DNA of 64,000 nucleotides from Gammaproteobacteria bacterium (lineage in GTDB: Bacteria; Pseudomonadota; Gammaproteobacteria; Arenicellales; Arenicellaceae), in contig JAFMHC010000002.1 of the NCBI GenBank assembly GCA_017854775.1, forward strand, positions 1 through 64,000, given 5' to 3'. A model generated the notes under the pieces. That model made no database searches and was not told the DNA's origin. It saw only the letters and a list, made by a program, of their open reading frames with translations. Numbering within the stretch: the first letter of the stretch is position 1; each line of letters opens with the position of its first letter. Below are positions 1-64,000 of the stretch, in pieces. A program made the position numbers and the translations under genes.

Positions 1-67
1 CACTTCAATCCTAATCAGTTGATTTTAATGTGATAAGTTAACGGGACAGCAGTGAGGGGAAATAAAA

Positions 68-1504
68 ATGAAAATCGTCAATAAGCTTCTAACTGCCTTA
101 TTTGTCATAGGCCTAAGCGCGGTGTCGACTGCGTCATACGCAACAATAACATTTAGCCAGAATGTTACGCCGGATGTTATTTTTGGTTCTGGAAATTCTA
201 ATGGGAATTTCACCATCGACAGCCGTGGAGTAATCGAACTGGGTCTACGCGCGAAAATACCGTTCGCAGGAACGATAAATAGCAATGGAGATGGTACGTA
301 TAGTTACACACTTGCCGAAACCGATCATGACAATGATGCGTCGACACCCAATCGTTGGAATTTTGATTGGACCGTAAATATTGATTCAAACAATAGCTCA
401 GCGCTCAACTTGGAGGATTATACCTACGAACTAGGTCTAGATTCGGACCCAAGCTTGGCTACAAATTTTCTAGTCTTTAATCCTATTACGCCAACCGCTG
501 AAACGCCCTATTTTGATCATAGTATAGGTAACAATTCAACCGGTAACGGCGCAGGCATTGAAGCGCCGTCTGGAAATGGCGCTGCGTACTCATCGCTGTT
601 GGCTGCCAACAATGTTTTGCAGCAGTCATGGCGCTACGCCTTTTTTGCAGGTTCCGAACCTTTGAATAGCTATGACCCTGAAGTCGCCGGCTCGTACGTA
701 ATATATTTGCTTGCTCGAAATACGCAAGGTGCCGTTGTCGCCAGAACTGAGATACAGGTGCTTATTGAGGGTGCCTCAGCATCGCTTGCAAATGATGTAA
801 CACCAGATGTTATTTTCGGCTCTGGAAATGCCAATGGCAATTTCACCGTCAATAAAAACAATGGCGTAGAGACAGGCTTAAGAGCGAAAATACCCTTCTC
901 TGGGGTAACTAATTTCAATCGTGACGGTACTTATAGCTACAGCCTTTCGGAAACAGATCATGATGGCATTGGCGCATCGGCTAATCGCTGGAACTTCGAC
1001 TGGACCGTCAACGTGGATGCCAGTAACGGTGGCACATCCAAACTCAATCAGTATACCTACGAAATCGGGCTGGACGGCGATCCAAGTTTAGCTACCGACT
1101 TTCTAGTATTCGATCCGATTACACCGAGCCCCGCAACACCATTCTACGATCATTCCATCGGCAACAATGCAACAGCCAACGGCGGTGGTGCCGAAGCTAG
1201 CGATGGTCCCAGCTACACGGATCTTTTAGCGGCAAACAGTGTGCTGCAGCAATCATGGCGCTATAGTTTTTTTCCAGCCGGAGCATTAGCTAGCTACAAC
1301 CCCACAGCTCCTGGCACTTATGCTGTTGCTGTTTACTTACTAGTTAAAGATCAGAGCGGCGCGGTGGTGTCGAGAAGCGACATACAAGTTCTGATTGGCG
1401 GCGCCTTAGCCGCACCAGAACCACAACCTGAACCAGAAAAGGACCTCAGCTTATGCCCAGTCGTTAAGACCCAAATGGGCAAAGTTTTTGTGTTCTGTTT
1501 ATAG
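68..1504 (+). CDS. Secreted protein of unknown function with two tandem ~200-aa repeats
   Basis: Signal peptide (MKIVNKLLTALFVIGLSAVSTASYA). Two homologous halves, each starting VTPDVIFGSGN and containing RWNFDWTVN, DPSLAT.FLVF.PITP and LQQSWRY. Confidence 0.85.
   Translation: MKIVNKLLTALFVIGLSAVSTASYATITFSQNVTPDVIFGSGNSNGNFTIDSRGVIELGLRAKIPFAGTINSNGDGTYSYTLAETDHDNDASTPNRWNFDWTVNIDSNNSSALNLEDYTYELGLDSDPSLATNFLVFNPITPTAETPYFDHSIGNNSTGNGAGIEAPSGNGAAYSSLLAANNVLQQSWRYAFFAGSEPLNSYDPEVAGSYVIYLLARNTQGAVVARTEIQVLIEGASASLANDVTPDVIFGSGNANGNFTVNKNNGVETGLRAKIPFSGVTNFNRDGTYSYSLSETDHDGIGASANRWNFDWTVNVDASNGGTSKLNQYTYEIGLDGDPSLATDFLVFDPITPSPATPFYDHSIGNNATANGGGAEASDGPSYTDLLAANSVLQQSWRYSFFPAGALASYNPTAPGTYAVAVYLLVKDQSGAVVSRSDIQVLIGGALAAPEPQPEPEKDLSLCPVVKTQMGKVFVFCL
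161..1410 (+). repeat. Intragenic tandem duplication (units about 161-772 and 794-1410)
   Basis: Protein repeat NVTPDVIFGSGN.NGNFT... / DVTPDVIFGSGNANGNFT... with a 633-bp offset. Confidence 0.85.
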
Positions 1505-1534
1505 TAACTGCTTGTCATAACAACGAGGTTTAGC

Positions 1535-1562
1535 CGTCTGCCCACCAATTGGTGGGCAGACG
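1535..1562. terminator. Perfect 28-bp palindrome downstream of the first gene, possible terminator
   Basis: CGTCTGCCCACCAA|TTGGTGGGCAGACG. Confidence 0.5.
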
Positions 1563-1630
1563 CACTGCTCATAAGTCATTAAGTTGAATGATGACGCTAT
1601 TGCGGATGTAGCCCCTTCACTCAACTGCGT

Positions 1631-2305
1631 CTAAAGCTGAAAAATAGCGCTGGGTTTACCATCTTTTTGTTTGGCGGACTGGTAACTTGGCACTTGCTTA
1701 ATACGTGCGACCCACGCTTCGCAATTGGGGTATTTTTCTTTCAGCAGACCTTTGCTATGCGCGGATTCTATTGGGTAGCTCAACATCATATCCGCGGCGG
1801 TGATTGACTCACCGGCGAACCAACCGGTTGCGGCAAGATCGGCCTCGGCTTTGTCTAATAGTAATTTTAGTCTTGGTTCAACCATTGCGCTAGTGGCCTT
1901 AGCAAGCACTGCTTTGATCAACGGACGAATCAAAGCCGGAGAGCGTTTTTCAAGAGTTTGAAATACAATACTCATTAATAACATGGGCATAAAAGAGCCC
2001 TGCGCTGCATGAAACCAAAACAAATAGTCTGTTCTTGCCGCTGAATTTGCCGCCGGCCGTAAGGGCGAGTCAGGGTGTTGATCTAAAATATAATCAAATA
2101 TTGCGCTGGTTTCCGCTAGGTTTAGATCACCGTCGGTGATAACCGGCGACGTGCCTAATGGTGAAACCGCTTTATAGTCTGCCGGTGCTAGGCTTGTTTT
2201 TTTATCTCGCTGATATAATTTAAGCTCATAGTCAGTGCCCAGTTCTTCGAGCAGCCAAAGCACACGGTATGATTGTGAGTATTCGAGATGATGGAGGCTT
2301 AGCAT
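1631..2305 (-). CDS. Glutathione S-transferase family protein
   Basis: N-terminal thioredoxin-like segment (LEYSQSYRVLWLLEELG), SPLGTSPVI and LAETSAIFDYILD motifs typical of GSTs. Confidence 0.9.
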   Translation of the reverse strand: MLSLHHLEYSQSYRVLWLLEELGTDYELKLYQRDKKTSLAPADYKAVSPLGTSPVITDGDLNLAETSAIFDYILDQHPDSPLRPAANSAARTDYLFWFHAAQGSFMPMLLMSIVFQTLEKRSPALIRPLIKAVLAKATSAMVEPRLKLLLDKAEADLAATGWFAGESITAADMMLSYPIESAHSKGLLKEKYPNCEAWVARIKQVPSYQSAKQKDGKPSAIFQL

Positions 2306-2544
2306 GGTTGTTTCCTGTTTCTAAAACATAGCGTTGAGCTTGCTAGTTTAAGCTTTTATGCGGTTTGTGTGCGGTAAATTGTAGCGGGCGATGCGAATGC
2401 TGGTTATTTGAAATAACGGGTTTTGTGCCGGAGAGGTTTTAAGGCGAGATAATATTTCCTGCTAATTTGAATCTAAAAACGGTAAAACGGCATCTAAGCG
2501 TATAAGGACATTATTTAAATTCACGCTAACACGAGGGAAACTTT

Positions 2545-2895
2545 ATGAGCGCATTAATTACCACCACGTCTAATATCGGCAGCAACGAATATAAAACCCA
2601 CGCATTGGTTTCCTATATTTTATTAGCAATCGGTTTATTTACCGCGATCCCGCTGCTTTTCGGCGCGATTTGGGCAATGATTCAAAAGAAAGGCGCCGTC
2701 GGCACCGTTTATCATAGCCATCTAGTTAACGCCACGCGGGTATTCTGGTGGAGTCTGTTTTGGACAATTATCGGTGCGATCTTTGCCGTCATATTCATTG
2801 GCTATGCTATTTGGGCGGTAACATGGTTGTGGGTTCTTTACAGAATTGTCGATGGTTTGGCAAAAATCTTATCCGACCAACCTTACCCTGTTTAG
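2545..2895 (+). CDS. Small membrane protein, DUF4870-like
   Basis: 116 aa, three predicted TM segments, HLVNATRVFWWSLFW...RIVDGL pattern. Confidence 0.7.
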   Translation: MSALITTTSNIGSNEYKTHALVSYILLAIGLFTAIPLLFGAIWAMIQKKGAVGTVYHSHLVNATRVFWWSLFWTIIGAIFAVIFIGYAIWAVTWLWVLYRIVDGLAKILSDQPYPV

Positions 2896-2904
2896 CATCA
2901 CAAC

Positions 2905-2984
2905 AGGTGTTGACTTGAGGCTTCGGACTTAAGACTTGATATGCTTAATTTAGAACGCTAAATTAAGCATACTATTCAACACCT
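2905..2984. other. Nested stem-loops (possible three-way junction) between convergent genes
   Basis: Outer arms 2905-2913/2976-2984 (AGGTGTTGA/TCAACACCT); hairpin 2914-2919/2928-2933 with c(UUCG)g loop; hairpin 2940-2952/2959-2971 (TATGCTTAATTTA/TAAATTAAGCATA). Confidence 0.55.
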
Positions 2985-2985
2985 A

Positions 2986-3660
2986 TTATTTTTGTGCTAG
3001 GTAAATGGTGTGTTTACTACCTTTACCTTTATGCGCTCTAACGGTTTTAAAACTTACCTTAAACTTCGCCTTTTTCAACTTCTTAGTAAACCTTGGATCA
3101 TGCCAAGCTGACCATACCGCTAACATTCCGTTAGGACGCAGTGTTTCGCGTATCGCGTTTAAGCTCTCGATTGAATATAGTTCGCTGTTATCGTCGTGGG
3201 TAAATGCTTCAGGACCATTATCAACATCTAATAAAATAGCATCGTAGCTCGCTTGTTTAGTCATAAAAAGCTCAGCCACATCACCTAAATAGACCCGAAC
3301 TCGATCATCATTAAGTGGCCGACCAGCAACCTCGCCTAGTGGCCCCTTGTTCCATTCAATGATTTCCGGAACCAATTCAGCAACCAGAACTTCAGAACTC
3401 GGAGATGTCGCTTTCAGCGCGGCCGACAGAGTAAAACCCATACCCATACCACCAACTAACACCTTGGTATTTTCAAGCCCCTGAATGTGAGCACAGCCTA
3501 ATTCAGCCAACGCCAACTCGGAAGAATACATGCGACTAGACATTAACTCGCCGTGCACCCCTGTTAGCCGAATAGCAAAGTCATTGTCACGCTGAGACAG
3601 CTTCAATTCACCGCCGTCATTAGGGATTTTGGCGGTGCCCAGTAAAATAGTAGGGATCAT
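2986..3660 (-). CDS. Spermidine synthase-like / class I SAM-dependent methyltransferase
   Basis: VLVGGMGMGFTL and VLVAELVPEIIEWN SAM-binding pattern; YDAILLDVDNGPEAF. Confidence 0.8.
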   Translation of the reverse strand: MIPTILLGTAKIPNDGGELKLSQRDNDFAIRLTGVHGELMSSRMYSSELALAELGCAHIQGLENTKVLVGGMGMGFTLSAALKATSPSSEVLVAELVPEIIEWNKGPLGEVAGRPLNDDRVRVYLGDVAELFMTKQASYDAILLDVDNGPEAFTHDDNSELYSIESLNAIRETLRPNGMLAVWSAWHDPRFTKKLKKAKFKVSFKTVRAHKGKGSKHTIYLAQK

Positions 3661-3806
3661 GATTTGTCTTTTGATAGATCAGAAAAAAGAGGAAGTTGAT
3701 CGTTCAATTCTAACATGATTATCTCTCGTCGGTGGCACCACACTAATAGTTAATCGGCTTACTAGTTACGAGAATACGACTTATCATCGTTTGCTATTAT
3801 CGGCAC

Positions 3807-3834
3807 AGAGCCATGCTTAGCTAAGCATGGCTCT
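3807..3834. terminator. Perfect 28-bp palindrome downstream of the TonB receptor gene
   Basis: AGAGCCATGCTTAG|CTAAGCATGGCTCT. Confidence 0.5.
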
Positions 3835-3852
3835 ACATTGATAAACAATTTT

Positions 3853-6099
3853 TTAAAACTGCTTTGAAAACTCTACGCCCCAAAAACGAGGCTCATTGAT
3901 AAAAGCGGTTGGATTTAAAAAATCAAGAGCACCGTCTGCGACAATTTCATTGGTAATATTTCGACCGACCAGAGCCAGATCTATTGTTTCATCGGCGTTT
4001 TTATAACCCAACCTCAGACCTCCGATCCATCGCTTTTCAGCTACAAACTCGACCGACTCGTATAAGAAAATATTGGAGTCACTGCGGTAATTCCAGTCTG
4101 TGCTGGCATAAAGTTTACCGGACTGAAGCTGATGGTCGTAATCAAGCGAAAAGTTAGCCAGCCATTCAGGGGCTCGCGGCAGCGGATTGCCATCAACGGA
4201 AACTAGATTTACAGTACCGAAAAATCCCAGAAACGTATCTACGATTGGGTCTAGCGGTGTGCACAATGGGGTTGAAGAACAAAGCTCAGTATTTAAGTTA
4301 GGGTCTTTGATTTCGGTATCGTTGTAACTTAGGTTTGCACTAAACCTTAAGTTCTCGGTGACAAGCATTTCAAACTCGGTTTCAAAACCGGCACCGTCAA
4401 CTTTATCCGCATTGAGCAACTCATTGGTGTTGCCAGTACCACCGGTCGCGGTCAGTTGTTGATCGTCGATTGTGTAGGCGTATATCGCTGAGTTCCAACG
4501 TGCGCGCCCGTCAAATAGATCGGCCTTGAAGCCAATCTCAAACGAGGTGATGTCTTCAGTATCAGCTTGGCTGGTGAAACCGAAGCGACCTAGCGTTACT
4601 GGGCCACGTGAAGCGGTGGCAAGGCGTGAATACACCGACCAATCATCATTCAGCTCGTAATTAAGTGCTAATTCATAACTTATAAAATCATCATTTGCAT
4701 CGATACGCGCCGCAGGAGCAAATGAACCTGGACCCGGAACCACCTGTAGATCTTTATCGTCATCGGTGTAGCGTAAGCCAGCGGTTAATGAGGCTTTATC
4801 GGTCAGGCTATATTCGATTTGGCCAAAGATCGCCGCCGAAGTAGTATCCTGCACCGCTTGAGTTAATTGGGTCCGACTGCCATCGTTAGCGAAGTCAGAA
4901 CTGTCTACGGTAATCGACTCGTCTAAATAATAAGCGCCGACCTGATAGAAAACTCGACCAACGTCACCCGATAAACGAATTTCTTGGGTGAATTGGCTGT
5001 GATCTGATAAGCCGTCGCCCGACGACACACTAAAAAACGCTTGTTGACCTAGTTGACCAATCGCTTCAGGGCCACCTTGCACGCCGCCATCAATATCAGC
5101 ACGAGAAAAGCTGTCTAGCGTATCGTATGAGGTAATAGTCGTTAGCGTTTTATCATTGCCAAGATTGAATTCTAGCTTTGCACTGGCACCAAATTGATCC
5201 AAATCAAAGCCTGATAACGATTGGTCGTGCGAGAAACGTTCTTCGTCAAAGCCTGGGCGCAAACCTTCAACACCAGGGGTAAACGCATTGGCATAGAAAA
5301 GCTGCGGTTGATCGCCGTCTTGTTTAAAACCATGAACGTTAATCAAGGCCGAAAAATTGTCATTTGGTTCCGCTAACACCTGAACTCGGTAAGCAAATTC
5401 GTCGAATTCACCGGTGTCGTCGCCAGCACCATTGAATGTGTTGTCTAACCAGTCGCCACGCTCTAAGTACTTGAAGGAGGCTCGAGCTGAGACCGTGTCT
5501 GATAGAGCGCCGCCGTAAGCGCCCTCTAGGCTAACTGTTTCGCGGCTGCCATAGCCAGCTTTAATATAACCGCTAGCGTCTTGCGATGGTTTGACCGAAT
5601 CGACTTTAATCACGCCAGCCGTTGTACTGCGACCAAAAAGAGTTCCCTGCGGGCCCTTAAGTACTTCGATCTGCGCTATATCAAATAGCGGGAAGCTCTT
5701 AAGCACCGAGTTCTCTAAATTCACTTCATCATAGATTAGCGAGACTGGTTGAGTGGCATTAACATCAAAGTCATAGTTACCTAGACCACGAATGTAAAAG
5801 CGCGGTGATTGACGACCATTAGATGACTCAATTTGCAGGCTTGGCACGCGGCCCGCCAGTGCACGAATATTTTCGCCGGCACCAAGAAAGTCTTTGACTT
5901 CATCAGCGCTGATCGCTGATACGGCGGACGGGATTTGCTGCAACGTTTGCTCACGTTTTTGCGCCGTCACAACGATTTCTTCTAAGGTTAAAGTCGCCGA
6001 TTGCGCTGAGGCAGTATTAACAGCGATTAAGCCACTAGTGAGTAATAGTGCCGAGCTAACGGCACATGATAAATAGGTTCTCTTCATAATTGGGTCCAA
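3853..6099 (-). CDS. TonB-dependent receptor
   Basis: Signal peptide, plug domain (EEIVVTAQKREQTLQQIPSAVSAIS; RGLGNYDFD; VLKGPQGTLFGRSTTAGVI), C-terminal beta-barrel ending in F. Confidence 0.95.
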   Translation of the reverse strand: MDPIMKRTYLSCAVSSALLLTSGLIAVNTASAQSATLTLEEIVVTAQKREQTLQQIPSAVSAISADEVKDFLGAGENIRALAGRVPSLQIESSNGRQSPRFYIRGLGNYDFDVNATQPVSLIYDEVNLENSVLKSFPLFDIAQIEVLKGPQGTLFGRSTTAGVIKVDSVKPSQDASGYIKAGYGSRETVSLEGAYGGALSDTVSARASFKYLERGDWLDNTFNGAGDDTGEFDEFAYRVQVLAEPNDNFSALINVHGFKQDGDQPQLFYANAFTPGVEGLRPGFDEERFSHDQSLSGFDLDQFGASAKLEFNLGNDKTLTTITSYDTLDSFSRADIDGGVQGGPEAIGQLGQQAFFSVSSGDGLSDHSQFTQEIRLSGDVGRVFYQVGAYYLDESITVDSSDFANDGSRTQLTQAVQDTTSAAIFGQIEYSLTDKASLTAGLRYTDDDKDLQVVPGPGSFAPAARIDANDDFISYELALNYELNDDWSVYSRLATASRGPVTLGRFGFTSQADTEDITSFEIGFKADLFDGRARWNSAIYAYTIDDQQLTATGGTGNTNELLNADKVDGAGFETEFEMLVTENLRFSANLSYNDTEIKDPNLNTELCSSTPLCTPLDPIVDTFLGFFGTVNLVSVDGNPLPRAPEWLANFSLDYDHQLQSGKLYASTDWNYRSDSNIFLYESVEFVAEKRWIGGLRLGYKNADETIDLALVGRNITNEIVADGALDFLNPTAFINEPRFWGVEFSKQF

Positions 6100-6430
6100 G
6101 GTTAATTGGGAAACTAAGAATTTATCATTAATGCAACTGATTATCTTTACTGTAATAACAAATACCGAAACTAAATTAATTATGAATAATATTGAAAATC
6201 CAGAAAGCTTTGATGAGTGCCAAAAACGGTAGAGCGGCCGGAACGGCCCCTAAGATAGACGACGGATGGCGAGCCCTGCCAGACTTTGCACGCTAGGCTT
6301 ATTGCTGCACTAAAGTAAGGCTAAGAAAAAGCAAAACTTTGCCGCAAACATATAGGCCCAACGCGATTTTCAAACTATAGCAACGACTAGCCTACTGTCG
6401 GTTTCAGTTATTAATCCAGAGCAAATACAA

Positions 6431-6805
6431 CTAAAAGGCGGGGCGGTCCTTTCGACGCCTTACTATAATATTAATCAATAGCAGACTGATAACAAACGCT
6501 GGTATGCCGTTCACCGCGGACTCATAGACAACGTGGAAATAGAGTGCGCCGGTCATTATTATTAGCAATCCGACAGCAGCGAGAGAGCTCACTCTTCGTA
6601 TCCACAAACCGATACCACCTAGTACCTCACAAAGGCCGATGAAATAGCCGAACCAAACAGGTAAACCCATTATTGAAAAGGACATGTGCACCTGCTCTAC
6701 GCCTGCGAGTTTAGCCGCGCCACCCGCGACAAGGGCTAAACTTGCCAAACTTAAACTAACCCAAAAACCAATCTTCACTGCTTTATTCATGTCTGTCTCC
6801 AACAT
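6431..6805 (-). CDS. DoxX-like membrane protein
   Basis: Four TM helices, GLPVWFGYFIGLCEVLGGIGLW. Confidence 0.8.
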   Translation of the reverse strand: MLETDMNKAVKIGFWVSLSLASLALVAGGAAKLAGVEQVHMSFSIMGLPVWFGYFIGLCEVLGGIGLWIRRVSSLAAVGLLIIMTGALYFHVVYESAVNGIPAFVISLLLINIIVRRRKDRPAF

Positions 6806-6968
6806 GCTAATTATCTAAATATTGGTTGTTCACACAGAACAATCCAGACGATTCGTCACATTCACTAGCGAATCACATATTAGATAGCTTACAGACTCGC
6901 ATTATAAAAAAATATCTAATATATTTTAATAACTCATTAATTAAAAGTTTACTTGTTATGGAGTAGCA

Positions 6969-7868
6969 ATGAAGCTCGACCAACTCAATATGTTTAAATC
7001 CGTTGCCGAATCAGGATCACTTAGCGGCGCAAGTCGTCAACTAAATAAAACCCAACCGGCCATCAGCCAGGGCATACGGCAGCTCGAAAGCTCGCTGAAG
7101 TTGGAATTATTCAGTCGTTCAGCTTACCGACTAGTGCTAACTGATGCAGGTAAAATAGTTTATCAGCGCGCGCTTAGAGTCTTGAATGAGACGTCTTCCC
7201 TACGCCAAATCGCTAACCATATTGGGTCGGGTAATGAGTCTCGTATCGCTCTGGCGATTGAGGCTTCTTTCGATTTGAAAATAATTTTACCCGTTCTTGA
7301 AGATGTCCAAGCTGAGTTTCCCGACACCCAAATTCTACTCAGACAAGAGTATATAAGTGGTGCTCTAGAAGCCCTAACCAATAAATTAGCAACGCTATGC
7401 ATTTCGCCGTTAGAGAGTGCCTTTCTAGCCGAAGCTAAAATAGAGCATCACTTTCTAGCCTCGGGCAGATTAGTCAATGTTGCCTCGCCGAAACTGATAT
7501 CACGGCATCCAGACTTAACAATTAGCCATCAACTAATCAATGAGTATCAAATAGTATTACAAGACACAGGGGTTGCGACTAAAGACAAAAGTTTTGGGGT
7601 GCAAGATGGCCAACGTTGTTGGTTCGTCAACGACTTCTCGACTAAGAAGATGTTGATCGAGCATGGCATGGGCTGGGGCAAGGTACCCTACTATCTTGTG
7701 CAAGAGAGTATTGATAGGGGCCAGTTACTGCTACTAAATCTAAGCGATAGTAAAAATGAAGTACTCTTGAGATATCAGGTGATTAAAAACCAAGATCAGG
7801 TGCTTGGGCCGGTTTCTCAGGTGCTATGGAATAAGCTTTTGGAGCATGCAGACATCCAACCCCTGTAA
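6969..7868 (+). CDS. LysR-family transcriptional regulator
   Basis: N-terminal HTH (MFKSVAESGSLSGASRQLNKTQPAISQGIRQLE); divergent from the DoxX-like gene. Confidence 0.92.
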   Translation: MKLDQLNMFKSVAESGSLSGASRQLNKTQPAISQGIRQLESSLKLELFSRSAYRLVLTDAGKIVYQRALRVLNETSSLRQIANHIGSGNESRIALAIEASFDLKIILPVLEDVQAEFPDTQILLRQEYISGALEALTNKLATLCISPLESAFLAEAKIEHHFLASGRLVNVASPKLISRHPDLTISHQLINEYQIVLQDTGVATKDKSFGVQDGQRCWFVNDFSTKKMLIEHGMGWGKVPYYLVQESIDRGQLLLLNLSDSKNEVLLRYQVIKNQDQVLGPVSQVLWNKLLEHADIQPL

Positions 7869-7871
7869 ATC

Positions 7872-7903
7872 CTAACCGCCGGCACTCGACACCGGGCGGT
7901 TAG
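7872..7903. terminator. Hairpin between convergent genes
   Basis: CTAACCGCC (7872-7880) / GGCGGTTAG (7895-7903). Confidence 0.5.
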
Positions 7904-7922
7904 CACAATATTCGCGCTGCAA

Positions 7923-9374
7923 TTAGCCAGCGCCCAACGACCTAAACACAGAAATTTGAGCAATAACGATGTCGTAGACACCTCGCCTAGCGGCAAGCTC
8001 AGCTTGCAACAATCTCTGCTCAGCATCCAGTAGGTCACGTAGTGACGAAGCTCCGAACTCATATTGAGCCTTGGCAATACGCGCAGCCTCCTGCGAATCT
8101 CGTAAGGCCGATTCGAGTAGCGGTTGTCGGTCGCGAGATGCCTTCTGACTTGCTAATGCCGTATTAAGGTCTTCCAAAGCGATCAAAATACTTTTTTCAT
8201 ACTCTGCAAATGCCGCTTTTGATCGATGTTCGGCTGCGTTTATCCGTTGCTTACCCAATAGCAAATCATTCAAAGACCAGGATAGCGTCGGGCCAAATGA
8301 GAACTGCAACGCATTGTCGTCAAACAATTGCTCGGACTGCTGAGCTGAGTAGCCGATCGAACCAACCAACGAGACTTGTGGAAACATAGAGGACACTGCC
8401 AACCCAACTTCGCTGACCGAGCCGGCCAGCTTGTGTTCTGCAGCCCGAACACTGGGTTGCCTACGAAGTAATTCTGACAACTCCCCAATCGGTAATTCCC
8501 GCGTTATATAGGTCGCTGAGCTGCGGCTTGATAATTGTTGTTGTAAGGCACCTGGCGCACGACCAGTAAGAACCGCTAAGCGAGCTTCAATTTGTGAAAT
8601 TGATGAGTCAATCGGCGGCATTGCCGCTTGACTGGACTGCAATTGAGCACGCGCATTAAAAACACTGACTTCAACGCCACGACCATATTTAAATAGCGCG
8701 TCGGCAATCCTGAGACTTTCTGTTTGTAAGCCGATATTACCCTCAAGGGTTTGGCGTTCAGATAATAACGACTGAAGTTGAAAGTATTGCGTTGTTACCT
8801 CACCAATGACCATCAGTTGTAGGCCACGCAACTGCATCAATTGGCTCTCATAATTACTTTTCGAAATCTGAATTTGTCGAGAGACTCTCCCAAACAAATC
8901 AAGCTCCCATTGCGGAGCGAAGCTTACTGAATAAAGTTCAACATCAGGAAAAGCGCTAGCTTGCTCAGACGCCGTTGTCGACGCACCCAATTGTTGTTGC
9001 AAACCGACCGCCGATTGACGACTTTCGCTTACGCTAGCGGATATTTCATCTGACGGCAGTCGCGCTAACCTAGCAAGCCGGAGGTTAGCGCGTGAGGCGC
9101 GTAGGTTGGCGCTTAGAGCATGTAAATCACGATTGTGCTCTAGCGCGTCATCAACCAGTTTAGACAGTCGATCATCCTCGAACACATCCCACCACTCGGT
9201 CAACACCTCATCGGTATTGCGATAGTCTGAGATTAGCATCCCGCCAGACAGTAGCGACTCCGTTTCTGGCGTTTTATATTGTGGGCCGATCATTGCGCAG
9301 CCGCTAACAACGAAGGCTAAAGTAGCCACTAAACTAAGCCGTAACAAGCGGCTTTTGAGGTTAATTATATTCAT
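7923..9374 (-). CDS. RND efflux outer membrane lipoprotein (NodT/OprM family)
   Basis: Lipobox VVSGCAMIGPQYKTP; tandem outer-membrane-factor repeats; 4-bp overlap with the upstream RND gene. Confidence 0.92.
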   Translation of the reverse strand: MNIINLKSRLLRLSLVATLAFVVSGCAMIGPQYKTPETESLLSGGMLISDYRNTDEVLTEWWDVFEDDRLSKLVDDALEHNRDLHALSANLRASRANLRLARLARLPSDEISASVSESRQSAVGLQQQLGASTTASEQASAFPDVELYSVSFAPQWELDLFGRVSRQIQISKSNYESQLMQLRGLQLMVIGEVTTQYFQLQSLLSERQTLEGNIGLQTESLRIADALFKYGRGVEVSVFNARAQLQSSQAAMPPIDSSISQIEARLAVLTGRAPGALQQQLSSRSSATYITRELPIGELSELLRRQPSVRAAEHKLAGSVSEVGLAVSSMFPQVSLVGSIGYSAQQSEQLFDDNALQFSFGPTLSWSLNDLLLGKQRINAAEHRSKAAFAEYEKSILIALEDLNTALASQKASRDRQPLLESALRDSQEAARIAKAQYEFGASSLRDLLDAEQRLLQAELAARRGVYDIVIAQISVFRSLGAG

Positions 9375-12300
9375 GCATCGCCTCGATACTCTTGTTCACT
9401 ATTTTGCATACTATTTTGCATACTATTTTGCATACTATTTTGCATACTATTTTGCATACTGTTTCGCTCAATCGCTTTCGCTCTCATGGTCTGTCGTAAG
9501 GTCGCCATATGATCGAGCATACTTCCCAGCGCTGGCACTAGCAGCATCTGGATAAACGTGCCTACCAGTACGCCGAAGGCAATACTGGCCGCCATCGGAA
9601 TTAAAAACTGGCCTTGCACGCTTTGTTCCAGCATAAGTGGGCCGACGCCTAAAAAGGTGGTTAGCGCGGTTAAGAAAATTGCTCGAAAGCGACTTTTACC
9701 GGCCTCTATCCATGCCAGCCGTGACTCAACACCCTGACCACGCAATTCGTTGGCAAAGTCGACCTGTACTAAGGCACCATTAATAACCACACCGGCTAAT
9801 CCAACAATACCGAAGATACTCAACAAGCCCATATAAAGATCTAAGACTAGATGCCCAAGAACCGCGCCGACCAGACCAAAGGGTATCGCCAGCATCACCA
9901 CAATCGGCTGTGAATACGACCTAAAAGGAATCGCCAGTAGAATAAAAATACCTATTAGAGCCAACATGAAATTTCGGCCTAACACCGAACCAACCTCACC
10001 AATTTCCCTTGCCTCACCGCCAAAGCCAAAACGCGCATCGGGCACAGATCGCTCGACATTTGGCAGGATCGATTCGGCTAATACGGTACTAACCTGCTGA
10101 CCACTGATAACCGCACTATCGACATCGGCGGTGATGGTGATTAAACGCTGGCCATTGCGCCTGCTAATTGTCGAAGGGCTATGGTCTTCGGTAATATGTG
10201 CCACCCGCGAAAGTGGAATAAACTCACCGGTGGCGGTCTGAATACGATAATCAAACAGATCACTTATATGGCGTCGCTCGGCTTGCGGCAGCCGCACGTA
10301 AACCCGCACTTCGTCACGACCACGCTGCACTCTCAATGCCTCGTCACCAAAAAACGCACCACGAACCTGTACCGCTAACGACTGTAGACTTAGTCCGTAT
10401 CGGCTCGCTTCATCTTTAAGCTCAATTTTGAATTCACGCTTACCAGCATCAAAGTCATTTCGAATATCATAGACACCGTTTATCGAATTTAAGCCCAATT
10501 CGGTTTGAGCAATCGCCTCGCGCAAACTGGAATCAGTATCAGCCGACACTTCAACCTGCACCGCAGCACCCAATGAAACCTCACTGGACGACACGCTAAT
10601 CTTAGCCTGACTATCTAACAACGCCAGTGACGCACGCCACTGCTCTTCAAACTCGGACGATGAGAAACGGCGCTTGTTTGAGTCTACAAGGTGGATTACC
10701 ACTGAACCTTGATTAGATCGAGAAACATTTTGTGCGTCCACACCTGGGGGGCCACCAGCGGCCTCCTGACTGCCAATTAACGCAAGCTGAGCCACGATGA
10801 CATCGTCTACTCCCTGATCGTCGTCGGCCATCACTTGGGCAAGATCGATGCCGAGTTGTTCGACTTGAGCAACTAATTTGGCGGTTCGCTGTAACGACGC
10901 ACCTTCGGCCAACTCCACCGAAGCAGTGACGTAATTTCCTTCGATCATAGGAAAAAATGAGAATTTAATATAGCCATTTGCCAAAATGCCAATGGTTAAA
11001 ATTAAGATGGTAACGGATCCTGTGATCGTCACAAACCAATGTTTAGTGGTGAAGTACAGAGCGCGATCAAGCGGCCCATTGATAAAGCGTTGCAGCGCGT
11101 CATCAACCGTATTTCTAGCATCCGAAAAGAACTCGAAAACGCGGTTTTTCGGTGGCTCTTGAATGTTTATACGAGACAAGTGATGCGGTAAAATCAACAA
11201 TGATTCGATCAACGATAGTGCAAGTATCATAATAACTACAGCGGGTATATTGATCAGGAATTTACCGATAACACCCGGCACTAGTAGCAATGGTATGAAT
11301 GCCACGACAGTCGTTAAAACTGCGAAAATAACCGGCACAGCAACGCGGCTAGCACCTTTGACGGCAGCCTCCACCGGCGGAGTGCCTCGCGCGGCTTCAG
11401 AAAATATATTTTCGCCGGTCACAATGGCATCATCGACGACAATTCCAATAGCCAAGATAAATCCAAACATCGAAAGCGAATTTATTGAAAAACCGAATAT
11501 CAACATAGGAATAAACGAGGCTACGAATGACACCCCGATGCCAACAGAGACCCAAAATGCCAATCGTAAATCCAAGAATAAAGTAAGCGCCAAGGCGACC
11601 AACAACATCCCAATAATTGCATTTTTTATTAGCAGACTAATACGTTGATCTAGCTCAACAGAATCATCCCTCCAGATCACCACATCAACGCTATCAGGGA
11701 GACTCGGAGCCAAATGTTGCTCTAGGTAAGCATCGGCACTAGCGATAACGTCAAGAACTCGCTCATCGCCAACGCGAAAAATATTAAGGAACACCGCAGG
11801 CTGATTGTTTAATAAAGCGTACTCATTACGTTCTTTGAAGCCATCAACGACCTGCGCAATATCACGTAGGCGAACAACACCGTCACTCGGCGACGAGCGG
11901 ATTATTATTTCTTCAAAGTCTTGTCGAGTTAAATTTCGCCCGACGGTGCGTATCAGGATGCTTTCCTTTGCAGTATCAATGTCACCACCGGGCAACTCTA
12001 AACTTTCACGTCGTATAGCATTAGAAAGGTCGGCTAAGGTAAGGCCATAGGCACGTAAATTATCTCGGGTTACCTCAATTGATATCTCATAGTCGCGAGT
12101 GTGCTTTACTTCAACCAATGAGATATTGTCTTCGAGTACAAGCTCCTCTTTTACTCGATACGCTAACTCCTTTAACGCCGCCTCGGGTAAGGCGCCACTA
12201 ATCACGATTTCAGCAACTCGCGCTTTAGCACTCAGCTGGGTAACAATTGGCTCTTCAGCTTCCGCTGGGAATACAGTAATACGATCTACTTCAGATTTGA

Positions 12301-12625
12301 CGTCATTTAAAGCACGACTGATATCAATGGTTCGTGAGAACTCAAGGTTAACCATGGCAACGCCTTCTGACGCCGTTGCTGTTATTTCAACAACACCTTC
12401 AACGCCGTTTAGTTGTTGCTCAAGCGGTTGAATAATCGATTGCTCGATCTCATCAGGTGATGCTCCTATATAGGGTACCTCGACACTAATTATCTCTAGG
12501 GTGAACTCAGGAAACGCCTCTTGTGAGATATTAGTCATACTGATCAAACCGCCGATCAGCAGAACTGCCATTAATAGATTTGAAGCCACGGGGTGGCGAA
12601 TAAACCATTCGATCATGCCACTCAT
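9371..12625 (-). CDS. RND-family efflux permease (AcrB/HAE1-like)
   Basis: MIEWFIRHPVASNLLMAVLLIGG; SQEAFPEF; FGFILAIGIVVDDAIVTGENI; 1084 aa. Confidence 0.95.
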   Translation of the reverse strand: MSGMIEWFIRHPVASNLLMAVLLIGGLISMTNISQEAFPEFTLEIISVEVPYIGASPDEIEQSIIQPLEQQLNGVEGVVEITATASEGVAMVNLEFSRTIDISRALNDVKSEVDRITVFPAEAEEPIVTQLSAKARVAEIVISGALPEAALKELAYRVKEELVLEDNISLVEVKHTRDYEISIEVTRDNLRAYGLTLADLSNAIRRESLELPGGDIDTAKESILIRTVGRNLTRQDFEEIIIRSSPSDGVVRLRDIAQVVDGFKERNEYALLNNQPAVFLNIFRVGDERVLDVIASADAYLEQHLAPSLPDSVDVVIWRDDSVELDQRISLLIKNAIIGMLLVALALTLFLDLRLAFWVSVGIGVSFVASFIPMLIFGFSINSLSMFGFILAIGIVVDDAIVTGENIFSEAARGTPPVEAAVKGASRVAVPVIFAVLTTVVAFIPLLLVPGVIGKFLINIPAVVIMILALSLIESLLILPHHLSRINIQEPPKNRVFEFFSDARNTVDDALQRFINGPLDRALYFTTKHWFVTITGSVTILILTIGILANGYIKFSFFPMIEGNYVTASVELAEGASLQRTAKLVAQVEQLGIDLAQVMADDDQGVDDVIVAQLALIGSQEAAGGPPGVDAQNVSRSNQGSVVIHLVDSNKRRFSSSEFEEQWRASLALLDSQAKISVSSSEVSLGAAVQVEVSADTDSSLREAIAQTELGLNSINGVYDIRNDFDAGKREFKIELKDEASRYGLSLQSLAVQVRGAFFGDEALRVQRGRDEVRVYVRLPQAERRHISDLFDYRIQTATGEFIPLSRVAHITEDHSPSTISRRNGQRLITITADVDSAVISGQQVSTVLAESILPNVERSVPDARFGFGGEAREIGEVGSVLGRNFMLALIGIFILLAIPFRSYSQPIVVMLAIPFGLVGAVLGHLVLDLYMGLLSIFGIVGLAGVVINGALVQVDFANELRGQGVESRLAWIEAGKSRFRAIFLTALTTFLGVGPLMLEQSVQGQFLIPMAASIAFGVLVGTFIQMLLVPALGSMLDHMATLRQTMRAKAIERNSMQNSMQNSMQNSMQNSMQNSEQEYRGDA
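9398..9469. repeat. 12-bp in-frame tandem repeat (5 exact copies plus 1 degenerate) encoding (MQNS)n at the RND C-terminus
   Basis: ACTATTTTGCAT repeated at 9398-9457, then degenerate ACTGTTTCGCTC. Confidence 0.97.
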
Positions 12626-14046
12626 TGAACCGGCTCCTCGATTTTTGCTTCGCCCGCGGGGTTTACAACCTCAGTTTGATCAGCATCTAATGTCGGTGAC
12701 CCATCGTGCTCGCCGCCCAAGATTACTTCGGGTGTCGCTAACGTCGCTTGAGGTAATATTTCCGCGCTTGGCAATACATCCACCGACGCAGGCGCAAGTT
12801 GATCAACTTGCACGATTGGTGCAACCGCTTGCGGCTCAATTTGCTCGGTTTGGTGATTGCGAATCTGTACTTGGTTCCCGGGTAACACGCCACCGATGTC
12901 AGACCCAAGCACATAGGTATCGCTGGCGTCCTCGAGATCAGGCCGGACATAGGCAGTCTCTTGCTGATTGTTTAGCGTCTTTACATTGGCTGATTGCACG
13001 GTGCCTATACCTTTGGCGTTAACCTGTACAAACCAAATTGTGTCGTCAGAGCGCACGCTGTCGCGACCGACTTTAACGTAGCGGCCCACATCTCTAGTCT
13101 GAATAAACGCTTGTGCAAACATGCTCGACAATAGCGGCGGAGCCTCAACCTCGGTCTCACGCATGGCCTGCCCGCGCGCCTCTGGCGCATCGATCCGTAC
13201 CACTACATTAATCGTTCGAGTTGCACTGTCTAACCCGGCCTCGACTCGATCAACAACTGCTGGCCAGAAAAAACGACTGCCACCAAAAGACGCTTCTACG
13301 CGGGCAACAATCTCGGCGGTGTCAATGCTAAATAGATTTTCCAGCAGCACGGCATCCGCTTCCGGCAAAGCAAGCGACAGCTCAAATGCCTCAGTTGAAT
13401 AAATTTCAGCAAACGCCACCCCAGGCGCTAATACATCGCCTACGCTAACCCGCTCGCTCATCACTCTACCGTCGAAAGGAGCTCGAATAATACTGCGACT
13501 CAAATCCGTTTTTGCGCTCAATAGACTGGCCTCAAATTGGGCCACCCGGGCATTCGCAGCAGCAAATTCAGCTTGCCTCTGATCCAACTCTTCTCGCGAT
13601 ACGGCCTTAAGTTCAAGCAATTTCTTCGAGCGAGTGATCTGCGATTTAGCCAGTTTCAAATCGGCTTTAGCGCTGGCTAACTGCGCCTCTAGCTCAGCCG
13701 CTTTGGCTCTGAGAGTAAGCGGATCTATTTTAAGCAAGGCCGCACCAGATTTAAAATGAGCGCCCGACTTTAGACTCTCACTGAGCTCAATAACCTGACC
13801 CGAGACCTGCGCCTGGAGGTTAACCGTGGCGACAGGAACAACGCGCCCACTTGCGGTAATTTCGAACCTACCGCTCTGCCATACCAATCGCTCGGCATCA
13901 ACAATCGGCGTTTTCGCTACTATCGGCGTAAGCGTGGGTTCTGACTTTAACGCCGTCAGCAAAAATAAGGCAACCACGCCAAAACCCACAATGCCCAAGC
14001 ACACAAGTAACCAGTGTTTACGTTCGTTATCTATATTAAACTTCAT
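12622..14046 (-). CDS. RND efflux periplasmic adaptor (membrane fusion protein) with an unusual C-terminal extension
   Basis: Hairpin and barrel motifs (VPVATVNLQAQVSGQVIELSESLKSG; RAPFDGRVMSERVSVGDVL); operon position. Confidence 0.92.
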   Translation of the reverse strand: MKFNIDNERKHWLLVCLGIVGFGVVALFLLTALKSEPTLTPIVAKTPIVDAERLVWQSGRFEITASGRVVPVATVNLQAQVSGQVIELSESLKSGAHFKSGAALLKIDPLTLRAKAAELEAQLASAKADLKLAKSQITRSKKLLELKAVSREELDQRQAEFAAANARVAQFEASLLSAKTDLSRSIIRAPFDGRVMSERVSVGDVLAPGVAFAEIYSTEAFELSLALPEADAVLLENLFSIDTAEIVARVEASFGGSRFFWPAVVDRVEAGLDSATRTINVVVRIDAPEARGQAMRETEVEAPPLLSSMFAQAFIQTRDVGRYVKVGRDSVRSDDTIWFVQVNAKGIGTVQSANVKTLNNQQETAYVRPDLEDASDTYVLGSDIGGVLPGNQVQIRNHQTEQIEPQAVAPIVQVDQLAPASVDVLPSAEILPQATLATPEVILGGEHDGSPTLDADQTEVVNPAGEAKIEEPVQ

Positions 14047-14057
14047 AAGAATCCTTG

Positions 14058-14711
14058 TTAAGACAGTGTTTTCTGAATATTCGAAAACACAATTTGTTTG
14101 ATCTGAGACACTTCGGCAGGCCCATACGCGGTGATGCCGAGTAAGTTTTTGGCGCTCAATCTATTTACTCTAAACACCAACATTTGACCAAATATTGTTT
14201 GTGCAATAATGGCGTTTTCTAAGTTTGAATTAGGCTGCTTTCTGACAATAGCGACCAGCACTGCGAGTAAATCATGCAGCGGATTTCGACTAAGCTCGTG
14301 GTCCGGAATATGCTCACCCAACTGGAATCGAGTGATAAACCGAGCCCACTGTTCGGTCTCTTCTGAATCTGGGATCATCAGGTCGATGGTAATCCCAACA
14401 ATGCTTAAAATATGCTCCATAGCATTGCTTGCATCTCGGTCGTGCGAGCTAATAAATTTAGTAGCGGCCTCGACCGGCACCTTGGCATGCAAAGAAATTT
14501 GCTCATTTATATAGTCGGCCACAGCACTATATAAATTGTCCTTACTGCCGAAGTGATAGCTAATCGATGCCACGTTCATCCCAGCACGATCACTAATTTG
14601 GCGAATAGAAACGCCGTCTAGACCGCGTCGACCAAACAGATCTAAAGCGGCCTGAATCAGTTTTGAACGCGCTAGTTCTCCGACGCCGATACCGTCATTT
14701 TTTTTTGTCAC
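14058..14711 (-). CDS. TetR/AcrR-family regulator
   Basis: HTH: ALDLFGRRGLDGVSIRQISDRAGMNVASISYHFGSKDNLYSAV. Confidence 0.93.
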   Translation of the reverse strand: MTKKNDGIGVGELARSKLIQAALDLFGRRGLDGVSIRQISDRAGMNVASISYHFGSKDNLYSAVADYINEQISLHAKVPVEAATKFISSHDRDASNAMEHILSIVGITIDLMIPDSEETEQWARFITRFQLGEHIPDHELSRNPLHDLLAVLVAIVRKQPNSNLENAIIAQTIFGQMLVFRVNRLSAKNLLGITAYGPAEVSQIKQIVFSNIQKTLS

Positions 14712-14768
14712 TAGATTATCTCCAAGGAATTACCTTCCAATTTTTCTTCCGTGACAATACTCCTCCTC

Positions 14769-14800
14769 TTAAATTAAATCAAACGTTTGATTTAATTTAA
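14769..14800. promoter_or_regulatory. Perfect 32-bp palindrome, candidate TetR operator of the efflux operon
   Basis: TTAAATTAAATCAAAC|GTTTGATTTAATTTAA, about 58 bp upstream of the tetR start. Confidence 0.8.
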
Positions 14801-15144
14801 CGAAAAAGTAATGTAATACAGGTTCGTTTCCAATATTTCGGTTACGACTTGGGGCGGCCTAAGAACGTCATCAAGAAGCATTGATCAGTATTTTTAAGTC
14901 ACAAAAAACCACTAACCATTTGATTAAAAACAACTTTACCAATATCAATTTCCTGGGCAAGCCCTTAATATGGTTAGGTTTTCATTTGTAAGGTCAACCG
15001 CAAACCCAATGTCATCAAAACTCGACTGCAGGCTAGAGTTAACGCCGAATCAGCATTTTTCGGCACATGCCAAGCAATCATAGGGGCTTGGGGAGGAGAT
15101 CTAAGAGCCGCCGATTGATAAGTAATCGCCGAGCTATGCGCACA

Positions 15145-17463
15145 TCAGTCGAGCACAAATTTGATACTAATGGGGGCTGGAACACTGCTCTCTTTTTGCT
15201 TTATCTTACCGACTACAAGGTAATCACTTTCACCTTCAAGCAAAGCCGCCGCACTCGACGGACTGATGGTCACCAGCAAGCCGCCACTGGTTTGTGGGTC
15301 AAGCAAGAGCTCAATAATTAAGCGTTGTTGATGAGGGCGATGAGCCGCTTCTGTCTGATCACTGAACATACAGCGCAATAGATACGGCTCAAGTTGTGGA
15401 TACAAGCTTGATCGCCAGCCATCCTCGGCCAGCTCTAGCGCCCCGCTAAGTAAGGGAATAGCGGCTAGATTTAATTCTGCAAGCAATGCCACATTACTTG
15501 GGTTATCAACACTCTTGCTGGGGCGTTTTGTATTGGCACCTTTAGTATTGGCACTATCAAGCATTTCTAACAGATGCCCTATCAACCCGAAACCAGTCAC
15601 ATCGGTTACCGCGTTAGGCCTAACTTGCTGCAACTGTTGCATCGCTCGATGATTGGACAGCAACATACTGTCATAACTTGCCTCAACGGCCGCAGGACTT
15701 GCTTCACCTTGCATGTCGGCGGCCATCACGACTCCGGTGCCTAGCGCCTTACTTAATAGAATTAAGTCGCCCGCCTTGGCGCCAGACTTACTCCATTGAA
15801 GCCCAGGTGCTACCTCACCATTAGCTACGATACCAAGGTGACTTTCTAGCCCCTCGCTACTGTGTCCGCCAGATAATGTAGCTGGCGATGCCGATAGAGC
15901 GGCCTGAATGCCACGCAACATTCTCAAGTGGTCACGCTGCTGAAGGTTGGCACTACTGAAGGCGAGATTAATCCAAGCCTGTATATGAATTGCACTCGCG
16001 CCCATCGCGTAGATATCACTCAAAGCGTGATTCACACAGATATGCGCAAAGCGAGATTCGTCGGACATAAAACTGCGAAAGCCGTCGATAGTTTGCACTG
16101 CCAAGGTATCAGGCGTTGGCTTCCATACCGCCGCATCTTCAACCTCGTGCGCCCCTTCAGTTAAAACTCTGTCGAGATTGGCGGCCAATAGTTCGGGCCC
16201 CAGTTTACTACCACAACCTCCACAAGGCATTCCAACCTTTGACAAGCCATTGGCTGACAAGTCTGTCGCCGACGGTTCTAAGCTTGCGATAGGCATCGAC
16301 ATCGGCAGTTCAGAAAACTGACGCATAAAGGTCTGATCAATTGAGTCTTTCCAACGCCATACCCATCGACCTTTAACGGCTAAGCCGTTGCGACTGGCGA
16401 CCGCCACTTGCCCACCCAAGGCAAGCAAACTCAGAAAATTCTTCTGTAGCTTGATCTCTTGCAATGCTTGACCAGAAAATAACCGCCGTAAGTTCTGTTC
16501 AAGGTACGGCGCCTGTCGAACCGCAAACACGCCAGCTTTAGGCCGCGGATCGTCGACCATTTCGGCAATATCTCCAACCGCGAACACCGACTCGTGGGAG
16601 GTGCTCTGCAAGGTGCGACTCACTTGTATAAAGTTTTTTTCGGTATGCGCTAAACTGCCGGCATTCAGCCAAGGAGCGCCCACTGCACCAGTACACCAGA
16701 TCCGTTCATCTAAGCTCAGATTTTCACCAGCATCATTGATGACACCAGCACTAGTAACCTCGGCAACCGAAAAACCGGCATGCGTGGTTACATTGTAATC
16801 TCGTAACGACTGTTCAACCTGCCGGACAACTCTATCTGGGTAGCCCGGCAATACGTGCTCACCGCGATAGATAAGATGAAATTGTAAATGCTGATGACCG
16901 CGCAAACGATGTGCCATGGCGAGCACTAACTCGACGCCGCCCGCACCGGCGCCAATTACCCCCCAGTTAATTTTTTCAACAGCCTGCTGGCCAAGAGGCT
17001 GGTTGATCTGCTCCGAGCCTAAGCTTTGTAGCAACGAACCCCAGCGGCGCTGAAAACCCGCTATCGGCTTTACCCCTACGGCAAACTCACTGGCGCCAGA
17101 AATGCGTTGATCTGGTGTGGAGCCGATGTCAATAGACAAGACATCAAACTCAATATCCGCTTGGCCTTCCAGGTAAACGCATTTCAAATCTGGGTCGACA
17201 CCGTTGCATCGAGCTTGAATCCACCTAACACCCGCACGACGACATAATTGATTAAGGTCAATATTCGTTTCTGCCAGTGAATAGTGGCCAGCAACAAAAC
17301 CCGGTAGCATTCCTGAATACGGCGTCAGTAACTTTTCTGAAACCAAGGTAACACGCACCCCAGCAATGGCTTTCATCGCCAAAGCTTTGATTAGCAATAC
17401 GTGTGTATGCCCTCCACCCAGTAATACCAAGTCTCTAATAAACATAGGATCTCTAGTAAACAT
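15145..17463 (-). CDS. selD: NADH dehydrogenase-like oxidoreductase fused to selenide, water dikinase (SelD)
   Basis: N-terminal FAD/NAD domain (LVLLGGGHTHVLLI; GVIGAGAGGVELVLAMA; VFAVGDIAEM); C-terminal SelD (GMPCGGCGSKLGPELL; TDVTGFGLIGHLLEM; LDPQTSGGLLVT). Confidence 0.93.
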   Translation of the reverse strand: MFTRDPMFIRDLVLLGGGHTHVLLIKALAMKAIAGVRVTLVSEKLLTPYSGMLPGFVAGHYSLAETNIDLNQLCRRAGVRWIQARCNGVDPDLKCVYLEGQADIEFDVLSIDIGSTPDQRISGASEFAVGVKPIAGFQRRWGSLLQSLGSEQINQPLGQQAVEKINWGVIGAGAGGVELVLAMAHRLRGHQHLQFHLIYRGEHVLPGYPDRVVRQVEQSLRDYNVTTHAGFSVAEVTSAGVINDAGENLSLDERIWCTGAVGAPWLNAGSLAHTEKNFIQVSRTLQSTSHESVFAVGDIAEMVDDPRPKAGVFAVRQAPYLEQNLRRLFSGQALQEIKLQKNFLSLLALGGQVAVASRNGLAVKGRWVWRWKDSIDQTFMRQFSELPMSMPIASLEPSATDLSANGLSKVGMPCGGCGSKLGPELLAANLDRVLTEGAHEVEDAAVWKPTPDTLAVQTIDGFRSFMSDESRFAHICVNHALSDIYAMGASAIHIQAWINLAFSSANLQQRDHLRMLRGIQAALSASPATLSGGHSSEGLESHLGIVANGEVAPGLQWSKSGAKAGDLILLSKALGTGVVMAADMQGEASPAAVEASYDSMLLSNHRAMQQLQQVRPNAVTDVTGFGLIGHLLEMLDSANTKGANTKRPSKSVDNPSNVALLAELNLAAIPLLSGALELAEDGWRSSLYPQLEPYLLRCMFSDQTEAAHRPHQQRLIIELLLDPQTSGGLLVTISPSSAAALLEGESDYLVVGKIKQKESSVPAPISIKFVLD

Positions 17464-17465
17464 GT

Positions 17466-18629
17466 TCAGAGCCTAGCGTGCTGTGAAACCGCTAGGCTAG
17501 CGGCAACCGAATGCCCCTGAATACTCTGCTGATTACTCTCAAGCCAATTGGTGATTTCTGACCAATTACCAGACAACACAAGGCGTGATTCACTTTTAGT
17601 TTGGTAATGCTGATAAAGTGCGTCGTAGTAGTCCGTCAGTAGCATCTCGATAAACTGATAAAAGCCAGCCGAGTCATTTTGCTCACGCAGCAAACTTGTT
17701 GCGTGGCTAAGTAGCTCAGACATCTGTTGAAATTTAAGCCCCCCCAAGCGCTTTTTTATCCGTTGCAGACTGCCCAATGCGTCATCGTATAAAGCGGCGT
17801 AAGGGTCGTCGCTACCGCCACCATAGTGTAGCAAACTGTGCTCAACATAGTCTTGATACAGACGCGCAACTCGATCAGCCATACTCGCCTGTAACAACAA
17901 TACCGGCGCGCGTGCCATCGCCTCTTGCAGCACTTTTGGTAAATGAATCCGACCGATTAAATGCGACTCCGCTTCGATTAACACCGGCGCATCACTGCGC
18001 GCTTCGCAGCGTAACCAGTCAATTATTATCTGATTTTCCCAATCAATTTGCGCCGGTTGTGGTTTAAATGTTTTCCCAAACGCGCTACCTCGATGATTAG
18101 CACGACCCTCTATGTCGACAGCACCCAGCCGCCCATCAATAAGTTGGGTTTTGCCAATCCCAGTCGCGCCACTTAACAAAATAATATTACCTTGCTTGCA
18201 TAAGCGTGTCAGTTGCTCAAGTAAATAACGCCTTAATGCTTTATAACCGCCCTCGACAATCGGATAGTGCAATCCGTCGTCGGCTAACCATTGCTGTGTT
18301 ATTTTCGAGCGCAGCCCTCCACGAAAACAGTACAGATAGCCATCGGGGTTGTCGGCGATAAACTGCTTCCAGCTGGCAATGCGCTGTGCGCGAATATCGG
18401 GCGTGGCTAAACCTAGCCCAAGATTGATTGCGGATGGCTGACCATGCTCGGCATATTCATTGCCAATAAGGTGACGCTGTCGATCGTTTAATAGAGGCAA
18501 ATTGCTTGCAGTGGGGAAAGCACCCGCACAGAATTCGACTGGCGCCCTGACGTCCATCAGCGCAACATCCTTTAAAAACAGCGAGCTGAACTGTTCGACA
18601 CTTAGATCGTCTCTATTGCTATCCGGCAT
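17466..18629 (-). CDS. mnmH: tRNA 2-selenouridine synthase
   Basis: Rhodanese domain with YCFRGGLRS; P-loop LLSGATGIGKTQLI; EAESHLIGRIHLP; adjacent to selD. Confidence 0.93.
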   Translation of the reverse strand: MPDSNRDDLSVEQFSSLFLKDVALMDVRAPVEFCAGAFPTASNLPLLNDRQRHLIGNEYAEHGQPSAINLGLGLATPDIRAQRIASWKQFIADNPDGYLYCFRGGLRSKITQQWLADDGLHYPIVEGGYKALRRYLLEQLTRLCKQGNIILLSGATGIGKTQLIDGRLGAVDIEGRANHRGSAFGKTFKPQPAQIDWENQIIIDWLRCEARSDAPVLIEAESHLIGRIHLPKVLQEAMARAPVLLLQASMADRVARLYQDYVEHSLLHYGGGSDDPYAALYDDALGSLQRIKKRLGGLKFQQMSELLSHATSLLREQNDSAGFYQFIEMLLTDYYDALYQHYQTKSESRLVLSGNWSEITNWLESNQQSIQGHSVAASLAVSQHARL

Positions 18630-18737
18630 CGGCTATTTTTTGTCAGGTTAAGGTTGCTTAGAGTGTAACGTAGACCCGCATTTAACGTGGTGGTATCGGT
18701 CTTCATGGCCTGGCGAATCAGTAAAGATAGACCCTAA

Positions 18738-18905
18738 CTAACTTTTAACGACTTTTTTAGCAGCCTTCTTCGATACCTTTCTGGCAACTTTGTTAGTTGT
18801 TTTCTTAGCAACCTTCTTAGTTGTTTTCTTCGCTACCTTTTTAGTTATTTTCTTCGTTACCTTTTTAGTTATTTTTTTCGTACTAGCACCTTTTTTCTTT
18901 GCTTT
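18738..18905 (-). repeat. Region encoding a 55-aa Lys-rich tail with 4-aa (12-bp) periodicity
   Basis: KAKKKGASTKK-ITKK-VTKK-ITKK-VAKK-TTKK-VAKK-TTNK-VARK-VSKK-AAKK-VVKS. Confidence 0.95.
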
Positions 18906-20342
18906 TATCGGCTTTCGAACAACGGCTGCCTTAGGGGTAACTAAGCCAGTTGCTTGTTCAAGCTCGACTAAAGAGTGCTCCATGTATTCAATCAGCCTTT
19001 GTACTTGTGGCATAGATCGGCGACAGGCGGTAATGCCAAAGTCGACATTTTGATCATAGGAAACGAGGGTTATATTAAGCGCGATACCTTCGGTGACAAT
19101 TGACGCCGGATAAATTCCATCCAAACGAGCACCATCCCAATACATCGCCTTACGCGGCCCAGGCACATTTGAAATAATGGTGTTATACGGCGGTAACCTG
19201 CTCATTAAACCAAGCGGCATCAATAGTAAGCCAGGTGCCTGAATCAGCTGCAGCATCAGTGCTGCTTCTTTGGGCTTCATACCTTTGAACAGCGCTTTAC
19301 CAGCAACCATCGACGCCTGTATTTTGCGAAAGCGCTTAATAGGGTCAGCAATATCGGTGGCTAAGTCGGCACTGATGGCACCAACCGCATTGGAAGAATC
19401 AATGTCACCTTTTTCGCGCAATGAAACAGGCACCATGGCCTTCATCGATTGTTCAGGTAATTCACTGTGCTTTTGTAGATACAGACGTAAGCCGCCGGCA
19501 CACATCGCCAGCACGGCATCGTTGAAGGTTCCGTCCATGGCTTTGCCGGCCGCGCGGATTCTCTGGAACGACCATGATTGCGCTACGAAGCGTCGAGCCC
19601 CATCAACGTGAGTATTAATCGAACTGCGAGGTACATTTTGCCATGGTAACGCCAAAGCGCCGCCCTTACCTCGCCAGCCATTTACATAGCGCTTGAGAGA
19701 ACTAAAAAGATGAATGCTACTATCAAACAATTGCTTTAGCGATTCAGCCACATTACGCAGTTCTTGGTCGCTCATACCCTCGGAGTGAATTTTCTCTAGT
19801 TGCTCACGGTAACGACGCTGCGACTCTACCGAAAAAGCCGACCCTTGACTGCGGGCATTTTCATCGTAAGAGTACATGCTCTGGGTGAGGTGCATCGAAC
19901 GCGCGCCATCTACGGCCGCATGATGAAACTTGGAGTAAGTAGCAAACTGTCGGTTTTGCAAACCTTCAATTAAATGCATTTCCCACAGCGGGCGGTTTCG
20001 ATCTAATAAAGTGCCATGCAACCGCGAGACCAAGGCAAACAACTCTCGGTAACGTCCCGGTTTAGGCAGGGCCGAATGTCGAATGTGGTACTCGAGATCT
20101 ACCGATTCATCTTTCTGCCAATACAATGGGCCCGCTAAACCAAGACGACCCATTTTAAGGCTATCGCCGAAAGGAGACTGAAGGTCGTCGCCCGAACGAA
20201 GCTCGTCTCTGAGGCGATGCAAAAATTCCTGCTCATCGGCATCAGGCGGCAAAGTAAAAAGGTGAATGCCGCCAACGTGCATTGGTGTTTCACGACTCTC
20301 CGCGAGTAAAAACGCGGTGTCCATCATACTTAGTTTTTTCAT
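18738..20342 (-). CDS. Wax ester synthase/diacylglycerol acyltransferase (WS/DGAT) with Lys-rich tail
   Basis: HHxxxDG motif (FHHAAVDGARS); NVPGPRKAMYWDGARL; likely start MKKLSMMDTAFLL at 20342 (the ORF track extends to 20378). Confidence 0.92.
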   Translation of the reverse strand: MKKLSMMDTAFLLAESRETPMHVGGIHLFTLPPDADEQEFLHRLRDELRSGDDLQSPFGDSLKMGRLGLAGPLYWQKDESVDLEYHIRHSALPKPGRYRELFALVSRLHGTLLDRNRPLWEMHLIEGLQNRQFATYSKFHHAAVDGARSMHLTQSMYSYDENARSQGSAFSVESQRRYREQLEKIHSEGMSDQELRNVAESLKQLFDSSIHLFSSLKRYVNGWRGKGGALALPWQNVPRSSINTHVDGARRFVAQSWSFQRIRAAGKAMDGTFNDAVLAMCAGGLRLYLQKHSELPEQSMKAMVPVSLREKGDIDSSNAVGAISADLATDIADPIKRFRKIQASMVAGKALFKGMKPKEAALMLQLIQAPGLLLMPLGLMSRLPPYNTIISNVPGPRKAMYWDGARLDGIYPASIVTEGIALNITLVSYDQNVDFGITACRRSMPQVQRLIEYMEHSLVELEQATGLVTPKAAVVRKPIKAKKKGASTKKITKKVTKKITKKVAKKTTKKVAKKTTNKVARKVSKKAAKKVVKS

Positions 20343-20514
20343 ATCCGAGCAGCCTTGACCTTGATGTGATTGTTGCAACCAGACAATCAGTATACTGAAA
20401 CTGCATCAAGTGTATATATCTACTCATGTCAAGCTTGCGCTAGCTTGAATCAATTTTTGCAAGTCACGCTCACCCGCTCTAGGCTATACTCGATGCAAAT
20501 TAACAAAGGTTTTT

Positions 20515-21021
20515 ATGATGAGTAATACAGAAACAGCAGTATTGGCCGGCGGATGCTTCTGGGGCATGCAAGATCTAATCCGTGGGTTATCAGGCGTAAA
20601 GCAAACTCGTGTTGGTTATACCGGTGGAGATGTACCCAATGCCACTTATAGAAACCACGGTAGCCATGCTGAAGGCATCGAGATCGAATTCGACCCTCAA
20701 GTCATAAGTTTTAGTAAGTTACTGGAATACTTCTTTCAGATTCACGACCCTTCAACTTTGGATCGCCAGGGTAATGACCTCGGTGTCTCGTATCGGTCTG
20801 AAATATTCTATACCTCTGAGGAACAAAAAGAGGCGGCCGATAAAATGATCGATGCCGTTAATCAATCAGGCTTATGGCCCGGCAAGGTAGTGACTAAGGT
20901 GTCTCCTGCTGGCGACTTTTGGGAGGCTGAACCAGAGCATCAAGATTATTTAGAGCGCTACCCACAGGGCTATACCTGCCATTTCCCTCGAGCTGATTGG
21001 GTATTGCCCAACGCTGATTAG
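20515..21021 (+). CDS. msrA: Peptide-methionine (S)-S-oxide reductase
   Basis: [54 protein letters not shown]. Confidence 0.96.
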
Positions 21022-21069
21022 AGTGCCGAGAGCTGACTAAAGTGCCGAACGCTGAATAAAGTGCCAAAC
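21013..21069. repeat. 19-bp tandem repeat (3 units) spanning the msrA stop codon
   Basis: GCTGATTAGAGTGCCGAGA / GCTGACTAAAGTGCCGAAC / GCTGAATAAAGTGCCAAAC. Confidence 0.85.
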
Positions 21070-21105
21070 GCCTGCTAAGTCAGCCGCGTTGAACTGTTGA
21101 ACTAA

Positions 21106-21170
21106 AGCCGCAGCTATTTCTTGAACTTCAGCCGCGGCACCTTCTTGAACTTCAGCCGCGGCGCTTTAGA
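21106..21170. repeat. 24-bp tandem repeat (2 full units plus 1 partial)
   Basis: AGCCGCAGCTATTTCTTGAACTTC / AGCCGCGGCACCTTCTTGAACTTC / AGCCGCGGCGCTTTAGA. Confidence 0.8.
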
Positions 21171-22308
21171 GCGGCATACTTCGCAAGCATTCTCTTAGCT
21201 GTTTTACAAATAACTCTGGCACTTCCATCGCTGCGAAGTGCCCTCCGCCTTCGTTCTCTTGCCAAAACTGGATGTTTTTAAAGCGCTGCTCGGCCCAACG
21301 ACGCGATGGCTGAATAATTTCGTTCTCAAATATGCTAGCCCCCATCGGCACGGTCACTTCTGATAAATCAGATTTAGCAAAACTATGCCAATACAAACGT
21401 GCCGAAGAGGCCGCCGAATTGCTTAACCAATAAAGAGAAATGTTGTCGAGAAGATGATCTTTGCTAAAGCTATTTTGCAAGGCATCAGGTCCGGACCATT
21501 GATGAAATTTCTCTAAAATCCAAGCCATCTGACCGACAGGTGAATCGGCTAAAGCATAGCCAATAGTCTGTGGCCGCGTGCCTTGTATCGCAGCATAGGC
21601 CGAACCATCCTGCAGATACTTTTGATACTGAGCTAGGGCCTTGGCTTCTTGTTCTGTGGGCGTATTCATTATGGCCTTATCAGGTGCCCCGACTACCACA
21701 AGGTTGACATGAATGCCGGCGCAATGACCTAGGTCTTGCGCACCAATAGAAGCGGTAATCACTCCACCCCAATCACCCCCTTGAGCAAAGTATCGTTGAT
21801 AACCTAGGTTCACCATCAATCGATCCCACACACTGGCTATTTTCTCGGTAGTCCAATCAGCACTGGTTGGCTTAGCCGAGAAACCATAGCCTGGGATCGA
21901 TGGCAATACTAAGTGATACGCGTCTTCGGCCTTGCCGCCATACTTGGCGGGGTTTGTTAGTGGGCCGATAAGCTCGATAAATTCAAGCACCGAACCTGGC
22001 CAACCGTGAGTCATAAGTAAGGGCCGTGCATTTGGCTCTGGCGATTTAATATGCAAAAAATGGATGTCTACCCCATCAAGTTCCAGCAGATACTGAGGGT
22101 AGCTATTCAGCCTTTCTTGGCAAGCAAACCAGTCGTAATCATCGCGCCAATAATCACTGAATTCTTTGACAATATCGAGTGGAATTCCCTGACTCCAATC
22201 GCTTACCGTTTGTTTTTCCGGCAAGCGGCTATTCGTCAAGCGTTGCTTTAGGTCGTCAATCGCACTTTGATCAATGTTAACTCTGAACGGGCGGGCAATG
22301 TTGGTCAT
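21166..22308 (-). CDS. Epoxide hydrolase (EHN-domain alpha/beta hydrolase)
   Basis: N-terminal EHN-like RPFRVNIDQSAIDDLKQRLTNSRLPE; HGWPGSVLEF; QGGDWGGVIT. Confidence 0.92.
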   Translation of the reverse strand: MTNIARPFRVNIDQSAIDDLKQRLTNSRLPEKQTVSDWSQGIPLDIVKEFSDYWRDDYDWFACQERLNSYPQYLLELDGVDIHFLHIKSPEPNARPLLMTHGWPGSVLEFIELIGPLTNPAKYGGKAEDAYHLVLPSIPGYGFSAKPTSADWTTEKIASVWDRLMVNLGYQRYFAQGGDWGGVITASIGAQDLGHCAGIHVNLVVVGAPDKAIMNTPTEQEAKALAQYQKYLQDGSAYAAIQGTRPQTIGYALADSPVGQMAWILEKFHQWSGPDALQNSFSKDHLLDNISLYWLSNSAASSARLYWHSFAKSDLSEVTVPMGASIFENEIIQPSRRWAEQRFKNIQFWQENEGGGHFAAMEVPELFVKQLRECLRSMPL

Positions 22309-22533
22309 GTTGAACTCGAATAATGTTTACAGGCCGCCTATATTACAGCAGGCGATTACGTTTAGATGAAATAAGCCATCGAAGATGTCGATACCTCACA
22401 CAACATTTTAGTGCCGAAATGCTAGTGGCTTTTGCCGTAAATAATGGCCGCCAAAAAGCATGCTCACAATGTAATAATGGAAAAGCCAAATAAAAATGCA
22501 ACCATTTTGAATTAGCCTCGTCATACCTATTAT

Positions 22534-23097
22534 ATGCAGCCTGAAATTGAACTCGTTACTCTAGCCAAAGCTGGAGACATGCAAGCTTTTCAACGTCTTG
22601 TCGAGCTTAATAGCGGCAAGATGTACGGTGCTGCCTATCGAATACTCAAAAACAAAGAACAGGCTGAGGATTGTGTGCAGGAAGCATTTTTAAAAATGCA
22701 TCTCAAACTCGATACATTTAATCAACAATCAAAATTCAGCACCTGGCTCTACTCGGTGACGGTTAATGTGGCGCTCGATTTACTGCGTAAAAATGCCAAG
22801 CATGCTCAGTGCTCAGATTATGACTTCGATCAAATACCATCAGCTAGTACTAATAGCCCAGAAAAAGCCGCCTTGCTCAGCAATATTGGCCGCGTCACAG
22901 AACGAGCCATTAGCCAACTGAACGACGATCTCCGAGTTGCTTTTATATTGCGTCACTATGAAGAACGCAGTATCGAAGAGATTAGCCAGATACTCGAGCT
23001 TAATGCCAGCACCGTTAAGAGCCGCATATTTAGAGCCGTTGGCCGACTTCGCAAAACTCTGCAACCAAAGGTAGGTGACTATGAAACCCTGGACTGA
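22534..23097 (+). CDS. ECF-subfamily RNA polymerase sigma factor
   Basis: Region 2 (AYRILKNKEQAEDCVQEAFLKMH; FSTWLYSVTVNVALDLLRKN) and region 4 HTH (ERSIEEISQILELNASTVKSRIFRAVGRLRKTL). Confidence 0.95.
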   Translation: MQPEIELVTLAKAGDMQAFQRLVELNSGKMYGAAYRILKNKEQAEDCVQEAFLKMHLKLDTFNQQSKFSTWLYSVTVNVALDLLRKNAKHAQCSDYDFDQIPSASTNSPEKAALLSNIGRVTERAISQLNDDLRVAFILRHYEERSIEEISQILELNASTVKSRIFRAVGRLRKTLQPKVGDYETLD

Positions 23098-23929
23098 AGA
23101 AGATCTTATCTTGCTCTACTACCAAGAGCTTGACCCCGCTCTAACGCGAGAAATTGAGCAAGCCATGGCTGAATCTAGCAAACAATCTGTTCAACTGCGG
23201 CGTGATTATGATGCCCTATGCAAAATGTTGGGTGATGCCCTAGAAAGTGACGTGCCAGAACCCAGCGCAGATCTCAATCAACAAATTATGCTGGCTATTC
23301 GTGAGGCTGAAGCTAAAAAACAACAAACCGCAACCGTCAGGTCAGAATCAAACCAGCAGCACAGACCTGCAATAGCGGAGAGCTTGGGAGAAAGAATGTC
23401 TCGCTGGTTGGCTGGCTCGCTCGACAGTAAGCTAAGACCTGCGTTGATGTTCTTGTTGTTCGCAGTCATTGGAATATTCTATTTAGGCCGCTGGTCGGCG
23501 ATGCCTTTAGAGGCTCCTATTGTTGATCTCGGAGCTCCTAGCAAAATCGAACAGAGCTTTCGCCCAAGCGACGACGCAAGCCGACGAGTGTTGCTGACAA
23601 ATGTAAGCTCTCATATTGAAACAAGCCAGCGCCTGCTTACCTTAGTAAGCAATGGCGGCGATGGGCTGTCGGGCGAGTTAGAACCTCGGCGTCAAATGAT
23701 AGATGAACTAATTAGCTTCAACCGCCTGTATCGACGAGTAGCGGTACGCTCTGGTGACACTATGCTGGCGAATGTTCTGCAACAAATGGAATCGGTTCTA
23801 TTAGAGATAAGTCACACCAAGAGCAGCGATGACGCTCAGTGGAACAAAGTGCGTGAACGACTGGACGGCACAGACTTGCTGTTCAAGTTAAAAGTCACCG
23901 ACAAAAGGATAAACCACGAGCTCATTTAG
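23081..23929 (+). CDS. Single-TM protein, probable anti-sigma factor
   Basis: Overlaps the sigma gene end; one TM (ALMFLLFAVIGIFYLGRW) after a cytoplasmic N-terminus; ATG at 23081 (the ORF track starts at GTG 23075). Confidence 0.75.
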   Translation: MKPWTEEDLILLYYQELDPALTREIEQAMAESSKQSVQLRRDYDALCKMLGDALESDVPEPSADLNQQIMLAIREAEAKKQQTATVRSESNQQHRPAIAESLGERMSRWLAGSLDSKLRPALMFLLFAVIGIFYLGRWSAMPLEAPIVDLGAPSKIEQSFRPSDDASRRVLLTNVSSHIETSQRLLTLVSNGGDGLSGELEPRRQMIDELISFNRLYRRVAVRSGDTMLANVLQQMESVLLEISHTKSSDDAQWNKVRERLDGTDLLFKLKVTDKRINHELI

Positions 23930-24024
23930 AATCGCAACCACCACAAAATAAATCGCTGAGAAAAAAACAAAACCATTCGGCGATTACTGCGTCATAACTT
24001 GAAAGCAACTCAAGAGAAATAAAA

Positions 24025-25251
24025 ATGAACGAAATCAAATTAAGAGGCACCGAGATGAAAGCAAAATTTAGTCAGCTTTGTAAAAAAAAATCATTGGCGA
24101 TCGCAATTGCGCTTATGTTGGGCGGCCAGACTGTCATGGCCCAAGAAGGTCTGTATGAAAAAGGTCAAATACAGTTAGATAACAAAGAGTATAAAGCCGC
24201 CCGAGACACCTTTGCCGACTTGGTACAAACTGGCAGTGCCAAACAAGACGCGGCACTGTATTGGCTGGCCTACTCGCAATTCAAAAATGGCTATGATCAA
24301 CGAGCACTAAACACTCTTTCTCAATTGGCACGCGATCACTCTGAAAGCCGATGGTTGGACGACGCAGCCGCTTTGAAAATTGAAATTCAAGACGAGAACG
24401 GCCAGAGCATTGATGTTGATAATGAAGAGATGAAGCTCTATGCGCTGAACTCACTGATGAATTCGCCGTCTGAAAAATCCTTCGGAATCTTGAAAAAACT
24501 GCTTGCGGGTAACAGTTCCAAGCAGGTTAAAAATAGAGCTCTATTTGTCCTCAGTCAAATCAACGACCCTAAGGCATTTGATTTTATTTCGGTACTTGCC
24601 GGCGATAGTACAAATACGCAACTTCAAGAAGAGGCCATACGGGTATTAGGTATTTCAGGTTCTGAACAGTCAATGACGCAGCTGATTAATATATATCGAT
24701 CGTCCGATAATGAAGCAACTAAAATAAAAATTCTGCACAGTTACATGATCGCTGGCCAGAGTGAGCAGCTTATTGAATTAGCTAAGTTGGAGTCAAACCC
24801 TGTTCTTAAAAAGCAGGCGATTCACTTAGTTGGGGTGATGTCCAATGCCGATGTATTACTGGAGATGTATCGCAGCGCTGAGTTTAAAGATTTTCGTAGC
24901 GAAATATTACACGCCCTGGCTATCGGTGATGGCGCAGAGGCCTTGCTCGAAATTGTTAATTCAGAAGAAGACCAACAACTGCTAACCGAAGCCGTACAAA
25001 AAGTGGGCATAAGCGGCAACGATGCAACAGCTGGCTACTTGGCAAAAATATACCAAGAAAACGATAATAGTGAGGTTCGAAAAGCCGTCATACAGTCATT
25101 GTTCATTCAGGACGATAGTGCTGGGTTAAGCAATATTGTGAAGACCGAAAACGACCCTGTGTTAAAGCGCGAGGCACTGCAGAAACTCTCACTATTGGGT
25201 TCTGACGAATCATTGAAATTCTTCGACGATATATTGAACGGTGAGGACTAG
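24025..25251 (+). CDS. Exported TPR/HEAT-repeat protein
   Basis: Signal peptide; TPR-like GLYEKGQIQLDNKEYKAARDTFADLVQTG; multiple HEAT-like repeats (EEAIRVLGISGSEQSMTQLI...). Confidence 0.8.
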   Translation: MNEIKLRGTEMKAKFSQLCKKKSLAIAIALMLGGQTVMAQEGLYEKGQIQLDNKEYKAARDTFADLVQTGSAKQDAALYWLAYSQFKNGYDQRALNTLSQLARDHSESRWLDDAAALKIEIQDENGQSIDVDNEEMKLYALNSLMNSPSEKSFGILKKLLAGNSSKQVKNRALFVLSQINDPKAFDFISVLAGDSTNTQLQEEAIRVLGISGSEQSMTQLINIYRSSDNEATKIKILHSYMIAGQSEQLIELAKLESNPVLKKQAIHLVGVMSNADVLLEMYRSAEFKDFRSEILHALAIGDGAEALLEIVNSEEDQQLLTEAVQKVGISGNDATAGYLAKIYQENDNSEVRKAVIQSLFIQDDSAGLSNIVKTENDPVLKREALQKLSLLGSDESLKFFDDILNGED

Positions 25252-26506
25252 ACCAATGCGCAATTTAAAAGTGTTCAGTATCATTGCAGAAGCGTTCGCG
25301 CTTTCACTATTACTAACAGCACTAGCAGCGAATGCCGAAACCAAGCCATTGAGTGGCAAGCAACACGGCATAGAGTTGCAAGATAGCATAGCCAAGACCA
25401 TCGATGCAGTCGCCGATAGCAACGGTAAATGGTTTAGCTATCAAGTAGCAATGGAAGCTAATAACGGTATGCCCTGCTGCCTAATAAGCGATACCGAATC
25501 GAGTTGCAGCCTCGACAATAGAACTAATAGTTGGTCGTCTTCTATCAGCCAGTCGGTAGATTCGAAAGTGCTGAATGTCTATTTCAAGATCCATCGTGGC
25601 GAAGCTTCAGATCTCTTCTTGGCCGGCAGCGAATGCAAGGTAAAGACCGGCAGCAATATCGTTTACAGAATAAATGACGTCGCACAAAAGCCAAGTATTT
25701 TGTTTCTCAAAGGGCTTGCCGAAAAAGACACAAAGAACACGCAAGTCGCGCATTCGGCCTTAGCGGCTATTGCATTACATCAGGGTAGCGATGCGCATAA
25801 TTTGCTAGAGAGGTTCACAGACAGTGACAACGAAAAGCTAAAATATGAATCGATATTCTGGCTTGGCCAAGCCAGAAATAGAGCGGGCTATGAATCTCTA
25901 TTGAACATTGTTGATGACAAGGCCAGAGATAATTCAACGCGGCTCAAGGCAGTTTTCGCCTTAAGCCTAAACAGCGATGAAAATTCATCTGAAAAATTAG
26001 TGCAGCTTGCAAAGCACAGCGAGAATCAAAAAATTCAGGCTGAATCGTTGTTTTGGCTGGCACAGAATCACCAATCAAAGGCGACTAATGTAATCGACTA
26101 TATTTTGCAAAACAGCGACAACGGTTATGTCCGAAAGAAAGCCGTTTTTTCGTTAGCACAAATAAGTACCAAGGCAAGCTGGCAACAACTCATCGAGTTG
26201 GCACAGAACCCCGCCGATAGAGAAGTGCAGCAGCAAGCTATTTTCTGGCTGTCACAAAATAGCGATCAAAACCCAGTATCTATTCTAATGGCTTTGGCAA
26301 AGGGTAAAAGCCCCGCGTCAGTGAAGAAAAAAGCGATCTTCGCGTTAGCGCAATTAAAATCGAGCCAATCAACACCCGCCCTGAGCGAGCTGATCGAAAC
26401 GGCAACCGAGAGATCGGTAAAAAAAGAAGCCTTCTTTTGGTTAGGTCAGTCGGATGACCCTAAGGCATTAGACTACCTTGAAGGCGTATTAACGGCGAAC
26501 CGTTAA
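25241..26506 (+). CDS. Exported HEAT-repeat protein, unknown function
   Basis: Overlaps the upstream gene (translational coupling); regular repeats .IFWLGQA/.VFALSLN/.LFWLAQN/.VFSLAQI/.IFWLSQN/.IFALAQL/.FFWLGQS; ATG at 25256 is an alternative start. Confidence 0.8.
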   Translation: MRTRPMRNLKVFSIIAEAFALSLLLTALAANAETKPLSGKQHGIELQDSIAKTIDAVADSNGKWFSYQVAMEANNGMPCCLISDTESSCSLDNRTNSWSSSISQSVDSKVLNVYFKIHRGEASDLFLAGSECKVKTGSNIVYRINDVAQKPSILFLKGLAEKDTKNTQVAHSALAAIALHQGSDAHNLLERFTDSDNEKLKYESIFWLGQARNRAGYESLLNIVDDKARDNSTRLKAVFALSLNSDENSSEKLVQLAKHSENQKIQAESLFWLAQNHQSKATNVIDYILQNSDNGYVRKKAVFSLAQISTKASWQQLIELAQNPADREVQQQAIFWLSQNSDQNPVSILMALAKGKSPASVKKKAIFALAQLKSSQSTPALSELIETATERSVKKEAFFWLGQSDDPKALDYLEGVLTANR

Positions 26507-26510
26507 TACG
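26485..26510. other. Hairpin overlapping the stop codon of the HEAT protein
   Basis: CGTATTAACG (26485-26494) / CGTTAATACG (26501-26510). Confidence 0.55.
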
Positions 26511-26512
26511 CG

Positions 26513-26541
26513 ACCAAGAGCCGATAGCATCGGCTCTTGGT
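26513..26541 (+). terminator. Strong hairpin, probable terminator of the sigma/HEAT operon
   Basis: ACCAAGAGCCGAT-AGC-ATCGGCTCTTGGT (13-bp perfect stem, 3-nt loop). Confidence 0.65.
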
Positions 26542-26651
26542 TAGCGCAAAGTGGTATAACGGCAACCATAGTCACTGTCGTCGATAAAGACTGCGCATGA
26601 TTTTACTATATTCAATTGTGTCTTAAATAGTTCGGCTGCCAACCATTACTA

Positions 26652-27206
26652 CTACGTGGCCCAGCTAAATTCTTCAAACGCTTTGTCGACCGGTGTAACC
26701 GCTAAATGGTTAATATAATTGCTCAACACCTTCTGTGAGATACCCAAGACAATTTCAAGTAATTGCTGATTATTATACCCGGCTTCGAAAAAAGCGGCTG
26801 ACGATGGCTCACTTAAATACCCACGCTCGCGCACAAGCTCAAGTGTGGTTTGGTGCAATACTTGTAACTTGCTGGTAGGCATCTGTGTACGATTACGCAA
26901 CGCGTCGATGATCGACGCATCTACCTTCATCATGTGTGCGATGCCAGTATGAGCGGCAACGCAGTAGTGACACCCATGCTCGACATTTATTGTTTGCCAA
27001 ATAATCGTCAGTTCGTCAGCATTAAAGTCGGACTTTTCAAACTGCTGATGCAGAAATTTATAGGCTTCAAGCACGCCTGGCGATTCGGCCATTACCGCAT
27101 GCAAATTAGGGATCATCCCAAAATCCTTAAATGATTGTTCCAGTAAAGGTTTACTCGCTTCTGGCGCATTCGATTGATTATAGAGTTGCAGCTTCATTGT
27201 TTTCAA
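26652..27206 (-). CDS. Carboxymuconolactone decarboxylase / AhpD-family protein
   Basis: VEHGCHYCVAAHTGIAHMMK (CxxC...H motif). Confidence 0.9.
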   Translation of the reverse strand: MKTMKLQLYNQSNAPEASKPLLEQSFKDFGMIPNLHAVMAESPGVLEAYKFLHQQFEKSDFNADELTIIWQTINVEHGCHYCVAAHTGIAHMMKVDASIIDALRNRTQMPTSKLQVLHQTTLELVRERGYLSEPSSAAFFEAGYNNQQLLEIVLGISQKVLSNYINHLAVTPVDKAFEEFSWAT

Positions 27207-27406
27207 TTTGTGTTTTAGGTTGAAAGAATTGTGTAATTTGGCGTACGAATTTGATTGTAGTAGCCATCAGCCATATTGGTGATGCAGGTAAATGGTTTGT
27301 CGTTGTTTTCGACCGTTAAAACGCTGTGACGGCGTTAAAACCCGTTATCTGCAAATAAAATACTAAGCGGCTTAAATACTAAGCGACTTACGGTATCAAG
27401 CCAGTA

Positions 27407-27988
27407 TCAAGCGACTTGGCCCTCTTGATATAAAGACAAGTAATCGCAGATACCGTCTAAGTCTTTGACTTGACTCAAGTAATCAATCGCTTGATCGTAG
27501 TTCAACCATGATTCAGAAAAGTGGTTTTGAGCTTCATCAAGCCAAGCCTTATGCGGCTCCTCAAACACCTTCATGGCATGAATGTGAACATGCAAAGCAT
27601 CAATCTTCCATGTCTTCTCACCTTGCCCAAAAGACCAGTTGTAATAACCGCTGCCAACACGTATTAATTTAGACGATTGCTCACGCATCAGCACCAACCA
27701 TTTGATTCCTCTAATTGGGTTTTGCTCTAACAATAAGCCGCTCGCTGCGTCAGGTTCGATAACATAATAACTACGGACTTTTTCAAAATCATCGTGGAAA
27801 CTAGCAAACATTTCTTCGGCGATTGTCTTTGCACCAACAATTTTTGCTGGAAACTCGATCACGTCTGTATCGATATCAAAGGTGACAACAGCCTGCTCAG
27901 AAAAGATGCTTTCAATTACGGCGGGGATATTGTTATCTTTGCCTTCAAAATATTGGTTTAATAAATGCTTAAAAATAGACTTACTCAT
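27407..27988 (-). CDS. SnoaL/NTF2-like protein
   Basis: Overall NTF2-like pattern (LLNQYFEGKDNN.PAVIESIFSEQAVVTF...GAKTIAEEMFASF). Confidence 0.55.
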   Translation of the reverse strand: MSKSIFKHLLNQYFEGKDNNIPAVIESIFSEQAVVTFDIDTDVIEFPAKIVGAKTIAEEMFASFHDDFEKVRSYYVIEPDAASGLLLEQNPIRGIKWLVLMREQSSKLIRVGSGYYNWSFGQGEKTWKIDALHVHIHAMKVFEEPHKAWLDEAQNHFSESWLNYDQAIDYLSQVKDLDGICDYLSLYQEGQVA

Positions 27989-28017
27989 ACTGAATATCCG
28001 GTTTTATTAAAGTGTAT

Positions 28018-28578
28018 TTACATCCAAATGCCATCATACAATTGGCGCTTAGCTCTGACTAACTCTGACGTCGCTTGAATCGCTGGCTTGAAGGTTAAGC
28101 CATATTTATTCGGCTTGTCGTAGTACGGAAAATCGCGCAACCTACCCTCCAAGCTGACGGTCATTCGCTTACCTTCGCCACGATCTCTCGCCCATACGGC
28201 AAAATCGATCAAGCAGCCTGGCGGTACGGGGTGACCATACTGTGCATCAATACGTGTAAAGGCGGTTACCTCTCCGTTAAACGGGCCACACATAGCGGTA
28301 AAAAGTAGCGTCGCAACTTGATTAATATCTTGTGTGAGATTAGTGCCGGGATACATTGCCGCATCATCAAAATGGCCATGAAAATGCGGGTCGGTGATCG
28401 AAATACCGCGTACTGCGTGTACCCAACCACGTTCAAAATCGTGATCTTTTATCCAGTCAATGGCCAGTACCGGCGACTCATGGCGCATAAATGTTTTGCA
28501 CTTAGTATGAGAAATTATGCCGCTACCTGTTCCACTAAGCTCGTTAATGATGGAATCAAAACTCAAATCGTCATTCAT
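28018..28578 (-). CDS. Hotdog-fold (FabA/FabZ-like) acyl-ACP dehydratase-like protein
   Basis: DPHFHGHFDDAAMYPGTNLTQDINQVA resembles the FabZ D-F-GHFPG-P-MPG active-site region. Confidence 0.75.
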   Translation of the reverse strand: MNDDLSFDSIINELSGTGSGIISHTKCKTFMRHESPVLAIDWIKDHDFERGWVHAVRGISITDPHFHGHFDDAAMYPGTNLTQDINQVATLLFTAMCGPFNGEVTAFTRIDAQYGHPVPPGCLIDFAVWARDRGEGKRMTVSLEGRLRDFPYYDKPNKYGLTFKPAIQATSELVRAKRQLYDGIWM

Positions 28579-28645
28579 AATATTGAATATCTTGCTGAAG
28601 TTATCGATAAAAAAGCGTTGGCAATTAAGCCGCTTGATTATTCTG

Positions 28646-28891
28646 TTATTGTTTAATCGCGGCTTGAATATGAGTCACCAGCGTGTTCAAAGATTCGGTC
28701 GCTTGTGGCGGCATTTGATCTAGATCTATGGGAATGCTGTATTTTGTTTCAATAAAAATACGCATCTCAGTCTGCGCTAAGCTGTCCATCTCGAGAGGGT
28801 CATCGAGCTCTAAAAATTCCGCTTGTTGCATTGCAAGATCCTCTATCAATGCCGTCCGAATTGTACTTTCAATTTGTTTGAAATCTTCCAT
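28646..28891 (-). CDS. Acyl carrier protein
   Basis: LEMDSLAQTEMRIFIETKYSI (DSL phosphopantetheine site). ATG at 28891 has a GGAG Shine-Dalgarno just upstream (the ORF track extends to 28903). Confidence 0.85.
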   Translation of the reverse strand: MEDFKQIESTIRTALIEDLAMQQAEFLELDDPLEMDSLAQTEMRIFIETKYSIPIDLDQMPPQATESLNTLVTHIQAAIKQ

Positions 28892-28910
28892 AAATAGCTC
28901 CATAAAAAGC

Positions 28911-28939
28911 GCGGAGTAAGCGTCGTTACCTTACTCCGC
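28911..28939 (-). terminator. Rho-independent terminator/attenuator between the secreted-protein gene and the ACP gene
   Basis: Minus strand GCGGAGTAAG-GTAACGACG-CTTACTCCGC followed by GCTTTTTATG. Confidence 0.75.
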
Positions 28940-28994
28940 TAACAGGTTAGGGTTAGGTAGCCCGTTGGTTTGTTTACCTAATTAGTCAATCAAA

Positions 28995-29957
28995 TTACTT
29001 CTTGCAACCATGGCGGCGTGGTTTAAACGCTGTTTGCGGCTCAACCAACACTTCGCCAGAGGTTGGAAATGCCATTTGATTCCCGGCGTATACTCCAGTT
29101 GGAGTCCCGGCCCATGTTGCCGCTGGTGAACCACCATAGAGTTGCGCATCCCAGTGATAGAAGGCCGATACATAGCTAGTGCAAGATTCGGCACCGGCCT
29201 CACAGGCTCGAACCAAGTCATAACTGAGCTCGATTTTGACCGACCCACACCCTTTAGCATCGGTTGTTATAGAATTTGGCAATCCACCTAGTGGAACCGC
29301 ATAGCCAGCCTCGTCGCTTGTAAGCGGGTTCCGAGCGCCAACATCCCACAACGTATAAAGTGCATGTGGAAACGCGTCTCGCACAGTGATGTAGACCGTT
29401 GAACCTAGACCATTACGTCGTTTAGCAACGGTCATGCGGCCAGAAATTTTTTCCCAATCGCCGACTGTCGGATTTGCTGCAACGCCTTTTTTGCGATGCA
29501 ACGCTGGGCCTGTACCCAATGCTGGAAATTCAGGCGTAGCGACACGTTGGTCTAGAGCGGTAAATGAGCCTCCAAAGACGTTATTACCAATCTCACCTAG
29601 TGGCACATTGATTGAATTAGGGTCGACTTCGCCGCCTGGGTTAAAAAAGTTCAAGAATGATCGAGTGGTCGCTACTAACGAATTACGGTCGGTTTGTGGC
29701 GTAATGGTTCCAGATTCAGTCTCACCCGCTTGGTAAACGCCAATTTCTTCGATAGATGGCTGCACGCTCAACATAGCAACATTGGGTGCGACTTGAGAGT
29801 AGTCGCCAATCGGTTGGCCATTATAGGTATTGATACCATGCACCACGTAGCCAGGAATACTGGTTACTTGGTAGCGCTTTCCAGCGTTAGCTGACAAGCT
29901 CAAACTCAGCAGAGAGAGCGATAACGATAGAACAAGAGTTGATTTTTTTAATTTCAT
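28995..29957 (-). CDS. Secreted protein of unknown function
   Basis: Signal peptide MKLKKSTLVLSLSLSLLSLSLSANA; no recognisable family. Confidence 0.8.
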   Translation of the reverse strand: MKLKKSTLVLSLSLSLLSLSLSANAGKRYQVTSIPGYVVHGINTYNGQPIGDYSQVAPNVAMLSVQPSIEEIGVYQAGETESGTITPQTDRNSLVATTRSFLNFFNPGGEVDPNSINVPLGEIGNNVFGGSFTALDQRVATPEFPALGTGPALHRKKGVAANPTVGDWEKISGRMTVAKRRNGLGSTVYITVRDAFPHALYTLWDVGARNPLTSDEAGYAVPLGGLPNSITTDAKGCGSVKIELSYDLVRACEAGAESCTSYVSAFYHWDAQLYGGSPAATWAGTPTGVYAGNQMAFPTSGEVLVEPQTAFKPRRHGCKK

Positions 29958-30005
29958 AATAATATTTTTTTAGGTTAGTTGGTTGGTTTGATTGGTAAGC
30001 AGCAA

Positions 30006-31457
30006 TTAAGCAATATGTCGCATTGATTCCAGACTTACTTTTTTGCCTGTTTCGGTACGTTGAATGTCATCCACTAAATAGAAATTAGTCGGCATTGAAG
30101 CTCGTGGGATTAACGACATTAAGGCAAGTTTTACGGTTGCGGAATTCACACCTTTATCGACATAAATAAGCGCTTCAGCGATTTCTCCTTTATCTTTATC
30201 AGGCTTACCAATAACCCGTGCGTCAAGAACACCCTCAATACTTAATAGGTGTGACTCGACCGAAGCAGGAAAAATCTTTTCTCCGTTCTGAACAATGATG
30301 TCTTTGATTCTGGTAACAAAGAAACAGTCGTTGCCAACCATCTCAAAGATATCTTCGGTATAAACTTCGTCATGTTTTCCTTTTGCCATTTTCAATTTTC
30401 CATGACGGTAGTAACCCAACATTTTGGTCTGGGTAGAAATTACTAATTCGCCTCTTGAGTTATTTAGCGGATCGGTAGATAAGCGAAATGTACAACAATC
30501 CAAGGGGCTCCCTAACGGCGCCAATTGAGTATCAGGCCAATCACAATTATCAAAACGCCAAGTAGCAACACGCGGGCCAGCCTCGGTTAAGCCATAAGTA
30601 GAATACAGCTCACAATTCGGGTGATTCTGACGAATCTGCTTCGCGGTTTTAATCGGCAAGGCATCACCACCCAAGGTCATGACTCTTAGCGAGGGACTTT
30701 CAATAACTAAGTTTTTTGCAAAGAATGGCGTCAACCCAATCACAGAGACCGATTGCTCGGAAAACCATTGCTGATCAAAGTTCACGTTTAGATTGGTCAA
30801 GGTGATTGTGCATCGATAAATCAGTGCGCTGATTAAATTCGCTACTAGGCCATAGCTGTAGTAAAGCGGCAAAGCACAGGCCACAACATCATCTTGTTGC
30901 AGGCCGATCGCCTTACCATGACACTCAGCGTTACGGTAAATATTGGCGAAGGAGTTGAGTATTGCCTTTGGTTCACCGGTTGAACCCGAGCTGAAAATCG
31001 CTACCGCTGCAGACTTCAAATTGGCTTCGTCGAGCGACGCCGAAGAAGGTGAAGTCTTCAAGAGGCTCAAGCCACCTAAAGAAATTGCTAGATGCTCATG
31101 AGAGGCTTGTTTGTCCAATGTTTTTGCAAGCGTTTTAACCAGCACATTGCTGCCAATAAACGCATGCAACTGAAAACCTTCAACCGTCTTTTGTATTTTC
31201 TTAATCGGAGTAAACGGATTACTAACAAAGACGACAGCCTTATTGCTCCATGCGGCTAATAGCGCAATGACACTGTCTGAGTCATTACTCATATTAAGCA
31301 GTACGGGTACACCCTTGGTAATTCCGTTGCGAGTCAATAGCTGTTGGTAACGACTAACTTCAGAGACAAGTTCACGCCCACTTAGTGTACGTTTTTTATC
31401 GATAAGAATTGGCTTTTCAAGACCATTCAACGGTGCCAATAAATCTTGGATGTTCAT
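30006..31457 (-). CDS. AMP-binding acyl-CoA synthetase / acyl-ACP ligase-like enzyme
   Basis: IFSSGSTGEPKAILNSF P-loop; YSTYGLTEAGPRVATWRF; IIVQNGEKIFPASVESHL; C-terminal K motif ETGKKVSL. Confidence 0.92.
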   Translation of the reverse strand: MNIQDLLAPLNGLEKPILIDKKRTLSGRELVSEVSRYQQLLTRNGITKGVPVLLNMSNDSDSVIALLAAWSNKAVVFVSNPFTPIKKIQKTVEGFQLHAFIGSNVLVKTLAKTLDKQASHEHLAISLGGLSLLKTSPSSASLDEANLKSAAVAIFSSGSTGEPKAILNSFANIYRNAECHGKAIGLQQDDVVACALPLYYSYGLVANLISALIYRCTITLTNLNVNFDQQWFSEQSVSVIGLTPFFAKNLVIESPSLRVMTLGGDALPIKTAKQIRQNHPNCELYSTYGLTEAGPRVATWRFDNCDWPDTQLAPLGSPLDCCTFRLSTDPLNNSRGELVISTQTKMLGYYRHGKLKMAKGKHDEVYTEDIFEMVGNDCFFVTRIKDIIVQNGEKIFPASVESHLLSIEGVLDARVIGKPDKDKGEIAEALIYVDKGVNSATVKLALMSLIPRASMPTNFYLVDDIQRTETGKKVSLESMRHIA

Positions 31458-31600
31458 AGTTACTTCTCCTTCTTGACTATCAATACTCTGCCCAAAGCCT
31501 TAATTTAGACGGTTTCTGGATAAATCTACCATCGCTATTAAAATGCATTTGCATCAAGCCCTGTATGCTTCTTCCTATACAAACAGGGCCCTCATCGCTA

Positions 31601-31882
31601 TTACGGTTTAATCAGATGAAATACCGCATCCATACCTTTATCTCGTAAAGGAATCAGCGCCTGGTATTCGTCACTCTTGTACCAATTATTAGCGCTGTCT
31701 TGATCTGGAAACTCAAGAATGATTTTCATTTTGCTGTGGTCGTCACCGGTTAATGTTTCTATCGGCCCCTTGGCCAAAAACTTGCCGTTGTATTTTTCTA
31801 ACGTTGGCCCTGCGGCCTCACTGTATTTTTTCAGGCTGTCAATATCGGTTGGTGTGATGTCTGCGACGATAAATGCGCTCAT
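31601..31882 (-). CDS. DUF1330-family protein
   Basis: MSAFIVADITPTDIDSLKKYSEAAGPTLEKYNGKFLAKGP...ILEFPDQDSANNWYKSDEYQALIPLR. Confidence 0.88.
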   Translation of the reverse strand: MSAFIVADITPTDIDSLKKYSEAAGPTLEKYNGKFLAKGPIETLTGDDHSKMKIILEFPDQDSANNWYKSDEYQALIPLRDKGMDAVFHLIKP

Positions 31883-32320
31883 TTATGAAACTCCATATTA
31901 GTTAATTTAAACTGATTATTTTTACTGCTCTAAATCGAAAAAAGATTAACCGACCTGTTGAAATTGGGTGCCTATTACGTCTTCTCTAAGAGGGATTGAG
32001 GATTGGTAATTTGGCGAGTCGTAACATCCCACTGTTATTTCATCAAATCGAACAAAACGGGTTATTTGCATCTCAAAACTCGATCAGAGCTTGAGTAGAA
32101 TTTTTGTTAAAAATTCGCCACAATATTCAATTAATTATTGCGTCCACTTGCGCTGTATAGATTTAATTTTTCTACCTTCTTTGGAGTAAAATTAAAACTA
32201 ATCTAAGACGTCGCTGGTTTTCTTTGCTGCTATTTAGAGCATTATTTGGTACGAAATTAATTCTATTCGTCATATATCAACTGTACAATAGTCAGCTACT
32301 ACACTCACTGTTAAGTTTTT

Positions 32321-33217
32321 GTGAACAACTTACGTCATCTCCCAAAAATGCTGGTTTTTGCAGCCGTAGCAAAAAAGGGGTCGTTTACTCAAGCGGCTAA
32401 GTATCTTGGTGTTTCTAAATCAGCCGTTAGCCAACAAATTAGTGTGCTTGAATCTGAGTTAGGCGTTAGCTTGATTAACCGCACCACACGCGGAATATTT
32501 TTAACGGCGGTGGGTAAACTAATTTATTACCGTTGCGACTCATTACAAGATCAAATCGATTCACTCCTTGAAGACATTGATGACGCTCTGAAAAATCCGC
32601 GCGGCCGATTTACCGTTACATTCCCACATTCTCTAGAGCACCTTGTGATTTTGCCGGCCATTGAGAAGCTGTGCCAAGAATTCCCTGGGCTGCAACCAAA
32701 GTTGATTGCCAGCGATCAAACACTCGACTTGGTAGAGCACAGTATTGGTCTCGCGATTCACGCCGGTGAGCTGCCTGACAGCAGTTATAGAGCACTGCCG
32801 ATTGGCATTATGACCGAGATATTTTGTGCCTCACCCAGCTATTTAGAGAAACACCCAGCGCCTAAAACTGTGGCTGAATTAGAACAACATAGCTGGATTG
32901 CCACTGACTGGCAAAAACGTAGAATGCCGGTTACTTGCACACAAAGTCTAACGACTGAAACCGCATCGCTAAATCAATATGCAAGTGTAAATACATTACC
33001 AACGGCGGTAGGCATGGCTCTTCGGCATATGGGTATTGTGCTATTACCAAGCCTCGCGGTTAAAGAATTAATTAATCAAGGTGAATTGGTGCCCCTGCTA
33101 GATCATATTGAGGGCCCGAGTTGGCCAGTTTATGCGCTGCATGCTTATCAAAACAAAAAGCCGGTTTACGTGACACGTTTTCACCAATTAGTATCCAGGT
33201 TTTTTGAAAACGCTTGA
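32321..33217 (+). CDS. LysR-family transcriptional regulator (GTG start)
   Basis: HTH: VFAAVAKKGSFTQAAKYLGVSKSAVSQQISVLE; divergent from the ACP/ligase cluster. Confidence 0.93.
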   Translation: MNNLRHLPKMLVFAAVAKKGSFTQAAKYLGVSKSAVSQQISVLESELGVSLINRTTRGIFLTAVGKLIYYRCDSLQDQIDSLLEDIDDALKNPRGRFTVTFPHSLEHLVILPAIEKLCQEFPGLQPKLIASDQTLDLVEHSIGLAIHAGELPDSSYRALPIGIMTEIFCASPSYLEKHPAPKTVAELEQHSWIATDWQKRRMPVTCTQSLTTETASLNQYASVNTLPTAVGMALRHMGIVLLPSLAVKELINQGELVPLLDHIEGPSWPVYALHAYQNKKPVYVTRFHQLVSRFFENA

Positions 33218-33238
33218 CTATTTTATTGCACAGTTAGT

Positions 33239-33305
33239 GTCGGGCTTTATGCAAGTTCGTTGTACCCCCTTACAACGATTTTAATTACAAAGCCTGACGG
33301 GGTAC
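33239..33305. other. Nested hairpin with possible pseudoknot between convergent genes
   Basis: Outer stem 33239-33248/33289-33298 (GTCGGGCTTT/AAAGCCTGAC, one G-U); inner stem 33258-33264/33271-33277 (CGTTGTA/TACAACG); competing pair 33262-33268 GTACCCC with 33299-33305 GGGGTAC. Confidence 0.5.
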
Positions 33306-33342
33306 CGATACAGCTTTAAAACCTAATTGCATAGACTCTGTA

Positions 33343-34497
33343 TTAACGCGGAAATGTCAAAATAATCTCTGGGTTCTCAGCACTCAATGTTGTGTTTAAA
33401 AATTCATTTGCTTTCTCGGCGCTAGCGCCTGACTTTAAATGCACATCAAAGAATGAACCAATGGCTATGCGAGTTAACCATTGTTGTTTTAAGCCGTTCA
33501 TCGATGGCCCTGGCAATTCAGGGCAAGGTGGGGCCACCACTACATCGCGCAACACACCACGGGTGTTGGGTATTACCGCATCCCAACGCTCTGGCAGATC
33601 CAATTTTGACAACATAAAGCCCATGAAGGTGCAGCCCAAGTTATCTGGGTTTTCCATCCACCGAAGTGGGTTTCCTACGTCGGCAAAGCCCAGATGTGTG
33701 CCCTTATCCATGCTGATAAACCAGCCATTGAGATTTCTAGCCCTCACTTGCGTGGCATTCTCGGGCTCAGGTACCACGCGATCCATAGTCCCTGATATCA
33801 ATAAGGATTTTACCTCGAGGTTGATAGCATAAAACTGCTTACTGAATGCTTCTAATGGCGGAGCCATCATCACCGCTGCCTTTATGCGCTGATCCTTAAG
33901 GTCAGGGTGAAACGAGACCAATGCCGTAGTCAGCCCGCCCAATGACAAGCCCATAGTGCCAATACTATCTGCGTCAACTCGCTGGTACATTAAGCTATCA
34001 GAGTCGTTGTTCAACCTTAATACCTGATCAATCACCGCACTCACGTCGCCCGGCTGATTAACAACATCAAGTAGCTGAGGGACGTCTGCTGGAGACCGAT
34101 TTTGGCTCAACGGGAAATCCACCGCTGCAACCACATAACCATTACTGGCAAGGTATTTTGCAATGTGACTGCTCTCCTTATGATAACCAGCGAAGCCATG
34201 GCTATATATTATTAAGGGATGCGCTGATGTTTGACCTTTAGGAAACCAGATTGCGCCGTGAAGAGTTCGCTTATCATCGCCCTCGTAGCCACCCAATGCA
34301 GGCGTATCGCGGCTAAGATCAACAATATCCAAATCCATCTTAGCGACCGAATAATCAGCTTGATTTAACCTCGCCTTTGACTGGCTATTTTCAGCTAAGT
34401 CTTCGGGTGCATTTAACAACCATAAACCGAATAATATAATTCCCACTGCGGCCCAAAAAAGCACAGTCCATTTAACAATAAATTTTAGTATCTTCAT
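33343..34497 (-). CDS. Alpha/beta hydrolase (platelet-activating-factor acetylhydrolase/dienelactone hydrolase-like)
   Basis: IIYSHGFAGYHKESSHIAKYLASNGYVVAAVDFP; GTMGLSLGG nucleophile elbow; N-terminal TM. Confidence 0.85.
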   Translation of the reverse strand: MKILKFIVKWTVLFWAAVGIILFGLWLLNAPEDLAENSQSKARLNQADYSVAKMDLDIVDLSRDTPALGGYEGDDKRTLHGAIWFPKGQTSAHPLIIYSHGFAGYHKESSHIAKYLASNGYVVAAVDFPLSQNRSPADVPQLLDVVNQPGDVSAVIDQVLRLNNDSDSLMYQRVDADSIGTMGLSLGGLTTALVSFHPDLKDQRIKAAVMMAPPLEAFSKQFYAINLEVKSLLISGTMDRVVPEPENATQVRARNLNGWFISMDKGTHLGFADVGNPLRWMENPDNLGCTFMGFMLSKLDLPERWDAVIPNTRGVLRDVVVAPPCPELPGPSMNGLKQQWLTRIAIGSFFDVHLKSGASAEKANEFLNTTLSAENPEIILTFPR

Positions 34498-34828
34498 TCA
34501 CTGATCTTAACATGAGGTTGCTCCGAATGAGCTCGCCTTACTCTATTCGGTCGCCCGCCATCGGGGCTTCAATTTTACTTATTGCGACACCGTTGTGCCA
34601 CGCCAAACCGACCGAAAACCATGCGTTGTCATAAAAAATATTTAGTGGTTTCATGATCCGCAGTAATTCGACCTAGCGCTTTCGCTATCAGCACCATCGC
34701 TTCAAGCATTTGATTTTTAAGAGATTTTTAAATAAAAAATTCTTTTGAATCCAATTTATTGAAAGTAGCATCTAAGTTTATGTAAGCAGCAATCATGCGG
34801 CTAAAAAACATAACTGGAAAAAAATATC

Positions 34829-35101
34829 ATGAAAAACCTATCAATCAGCCTAGCACTTATCGTAGCGTTATCAGCAAGCCAAGGCGCGTTTGCGGAACTA
34901 AAACAGATTAGTCAAAGCCCCACTTCGGGAATCGAAAAAATCGTCGTTGTTGCGCAACCAGAAGTTGCCAATTTTGAAATCTTCAGCTTAAAGCGCGGTG
35001 AGCAAGCAATACATCAAATAATGGATATCGTTGCTGATAGCTTAGATAACAAAAAGACGGTAACAGTTCAGCAATCTTCAAAAAATGATATTTCAATTTA
35101 A
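34829..35101 (+). CDS. Small secreted protein of unknown function (copy 1)
   Basis: 90 aa, signal peptide MKNLSISLALIVALSASQGAFA; near-identical to copy 2. Confidence 0.75.
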   Translation: MKNLSISLALIVALSASQGAFAELKQISQSPTSGIEKIVVVAQPEVANFEIFSLKRGEQAIHQIMDIVADSLDNKKTVTVQQSSKNDISI

Positions 35102-35177
35102 TGTCGGTTAACACCGTTGAAGACTGTAAATCGGAGTTTTTTAAAAACCCCGATTGTTCACAAAAAGAGGTAACTTA

Positions 35178-35211
35178 TAAATTGGATGCATTCTAAACAG
35201 CATCCAATTTA
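35178..35211. other. Hairpin 3' of small ORF copy 1
   Basis: TAAATTGGATGC (35178-35189) / GCATCCAATTTA (35200-35211). Confidence 0.6.
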
Positions 35212-35325
35212 TTGTTGGTTAAGTAAGCCTCATTGCTTGTCCCCCCATTGTTTAACTTCATCACTTGTCACCCTTTCATCACTTAGCACCCTAAGAGTTA
35301 GCAGGCAAATCAACCTGATTGATCA

Positions 35326-35709
35326 TTAGCTCCCCGCCACTTTGATTTTCGATAGCACGTTGCCAGACGATTTTTCTATTTGCTGACGCAGTTCAGCACC
35401 CTGACCGAGCATCTGCAAAAAATCCTTAGTATGGAGCACTAAAAACGTTCTAAAACCATCCAAAATCACACTGGCTATGCGCGTTGTTTGTTGCAGCAAG
35501 GCCATCCCCTCAAAGCAATCACCACTTCCAATAAGGATAATTTGTTTATCCGGCACAACTCGGATCGCACCCGAGCAAATAAAATCCTTAGCATCTGGCG
35601 GGCCGCCTTTTTCAGAAATGGCCTCGCCTGACAGAGCTAATCTAGGTTTCATCAATTTGGCCATATCAAGCAGAATACTACTTATTGCAACGCCTCTGTG
35701 CCACGCCAA
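35326..35709 (-). pseudogene. Duplicated 3' fragment of the Na+/H+ antiporter gene (cyclic nucleotide-binding domain remnant)
   Basis: DMAKLMKPRLALSGEAISEKGGPPDAKDFICSGAIRVV... aligns to the C-terminus of the 36373-38940 product; the conserved GE of the binding cassette reads EG. Confidence 0.85.
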
Positions 35710-35933
35710 ACAGGTCGAAAACCAAGTGCTAGCCTACCACTGATTTTTGCTGATTTCATGATACCTAGTAATTCGACCTAGCACTTTCGATATTGGCACC
35801 ATCGATTCAAGTGTTTGATTTTTAATCATTTTTTAAATAAAAATCTCTTTTGAATCCAATTTATTGAAAGTAGCATCTAAGTTTATGTAAGCAGCAATTA
35901 TGCGGCTAAAAAACATAACTGGAAAAAAATATC

Positions 35934-36206
35934 ATGAAAAACCTATCAATCAGCCTAGCACTTATCGTAGCGTTATCAGCAAGCCAAGGCGCGTTTGCGG
36001 AACTAAAACAGATTAGTCAAAGCCCCACTTCGGGAATCGAAAAAATCGTCGTTGTTGCGCAACCAGAAGTTGCCAATTTTGAAATCTTCAGCTTAAAGCG
36101 CGGTGAGCAAGCAATACATCAAATAATGGATATCGTTGCTGATAGCTTAGATAACAAAAAGACGGTAACTGTTCAACAGTCTTCAAAAACTAACGTTTCG
36201 ATTTAA
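35934..36206 (+). CDS. Small secreted protein of unknown function (copy 2)
   Basis: Same as copy 1 except for the C-terminal SSKTNVSI. Confidence 0.75.
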   Translation: MKNLSISLALIVALSASQGAFAELKQISQSPTSGIEKIVVVAQPEVANFEIFSLKRGEQAIHQIMDIVADSLDNKKTVTVQQSSKTNVSI

Positions 36207-36280
36207 TGTCCTCCAACACCATTAAAGACCTTAGGTCGGAGGCTTATACGAGCTCCGACTTACTTCCCAAAAGTAGTAAC

Positions 36281-36320
36281 TTATAAATTGGATGCCATTT
36301 AAACAGTATCCAATTTATAA
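36281..36320. other. Hairpin 3' of small ORF copy 2
   Basis: TTATAAATTGGAT (36281-36293) / ATCCAATTTATAA (36308-36320). Confidence 0.6.
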
Positions 36321-36372
36321 TCAATTTAGTAACCCATCTTAAGTAAGCTAATCAGCCCTATCATTTAACCGA

Positions 36373-38940
36373 CTAGTCAGCTTGATTGATCATTAGCTCC
36401 CCGCCACTTTGATTTTCGATAGCACGTTGCCGGGCGATTTTTTCTATTTGCTGACGCAGCTCAGCATCCTTATCAAGCATCTGCAAAAAATCCTTAGTAT
36501 GGAGCACTAAGAGCTCGCTAAAACCATCCGAAATCACACTGGCTATGCGCGGTTTTTGTTGCAGCAAGGCCATCTCCCCAAAGCAATCTCCACTTCCAAT
36601 AATGATAGTTTGTTTATCCAGCACAATTCGGATCGCACCCGAGGAAATAAAATACATAGCATCTGGCGGACCGCCTTTCTCAAATATGACCTCGCCTGGC
36701 AAAGCTAATCTAGGTTTCAGCAATTTGGCTATATCTAGTTGGGCGGTTTGCTCCAAATTCTCAAAGAAGGTCATTTTAGACACCAGTGTATTTGCGTCCA
36801 GACCCAAGTCGAGAGTGAGTTTTTGATTTAACTCACGGTAGCGCTCGCTCATACCCTCCTTTAATTCACTGGCAACTTCTTTGCTAATCAACGAACTGGC
36901 TAGCATGTCTTTGTATTGGTTCTGTTCAAGTCGCATGGCAGTTTGTTGTAACGCCCTTTTCTCAAGTGCTCTGGCGTACTCTGGGTAACCAGCGCGAAGC
37001 ACATCCAGTGCTTGCTCAGTTTCGAGGTCACGACGTGCTAATAATTTTTGCAGTTTGCTTGCCACGTCAGCGCCAAGCATGTCGCCGAGTTGAATTACAA
37101 CATTATCTCTGAGTTCATGTAATACCGTGCACTCGGCTTCCAAAACCTGAAAGCGGCTGGCTAAATTATTAGCCAACATTGGTGAATACCCAAACGTACG
37201 TTGAATCCTCATTGCCAGTTTAGTATGCCAATGAAAACCGAGTTTGCGGCGATAATCATCGAGATAGGCATCAAGCCCGCGATGTTTGATGCTATCGCTT
37301 AGATCGGCTGCCAGCCGGAATAGACTGCGTGCAGTATCAGGAGAAATCTCACCGCGATCTAACATCCTTGCGTAAGCTTTGTTCTCATTCATGCAAATCA
37401 TACGCAGGCCAATCAGCAGCCAATCTTCATCGCTTAAACTATTGTCTGAGACTTTGTTTGAACTGGCTTTTATTAATTGCTCATAGGGTTGAATAACCTG
37501 TTTGGTTCTGGTTTCACCGATGTGCATAGCACGCGGGGTCTTTTTGACTCGCTCGCTTACGCTAGCCATTGCTTTTGAGAACGCTCGGTCGCGAATCGCC
37601 GCATCAGCAGGCCCAAGATTGGCTAGGCCAAAGGCGCGCATTACCAGTGACACCGTGGTGGCATTAATGGCTAAGGTGAATAACACAAAGCCTGTCACCA
37701 TGACGCCTAAAAATTCTTGTATCTCTGGCGCAAAACCATCGTTTTCTATTACCGCTAGTGCCAAAGCTAGAGACACCGCACCACGTAGGCCACCCCAGAA
37801 CATCACCGCTCGGTAACCAGTACTTACTTGCGCCGACCAACCCAAGCGGCTCATTATCGGCACCAAACCAAAGATAATTGCGAAACGGGCAACAAAACCA
37901 GCCAGCAAAAGCACCGCCAGCCAGATAAATTGCTGGCTGTCCATGGCCGCCATTATCGATGGCACTTTCAAGCCAACTAGAATAAAGATTACCGAATTAG
38001 CCACGAAGCCAATCTGCTCCCAGACTTCTTCTAGCCCGTGCCAAGCGCTTTGAGTAATCACACTGCGACCACGAGAGCCAAGCACCAGCGCAGCAGTCAC
38101 TACGGCCATAACACCGGACACATGTAAGCTGTGCTCAGCAATTATGAAAGATAGATACGCGAGAGAAATAGTTAGGGTAATTTTAGGTAAGTTGGAATCA
38201 CCGATATGCACTAACAAGAAGCAGATAAGTCGAGCCGTGAGATAGCCGACGATGATGCCACCGAAAAATACTTTAACAAAAGAGCCTAAGCCACTTAACA
38301 AAGTAGGGTCAGACTGACCCAGTAGCATGGCAGAGATAATGGTGAATACCACAATCGCGGTAGCATCGTTGAATAGGCTTTCGCCTTCTACCAGAATAGC
38401 TAAGCGCTGCGGCGCACCTAGATCTTTGAAAATCGCCACTACGGCAACTGGGTCGGTGGCGGACACAATCGCGCCCAACAATAAGCAAGCTAATAGTGGA
38501 ACGTGGGTTATATAGGCCATGGTGAAACCAATCACCGCAGTCGAAATGAGCAAGCCAACAATCGCCAACATTAAAATCGGCGATATATCATCGAACAAAC
38601 GTCGCACGTCAATTGATAACGCAGACTCAAATACCAGCGCCGGTAAAAAAACGAAAAACACCGCTTCTGAGGTTATCTGCATTGAATTCAATGCCAGAAT
38701 AAATTCATGCAAAAAACCGAGCTCTGGTAGCCGTAATACAAACTCCGAACCGAGGCCGATTAACACGCCGACTGCGGCTAACATAACCGTAAAAGGGATT
38801 TTGAGCCTAGCCGCCAACGGCACAACCAACACAGCCAAGGCAAGCAAACCAGTAATTCCAAACACCAACAACATCGTGTGGTGATCAGCCGTTTGGGCTA
38901 TCTGAGCCGCTTGTTGAACTGAGTCGGAGGCGTTATTCAT
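36373..38940 (-). CDS. CPA1-type Na+/H+ antiporter with C-terminal cyclic nucleotide-binding domain
   Basis: Antiporter core (LLGAIVSATDPVAVVAIFKDLGAPQRLAILVEGESLFNDATAIVVF); CNBD phosphate-binding cassette GDCFGEMALLQQKPRIASV. Confidence 0.93.
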   Translation of the reverse strand: MNNASDSVQQAAQIAQTADHHTMLLVFGITGLLALAVLVVPLAARLKIPFTVMLAAVGVLIGLGSEFVLRLPELGFLHEFILALNSMQITSEAVFFVFLPALVFESALSIDVRRLFDDISPILMLAIVGLLISTAVIGFTMAYITHVPLLACLLLGAIVSATDPVAVVAIFKDLGAPQRLAILVEGESLFNDATAIVVFTIISAMLLGQSDPTLLSGLGSFVKVFFGGIIVGYLTARLICFLLVHIGDSNLPKITLTISLAYLSFIIAEHSLHVSGVMAVVTAALVLGSRGRSVITQSAWHGLEEVWEQIGFVANSVIFILVGLKVPSIMAAMDSQQFIWLAVLLLAGFVARFAIIFGLVPIMSRLGWSAQVSTGYRAVMFWGGLRGAVSLALALAVIENDGFAPEIQEFLGVMVTGFVLFTLAINATTVSLVMRAFGLANLGPADAAIRDRAFSKAMASVSERVKKTPRAMHIGETRTKQVIQPYEQLIKASSNKVSDNSLSDEDWLLIGLRMICMNENKAYARMLDRGEISPDTARSLFRLAADLSDSIKHRGLDAYLDDYRRKLGFHWHTKLAMRIQRTFGYSPMLANNLASRFQVLEAECTVLHELRDNVVIQLGDMLGADVASKLQKLLARRDLETEQALDVLRAGYPEYARALEKRALQQTAMRLEQNQYKDMLASSLISKEVASELKEGMSERYRELNQKLTLDLGLDANTLVSKMTFFENLEQTAQLDIAKLLKPRLALPGEVIFEKGGPPDAMYFISSGAIRIVLDKQTIIIGSGDCFGEMALLQQKPRIASVISDGFSELLVLHTKDFLQMLDKDAELRQQIEKIARQRAIENQSGGELMINQAD

Positions 38941-39144
38941 TATTGTCTTACTTATATTTTTAACGAGTATAACAGGTAGTTTCAGAGCGGCGCGCCTAGA
39001 GCCAATTGATCGTCAAAGAGATTAACTAACCAAGCAATTAGGGACACAAGTGGGAAAACTTAAAGTCTGACCACTTGAGCGATATCACGAGGTTGATCTA
39101 GCTGACTACCTACAATACCGACGACCGGCTAAATTTTAAATAAA

Positions 39145-40122
39145 TTAGATCAACTCTTGAGTCTTGGCCCATGCTAAAAACAACTCGGGCCAAATAGCGA
39201 TCAGCTTAGCACGCGCTTCTGGTAATCCAAAACCATGGCCACCCTGTACAAACAAATGCATCTCTACGGCAATTCCCTTAGCCTTTAACGCTTCGCGCAT
39301 CACCAAGGAGTTTTCGACCACGACACTTGAATCATCTTCGGCGTGGATCAGAAAAAATGGCGGAGTCTTCTCGGTCACATTCAGGTGTGGCGAATGCAAT
39401 TTTTCTAGTGCAAGGGTGGCATCATTGCCAATTAACCTTTTTCTCGAGCCGGCATGGGCTAACGGTGAGCTCATCGAAATCACTGGGTAGATAGGCGCCG
39501 CGACAGAGGGCCTAGCCGATAGTTCGTCGGCCGAATCTACCGCTGAATAGGTCTTTGTATCAAACCGTGTTGCCAAATCGGCACACAGATGACCTCCGGC
39601 AGAGAAGTCCATCGAAGCCACACGCTCAGGGTCAATTGCATAGTCTTTTGCATGCGATCGAATTAGACGCATGGCGCGTTGAGCGTCCGACAAACAAACC
39701 TCAGCTCCTGCCGCCCAGCCCTCATGCGGCAAACGATATAAAAGAACAAATACGGTAAACCCTCGCGCCGATAACCAACGCCCGAGCTGATAACCTTCTT
39801 TATCAACCACCACTCGTTGATAACCGCCACCGGGCGTGATCAAGACAGCCGCCCCATTTACGACCTTAGGCCGAAACACCATAAGCCGAGGCTGAGATAT
39901 TGCCACCACAGCTCGGTCCATTAAAGCAGGGTTCTCACTTCGTTCAATAACCGTTTCATTCAAGCGTATGAGTGGTTGACCTGGTGCGCCGTGAGGCCAT
40001 AGATCAATGCTTTGATCAGGCTCGGCTATGCCAATCAATGGCGTCACTGTTTGAGCACTAAGCTTGTACGTCGCGCCAGAGGTTAATGCACCAACTAAAA
40101 GGTTTCTACGATTTATCTTCAT
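39145..40122 (-). CDS. Tat-exported alpha/beta hydrolase, probable carbohydrate acetylesterase
   Basis: MKINRRNLLVGALTSG twin-arginine-like signal; TPGGGYQRVVVDKEGYQLGRWLSARGF; DFSAGGHLCADLA. Confidence 0.82.
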   Translation of the reverse strand: MKINRRNLLVGALTSGATYKLSAQTVTPLIGIAEPDQSIDLWPHGAPGQPLIRLNETVIERSENPALMDRAVVAISQPRLMVFRPKVVNGAAVLITPGGGYQRVVVDKEGYQLGRWLSARGFTVFVLLYRLPHEGWAAGAEVCLSDAQRAMRLIRSHAKDYAIDPERVASMDFSAGGHLCADLATRFDTKTYSAVDSADELSARPSVAAPIYPVISMSSPLAHAGSRKRLIGNDATLALEKLHSPHLNVTEKTPPFFLIHAEDDSSVVVENSLVMREALKAKGIAVEMHLFVQGGHGFGLPEARAKLIAIWPELFLAWAKTQELI

Positions 40123-40286
40123 ATTAAACCTCGATAAACAAAGTAATTAGAGCTCTTGGTGCAAACGGCTCTAGGTAGATGAGCAAAAGATCAATTGCCT
40201 AAACACCTGCTTGTTCACGCGGTGGCGGCAATAAAAAGCCACCAAGTGATTCTTTATAATGGTGGAAAAACAACAGCCAGGCCAAG

Positions 40287-43118
40287 CTAATCACGCTTAT
40301 TCATAACACCAGTTAACCGAGCCATTTCACTGGCCGCGAGCAAGAATGCACCGATGCCATGAGCATCATCATCAACTCGATCGGTTGAAACATAGTAATC
40401 ATAGCTTCCGCTACGGTAGGGTTCTCCGCCCAGGCCTGCAGAACGACATACGTCGATCACATGAATGCGGCCGTCAGGGTCTTGACGAATAATATGTTGC
40501 ATCAGCCCGCCATAAGCTCGGTCGGCGATGGCCCCATAGTGAGCATCTAACAAGCCTAAGCGAACACCTTTGGCGATCGAATAGGTAAACATCGACGAGG
40601 CCGATGCTTCAAGCCAATTACCAGCTCGATCACCCTGATCAGTCACCTGATACCATAAGCCGCTGGCATGTTGATATTCAGCCAGAGCATCAACCAAGCG
40701 CACCAGTATCTGGTTTAGAGATTGTCGCCCAGCATGCCCCTCGGGCAGGTATTCAATGGTGTCGACGAGAGCCATCGCATACCAACCCATAGCGCGAGAC
40801 CAAAAAGCGGCAGAACGGCCGGTTGTGGGGTCGGCCCAAGGCTGCAGCTTGCTTTCATCCCAGGCATGGTAGAGCAAACCAGTTTGCTGATCTCGGGTCT
40901 TTTGTTCGATAATAATAAACTGATCGACTATGTCATCAAAAGCCGCAGGGTCGCTACCAAAACGTGCTTGGTATTGGGCATAGAAAGGTTGCCCCATATA
41001 GAGACCGTCTAACCAAATTTGCCAAGGGTATTTACGTTTATGCCAAAACCCACCGCTCTGCGTGCGTGGTTGCCATTTCAATTGCGTTCGTAGACTCTCA
41101 ATCGCACGTCGATAACGTACGTCCCCAGTACGCTCAAACAGCTTAAATAGAAGCCGGCCTGCACTAATAGAATCGATATTAAATTGATCCATTTTATAGG
41201 ACTCAATTTTTCCTTGCTGGTCGACAAAATGATCAACGTATGACTTGATATAATCTAAATATTGCGACGACTGGTGTTGGCTATCTAGCTGCTGCATTCC
41301 CAACAGTACTAAGCCGTGAGTATAGCTCCACACGTAGGCGCCATCTGACTTACGCATTAACCAAGGTTTGGGGAAACGCTTAATATGTTGAGAGGCTAAG
41401 GCGTGTGCTTTGTTTTCTAAGCCAACCTCGGCCTCACTTGCATGACTCAGAGAGTTTTCGCTACGCGCTATACTAGCTTTGATTTTTGCAAGTTTTCGCT
41501 CTGGATCCCAAAGCCCATTAAAGGTTTGTTGTGCGCTGATATTCGCTTGCTCATGGCTTATATTGTCATTAAGCCACGAGTAAGGTTTACCCTCTTTACT
41601 TGAGCCAAAATAATAGGCTCGATCGCCCCAAAGATTAGCTCGATTCTTAGACTTGTCGTTATAGCTGACCCGAAAGATAGCTTGATCGGCTAAGTTCTTA
41701 GAGTACCGATTGTTAATTAAATAGAACTGCGCATCGTAGTGTCGACGGCCAAGAATAAAATTGCTCACACCATCAAAAGATGAATTTTTAATTACTAATT
41801 TTTGACTCTTTTGGCGTTGCCCATCATGCCAAATCGCCGCCGCTCCACCACGGCTAAAAAACTCACTATCGGTAATGTAGCTCCAACCTCGCGGACAGAC
41901 AAAATCGGTATAACCTTCGAAGTACGCGCGCCGATGATAGTACTGACCAGAGTCCTTGTTCCAAAGACTAACTGTATCAGCACCGCCGGTTATAAAGGCG
42001 CTGTCTTCGGTGATAATACGGGTACCTTCGAGTAACCGCATTGCAAACTGATGCGAATTATCGCCTCTAGCAATACCGTAGTCGTTAACCACCCGCAGAC
42101 GCATAAAGGTAAGATCGCTGGCTTTTATATTCACCGTCGACGCACCCCAATCATCGTCATGGATGGCACGCCAATTTGCCCGCAACAACGTGGTTTTCAA
42201 GGTGGTCTTATCACGCCCTTGGCCAACAAACGCTATGTTATCTCGAGTAATCAATAGCTGCTCTTCGAATAGCCCTTCACCAATTAGTATAATCGCCGGC
42301 TCGCGTGAATCGTTGAGGTGCTCTAACGCTTGCTGAACATGGGTAAAGTCGCCCGAACCATCTTGTTCTACACGAATAATAGTTGGGCTCTGGCTGACTT
42401 GTTTAACTAAGCCTATGCGGTCTAACTCAGTGGCAATAATGGCCGCTACTCGGTAAGCACCGTATTCTGAAAAATGGCTATCATCCTGCTGCTTGTTGAG
42501 CCCCTCATCGAAATGCAAATAGAGAGACTTACTTGGCTGTTCGCCAAAGTCAGACACTAGCTTACGAGTCAATTGGTTAGCATCAATGAGCGCTACTCCG
42601 CTGGCTTTTGACAAATCTCTTACCGCTTGCGGGTACGCGCCATGAGTTGCCACCAGCTCGCCATCTACGAATTTTCGCCGCACCACCGGTGTGACTAGTA
42701 CAGGAGTTACCTGGTGGTCGCGCGCTAGCGCCACATAACGACTAAGGTATTTTGGGTAGTCAGTGTTAGCGGCGGCATAGCGGTCAGGGCTATCGAGTTT
42801 TTGATCATTATGCCCAAATTGAATTAATAAAATGTCGCCGGGGTTTAGCCCAGCCTCTAGCTGATCGAAGAAGCCTTCCTCAATAAAGCTTTTTGAGCTT
42901 CGGCCAGATTGCGCCAGATTAACAACCGTATACTCGCTTCCATAAAATGAGCTTAGCACTTGGCCCCACCCCATTCTCGGGTAAACATCTTCTCCATAGG
43001 TGCTAGCGGTACTGTCTCCGACAATATGAATGGTGCGTGCGTCGGCCGCTGATTGAAAACAGGCAGAGCACAATATCAGCAGAAATAAACTGGCAACGAG
43101 GCCGCGGTAGTTATGCAT
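40287..43118 (-). CDS. Trifunctional pectin-degrading enzyme: CE12-like acetylesterase, CE8 pectin methylesterase, GH105 unsaturated rhamnogalacturonyl hydrolase
   Basis: SGNH motifs (IHIVGDSTAS; QFGHND; DDSHFSEYGA); pectinesterase segment (VEQDGSGDFTHVQQALEHL...ILIGEGLFEEQLLI); GH105 (YPWQIWLDGLYMGQPFYAQY; LYHAWDES; FWSRAMGWYAMALVD). Signal-peptide start at 43118 (the ORF track extends to 43205). Confidence 0.88.
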   Translation of the reverse strand: MHNYRGLVASLFLLILCSACFQSAADARTIHIVGDSTASTYGEDVYPRMGWGQVLSSFYGSEYTVVNLAQSGRSSKSFIEEGFFDQLEAGLNPGDILLIQFGHNDQKLDSPDRYAAANTDYPKYLSRYVALARDHQVTPVLVTPVVRRKFVDGELVATHGAYPQAVRDLSKASGVALIDANQLTRKLVSDFGEQPSKSLYLHFDEGLNKQQDDSHFSEYGAYRVAAIIATELDRIGLVKQVSQSPTIIRVEQDGSGDFTHVQQALEHLNDSREPAIILIGEGLFEEQLLITRDNIAFVGQGRDKTTLKTTLLRANWRAIHDDDWGASTVNIKASDLTFMRLRVVNDYGIARGDNSHQFAMRLLEGTRIITEDSAFITGGADTVSLWNKDSGQYYHRRAYFEGYTDFVCPRGWSYITDSEFFSRGGAAAIWHDGQRQKSQKLVIKNSSFDGVSNFILGRRHYDAQFYLINNRYSKNLADQAIFRVSYNDKSKNRANLWGDRAYYFGSSKEGKPYSWLNDNISHEQANISAQQTFNGLWDPERKLAKIKASIARSENSLSHASEAEVGLENKAHALASQHIKRFPKPWLMRKSDGAYVWSYTHGLVLLGMQQLDSQHQSSQYLDYIKSYVDHFVDQQGKIESYKMDQFNIDSISAGRLLFKLFERTGDVRYRRAIESLRTQLKWQPRTQSGGFWHKRKYPWQIWLDGLYMGQPFYAQYQARFGSDPAAFDDIVDQFIIIEQKTRDQQTGLLYHAWDESKLQPWADPTTGRSAAFWSRAMGWYAMALVDTIEYLPEGHAGRQSLNQILVRLVDALAEYQHASGLWYQVTDQGDRAGNWLEASASSMFTYSIAKGVRLGLLDAHYGAIADRAYGGLMQHIIRQDPDGRIHVIDVCRSAGLGGEPYRSGSYDYYVSTDRVDDDAHGIGAFLLAASEMARLTGVMNKRD

Positions 43119-43205
43119 AGTTAGAGTTCCTAAATTCAGAATAGACGATCTTATTTTGAAAAAATTCAACAATAGCGCGACCACGGTGGCTCCCGACTTA
43201 GCCAA

Positions 43206-44120
43206 CTAGCTCGCGATAATCGCGCCACGATGTTGAATCACTTTTGAGGCCAGTGTGTGGCCATTTCGACAGGCACTGGTAACCGATGAACCAGATAAGC
43301 GGGCGCTCAGATAGCCGGCATTAAATGAATCTCCAGCCGCCGTTGTATCAATTGGAGTGGTAGGCACAGAGGCAACAAATTGTTGGCCAGACTTAGAGCT
43401 GGCGAGGCAACCCTCGCTGCCCATTTTGACAACGATCTCAGGCACTCCAAGCTGGCTAATCGCGTCAATAACGTCAGTTGCTGCTTGATAGCCAAATAAG
43501 CTCGACTCATCTTCAAACGTAGGTAGGGCAATACTAGTAATCTTATACATACGCTGGTAGGCCACTTTTGCCGCGTCTTCGCTCTGCCATAATGCCGGGC
43601 GATAGTTTCCATCGAAGATGATCGACCCTCCGCTGGCATGAAAGGCCTCCAAAAAAGCCAAGAGGCTTTGTCGTGCTGGCTCAGACAGAATCGCTAGGCT
43701 AATGCCGGAAAGATATATGTGCGAATAGCTAGTAAGCGAATCAAACACCGCCGAGGCCTGAGATTGCTGATCAAACATTTTGCTGGCCGGCGAATTTTTA
43801 CGCCAATAGAAAAATGACCGCTCGCCATCTTCATCGACGTCAATCAAATACATGCCTGGCACCGAGTCAGGCATGAGAACCACGTTGTCACAGTTAATGC
43901 CCTCGGCCTTCCATTGAGAAATCAGCCAATGGCTCATCGGGTCATCACCAAGCGCCGTGACATAACTCACATCGGTGCCGGCTCTAGAAAGGTAAATAGC
44001 TGTATTTAACGTATCACCGCCGTAACCCATTTCCATTGGCTTGGTATTTTTACTCGCGACGGCACCTAATTGCCGTAACTCCAGCATACACTCACCAATT
44101 ATTGCTACACGTACAGACAT
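43206..44120 (-). CDS. kdgK: 2-keto-3-deoxygluconate kinase (PfkB family)
   Basis: GYGGDTLNTAIYLSRAG; DGNYRPALW; DTTAAGDSFNAGYLSAR; context. Confidence 0.88.
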   Translation of the reverse strand: MSVRVAIIGECMLELRQLGAVASKNTKPMEMGYGGDTLNTAIYLSRAGTDVSYVTALGDDPMSHWLISQWKAEGINCDNVVLMPDSVPGMYLIDVDEDGERSFFYWRKNSPASKMFDQQSQASAVFDSLTSYSHIYLSGISLAILSEPARQSLLAFLEAFHASGGSIIFDGNYRPALWQSEDAAKVAYQRMYKITSIALPTFEDESSLFGYQAATDVIDAISQLGVPEIVVKMGSEGCLASSKSGQQFVASVPTTPIDTTAAGDSFNAGYLSARLSGSSVTSACRNGHTLASKVIQHRGAIIAS

Positions 44121-44183
44121 GGGTTAACTCAGATAATAAAATAGTTAGGTTTCAAATTGACGCCGCAAAGATGGTGATATGCC

Positions 44184-44975
44184 TTATTCGTTAGCGGGCT
44201 TACCAATGGTCGCCAAGATACCGCCATCAACATAAACGACTTGCCCGGTGACAAAATTACTCGCCTCCGAACCTAAAAATACAGCCGCGCCCTTTAGGTC
44301 ATCTGGATCGCCCCACTTGCCGGCCGGCGTGCGCTGAATAATGAATTCATTAAATGGGTTACCATCAACTCGAATTGGCTCAGTTTGACTAGTGGCAAAA
44401 TAGCCCGGCCCAATACCATTAACCTGCACATTAGATTTAGCCCATTCGGTGGCCATACTGCGGGTCAGCATTTTCAGCCCGCCTTTAGCGGCGGCATAAG
44501 CGCCAACCGAATTACGGCCTAGCTCTGACATCATTGAACAGATGTTAATGACTTTGCCGCCGCCGCGCTTAATCATCGACGCGACCACTGGCTTAGTCAT
44601 CACAAACACGCCCGTCAAATCAGTGCGAATTACCTCTTCGAACTCCGACACCGGCATATCGAGCAGTGGTATTCGCTTAATTATCCCAGCATTATTTACC
44701 AGAATATCAATCGGACCAATATCACGTTCAATCGAGTCAACAGCGCTTGCAACGGCCTCTTCATCAGTCACATCGAAACGATAACCATGCGCCGTAATGC
44801 CGGCCTTTTGGTACTGCTCGACAGCGACAGCAATTTTTTCATCACTGGAACGACCATTAACCACGACCGTCGCCCCAGCCTCGCCCAAGCCCATGGCCAT
44901 CGACATACCCAAGCCATGTGTGGCCCCAGTTACCAAGGCAATTTTACCGGATAAATCAAACAACTTATTGGTCAC
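44184..44975 (-). CDS. kduD: 2-dehydro-3-deoxy-D-gluconate 5-dehydrogenase (SDR)
   Basis: LFDLSGKIALVTGATHGLGMSMA; NNAGIIKR; YAAAKGGLKMLTRSMA; next to kduI. Confidence 0.9.
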   Translation of the reverse strand: MTNKLFDLSGKIALVTGATHGLGMSMAMGLGEAGATVVVNGRSSDEKIAVAVEQYQKAGITAHGYRFDVTDEEAVASAVDSIERDIGPIDILVNNAGIIKRIPLLDMPVSEFEEVIRTDLTGVFVMTKPVVASMIKRGGGKVINICSMMSELGRNSVGAYAAAKGGLKMLTRSMATEWAKSNVQVNGIGPGYFATSQTEPIRVDGNPFNEFIIQRTPAGKWGDPDDLKGAAVFLGSEASNFVTGQVVYVDGGILATIGKPANE

Positions 44976-44977
44976 GG

Positions 44978-45832
44978 CTAGTCTCCCGCTGAAGCAAAAT
45001 CGGCAGGGCTAATTTTATCCATATCGTCATAGTCTAGATTTTCGCCAGCCATGCCCCAGATAAACGTGTAGTTTGACGTACCGGCACCCGAATGAATCGA
45101 CCAAGTTGGCGATATAACAGCCTGTTCATTGGCCACCCAAATGTGCTTTGTTTCCTGTCGTGGCCCCATGAAATGGCATACCGCCTGATCTTCAGGAACT
45201 TCGAAATAAAAGTAGGTTTCCATGCGTCGGCCATGAGTATGCGCTGGCATTGTATTCCACACGCTGCCCGCTTTAAGCTCGGTCATACCCATCTGCAATT
45301 GGCAGGTTTCTACCAAACCAGTAACTAATAGCTTATTGATTACACGATGATTGGATGTCTCCAATGACCCTAACTCGACCTTAATTGCGTCATCCAAGCC
45401 GACCTTTTTAACCGGATAGCGATGATGGGCTGTGGCCGAATTTAGATACAACTTGGCAAGGTTTGACGGGTCAACACTTTCAAATGAAACTGCTTTTGTG
45501 CCAGCACCAACATACAAGGCTTCTTTGTATGCCAACTCATAGGTGTCACCATCAACGTTAACCAAAGCAGGCCCACCAACATTAATAATGCCAAGTTCAC
45601 GTCGATCGAGAAAATGTTTTGCTTTCAGTGGGTTTACCGCGTCGAGCTCTAGAGGGCCGTCAGCAGGGCAAGCCCCACCAACGATAAAGCGATCAATTTG
45701 CGTGTAAACCAGGTTAATTTCACCTGCTACAAAAAGCCCGTCTACATGAAAATTTTCTCTAAGACGAGCCATGTTGTAGTGCTCATAGTCTGCGGGATGC
45801 ACAGCATACCGCTCCTGATAATTTGTCGTCAT
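44978..45832 (-). CDS. kduI: 5-dehydro-4-deoxy-D-glucuronate isomerase
   Basis: RYAVHPADYEHYNMARLRENFHVDGLF; MPAHTHGRRMETYFYFEVPEDQAVCHFMG; start at 45832 (the ORF track extends upstream). Confidence 0.95.
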   Translation of the reverse strand: MTTNYQERYAVHPADYEHYNMARLRENFHVDGLFVAGEINLVYTQIDRFIVGGACPADGPLELDAVNPLKAKHFLDRRELGIINVGGPALVNVDGDTYELAYKEALYVGAGTKAVSFESVDPSNLAKLYLNSATAHHRYPVKKVGLDDAIKVELGSLETSNHRVINKLLVTGLVETCQLQMGMTELKAGSVWNTMPAHTHGRRMETYFYFEVPEDQAVCHFMGPRQETKHIWVANEQAVISPTWSIHSGAGTSNYTFIWGMAGENLDYDDMDKISPADFASAGD

Positions 45833-45836
45833 AACC

Positions 45837-48257
45837 TTACTCTTTAATATTTGATAGTATTGAAATTTGCACGCCTGCCATGATTGCAGGAGCCAAGCCT
45901 TTAGGATCATTTGAAACTAGTCTTTCGCTCATGTAGTAGCGATAGCTGCCGTCACGGCCAAAACCCAAACCAGCCACTTCGCAAATATTATTTAGGTGAT
46001 ATGAACCGTCTGTATGAATTGAGACAAACTCCTTAACCAAGCCGTTATAAGCTTTCAGAGCCGGTTCCTTATATTGCTCTGGTAAGTAGCCCTGAATGAT
46101 ACCTTTAGCAAGAAAGTAAGTGAACATAGCGCTACCAGATGCTTCAAGGTAATTTCCCGGCGCGGTTGGCATATCCATAATTTGATACCACACTCCAGAC
46201 TCATCTTGAGTGCTTAGCAAGCTATTCGCCAACTCGGGAATAATATCTAATAGCGGTTGTCGCAAGTCTTGTCTATCTACCGGTATCACATCCAAGATGT
46301 CCACCAACGCCATGGCATACCAACCTAAACCACGCGACCAAACATAGCGTGACCTTCCAGTTTCAGGATCAGCCCAAACTTGCTGCTTAGCTTCATCCCA
46401 AGCATGAAAATACAAGCCTGTATCGGGGTCACGCAAATGGGCACGAGCTATCACAAACTCATTCACCGCTTCTTTCAATTTATGCTCGTCGTCTTGCATC
46501 AAACCGACTCCCGCTAAGAACGGCATCCCCATATACACGCCGTCTAACCACAACTGGTGGGGGTAACGTTTTTTGTGCCACAGCGCACCCTCTGAGGTTT
46601 TCGGGTGTTTCTCCAAAGACGACGCGAGAATATCAATCGCTGCTCGGTACTTTGCTTCACCGGTACGAGCGTATAATCGCTGAATCATCTTACCGCTATT
46701 GATATCGTCAATATTGTACTTGGTGGGCACGTAACCCTTAATCACTTCAACCGGATCAAGATAACTGTCCATCACGCGTTTAGCGTATTGGCTTAAATAC
46801 ACTTCTTTATTGACCTGCGCCACATCATCAAGCGCCTGCATTAACAAACCGGTGGTATAGGTCCATTGGGTTGTACGATCGCGCACATTATCAAATTTTC
46901 CATGGATTAAACTATCACCACGACGTTCGGTTTCAGACTTAGCCAATTGTGCTGATATTTCAAGCGCGCTCAAAGTCTGCAAACTGCGGGAACTCTGTGA
47001 CTGAATACGAAGGCGGGGAGCTAATGTACGGCGCTCGACTTCAGTCTCAAGGGCGGTAATAAATTGCTCGCGTGTTTGCACTCCATCTGTTTGACCAGAC
47101 CATAAGGCTCCAAAGGCATATTGCACATGGGTGCCACGAGGCTTAAGCACCACAACATAGCTATTTTGGTCTCGCGTTTGCTCAACAAAATCACGTTTTT
47201 TGAACATCAGCAGCATGCCTAAATTATCATCAAACAAGCTTTGCTTGCCAAAACTGGCTACATAACTCCAAGCTTCACCGGTAATATCGAGGTCACCGAT
47301 TAGCAATTCACTGCCTTCATGCGCAACCAATCCAATGGCGAGATTGTCGAGTGGCGCTGAAGTATTAAGATTTACATCGACCATCGGGCTTCCAGCACGC
47401 ATCGATAGATCTGCCTTCAGATCAACGGTCGATGAGCCTGTGTTCCATTGCTTATAGTCGATCGCCAATGCCGAATAAAGTGGGCCATTGACCGTCACCG
47501 TTGCTGAGCGCTGCTCTACCTTTGAAACAAATTCGACCTTCTCACCATTCCAAAAGCCATAACCACCAGCGCCTAGACTTGATCCAACTTTCAATATATC
47601 GGCACCCCAGTCGGCCATCTTGTGATAGCTGTCATAGCCGTCTTGGCCAACATTCTGCAGCACCATCTTTTCGGTTTTTTTACCAAAGATATCAAAGCCA
47701 TTACGCCAATCAAGATAGATTCGGTAACCTATCTGGTCACTTTCAATACCGGGGCCTTCATAGCGAATGTACTCACTATGGTCGGTGTATTGAGGCGGAG
47801 GAGTAATTTCGCTAACGTTGTTAAACTCGCCGCCAAGGTATTTTTTGCCCTGCCACTTGCCACCTTGCTTGATTGACACCTCGGCCTGAGTTCTAGTGAC
47901 CAACGGTTGCTCAACAACGTTATTATCAATAACAAATTCTTGTGTCTCATTTGCTTGAAGCTGGGTAACAAACAACACCTTGTCATGCTTTTTGTCGCCA
48001 TCCATGTCAACCATTTGTGTGGTCACTGGCTTGCCATTCAGCCAAACCTGCACGGCCTCACCGGCAACCGCACCTAATTCATTCATCGACACGCTAATCA
48101 CCGTATCAGGCCTTGCAAAGGTCGAAGGATTGGCTACGCTAATACGAGCAATTGCATCTACGGGTGCCGCATCATTCTGCCCAACAGTTTTGACTTCACC
48201 GGCACTGCAAGCGCTCGCGCCTAGCAGGAAAAAAGTGTTAATAAAAAGTTTTTTCAT
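45837..48257 (-). CDS. Lipoprotein with DUF4861-like N-terminal domain fused to GH105 unsaturated glucuronyl/rhamnogalacturonyl hydrolase
   Basis: Lipobox LLGASACSAG; SVANPSTFARPDTVISVSMNEL...DMDGDKKHDKVLF; GH105 (YPHQLWLDGVYMGMPFLA; YFHAWDEAKQQVWADPETGRSRYVWSRGLGWYAMALVD). Confidence 0.87.
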   Translation of the reverse strand: MKKLFINTFFLLGASACSAGEVKTVGQNDAAPVDAIARISVANPSTFARPDTVISVSMNELGAVAGEAVQVWLNGKPVTTQMVDMDGDKKHDKVLFVTQLQANETQEFVIDNNVVEQPLVTRTQAEVSIKQGGKWQGKKYLGGEFNNVSEITPPPQYTDHSEYIRYEGPGIESDQIGYRIYLDWRNGFDIFGKKTEKMVLQNVGQDGYDSYHKMADWGADILKVGSSLGAGGYGFWNGEKVEFVSKVEQRSATVTVNGPLYSALAIDYKQWNTGSSTVDLKADLSMRAGSPMVDVNLNTSAPLDNLAIGLVAHEGSELLIGDLDITGEAWSYVASFGKQSLFDDNLGMLLMFKKRDFVEQTRDQNSYVVVLKPRGTHVQYAFGALWSGQTDGVQTREQFITALETEVERRTLAPRLRIQSQSSRSLQTLSALEISAQLAKSETERRGDSLIHGKFDNVRDRTTQWTYTTGLLMQALDDVAQVNKEVYLSQYAKRVMDSYLDPVEVIKGYVPTKYNIDDINSGKMIQRLYARTGEAKYRAAIDILASSLEKHPKTSEGALWHKKRYPHQLWLDGVYMGMPFLAGVGLMQDDEHKLKEAVNEFVIARAHLRDPDTGLYFHAWDEAKQQVWADPETGRSRYVWSRGLGWYAMALVDILDVIPVDRQDLRQPLLDIIPELANSLLSTQDESGVWYQIMDMPTAPGNYLEASGSAMFTYFLAKGIIQGYLPEQYKEPALKAYNGLVKEFVSIHTDGSYHLNNICEVAGLGFGRDGSYRYYMSERLVSNDPKGLAPAIMAGVQISILSNIKE

Positions 48258-48276
48258 TGTTTAGATCCGTTAGAAA

Positions 48277-49572
48277 TTAGTCAATCAAACCAAATGCTCT
48301 TGGCAACCATTCGCTTAGCCCTGGCACGTAAGTTACCGCCAGTAGCGCTAGAAACATTGCAATGTACATCGGCATAAGAGGCTTAACGATAGATGCGACA
48401 CGAGTCTTACCGACCGCACAGGCGACAAACAAAACGCTGCCCACTGGCGGGGTGCATAAACCAATCGATAAATTAAGCACCATCATGATGCCGAAATGTA
48501 GCGGAGTCATGCCCAAGGCGACCGCCACTGGCAATAAAATAGGAGTGAAAATAAGCACCGCTGGCGTCATATCTAAGAACGCACCAACCATCAATAGAAT
48601 CAGGTTTATGATCAGCAACACAACAATCGGATTATCACTCAGAGCTAATAGCGTTTGAGCCGCCAATGTTGGAATGTTCTCGTACGCCAGAATCCAAGAC
48701 ATCGCAGTCGAAGTTGCTATCAGCAACATCACGATAGCGGTAGTTTTTGCTGATTTAACCAGCACCTCATAAAGCTCGGATACCGCTATTTCTCGATAGA
48801 TAAATACCGATAAACCCAAGGCGTATAAAACTGCTACGGCACCGGCTTCAGTAGCGGTAAAAATGCCGCCCAATATTCCGCCAATCACCAAAACGATTAA
48901 AAACAGACTTGGCAACGCGGCCATGGTACTTTTTATCACCGTGGCTATTCGAACCCGCTCACCGCGAGGAAAGTTGTATTTCTTAGCGTATACGGCACTC
49001 ACCAACATCAAACCAAAAGCGACCAACATACCAGGCAGATACCCGCCAACAAAAAGTGCCGATATTGAAATTCCTCCACTGGCAACTGCATACACAATCA
49101 AGATATTACTCGGCGGTATCAACAGCCCTGTAGTTGACGAGGCAGCGGTCAGCGCGGCATTAAATTCCTTCGGATAACCGTCCTTTTCCATTACTGGCAT
49201 CATGAAGCTACCAATCGCCGATGTGGCGGCGACAGCAGAACCCGAAATGGCACCAAAAAGTGTGCACGAAATCACGTTAACAAAGGCTAAACCACCAGGC
49301 AACATACCCACTAGCGAGCGAGCAAAGTCGATTAATCGACGCGCGATTCCGCCCTGCCCCATTAACTGACCGGAGAGAATGAAAAAAGGGATCGCTAATA
49401 ATGAAAAACTATCGAGGCCGCCAGCCATTCGTTGTGCCACGGTGGTCAATGCAGGCAGTGCATCAACCGATAGCAACATAGTACACACGGTGGCGATGCC
49501 AATTGAAAAGGCAATCGGTACGCCGAGTATCAGCAATACAGCAAATACAAGGAGTAGAACTAAAATGGTCAT
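48277..49572 (-). CDS. TRAP transporter large permease (DctM)
   Basis: AIPFFILSGQLMGQGGIARRLIDFARSLVG; ASSTTGLLIPPSNILIVYA; LNLSIGLCTPPVGSVLFVACAVG. Confidence 0.95.
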   Translation of the reverse strand: MTILVLLLVFAVLLILGVPIAFSIGIATVCTMLLSVDALPALTTVAQRMAGGLDSFSLLAIPFFILSGQLMGQGGIARRLIDFARSLVGMLPGGLAFVNVISCTLFGAISGSAVAATSAIGSFMMPVMEKDGYPKEFNAALTAASSTTGLLIPPSNILIVYAVASGGISISALFVGGYLPGMLVAFGLMLVSAVYAKKYNFPRGERVRIATVIKSTMAALPSLFLIVLVIGGILGGIFTATEAGAVAVLYALGLSVFIYREIAVSELYEVLVKSAKTTAIVMLLIATSTAMSWILAYENIPTLAAQTLLALSDNPIVVLLIINLILLMVGAFLDMTPAVLIFTPILLPVAVALGMTPLHFGIMMVLNLSIGLCTPPVGSVLFVACAVGKTRVASIVKPLMPMYIAMFLALLAVTYVPGLSEWLPRAFGLID

Positions 49573-50063
49573 ACGACAACCTCACTGGAATCATTCAACA
49601 GCGAGACAACACTGTAATAGACAATTAACACACCGCTGAGCGGAAGCACTGAATAGACGTAAGCCATCGGTAAGCCGAGTACGGCGGTGCTCTGTTTTAG
49701 CTCATAGGTAAGCTGCACCAAAGCGCCACCACCGATCACTAAAACAGCCAAGCCGAAGAGACCGCAACAGATATCACTAAAGATACGCAAGCGTAGCCTC
49801 CCAATATTACCAAATCTTTGTTCTAGAATATCCAGCCCTAGATGCGCTTTTTCACGATATGCATAGACGCCACCAAGCAAACCAACCCATATTAGCAAGG
49901 TAAGCGCCACCTCCTCTGTCCAAGCACTAGGGTCGCCAAGGATATAGCGCGAGAGCACTTGCCATGCGACTACCACCACCATCATCGCCATGCAAAGCGC
50001 AACTAAAAAACGGACACTCTTATCAAGAAATTTGGTCATAGTAGTACTCCTATAGAGCGTCAA
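49569..50063 (-). CDS. TRAP transporter small permease (DctQ)
   Basis: Four TM; WQVLSRYILGDPSAWTEEVALTLLIWVGLLGGVYAYREKAHLGLDIL. Confidence 0.93.
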   Translation of the reverse strand: MTLYRSTTMTKFLDKSVRFLVALCMAMMVVVVAWQVLSRYILGDPSAWTEEVALTLLIWVGLLGGVYAYREKAHLGLDILEQRFGNIGRLRLRIFSDICCGLFGLAVLVIGGGALVQLTYELKQSTAVLGLPMAYVYSVLPLSGVLIVYYSVVSLLNDSSEVVV

Positions 50064-51045
50064 TCGAATTAAGCACGTCGCCGATCGGGGTTCCCTGATA
50101 CGCGGCCTTCATTTCTTTCACAGATTCGATAAACGGGGCTTTGTCTGGCCGGATGATTTCTACTCCACTTGCTTCGATTGCCGCCAACGCGTCATCGCTG
50201 GCTTTCTGCCAAAGCTCACCTTGAAATTTAACGCTGTCGTCAGCCGCTTGCTGCAACCAAACTTGTTGCTCGCCATTAAGGCTATTCCATATGTGCAAAC
50301 TCATTAACAAGATGTCTGGTACAAAAGTGTGCTCATCCAGAGTGTAATATTTGCTAACCTCATATTGACGAGAGTCATACAAGCTGGGCGGATTATTTTC
50401 AGCGCCATCGACCACGCCTTGCTGTAAAGACGCATATAGCTCGCCCCATGAAATTGGGGTCGCTGCACCGCCCATGGCGGCAATCATATCGACTGAAGTT
50501 TGACTTTTTTGAACTCTGATCTTTAAGCCTTTTAAGTCTTCGGGAGTAGTGACTCGCTTTTCAGTAGTATAGAAACTTCGACTTCCGGCATCGTAGTAAC
50601 CCATGCCGCGTAGGCGTACTTTTTGCGGCGCCAATAAGAGCGAGCGACCTATTTCGGAGGTGAGTACTTTTTTGAAATGAGCTTCGCTCCTGAAAACGTA
50701 TGGCAAGCTAAAGACTTTCATTTCAGGCACGAAACTTTCAAGCGGGCTAGACGAAACCTTGGTCATTGCAAGGCTGCCAATTTGCAGCAATTCAACTAAT
50801 TGCCGCTCCGAGCCTAGCTGACCACTTGGGTAGATTTCTATCGTAAGCTTACCGGCCGAATAAAGAGCCACTCTATCAGCCATATGAACCATCGCCTTAT
50901 GCACTGCAGACCCGGTATCAAGCGCGTGACCTAGCTTCAATATTGTAACGTCGTCTTTCGCTTTACACGACGCGACCAATATAAGCAGCGAAACCAGCAG
51001 CACCTTGTTAAAAAATTTAACCGAAAAAACCATTCTCCTCACCAC
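50050..51045 (-). CDS. TRAP transporter solute-binding lipoprotein (DctP)
   Basis: Lipobox ILVASCKA; LGHALDTGSAVHKAM; YPSGQLGSERQLVELLQIG; LKGLKIRVQKSQTSVDMIAAMGGAATPI. Confidence 0.94.
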   Translation of the reverse strand: MVRRMVFSVKFFNKVLLVSLLILVASCKAKDDVTILKLGHALDTGSAVHKAMVHMADRVALYSAGKLTIEIYPSGQLGSERQLVELLQIGSLAMTKVSSSPLESFVPEMKVFSLPYVFRSEAHFKKVLTSEIGRSLLLAPQKVRLRGMGYYDAGSRSFYTTEKRVTTPEDLKGLKIRVQKSQTSVDMIAAMGGAATPISWGELYASLQQGVVDGAENNPPSLYDSRQYEVSKYYTLDEHTFVPDILLMSLHIWNSLNGEQQVWLQQAADDSVKFQGELWQKASDDALAAIEASGVEIIRPDKAPFIESVKEMKAAYQGTPIGDVLNSIDAL

Positions 51046-51115
51046 GTCGGTATAACCGACTATTTTTACCGTCTGCTAATGCAGTTCTTATTTTTATTAG
51101 TATATATTATTTATT

Positions 51116-51131
51116 TTGCCACCGGTAGCAA
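51116..51131. promoter_or_regulatory. Candidate LacI-family operator upstream of the TRAP/kdu/GH105 gene run
   Basis: TTGCCACCGGTAGCAA near-palindrome; identical 16-mer at 55982. Confidence 0.8.
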
Positions 51132-51334
51132 TTAACAATTCAATTTCTCCTTGAATTTTCATTAAAACCGTATCAGCCATGCCAAAAACTACCGCGTCAA
51201 TGCAGTTCAGGCACCCATATTAATAGACATTATCAGAAAGACACCTAACTAAAGGTGTTATGAACTAAAGCACAGATTAGTACTGAAAAATCCACGCTTA
51301 GATTAGCTGGCAATCGGTCACGCACAAAACAAGA

Positions 51335-51366
51335 AATCCCCGACCAGCATCCGCTGGCCAGGGATT
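51335..51366 (-). terminator. Rho-independent terminator of the TonB receptor gene
   Basis: Stems AATCCC/GGGATT and CCAGC/GCTGG, followed on the minus strand by TTCTTGTTTTGT. Confidence 0.65.
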
Positions 51367-51397
51367 GCAAAGCCGTTTTAAAGGCTAAGCTTGGGGG

Positions 51398-54097
51398 CTA
51401 GAAGTTTGCTCGAACACCTGCAAAGAACTGACGCCCCGTACTATTGTATTCGCGAACTAGGTTTTGAGAACCGTTACCTGTAGTGTAACGACGCTCAAAC
51501 TCATCAGTTAGATTGATAACTTCAAAGGTAAACGTAACCGAATCATTGAAATTATAGAATGCACTGAAATCGACGTGCGTAGGTCCAGTGGTATTTTCAG
51601 AAAAGTTTCCGTTACTACCAATATTTCGAGTCACATAATCATCACGATTATTAGCTGAAATTCGCGCACCATATACATCTGTTTCATAATACATAGTGAA
51701 GTTATACGAATTTTCCGAAAGACCTTCTAATGGCGCAACTGTATCAACACCAGATCGAGTCACAATAGTCTCGGCATCAACGTACGAAAAGTTCATCAGC
51801 ACACCTAGATTACTAAGGGCGCCTGGCAAGAAGCTTAATGCCTGTTGGTAGGCAATTTCAAATCCATCTAACTTAGTGCCTTGAGTATTCGCCGAGGTGC
51901 TGTAACGCCAAATAATGCTCGGGTCAAGTAACGCCGGCTGGCTAGGAAAAATAGCACTGACCACGGTTTGATCTTCCGGCCGTAGTGGCTCGAAAGTAGT
52001 CGGCGAAGAAATAAAGCTATCTATATCTTTGGTAAAGTAACTAAATGCCAACACACCTTCTTCGGCAAAGTACCATTCTAATGCCAAATTCAAATCATCA
52101 GACACTAACGGCTCAAGCTGAGTGTTGCCGCCACTGATTGTAAAGTTCACATCGGTATAATCTTTCGACGGTGCCAAGCTATTTAAACCAGGGCGTGTCA
52201 ATGTGCGCGCTAAGCCGGCTCTAAACACTAAATCTTCAGTCACATCGTAGGCGATATTTAGCGATGGCAAGAACTCACTGTAATCATTCGTTTCAACATT
52301 AGCCGTATTAGTATCTAAAAAGCCCGTTGCTGTTACGTCAGTTTCTACATAACGGCCACCTAGATTAAGCTTAAATCCACGCCCACCAATTGTGGTGTCC
52401 AAGTTATAATCGACATATATGGCGGTTGTTTCCTCTTCAATAGTCCACGTTGGTATGCCTGGTCCGCGACGGGCAATGTATGGGCCTTCGCCAAATGCGG
52501 GTACGGCTCGATCAAAATCCAGAACTAAGAAGTTTAACTCTGTCGCAGAACCGTGACTGCCAGTATCATTGTAATTAAAGACCGTACCTAAATCAGCCAA
52601 ATTTCTAGGGTCGTTTGATGCTCGCTCTCCCTCCAATGCGTCAACCACACGATCATTCATCATCGCGCCAATCTCTACACTACTGGTGTCACCAAGCTGC
52701 CAATCAAAATCTAAGCGAATGGTATCATTTTGACGGTCCACGCTGTCTCGTCGCATCCGCTCGCCGTCTAGGATCACAAAATTATCGACACTGGTCACAT
52801 CGATATCATAGTCAATTGCAGCTACGTCGGCATTACCAGTAAAATCATAAGAGAAGTTGGTGCCTATTGGCGTCTCAATATTGACTCTGAATATATCACC
52901 TTCATAATCAGAGCTAGCCGTGCCAATCATACCGCTGATAGTCATGCGGTCATTCAGGGTGTAATCGAAATCCAGAGTAAACTGATCAAAATCAGTAGTA
53001 TCAAGGTTTTGGCGACTCTCTGTACGTAAACCTACTCCATCAAAATTGCCCGCTAATGCCACTATTCCGGTACTGTCTAGGGTAACAGTGTTAGGTGTGA
53101 TAGCAGGGTATCCGAACGCACCACTACGTCGAAACTCAGCAAAGGAATTATAGCTATTGGTCTGTGATTCAAATTCGGAATGAACCCAGTTAACCCCCAA
53201 GGTCAGGTCATCTGATGGCTTAAATTGGACCGCTGCGCTGAGGCCTAAACGATCTTGCTCATGACGAAAACTGTCTTGTCTTGGCAAGCGTGGAAACCAA
53301 ACATTGCTTAGATCGACACCATTTAACACATTGTTTGCAGCAAAAGGGCGGTCAGGCTGAGCCCACCGAACTGTACCAAAACCGTCTTGATCAGTTGTTC
53401 GCTCAGTGTATGCGACGGAGAATAAGTAACCGAATGTCTCGTCGTCGTTGGTGTCGCTGATTGTTGCTGTTAGTCGCGGGTCTGTTTCTTCGGATAGATC
53501 GTTATAGCCGAGCTGCGCTGACACTGAGGCATTAAAGCCAGGCTTATCAAGCGGACGGAGTGTGTATAGATCAACACTGCCGGCAATACCGCCCTCTTCA
53601 ATAGAGGCGGTGGGCGCTTTATTGATATCAATTCGGCTAAACAATTCAGCCGAGAAAACATTAAAATCGAAACTTCGGCTTCTATTGGTGCCACCAGAAC
53701 TGTCCAATCCGCCGGTTGACGCCGGCACTTCCATGCCATTCAAGGTAACATGGGTAAAGCCGGCTCCAAGCCCCCGCAACGAAACCTGTCGACCCTCGCC
53801 GCCTTGACGCACGATGGTTACGCCAGGAACCCGTTGTATTGCTTCGGCTAAATTCAGATCAGGCATTTTACCTATATCTTCACTTATAATACTTTCGCGC
53901 GCATTGACCGAACTTCTCTTTAGATCAGTGGCTCTTTTCAAACTTGATCGAAAACCGGTAACCACCACTTCTTCTAAAGTTTCTATCGAATCATTTTCTG
54001 TATTCTGGGCAAATACTGGCGCCGAAGCTGCCACAAGCACTCCACTGCCTACAGCCAGTGCAATTGCACGTGATATTGAATTTAACCGATGTCGCAT
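51398..54097 (-). CDS. TonB-dependent receptor (Xanthomonas/Caulobacter-type), probable pectin oligosaccharide uptake
   Basis: EEVVVTGFRSSLKRATDLKRSSVNARESIISEDIGKMPDLNLAEAIQRVPGVTIVRQGGEGRQVSLRGLG. Confidence 0.93.
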   Translation of the reverse strand: MRHRLNSISRAIALAVGSGVLVAASAPVFAQNTENDSIETLEEVVVTGFRSSLKRATDLKRSSVNARESIISEDIGKMPDLNLAEAIQRVPGVTIVRQGGEGRQVSLRGLGAGFTHVTLNGMEVPASTGGLDSSGGTNRSRSFDFNVFSAELFSRIDINKAPTASIEEGGIAGSVDLYTLRPLDKPGFNASVSAQLGYNDLSEETDPRLTATISDTNDDETFGYLFSVAYTERTTDQDGFGTVRWAQPDRPFAANNVLNGVDLSNVWFPRLPRQDSFRHEQDRLGLSAAVQFKPSDDLTLGVNWVHSEFESQTNSYNSFAEFRRSGAFGYPAITPNTVTLDSTGIVALAGNFDGVGLRTESRQNLDTTDFDQFTLDFDYTLNDRMTISGMIGTASSDYEGDIFRVNIETPIGTNFSYDFTGNADVAAIDYDIDVTSVDNFVILDGERMRRDSVDRQNDTIRLDFDWQLGDTSSVEIGAMMNDRVVDALEGERASNDPRNLADLGTVFNYNDTGSHGSATELNFLVLDFDRAVPAFGEGPYIARRGPGIPTWTIEEETTAIYVDYNLDTTIGGRGFKLNLGGRYVETDVTATGFLDTNTANVETNDYSEFLPSLNIAYDVTEDLVFRAGLARTLTRPGLNSLAPSKDYTDVNFTISGGNTQLEPLVSDDLNLALEWYFAEEGVLAFSYFTKDIDSFISSPTTFEPLRPEDQTVVSAIFPSQPALLDPSIIWRYSTSANTQGTKLDGFEIAYQQALSFLPGALSNLGVLMNFSYVDAETIVTRSGVDTVAPLEGLSENSYNFTMYYETDVYGARISANNRDDYVTRNIGSNGNFSENTTGPTHVDFSAFYNFNDSVTFTFEVINLTDEFERRYTTGNGSQNLVREYNSTGRQFFAGVRANF

Positions 54098-54248
54098 ATT
54101 TTTCTCCTCTGATATTAATGTATATCGTAGTTATTTGAGTGATTTGACTAAACAAGAATCTTTTTCACCCTATTTTTCTACAGCCTTACTCTTGAAAACC
54201 ATGAATCATCGACATGATTCACAAATTTCAATCAAAATGCAAGACAAA

Positions 54249-54264
54249 ATGCCATCGGTGGCAT
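54249..54264. promoter_or_regulatory. Candidate weaker LacI-family operator upstream of the TonB receptor
   Basis: ATGCCATCGGTGGCAT near-palindrome. Confidence 0.5.
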
Positions 54265-54445
54265 AATTATTTTCTAGAAGGAAATCTACTGGGTTTTTTA
54301 ATGGAAAACCACAAGATTGACATCAAGCAATTGATTAATATTACTATTTTTTACAGAAAAACAACCTAAATATACAAAATAGAGCAAAAAAAATATTAAT
54401 AAATACTATATATATGATATTTAAATTGGAGTATGTAGCTATAAA

Positions 54446-54461
54446 TTGCTAACGGTAGCAT
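54446..54461. promoter_or_regulatory. Candidate LacI-family operator between the TonB receptor and lacI-type genes
   Basis: TTGCTAACGGTAGCAT, related to TTGCCACCGGTAGCAA. Confidence 0.65.
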
Positions 54462-54709
54462 TTGTTTTTTGGCTCAGACGGGTTACGATCCATCACCGAG
54501 TTAGTATAGTGTCTAGTAAGATAGTTTTGAATAAAGCATATGCTTTATGACTTTCAGCTCATACCACCCAAGAATAAAAGGCGAAGCAAACATTTGAAAA
54601 AGAACACCTTAACCAATAGTGTATGCTCGAATGGAAACCTCAGCTATTCTCGAATAGCAGACTATTGTTAACCATGCCAATCACCACCTACGTTAGACTA
54701 GAACTCTGA

Positions 54710-55747
54710 ATGAACGAACCACAAGATAAGAACTCTACCATCAATGATGTTGCTCGCCTTTCAGGCGTTTCGAAACGCACGGTATCAAGGGTTATAAATA
54801 AGTCGCCTAAAGTTGGTAAGTCCACTCGAGACCGTATCCAAAAGATCATAGACGACTTGGGTTATAGCCCAAACGCACAAGCTAGGGGTCTAGCATCGCG
54901 ACGCTCCTATTTGCTAGGCATGATTTACGATAATCCCGACGCGCTCTATATTAATGATGTCCAAAGAGGCGTTTTAAGTATCTGCCGAGAATTCGGCTAC
55001 GAACTTGTTGTTCACCCCTGCGACATGACATCGGACAGCCTAATTAGTGACGCAGTTAACTTCGCTAACAGGTCAAAGCTAGACGGTGTTATTGTACTTC
55101 CTCCAGTTTCTGAGAATAACGACCTAGCTGGTGCGCTGGGAAAAGCAGGCGTTAATTACGTTCGCCTTGCTTCTATCGCACTTGACACAGCCAAACACGT
55201 AGTTATTTCAAATGAACGATCTGCAGCGGCGGCGATGGCCGAATACCTGGTGACGCTTGGCCATCGACGCATTGGTTATATTGCCGGGCCTCAAGGAATG
55301 CGCTCTACTCGAGAACGGCTTGAAGGATTCTGTGACGCTCTCGAGATTCATGGCTGCAAACCTGATTTAGACATGATTGCCTTAGGCGACTATTCATTCG
55401 AATCAGGCATCAATTGCACGCGAGAGCTTCTCGCTAATGAGAACCCTCCAACGGCTATTTTCGCTAGTAATGACGAGATGGCTGTTGGCGCAATCAACGC
55501 GGCAAAAGATATGGGGCTCGATGTTCCTAATGACCTCTCAATCGCTGGCTTTGATGACAGCATACTGGCATCTAGGATAATGCCATCGCTTACCACGATA
55601 CGCCGCCCAGTACAAGAAATGGCTCGTTTTGCGACAAGCAAATTGATTTCATCAATCGACGGTCGCGAAGAAGAAGCGAAAACACCGATCATGCTGGTTC
55701 CATCGTTAATTGAACGCTCCTCGACTCGAGCAATTGATCTAACATAG
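54710..55747 (+). CDS. LacI-family transcriptional regulator
   Basis: TINDVARLSGVSKRTVSRVINKSPKVGKSTRDRIQKIIDDLGYSPNAQARGLASRRS; periplasmic-binding-like effector domain. Confidence 0.96.
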   Translation: MNEPQDKNSTINDVARLSGVSKRTVSRVINKSPKVGKSTRDRIQKIIDDLGYSPNAQARGLASRRSYLLGMIYDNPDALYINDVQRGVLSICREFGYELVVHPCDMTSDSLISDAVNFANRSKLDGVIVLPPVSENNDLAGALGKAGVNYVRLASIALDTAKHVVISNERSAAAAMAEYLVTLGHRRIGYIAGPQGMRSTRERLEGFCDALEIHGCKPDLDMIALGDYSFESGINCTRELLANENPPTAIFASNDEMAVGAINAAKDMGLDVPNDLSIAGFDDSILASRIMPSLTTIRRPVQEMARFATSKLISSIDGREEEAKTPIMLVPSLIERSSTRAIDLT

Positions 55748-55981
55748 CCTTAAAGCTGTCAATACTTAGGTATATAGTTGCCCGGCAAGGAGTCGCTGGC
55801 ACATGACTTTGAGGGCTTTTAATGCACATTCGAGCCCGCACAATTTCAACCAAACGCCTCAACACCGGCACGCCCAAACCTCTTCAAGCACCCTATCGAA
55901 ACAGTTTCGAATCAATAGGGTGATCACAAACGGTTAGAAAACAATCTAAAAGGGACTAATTAAAATGTTCTAAATAGATTA

Positions 55982-55997
55982 TTGCCACCGGTAGCAA
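55982..55997. promoter_or_regulatory. Candidate LacI-family operator upstream of GH28
   Basis: TTGCCACCGGTAGCAA, identical to 51116-51131. Confidence 0.8.
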
Positions 55998-56048
55998 AAA
56001 GTACTATTCTTGGGCTTGGAGCACACCTCTGACTCAATAATAAAAACA

Positions 56049-57503
56049 ATGAGCACACATTTCATGACCAACAAAACACGGCGAATCCTTCTCAAGAGCA
56101 TAGCAACCACATCGCTAGCTCCCGGCGTTTTTCTCTCAGGATGCAGCACATTAGAACAAACCTTAGCCGCAGATAAATGGGTTATGGCATCTGACATTCG
56201 CGCTCGCATTAAGTTACCCAAGATTCCCAAGGCCGACTTTTTGATCACCGATTTCGGAGCGCTTGGCGATGGCCAAACGGATTGTAGTCAAGCAATTAAA
56301 GAATCTATCGAAGCTGCCTCGGCGGCCGGTGGTGGGCGTATCGTGGTACCAGCAGGCGTTTTTATGAGCGGGCCAATTCACTTAGATAATCGAATTGAGT
56401 TACATGTTCAAAAGGGCGCAACGCTTTCTTTCATAAACGATCCAGACAGATATTTACCGGCGGTATTTACCCGCTGGGAAGGGGTTGAGTTTATGGGGCT
56501 CTCTCCATTAATTTACGCATTCGGGAAATCAGACGTGGCTATTACAGGGCAAGGTACCTTATTTGGTGGTGCCGACGATGACCATTGGTGGCCTTGGAAA
56601 GGCGGCAAAAAGCCCGTATCACCGCAAAATCAAAAGAAGGCGCGAACAGAATTATTTGCAGAAGCCGAAGCGGGTGTGCCGCCAGAACAGAGGCTATATG
56701 CCAAAGACGCCTACCTTCGCCCTCCCTTTATTCAACTTTACCAATGCAACAATATCTTGATTGAAGAAGTAACTATCACCGGCTCACCATTTTGGCTAAT
56801 AAATCCAGTATTGTCGAACAGCATTACCGTCCGTGGTGTTACCTGTCATAGCTATGGCCCCAACAATGATGGGTGTAATCCTGAATCCTGTAACGACGTG
56901 CTTATAGAGAACTGCCTATTCGATACCGGCGACGATTGTATTGCGATTAAATCTGGGCGTAATGCCGACGGTCGCCGTATCAATGTGCCATCGCAGAATA
57001 TTGTTGTATCTAATTGCAATATGAAAGCGGGTCACGGTGGCGTGGTAATGGGCAGTGAGTTGTCTGGCGGAATACGTAACATCTTCGTCGAAAACTGCCA
57101 GATGAGCAGCCCTGACTTATGGAGCAGTATCCGAATTAAAACAAATGCGATGCGCGGAGGCTCTGTCTCCAATGTAAACGTGAGAGACATTGATATTGGC
57201 ACAGTGCGTGACATGATCCTTATCAATTTTTTCTATGAAGAGGGTGACAACGGCCCGTTTACACCTCAGGTGTCGGGCCTTCAGTTCGAAAACATGCACT
57301 GCGCTGATGCCAAACGAATACTCAATGTAAGAGGTTTTAAGCACGCCCCGATTAGTGACATATTACTAAGCAACATCACCATTGATCACGCAGAAAAGGC
57401 ATCAATAGTTGAGAATGTAGATCGCATCCGCTTTATCAAAGTGCGTGTTGATAACAGCGACGTAAATCAACTCAGCGATCTACGCCTAGAGGCTGGTGTA
57501 TGA
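56049..57503 (+). CDS. GH28 polygalacturonase, exported lipoprotein
   Basis: RR signal with lipobox LSGC; NNDGCNPES; TGDDCIAIKSG; AGHGGVVMGSE; SIRIKTN. ATG at 56049 (the ORF track starts at TTG 56010). Confidence 0.93.
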   Translation: MSTHFMTNKTRRILLKSIATTSLAPGVFLSGCSTLEQTLAADKWVMASDIRARIKLPKIPKADFLITDFGALGDGQTDCSQAIKESIEAASAAGGGRIVVPAGVFMSGPIHLDNRIELHVQKGATLSFINDPDRYLPAVFTRWEGVEFMGLSPLIYAFGKSDVAITGQGTLFGGADDDHWWPWKGGKKPVSPQNQKKARTELFAEAEAGVPPEQRLYAKDAYLRPPFIQLYQCNNILIEEVTITGSPFWLINPVLSNSITVRGVTCHSYGPNNDGCNPESCNDVLIENCLFDTGDDCIAIKSGRNADGRRINVPSQNIVVSNCNMKAGHGGVVMGSELSGGIRNIFVENCQMSSPDLWSSIRIKTNAMRGGSVSNVNVRDIDIGTVRDMILINFFYEEGDNGPFTPQVSGLQFENMHCADAKRILNVRGFKHAPISDILLSNITIDHAEKASIVENVDRIRFIKVRVDNSDVNQLSDLRLEAGV

Positions 57504-58972
57504 ACAGCCTGCAAATTCATGCTAGCGACAACGTCGCCGTAGCACTAAAAGATCTAAGCCTAGGCCAAAATGAGCTGGGCGCAACACTGTCTAGCGACGT
57601 AGCCAAAGGCCACAAGTTTGCAGTAAACGAAATTCGTGAGGGTGAATCCGTAATCAAGTACGGCCACCCCATCGGGCAAGCGATAAGTGACATTAAAGTT
57701 GGCCAACATGTGCACAGCCATAACCTTCGAACCAGCCTTAAAAGCGGCGAGCACTATACCTACGAGCCCACCGAGCAGAGCCTGTCGAGCGCACTTGAAC
57801 ATCATCAAACAGACACTTTTAGAGGCTACCTTCGAGCCAATGGACAAGCCGGAACCCGAAACGAAATATGGGTACTCAACACGGTTGGTTGTGTCAATGC
57901 GACAGCCGCGAGGGTCGCCAATGCGAGCAAAGCGATTACTTCGGTAGACGGCATTCATTCCTTTGCACACCCATTTGGTTGTAGCCAACTCGGCAATGAT
58001 CTCGATCACACGCAAAAAGTATTGGCTGCATTGGCGTCACATCCTAACACCGGAGGTGTTGTCATCATTGGCCTAGGCTGTGAAAACAATCAGCTGGACC
58101 AACTGCTCGAACGCGTTGACCCTACTCAGAAAGAACGAATTCGCTCCTTTAGCGCTCAAAAAGTGCAGGATGAAGAGATTAGTGGCCTTAATGGAGTACA
58201 AGAATTAGCCGAGATAATGGCCGCAGATCAGCGCACTGAACTGCCCGCATCGCGGCTTTCGCTTGGCATGAAATGCGGCGGCTCCGATTCCTTTTCTGGG
58301 CTAACGGCCAACCCATTAGTCGGGCAGATGACGGATCGTATTTGCGCAGCTGGAGGGCGAGCAATACTGACCGAGGTACCAGAAATGTTTGGTGCTGAGC
58401 AGCTGCTGATGAATCGCGCCATCAACGCTGATGTCTATAACCAAACAGTAAAGTTGATTGACGATTTCAAAGGTTACTTCACCGCTAACAAACAGCCCGT
58501 GTCAGAAAACCCTTCGCCCGGTAATATCGCTGGAGGCATCACCACGTTAGAAGAAAAGTCACTGGGTGCGATTCAGAAAGGCGGCTCGGCTGCAGTAAGA
58601 AGTGTTATCGACTACGGCGAAAGAACAACCGAGCAAGGCCTAACGTTACTAGAAGGGCCGGGAAATGATGCTGTTTCGTCTACCGCATTAACCGCGGCAG
58701 GCGCCAACCTCATTCTATTTACGACAGGGCGAGGCACGCCGCTCGGCTTTCCAGTACCAACTCTAAAAATCGCCTCTAATAGCGCTTTAGCTGCCAGCAA
58801 ACCACGCTGGATTGACTTTAATGCCGGTGCACTTCTCGAAGGCCGTTCGATGCCAGATGTGGCGAGTGACTTATGGAATAAAATTTTAGATATTGCCTCA
58901 GGCGAACCCGCCAAAAATGAGCAAAACGACTACAGAGAAATTGCCATCTGGAAAACCGGCGTCACTCTTTAG
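57500..58972 (+). CDS. uxaA: Altronate dehydratase
   Basis: N-terminal SAF-like segment; GYLRANGQAGTRNEIWVLNTVGCVNATA; LGMKCGGSDSFSGLTANPLVG; 4-bp overlap with GH28. Confidence 0.93.
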   Translation: MNSLQIHASDNVAVALKDLSLGQNELGATLSSDVAKGHKFAVNEIREGESVIKYGHPIGQAISDIKVGQHVHSHNLRTSLKSGEHYTYEPTEQSLSSALEHHQTDTFRGYLRANGQAGTRNEIWVLNTVGCVNATAARVANASKAITSVDGIHSFAHPFGCSQLGNDLDHTQKVLAALASHPNTGGVVIIGLGCENNQLDQLLERVDPTQKERIRSFSAQKVQDEEISGLNGVQELAEIMAADQRTELPASRLSLGMKCGGSDSFSGLTANPLVGQMTDRICAAGGRAILTEVPEMFGAEQLLMNRAINADVYNQTVKLIDDFKGYFTANKQPVSENPSPGNIAGGITTLEEKSLGAIQKGGSAAVRSVIDYGERTTEQGLTLLEGPGNDAVSSTALTAAGANLILFTTGRGTPLGFPVPTLKIASNSALAASKPRWIDFNAGALLEGRSMPDVASDLWNKILDIASGEPAKNEQNDYREIAIWKTGVTL

Positions 58973-59007
58973 TTATACAAACTGAACACAGACATAGATA
59001 AATAATC

Positions 59008-60429
59008 ATGAATACAGCACTTAACTCACTACTTGATCCAGACCGCTTGTTTCCGACCGGCACAAAGACTCGTGACATCGCTCGAGGCTTGTACAGCGCA
59101 ATAAAGGACCTGCCTATTATTAGCCCACATGGTCATACAGATCCCCGCTGGTTTGCTGAAAATGAGTGCTTCACCGACGCAACCAGCTTACTTCTGATAC
59201 CTGACCACTATCTGTTTCGTATGCTTTACTCGCAAGGTATTTCGTTGGAGAGTTTAGGCATACCTCGTGTTGATGGCGGGCCGGTCGAAACTGACAAGCG
59301 TAAGATTTGGCGAACCTTTGCCGCCAATTATCACTTGTTCAGAGGCACCCCTTCATCAATATGGATGGACCACGTATTCCACTCTGTGTTTGGTCTTACT
59401 GAGCTCTTTTCATCCGCCACAGCCGATCAGTTCTACGATCAAATTACCGCCGATTTGCAGTCCGACGCCTACCGGCCACGCGCTCTGATGGACCGTTTCA
59501 ATATCGAGGTAATTGCCACTACAGAAGGAGCAATTGATGATCTTAAACACCATCGCTCGCTGGCCGGTACGCCATGGGCAAAACGGGTTATTACCACCTT
59601 CAGACCGGATGATGCGGTTGATCCTGAGCGTGAAGACTTTGTTGAAAATGTGCGGCGTTTAGGTGAACTCACTGGTGAAGACACCTCTCAGTGGAGCGGC
59701 TATTTGGACGCAATGCGTGCTCGACGCGAAACCTTCCGAGAATTTGGCGCAACCGCGACCGACCATGGCCACCCAAGTGCCGCGACTGCAGATTTATCAT
59801 TGCCAGACTGTCAGGCCTTGTTCGCAAGGTGCTTATCAGGAGACGTTAGCGCATCGGATGGCGAATTACTTCGTGCTCAAATGTTAACTGAAATGGCCGG
59901 CATGAGCCTGGAAGATGGCATGGTGATGCAAATACATGCGGGCGCCAAGCGTAACGTCAACAAACCGCTATTCGAGCGCTTTGGAAGAGATAAGGGCGCC
60001 GATATGCCTTCGTCAACCAACTACATTGATGGCTTGTCGGCACTGCTTAATAAATACGGCAATGAGCCTAGCCTCAAGATCATTTTATTCACCTTAGACG
60101 AAACAACCTATGCTCGTGAATTGGCGCCGCTTGCAGGCCATTTTCCATGCCTAAAGCTTGGCCCTCCATGGTGGTTTAACGACAGCCCTGAAGGCATGCA
60201 GCGATTTCGCCAGCAAGCAACTGAAAGCGCTGGATTCTATAATACAGTGGGGTTTAATGACGACACCCGCGCATTTCTCTCTATTCCCGCACGCCATGAT
60301 GTCGCGCGGCGTATGGACTGCCGTTTTCTAGCCACCTTAGTGGCAGAGGGACGAATTCGCCTGAACGAAGCCGAGCAGTTAGCCGAAGACCTAACCTACA
60401 ACTTAGTTAAACAAGGCTACAATATATAA
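59008..60429 (+). CDS. uxaC: Glucuronate/galacturonate isomerase
   Basis: ISPHGHTDPRWFAENECFTDATSLLLIPDHYLFRMLYSQG; TEGAIDDLKHH. Confidence 0.95.
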   Translation: MNTALNSLLDPDRLFPTGTKTRDIARGLYSAIKDLPIISPHGHTDPRWFAENECFTDATSLLLIPDHYLFRMLYSQGISLESLGIPRVDGGPVETDKRKIWRTFAANYHLFRGTPSSIWMDHVFHSVFGLTELFSSATADQFYDQITADLQSDAYRPRALMDRFNIEVIATTEGAIDDLKHHRSLAGTPWAKRVITTFRPDDAVDPEREDFVENVRRLGELTGEDTSQWSGYLDAMRARRETFREFGATATDHGHPSAATADLSLPDCQALFARCLSGDVSASDGELLRAQMLTEMAGMSLEDGMVMQIHAGAKRNVNKPLFERFGRDKGADMPSSTNYIDGLSALLNKYGNEPSLKIILFTLDETTYARELAPLAGHFPCLKLGPPWWFNDSPEGMQRFRQQATESAGFYNTVGFNDDTRAFLSIPARHDVARRMDCRFLATLVAEGRIRLNEAEQLAEDLTYNLVKQGYNI

Positions 60430-61934
60430 TGCGGCTATCAGAAAAGTCTCTAGCACAGCTTCCTGCGGAAATTTCTAAACCCTTATATGATCGTGAGGCA
60501 TTGGGAATAGGCATCGTTCACTTAGGCATTGGCGCGTTTCATCGATGCCATATGGCGGTATACACTGATGATGTATTGGTGACGCATGGCGGTGACTGGA
60601 AAATACTCGGCGTGTCATTACGTAGCAACACAATTCAACAGCAGCTAAATCCACAGGATGGCCTATACACCGTAGCGGTTAGGGGTAATGCCGATAATTG
60701 TGAACGGGTAATCGGCAGCATTTCTGGCGTGCTCTACGCAGCTGAGCAATCCACAGAAATTGTCGACGCTATGGCCGCCGCGACTACACATATTGTGTCG
60801 CTCACAGTTACTGAGAAAGGTTATTGCCATGACCCGTCAACCGGTGAGTTAAACAAGCAACACCCCGACATCGTCAATGACCTAAGATACTTTGCCGAAT
60901 CCGTTGGCCAACTAAAATCAGCGATTGGCTTTCTGGTCGCAGGGCTTTCTCAACGTAAAAAAAACGCTGGTGGCCCGCTAACTATTCTGTGTTGCGACAA
61001 CCTTCCCTCAAATGGAGCCACTGTCGCTAAATTGGTGCTGCGTTTTGCGTCTATAATCGAGCCAGAACTTACTGATTGGATACACCACAATGTGCGCTTC
61101 CCAAGCACCATGGTCGATCGAATAGTACCGGCAATGGAACAAGATAGCGTTAATGATTTCTTTCAACGTACGGGGCTAGTCGATGAAGCGATATTACAAA
61201 CAGAGCCCTTTACTCAGTGGGTAATTGAGGACGACTTTGCAGGCCCTAGACCCGCATGGGAAGATGTAGGTGTCACCTTAGTAAGCGATGTAGAGCCTTA
61301 TGAAGAAGCTAAACTCAGAATGCTCAACGGCAGCCATTCAGCACTCGCCTACTTAGGTTATCTTGCTGGCTTCAAATATGTGCATGAGGCAATGACCCAG
61401 CCCGACTTACGTTACTTTATTGATACCTTTATGACCAACGAAGCAGCGCCATCGCTTGGTACCCAAAAAGGAATGGACCTCAATGACTATCGGCTACAGC
61501 TACAAGCTCGCTACGACAACAAAGCACTAGCACACAAAACTTACCAGATCGCCATGGATGGTAGCCAAAAAATACCTCAACGCTTACTCGGAACTTTGCG
61601 CCACCAGTTAAACACCAACGGCGTAATTAGCGCTTGCTGCCTCGCTGTTGCGGCTTGGATGCGGTATGTGATGGCGGAGGACGAAAACGGACTAAGTTAC
61701 CTAGTTCAAGACCCTATGGCGGTCATATTAAAGCAAGTCGCCAACAATAAAAAAGGGGACCCTCGCAAGCAAGTAATCGGTTTTTTAAGCATACAAGATA
61801 TTTTTTCAAGCGACTTAATAGCCGACCCGCGAGTTTGCGACGAGTTAACTTTTTGGTTGTCTGAACTGTGTGATAACGGAGTTCTTAGCACGCTTAATAC
61901 ATTCAAACAAAAAGTTAAGTTGACCAGCCCTTGA
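60429..61934 (+). CDS. Mannitol dehydrogenase-family hexuronate reductase (UxuB-like)
   Basis: GIVHLGIGAFHRCHMAVYTDDVL; RMLNGSHSALAYLGYLAG; RFPSTMVDRIVPA. Confidence 0.88.
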   Translation: MRLSEKSLAQLPAEISKPLYDREALGIGIVHLGIGAFHRCHMAVYTDDVLVTHGGDWKILGVSLRSNTIQQQLNPQDGLYTVAVRGNADNCERVIGSISGVLYAAEQSTEIVDAMAAATTHIVSLTVTEKGYCHDPSTGELNKQHPDIVNDLRYFAESVGQLKSAIGFLVAGLSQRKKNAGGPLTILCCDNLPSNGATVAKLVLRFASIIEPELTDWIHHNVRFPSTMVDRIVPAMEQDSVNDFFQRTGLVDEAILQTEPFTQWVIEDDFAGPRPAWEDVGVTLVSDVEPYEEAKLRMLNGSHSALAYLGYLAGFKYVHEAMTQPDLRYFIDTFMTNEAAPSLGTQKGMDLNDYRLQLQARYDNKALAHKTYQIAMDGSQKIPQRLLGTLRHQLNTNGVISACCLAVAAWMRYVMAEDENGLSYLVQDPMAVILKQVANNKKGDPRKQVIGFLSIQDIFSSDLIADPRVCDELTFWLSELCDNGVLSTLNTFKQKVKLTSP

Positions 61935-62013
61935 AACTGCGTGTAATTACTCAGGGTATTGCATAGTGTCTCTATGCTAACTTGAATAAAACTCTAATAA
62001 GCTCTCTAACGAA

Positions 62014-62556
62014 TCACTCTGCCCTTGGGGGCTCTACCCCAGCGTCTACGGTTCGTGCTTTGAAGGCTTTTTTGGTAATGCCACTGACCTCAACCCATGA
62101 TTCATTGGGCACAAGCTTGGTAAGTGAGTAGTGTTTTAGTTTCCAGCCTTGCGGTGTATTCTCAAGCACAGCGGTGCCACGGAAGCGGCCCCACTTTTCT
62201 GATTCGACTATCTCGTCGACCCAGGCGACTGTTTTTTGGCTGTTGAAATTGGTGAAGCGTTTAATCGGTGTATACGACCAACCTTTGCCGTCCTTAAAGT
62301 GTTTGTTTACATATTTGGCGAATGCCTCGTATGGCCAGCGCTCCCAATCATCGGTGCCCATAAAGACACTGTCTTCGCTGAAATGGTCAAGATAACGGCG
62401 TTTATCACCTTGGTCAGCGGCGGCGTGAAAATCGTCCATTTTGTTATCGATAAGCTCGATTAATTCGCTTGCCAAAGGCTTAGTTTGTTTGGCAAACACT
62501 GGGCTGCCGATCATACACACAAGACTAACTGCAATCAGAAGGTTTTTAATTTGCAT
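62014..62556 (-). CDS. Exported SnoaL/NTF2-like protein
   Basis: Signal peptide; DDFHAAADQGDKRRYLDHFSEDSVFMGTDDWERWPYEAFAKYVNKHF. Confidence 0.8.
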   Translation of the reverse strand: MQIKNLLIAVSLVCMIGSPVFAKQTKPLASELIELIDNKMDDFHAAADQGDKRRYLDHFSEDSVFMGTDDWERWPYEAFAKYVNKHFKDGKGWSYTPIKRFTNFNSQKTVAWVDEIVESEKWGRFRGTAVLENTPQGWKLKHYSLTKLVPNESWVEVSGITKKAFKARTVDAGVEPPRAE

Positions 62557-62669
62557 GGTATTTTATTCTCTATATTGTCGGTAATGTGCCAAATTGAATT
62601 GCATCAACAAGATCGCAACAATCGCAAAAAAACATAAGGCCAGATTGGTAAAGGCATGGCGTTACGCAT

Positions 62670-64000
62670 TTAGCTGTCAGCAAGCATCGGAGTAAAACTT
62701 TCGGCTTCTTGTATTAGCAGCGGCGGCTGACTTACAACTCTGGGTTCTGTAATCAGTTTTTTAAGACCGGTCTCGACCGCTAAATATTGATCAATGGCAG
62801 GCTGTGTATGCTCGATATAAGCTGTCATCTCAGCAATAGTATCTGGGAATTCCTCAAGTAATGATGAATAACTTGATTGCTTATAAACAATGGCATGGGT
62901 TGTGGTTGGCCCAGTTCCCTCGCTTGCAGTTTCTCTAAGATGGTTACAGCCACTTAACAATGGATATTGCTTTCCCCAACAATGCCCGCCTAAATATAAA
63001 ATGTCCCAGCTCTCAGTTTTCGCCTCCGCCAGACTGTTGGCAAGGCTGGTAAGTGTGGCCGCATCAAATATCACATCGTCTTCCAATACCAACACATTCT
63101 GGTGCCGATTTATCGATGCCGTTTGGATTATTGTTCGGTGAGACAAGGCGCACCCTATGTGGTGATTTTCGGGTGTTTCAATTGCCGAGAAACGCTGCAC
63201 TCGATGGCCAATACCAAGTAGATCGAATTGTGCTTTTACCGCGCTCCACCGAGCTTGATCGCGATCTAGGTTGATACAGTAGATAGCATCAAAATAGAAG
63301 AATGGATTATCAATTTCGGCTTCAATGTTAGCTACGATTTTGACGGTCTCAGCCTCGCCAATATGTGAATTAAAGTGTTCAATCATCGGGCCATTATCAA
63401 TGCCCAATTCTTGATGCGCAATCATGTAATTACGCATACGGTCTGCCCAATTGAGCGCATAACGAGTGCCCATCGGTCGGTTAAAGCGATGCAGCCAGCG
63501 TAAAAACGGCAGACAGAGAGTTCGGCCACCGGCGCGGCGAACTTTCTCGTGTACATAGCCCTCTTCGCCTCCAAACCCGCTAAAACGTGGGTTTACTTGC
63601 GGCCAACTATCTTTGCGAAAAGCAAACAAACCGAGCCCTTGCATTGGGATATCAAAACCAGGGCCATCGAGCTCGTAGGCTCTCGGGTCTGTAGCCCAAC
63701 TCCCATACATACCAGCACCCCAACTAGGCGCAAAATGCGACGACAGCGAATGCATATCATCATTGACCAATGGCCCTTGAAGCAAATCGTGTGTATCGGG
63801 ATTAGCGTCGATATAGTCCAGCAATTGTTTGATTGCGCCGGGCACAATCATCACATGTGAATCCATGCACAGAATGTAAGGCGAGTTAGTTCGATTAATC
63901 AATGAAAATCGAGACCAAGTACCTTGAAAATTATCGCCTTGAATATAGCGGTAGTTGGGCATCGAATCGCCAAGCAACTTAAGCGCATCGGCGCAAATGC
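62670..64000 (-). CDS. Glycosyltransferase: GT2-like N-terminal region fused to a GT25-like domain (5' end beyond the window)
   Basis: GT2-like ILCMDSHVMIVPGAIKQLLDYID...GEEGYVHEKVRRAGGRTLCLP; GT25-like FDAIYCINLDRDQARW...GCALSHRTIIQ...NVLVLEDDVIF. The frame stays open to the window edge. Confidence 0.82.
   Translation of the reverse strand, partial: ICADALKLLGDSMPNYRYIQGDNFQGTWSRFSLINRTNSPYILCMDSHVMIVPGAIKQLLDYIDANPDTHDLLQGPLVNDDMHSLSSHFAPSWGAGMYGSWATDPRAYELDGPGFDIPMQGLGLFAFRKDSWPQVNPRFSGFGGEEGYVHEKVRRAGGRTLCLPFLRWLHRFNRPMGTRYALNWADRMRNYMIAHQELGIDNGPMIEHFNSHIGEAETVKIVANIEAEIDNPFFYFDAIYCINLDRDQARWSAVKAQFDLLGIGHRVQRFSAIETPENHHIGCALSHRTIIQTASINRHQNVLVLEDDVIFDAATLTSLANSLAEAKTESWDILYLGGHCWGKQYPLLSGCNHLRETASEGTGPTTTHAIVYKQSSYSSLLEEFPDTIAEMTAYIEHTQPAIDQYLAVETGLKKLITEPRVVSQPPLLIQEAESFTPMLADS

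Follow-up and report, generated by a model that had tools for sequence, protein, structure and literature searches.

The regulons of the RpoE-RseA and RpoE2-ChrR type are the closest described counterparts of the regulatory system considered here, which shares with them a short sigma factor with regions 2 and 4, an operon predicted to be autoregulated, a small membrane protein within that operon, a bipartite promoter of fixed spacing and a set of envelope targets (an HlyD/RND adaptor, an outer membrane efflux protein, an ABC exporter and a CPBP-like protease). Unlike these regulons, the Arenicella operon starts with DUF6249, its promoter reads TGAATCC-N17-ATCTAA, and its sigma factor scores below every NCBIfam equivalog cut-off among the matches listed and occurs, within the order, in Arenicella only. 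Concerted evolution of prokaryotic paralogs by gene conversion is also a known phenomenon (PMC6053082). As in that phenomenon, the two paralogs described below are far closer to one another within the same genome than are their flanks or any ortholog. The present case differs in comprising one genome and one recent tract, and in that the tract spans the promoter and coding region of a very small gene. The likely functional analogues of the encoded product are small periplasmic stress proteins, BhsA/DUF1471 and CpxP/Spy, with which it shares a (predicted) signal peptide, a mature protein of about 70 aa and a stress-type promoter; membership of DUF1471 / BhsA itself was rejected (E 0.085, 13.4 bits against a cut-off of 90).

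The locus lies in a 64-kb stretch of DNA (the window, meaning the whole stretch analysed) from the assembly, 92.7% complete and in 381 contigs, of a marine bacterium of the genus Arenicella. Comparisons were drawn across 18 Arenicella genomes and 91 other genomes of the same order (109 in total), referred to by G numbers where they must be told apart. As read from the sequence, the locus carries a tandem duplication with a decayed CNBD copy, a near-identical tract running from promoter into coding region, and a promoter motif common to both copies (Table 1). The favoured reading, held at a probability of roughly 0.7, is that an ECF-regulated gene was duplicated in tandem long ago, that its promoter and 5' coding region have been under selection, and that conversion has recently passed over the expression unit. 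The locus would then be a compact natural case of recombination and selection acting jointly on an expression unit of ~320 bp, with the remaining duplicate decaying. The advance lies in the regulatory context, that of a secreted family predicted to stand under a genus-specific ECF sigma factor, duplicated and, on this reading, recently homogenised.

Table 1. Features of the duplicated locus and of the third motif site in the window
Feature	Position	Strand	Basis
Third motif site in the window, upstream of ORF 2545-2895	2468..2497	+	Motif search and PWM
116-aa membrane-protein gene, conserved member of the predicted regulon in Arenicella	2545..2895	+	Motif upstream; orthologs
Unit A of the duplication, comprising upstream region, first small gene, spacer and truncated CNBD fragment	34571..35670	.	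Pairwise alignment with unit B
High-identity tract, unit A, promoter to codon 78-79	34741..35064	+	1 mismatch/324 bp
ECF-type promoter copy 1, TGAATCC-N17-ATCTAA	34746..34775	+	PWM derived solely from ECF-operon promoters
Copy 1 of the gene for the small secreted protein (90 aa; the predicted Sec signal peptide ends in AFA)	34829..35101	+	ORF; homologs in 8 other Arenicella genomes; signal peptide by eye
Hairpin 1 after copy 1	35129..35155	+	z -2.7
Hairpin 2 after copy 1, AAATTGGATGC...GCATCCAATTT, between convergent genes	35177..35212	.	z -4.5
Decaying cNMP-binding-domain fragment (pseudogene), extends past junction near 35671	35326..35709	-	PF00027 E 4e-7
Unit B of the duplication, comprising upstream region, second small gene, spacer and 3' end of the intact antiporter	35674..36738	.	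Pairwise alignment
High-identity tract, unit B	35846..36169	+	1 mismatch/324 bp against unit A tract
ECF-type promoter copy 2, sequence identical to that of copy 1	35851..35880	+	Same PWM
Copy 2 of the gene for the small secreted protein (90 aa)	35934..36206	+	ORF; homologs
Hairpin 1 after copy 2	36232..36262	+	z -3.9; sequence diverged, hairpin kept
Hairpin 2 after copy 2	36281..36320	.	z -5.7
Intact Na+/H+ antiporter with C-terminal CNBD	36373..38940	-	PF00999, PF00027; orthologs in 5 Arenicella genomes

Uneven divergence of two tandem copies

The sequence-only reading had described a ~1.1-kb unit present twice, with a stretch differing by a single base across leader and coding region and with a diverged spacer and antiporter-derived part. 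Alignment bears out each of these observations. Units A and B, arranged in tandem, can be aligned end to end with 136 of 1061 ungapped columns differing, and identity along them is not uniform. Outside the tract the divergence is 18.3% (737 ungapped sites), made up of 22% in the left flank, 17% in the right flank and 10% in the CNBD part, against one mismatch (34794 C / 35899 T) in the 324 bp of the tract, synonymous sites included. When the mismatches were permuted 20,000 times, the longest run with no more than one mismatch averaged 53 and reached a maximum of 123, against the 324 observed.

The near-identity begins 5 bp upstream of the promoter and ends abruptly, at codon 78-79 of 90, within duplicates that are otherwise diverged. 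Codons 1-78 of the two small genes hold no differences over 51 synonymous sites, and the last 12 codons hold eight, four of them synonymous (over 8 synonymous sites). The differences rise from 0/96 in codons 47-78 to 8/36 in codons 79-90 (p 1.6e-5; p 0.005 for synonymous differences only). The two products are not identical, as three of their last residues differ (NDI / TNV). The hairpins 3' of both genes have been retained despite sequence divergence; Rfam matches in the region are weak, all lying below the gathering score (BTnc060, 38.6 against 228.9 bits).

The CNBD fragment of unit A is a decaying pseudogene, severed from its antiporter gene. Outgroup comparison with the antiporters of four further Arenicella genomes assigned 23 changes to the fragment (21 nonsynonymous and 2 synonymous) and five to the intact antiporter (2 nonsynonymous), a polarisation that is weak at synonymous sites because the outgroups are distant. 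The fragment also carries a 1-bp indel, as well as the G to E and E to G changes that convert FGE to FEG. These had been pointed out earlier as a conserved GE turned EG in a detached upstream copy, and the four outgroup antiporters do assign them to the fragment.

Assembly offers another source for so long an identity, namely that small differences were merged during assembly, or that a single consensus served for both copies, so that the identity of the tract is overstated. Exact identity between the tract copies extends over 270 bp, and at a spacing of 1.1 kb this is the type of repeat that short-read graphs collapse; in a genome split into 381 contigs, such a repeat is at risk. The tandem duplication is not, however, a merged allele, as the first CNBD copy has decayed into a pseudogene and is joined at a real junction, and this decay also argues against two strain alleles joined by the assembler. 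Bubble merging normally affects very similar sequences only, which would leave the flanks much more diverged than the tract even so, and the one SNP of the tract has been retained. Merging of this kind is considered an unlikely explanation.

The antiporter itself is 81-83% identical in G003, G004 and G005, where the small gene is not adjacent to it, and the interval between the flanking hydrolase gene and the antiporter gene is occupied by other genes, an SDR gene (G003) or dnaJ/hipBA-like genes (G005). The small gene was accordingly rejected as a component of the antiporter locus, given antiporter orthologs without it and other genes in the hydrolase-antiporter gap.

An ECF-type promoter and its predicted regulon

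The tract contains a promoter motif that the sequence-only reading did not mention. In aligned upstream regions of homologs, TGAATCC-N17-ATCTAA lies 48-64 nt 5' of the start codon with its spacing fixed, and it precedes the small gene in 10 of 11 homologs, at different genomic locations, the exception being the second copy in G007. Across the 18 Arenicella genomes, TGAATC-N18-RTCTAA was matched 121 times and its reversed control 17 times. The stricter TGAATC-N16-GCATCTAA was matched 75 times in 17 of these genomes and once in the 91 other genomes of the order; with its spacer lengthened by 2 bp as a spacing control, it had no matches in all 109. A PWM trained on 12 promoters of DUF6249-sigma operons alone found only three sites above 12 bits over the 64-kb window, at 2465 (before the 116-aa gene), 34743 and 35848. 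As a matrix built from operon promoters thus finds both small-gene promoters, both copies are predicted members of an autoregulated ECF regulon.

The same motif lies 5' of several orthologous gene sets. These include the operon of DUF6249, ECF sigma and two-helix membrane protein genes, together with genes for an HlyD/RND adaptor, an outer membrane efflux protein, an ABC ATPase, a DUF4386 protein, the 116-aa membrane protein, a ~170-aa secreted protein, a CPBP-like protease and a protein in which SGGS motifs recur, similar to DUF4097 by eye and without a Pfam family. The predicted ECF regulon has a sharp promoter motif and roughly twelve conserved targets, and within the order searched it is specific to the genus Arenicella. 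The regulon appears undescribed, and no publication on a DUF6249-ECF sigma regulon was found in the literature searched.

The sigma factor (G000:C148) has 188 aa and comprises regions 2 and 4 (PF04542 4e-13, PF08281 9e-9, TIGR02937 above cut-off); its gene is preceded by the DUF6249 gene and followed by that of the small two-helix membrane protein. It is present in 16 of the 18 Arenicella genomes (completeness is 78% and 85% in the two that lack it), and none of the 91 other genomes had it at the threshold applied. The operon is predicted to be autoregulated, its own promoter carrying the regulon motif in exact form in 12 of the 16 genomes and in variant form in the other four, which are the most diverged. 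A small protein of 110-158 aa is encoded 3' of the sigma gene in all 16 operons. In G000 it has 132 aa, two apparent TM helices by eye and no Pfam family, and from its position and apparent membrane helices it is a putative anti-sigma factor.

Under this arrangement, the small two-helix membrane protein would act as the anti-sigma factor, and envelope disturbance would lead the sigma factor to transcribe both small genes from their identical promoters. Their product would be exported through Sec and would probably serve, in the periplasm or extracellularly, as an accessory protein of the envelope-stress response. With identical promoters and two copies, the duplication is proposed to double the dosage of one regulon output.

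Exchange between copies and nucleotide constraint

In two pairs of other genomes, the small gene is less diverged at synonymous sites than its neighbours, with dS of 0.28 against 0.9-1.0 in G007/G009 and 0.49 against 1.8-2.1 in G006/G015 (Fisher p about 1e-5 for each). The sequence downstream of the small gene is equally similar in G007/G009, so a regional event is possible in that pair. In G006/G015, identity is ~97% over the promoter, leader and codons 1-46, with pS of 0.12 over these codons and 0.60 thereafter. Other regulon genes display a weaker version of this pattern (pS 0.37-0.54 in the first 46 codons and 0.68-0.78 in the rest, the 116-aa gene pair being left out of the comparison). 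This low 5' synonymous divergence in other species pairs suggests that constraint may account for part of the 5' identity, and the 5' part would seem to be generally constrained at the nucleotide level or often exchanged.

Purifying selection at the nucleotide level, on promoter, leader, early coding sequence and codon choice, might on these grounds have held the two copies identical without any conversion, as the G006/G015 pair, with its neighbours near synonymous saturation, and the lower 5' pS of the other regulon genes would suggest. Selection acting alone is distinctly unlikely. The constraint in G006/G015 stops near codon 46, whereas the identity in the window reaches codon 78 before its abrupt stop, and synonymous sites between the window and G003 are saturated (pS 0.82). 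Constraint does not appear sufficient to account for the contrast of codons 47-78 with codons 79-90, and the identity over codons 47-78 supports exchange. The sequence-only reading had proposed an old duplication followed by recent gene conversion or strong selection restricted to the small gene. Its old duplication, decaying CNBD copy and homogenised tract are supported. Conversion and selection are not strict alternatives at the small-gene locus, as 5' constraint may act too.

The small gene and its promoter could instead have been replaced by recent horizontal transfer or re-duplication. The family does sit at different places in different species, and low-divergence blocks beginning at the promoter also occur in other species pairs. 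The source genome, however, holds no third copy or donor, viral contigs yielded no relatives, and the tract ends inside colinear duplicated sequence, as expected of exchange between two copies, making replacement very unlikely.

The most economical explanation is exchange between the resident copies, facilitated by conserved sequence. A small, exported, stress-type gene of the autoregulated ECF regulon would have been duplicated in tandem long ago, and selection maintaining the similarity of promoter and coding region would have left homology sufficient for RecA-type recombination. A recent non-reciprocal exchange would then have wiped out the differences in the tract, with the spacer and CNBD fragment left to drift.

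The small secreted protein family

The family occurs in nine of the 18 Arenicella genomes and in none of the 91 others. Its sequence diverges fast between species around a core of roughly I-[ED]-x-I-x-V-x-[SA]-x-P-x-x-A-N-[FY]-E-[IV]-[YF]-S, and a first search of the collection with a single small protein as query gave no matches. Homologs adjoin tdk in G005, G006 and G015, lie next to typA in G009 and next to typA and a CobW-like GTPase in G007, and are found at other, unrelated places in G003, G004 and G017. No significant Pfam, NCBIfam, PHROG or PDB family was found for the protein, and an AlphaFold model of the family is of low confidence (mean pLDDT 53), with one helix besides the signal peptide. 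A phage origin was rejected on searches of viral contigs, which gave no relatives, and of PHROG, which gave no significant family.

Soon after the signal peptide, a segment resembling a TonB box can be discerned by eye (IEKIVVVA, IETIVVTS, IDTITVVS; compare LEEIVVTA in TonB-dependent receptors of the same genome). It is most improbable that the proteins are stress-induced periplasmic peptides which bind TonB and damp TonB-dependent uptake in envelope stress. Homology to the TonB box, and with it a significant relation to receptor N-termini, was rejected, as a profile of the mature family against 3,749 ORFs, including TonB-dependent receptor loci, gave a best receptor match of E 9.

Tying this orphan secreted family to a defined regulatory system renders its function testable through stress induction and a single sigma deletion. 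The earlier suggestion that the peptide probably matters to the cell can be retained only tentatively, set against its presence in only nine of 18 genomes and its fast sequence change; in its favour, the small gene is under purifying selection, with omega of 0.12 and 0.05 in two ortholog pairs.

Divergence Blocks Around the Small Gene

Between the Arenicella genomes G007 and G009 (L024 and L025), the region before the promoter of the small secreted-protein gene compares as noise and typA has a dS of 0.9, while from this promoter onward divergence is only ~5-8% and remains so into the downstream region. This drop in divergence at the promoter suggests a recombination boundary. Between species G006 and G015, identity at the small gene is ~97% across promoter, leader and codons 1-46 and then falls to ~80%, and the genes neighbouring it are near-saturated. 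This is a second anomalous low-divergence block in the family. As a separate observation, the gene encoding the 1182-aa secreted protein that adjoins the small gene in G003 ends in tandem 15-bp repeats.

ECF Promoters and the Predicted Regulon

The operon encoding the DUF6249 protein, ECF sigma factor and membrane protein is conserved in Arenicella and apparently autoregulated. Within the window, a third site of this ECF promoter precedes a 116-aa membrane-protein gene, and elsewhere in Arenicella the orthologs of that gene have the motif as well. Many regulon promoters (L088-L127) further share an initial transcribed sequence resembling GYTTATNAGAACA directly 3' of TCTAA in the -10 element; this sequence could belong to the promoter or act as an RNA signal. 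Only one small-gene homolog, the second copy in G007, lacks the ECF motif. Because it is also followed on the same strand by genes for a 322-aa secreted protein and an ABC transporter, this copy may be under other control.

Coordinates of the features discussed
Feature	Locus	Position	Remark
Aligned small-gene block, G006	L028	1653-2040	
Aligned small-gene block, G015	L030	7353-7740	
15-bp repeats, G003	L023	5911-6068	
Motif-less second copy, G007	L027	7078-7353	
ECF sigma operon	L091	G000:C148:1569-3342	motif, DUF6249 protein, ECF sigma, small two-helix membrane protein
Third ECF promoter	window	2468-2497	46 nt upstream of ORF
116-aa membrane-protein ORF	window	2545-2895	downstream of third ECF promoter
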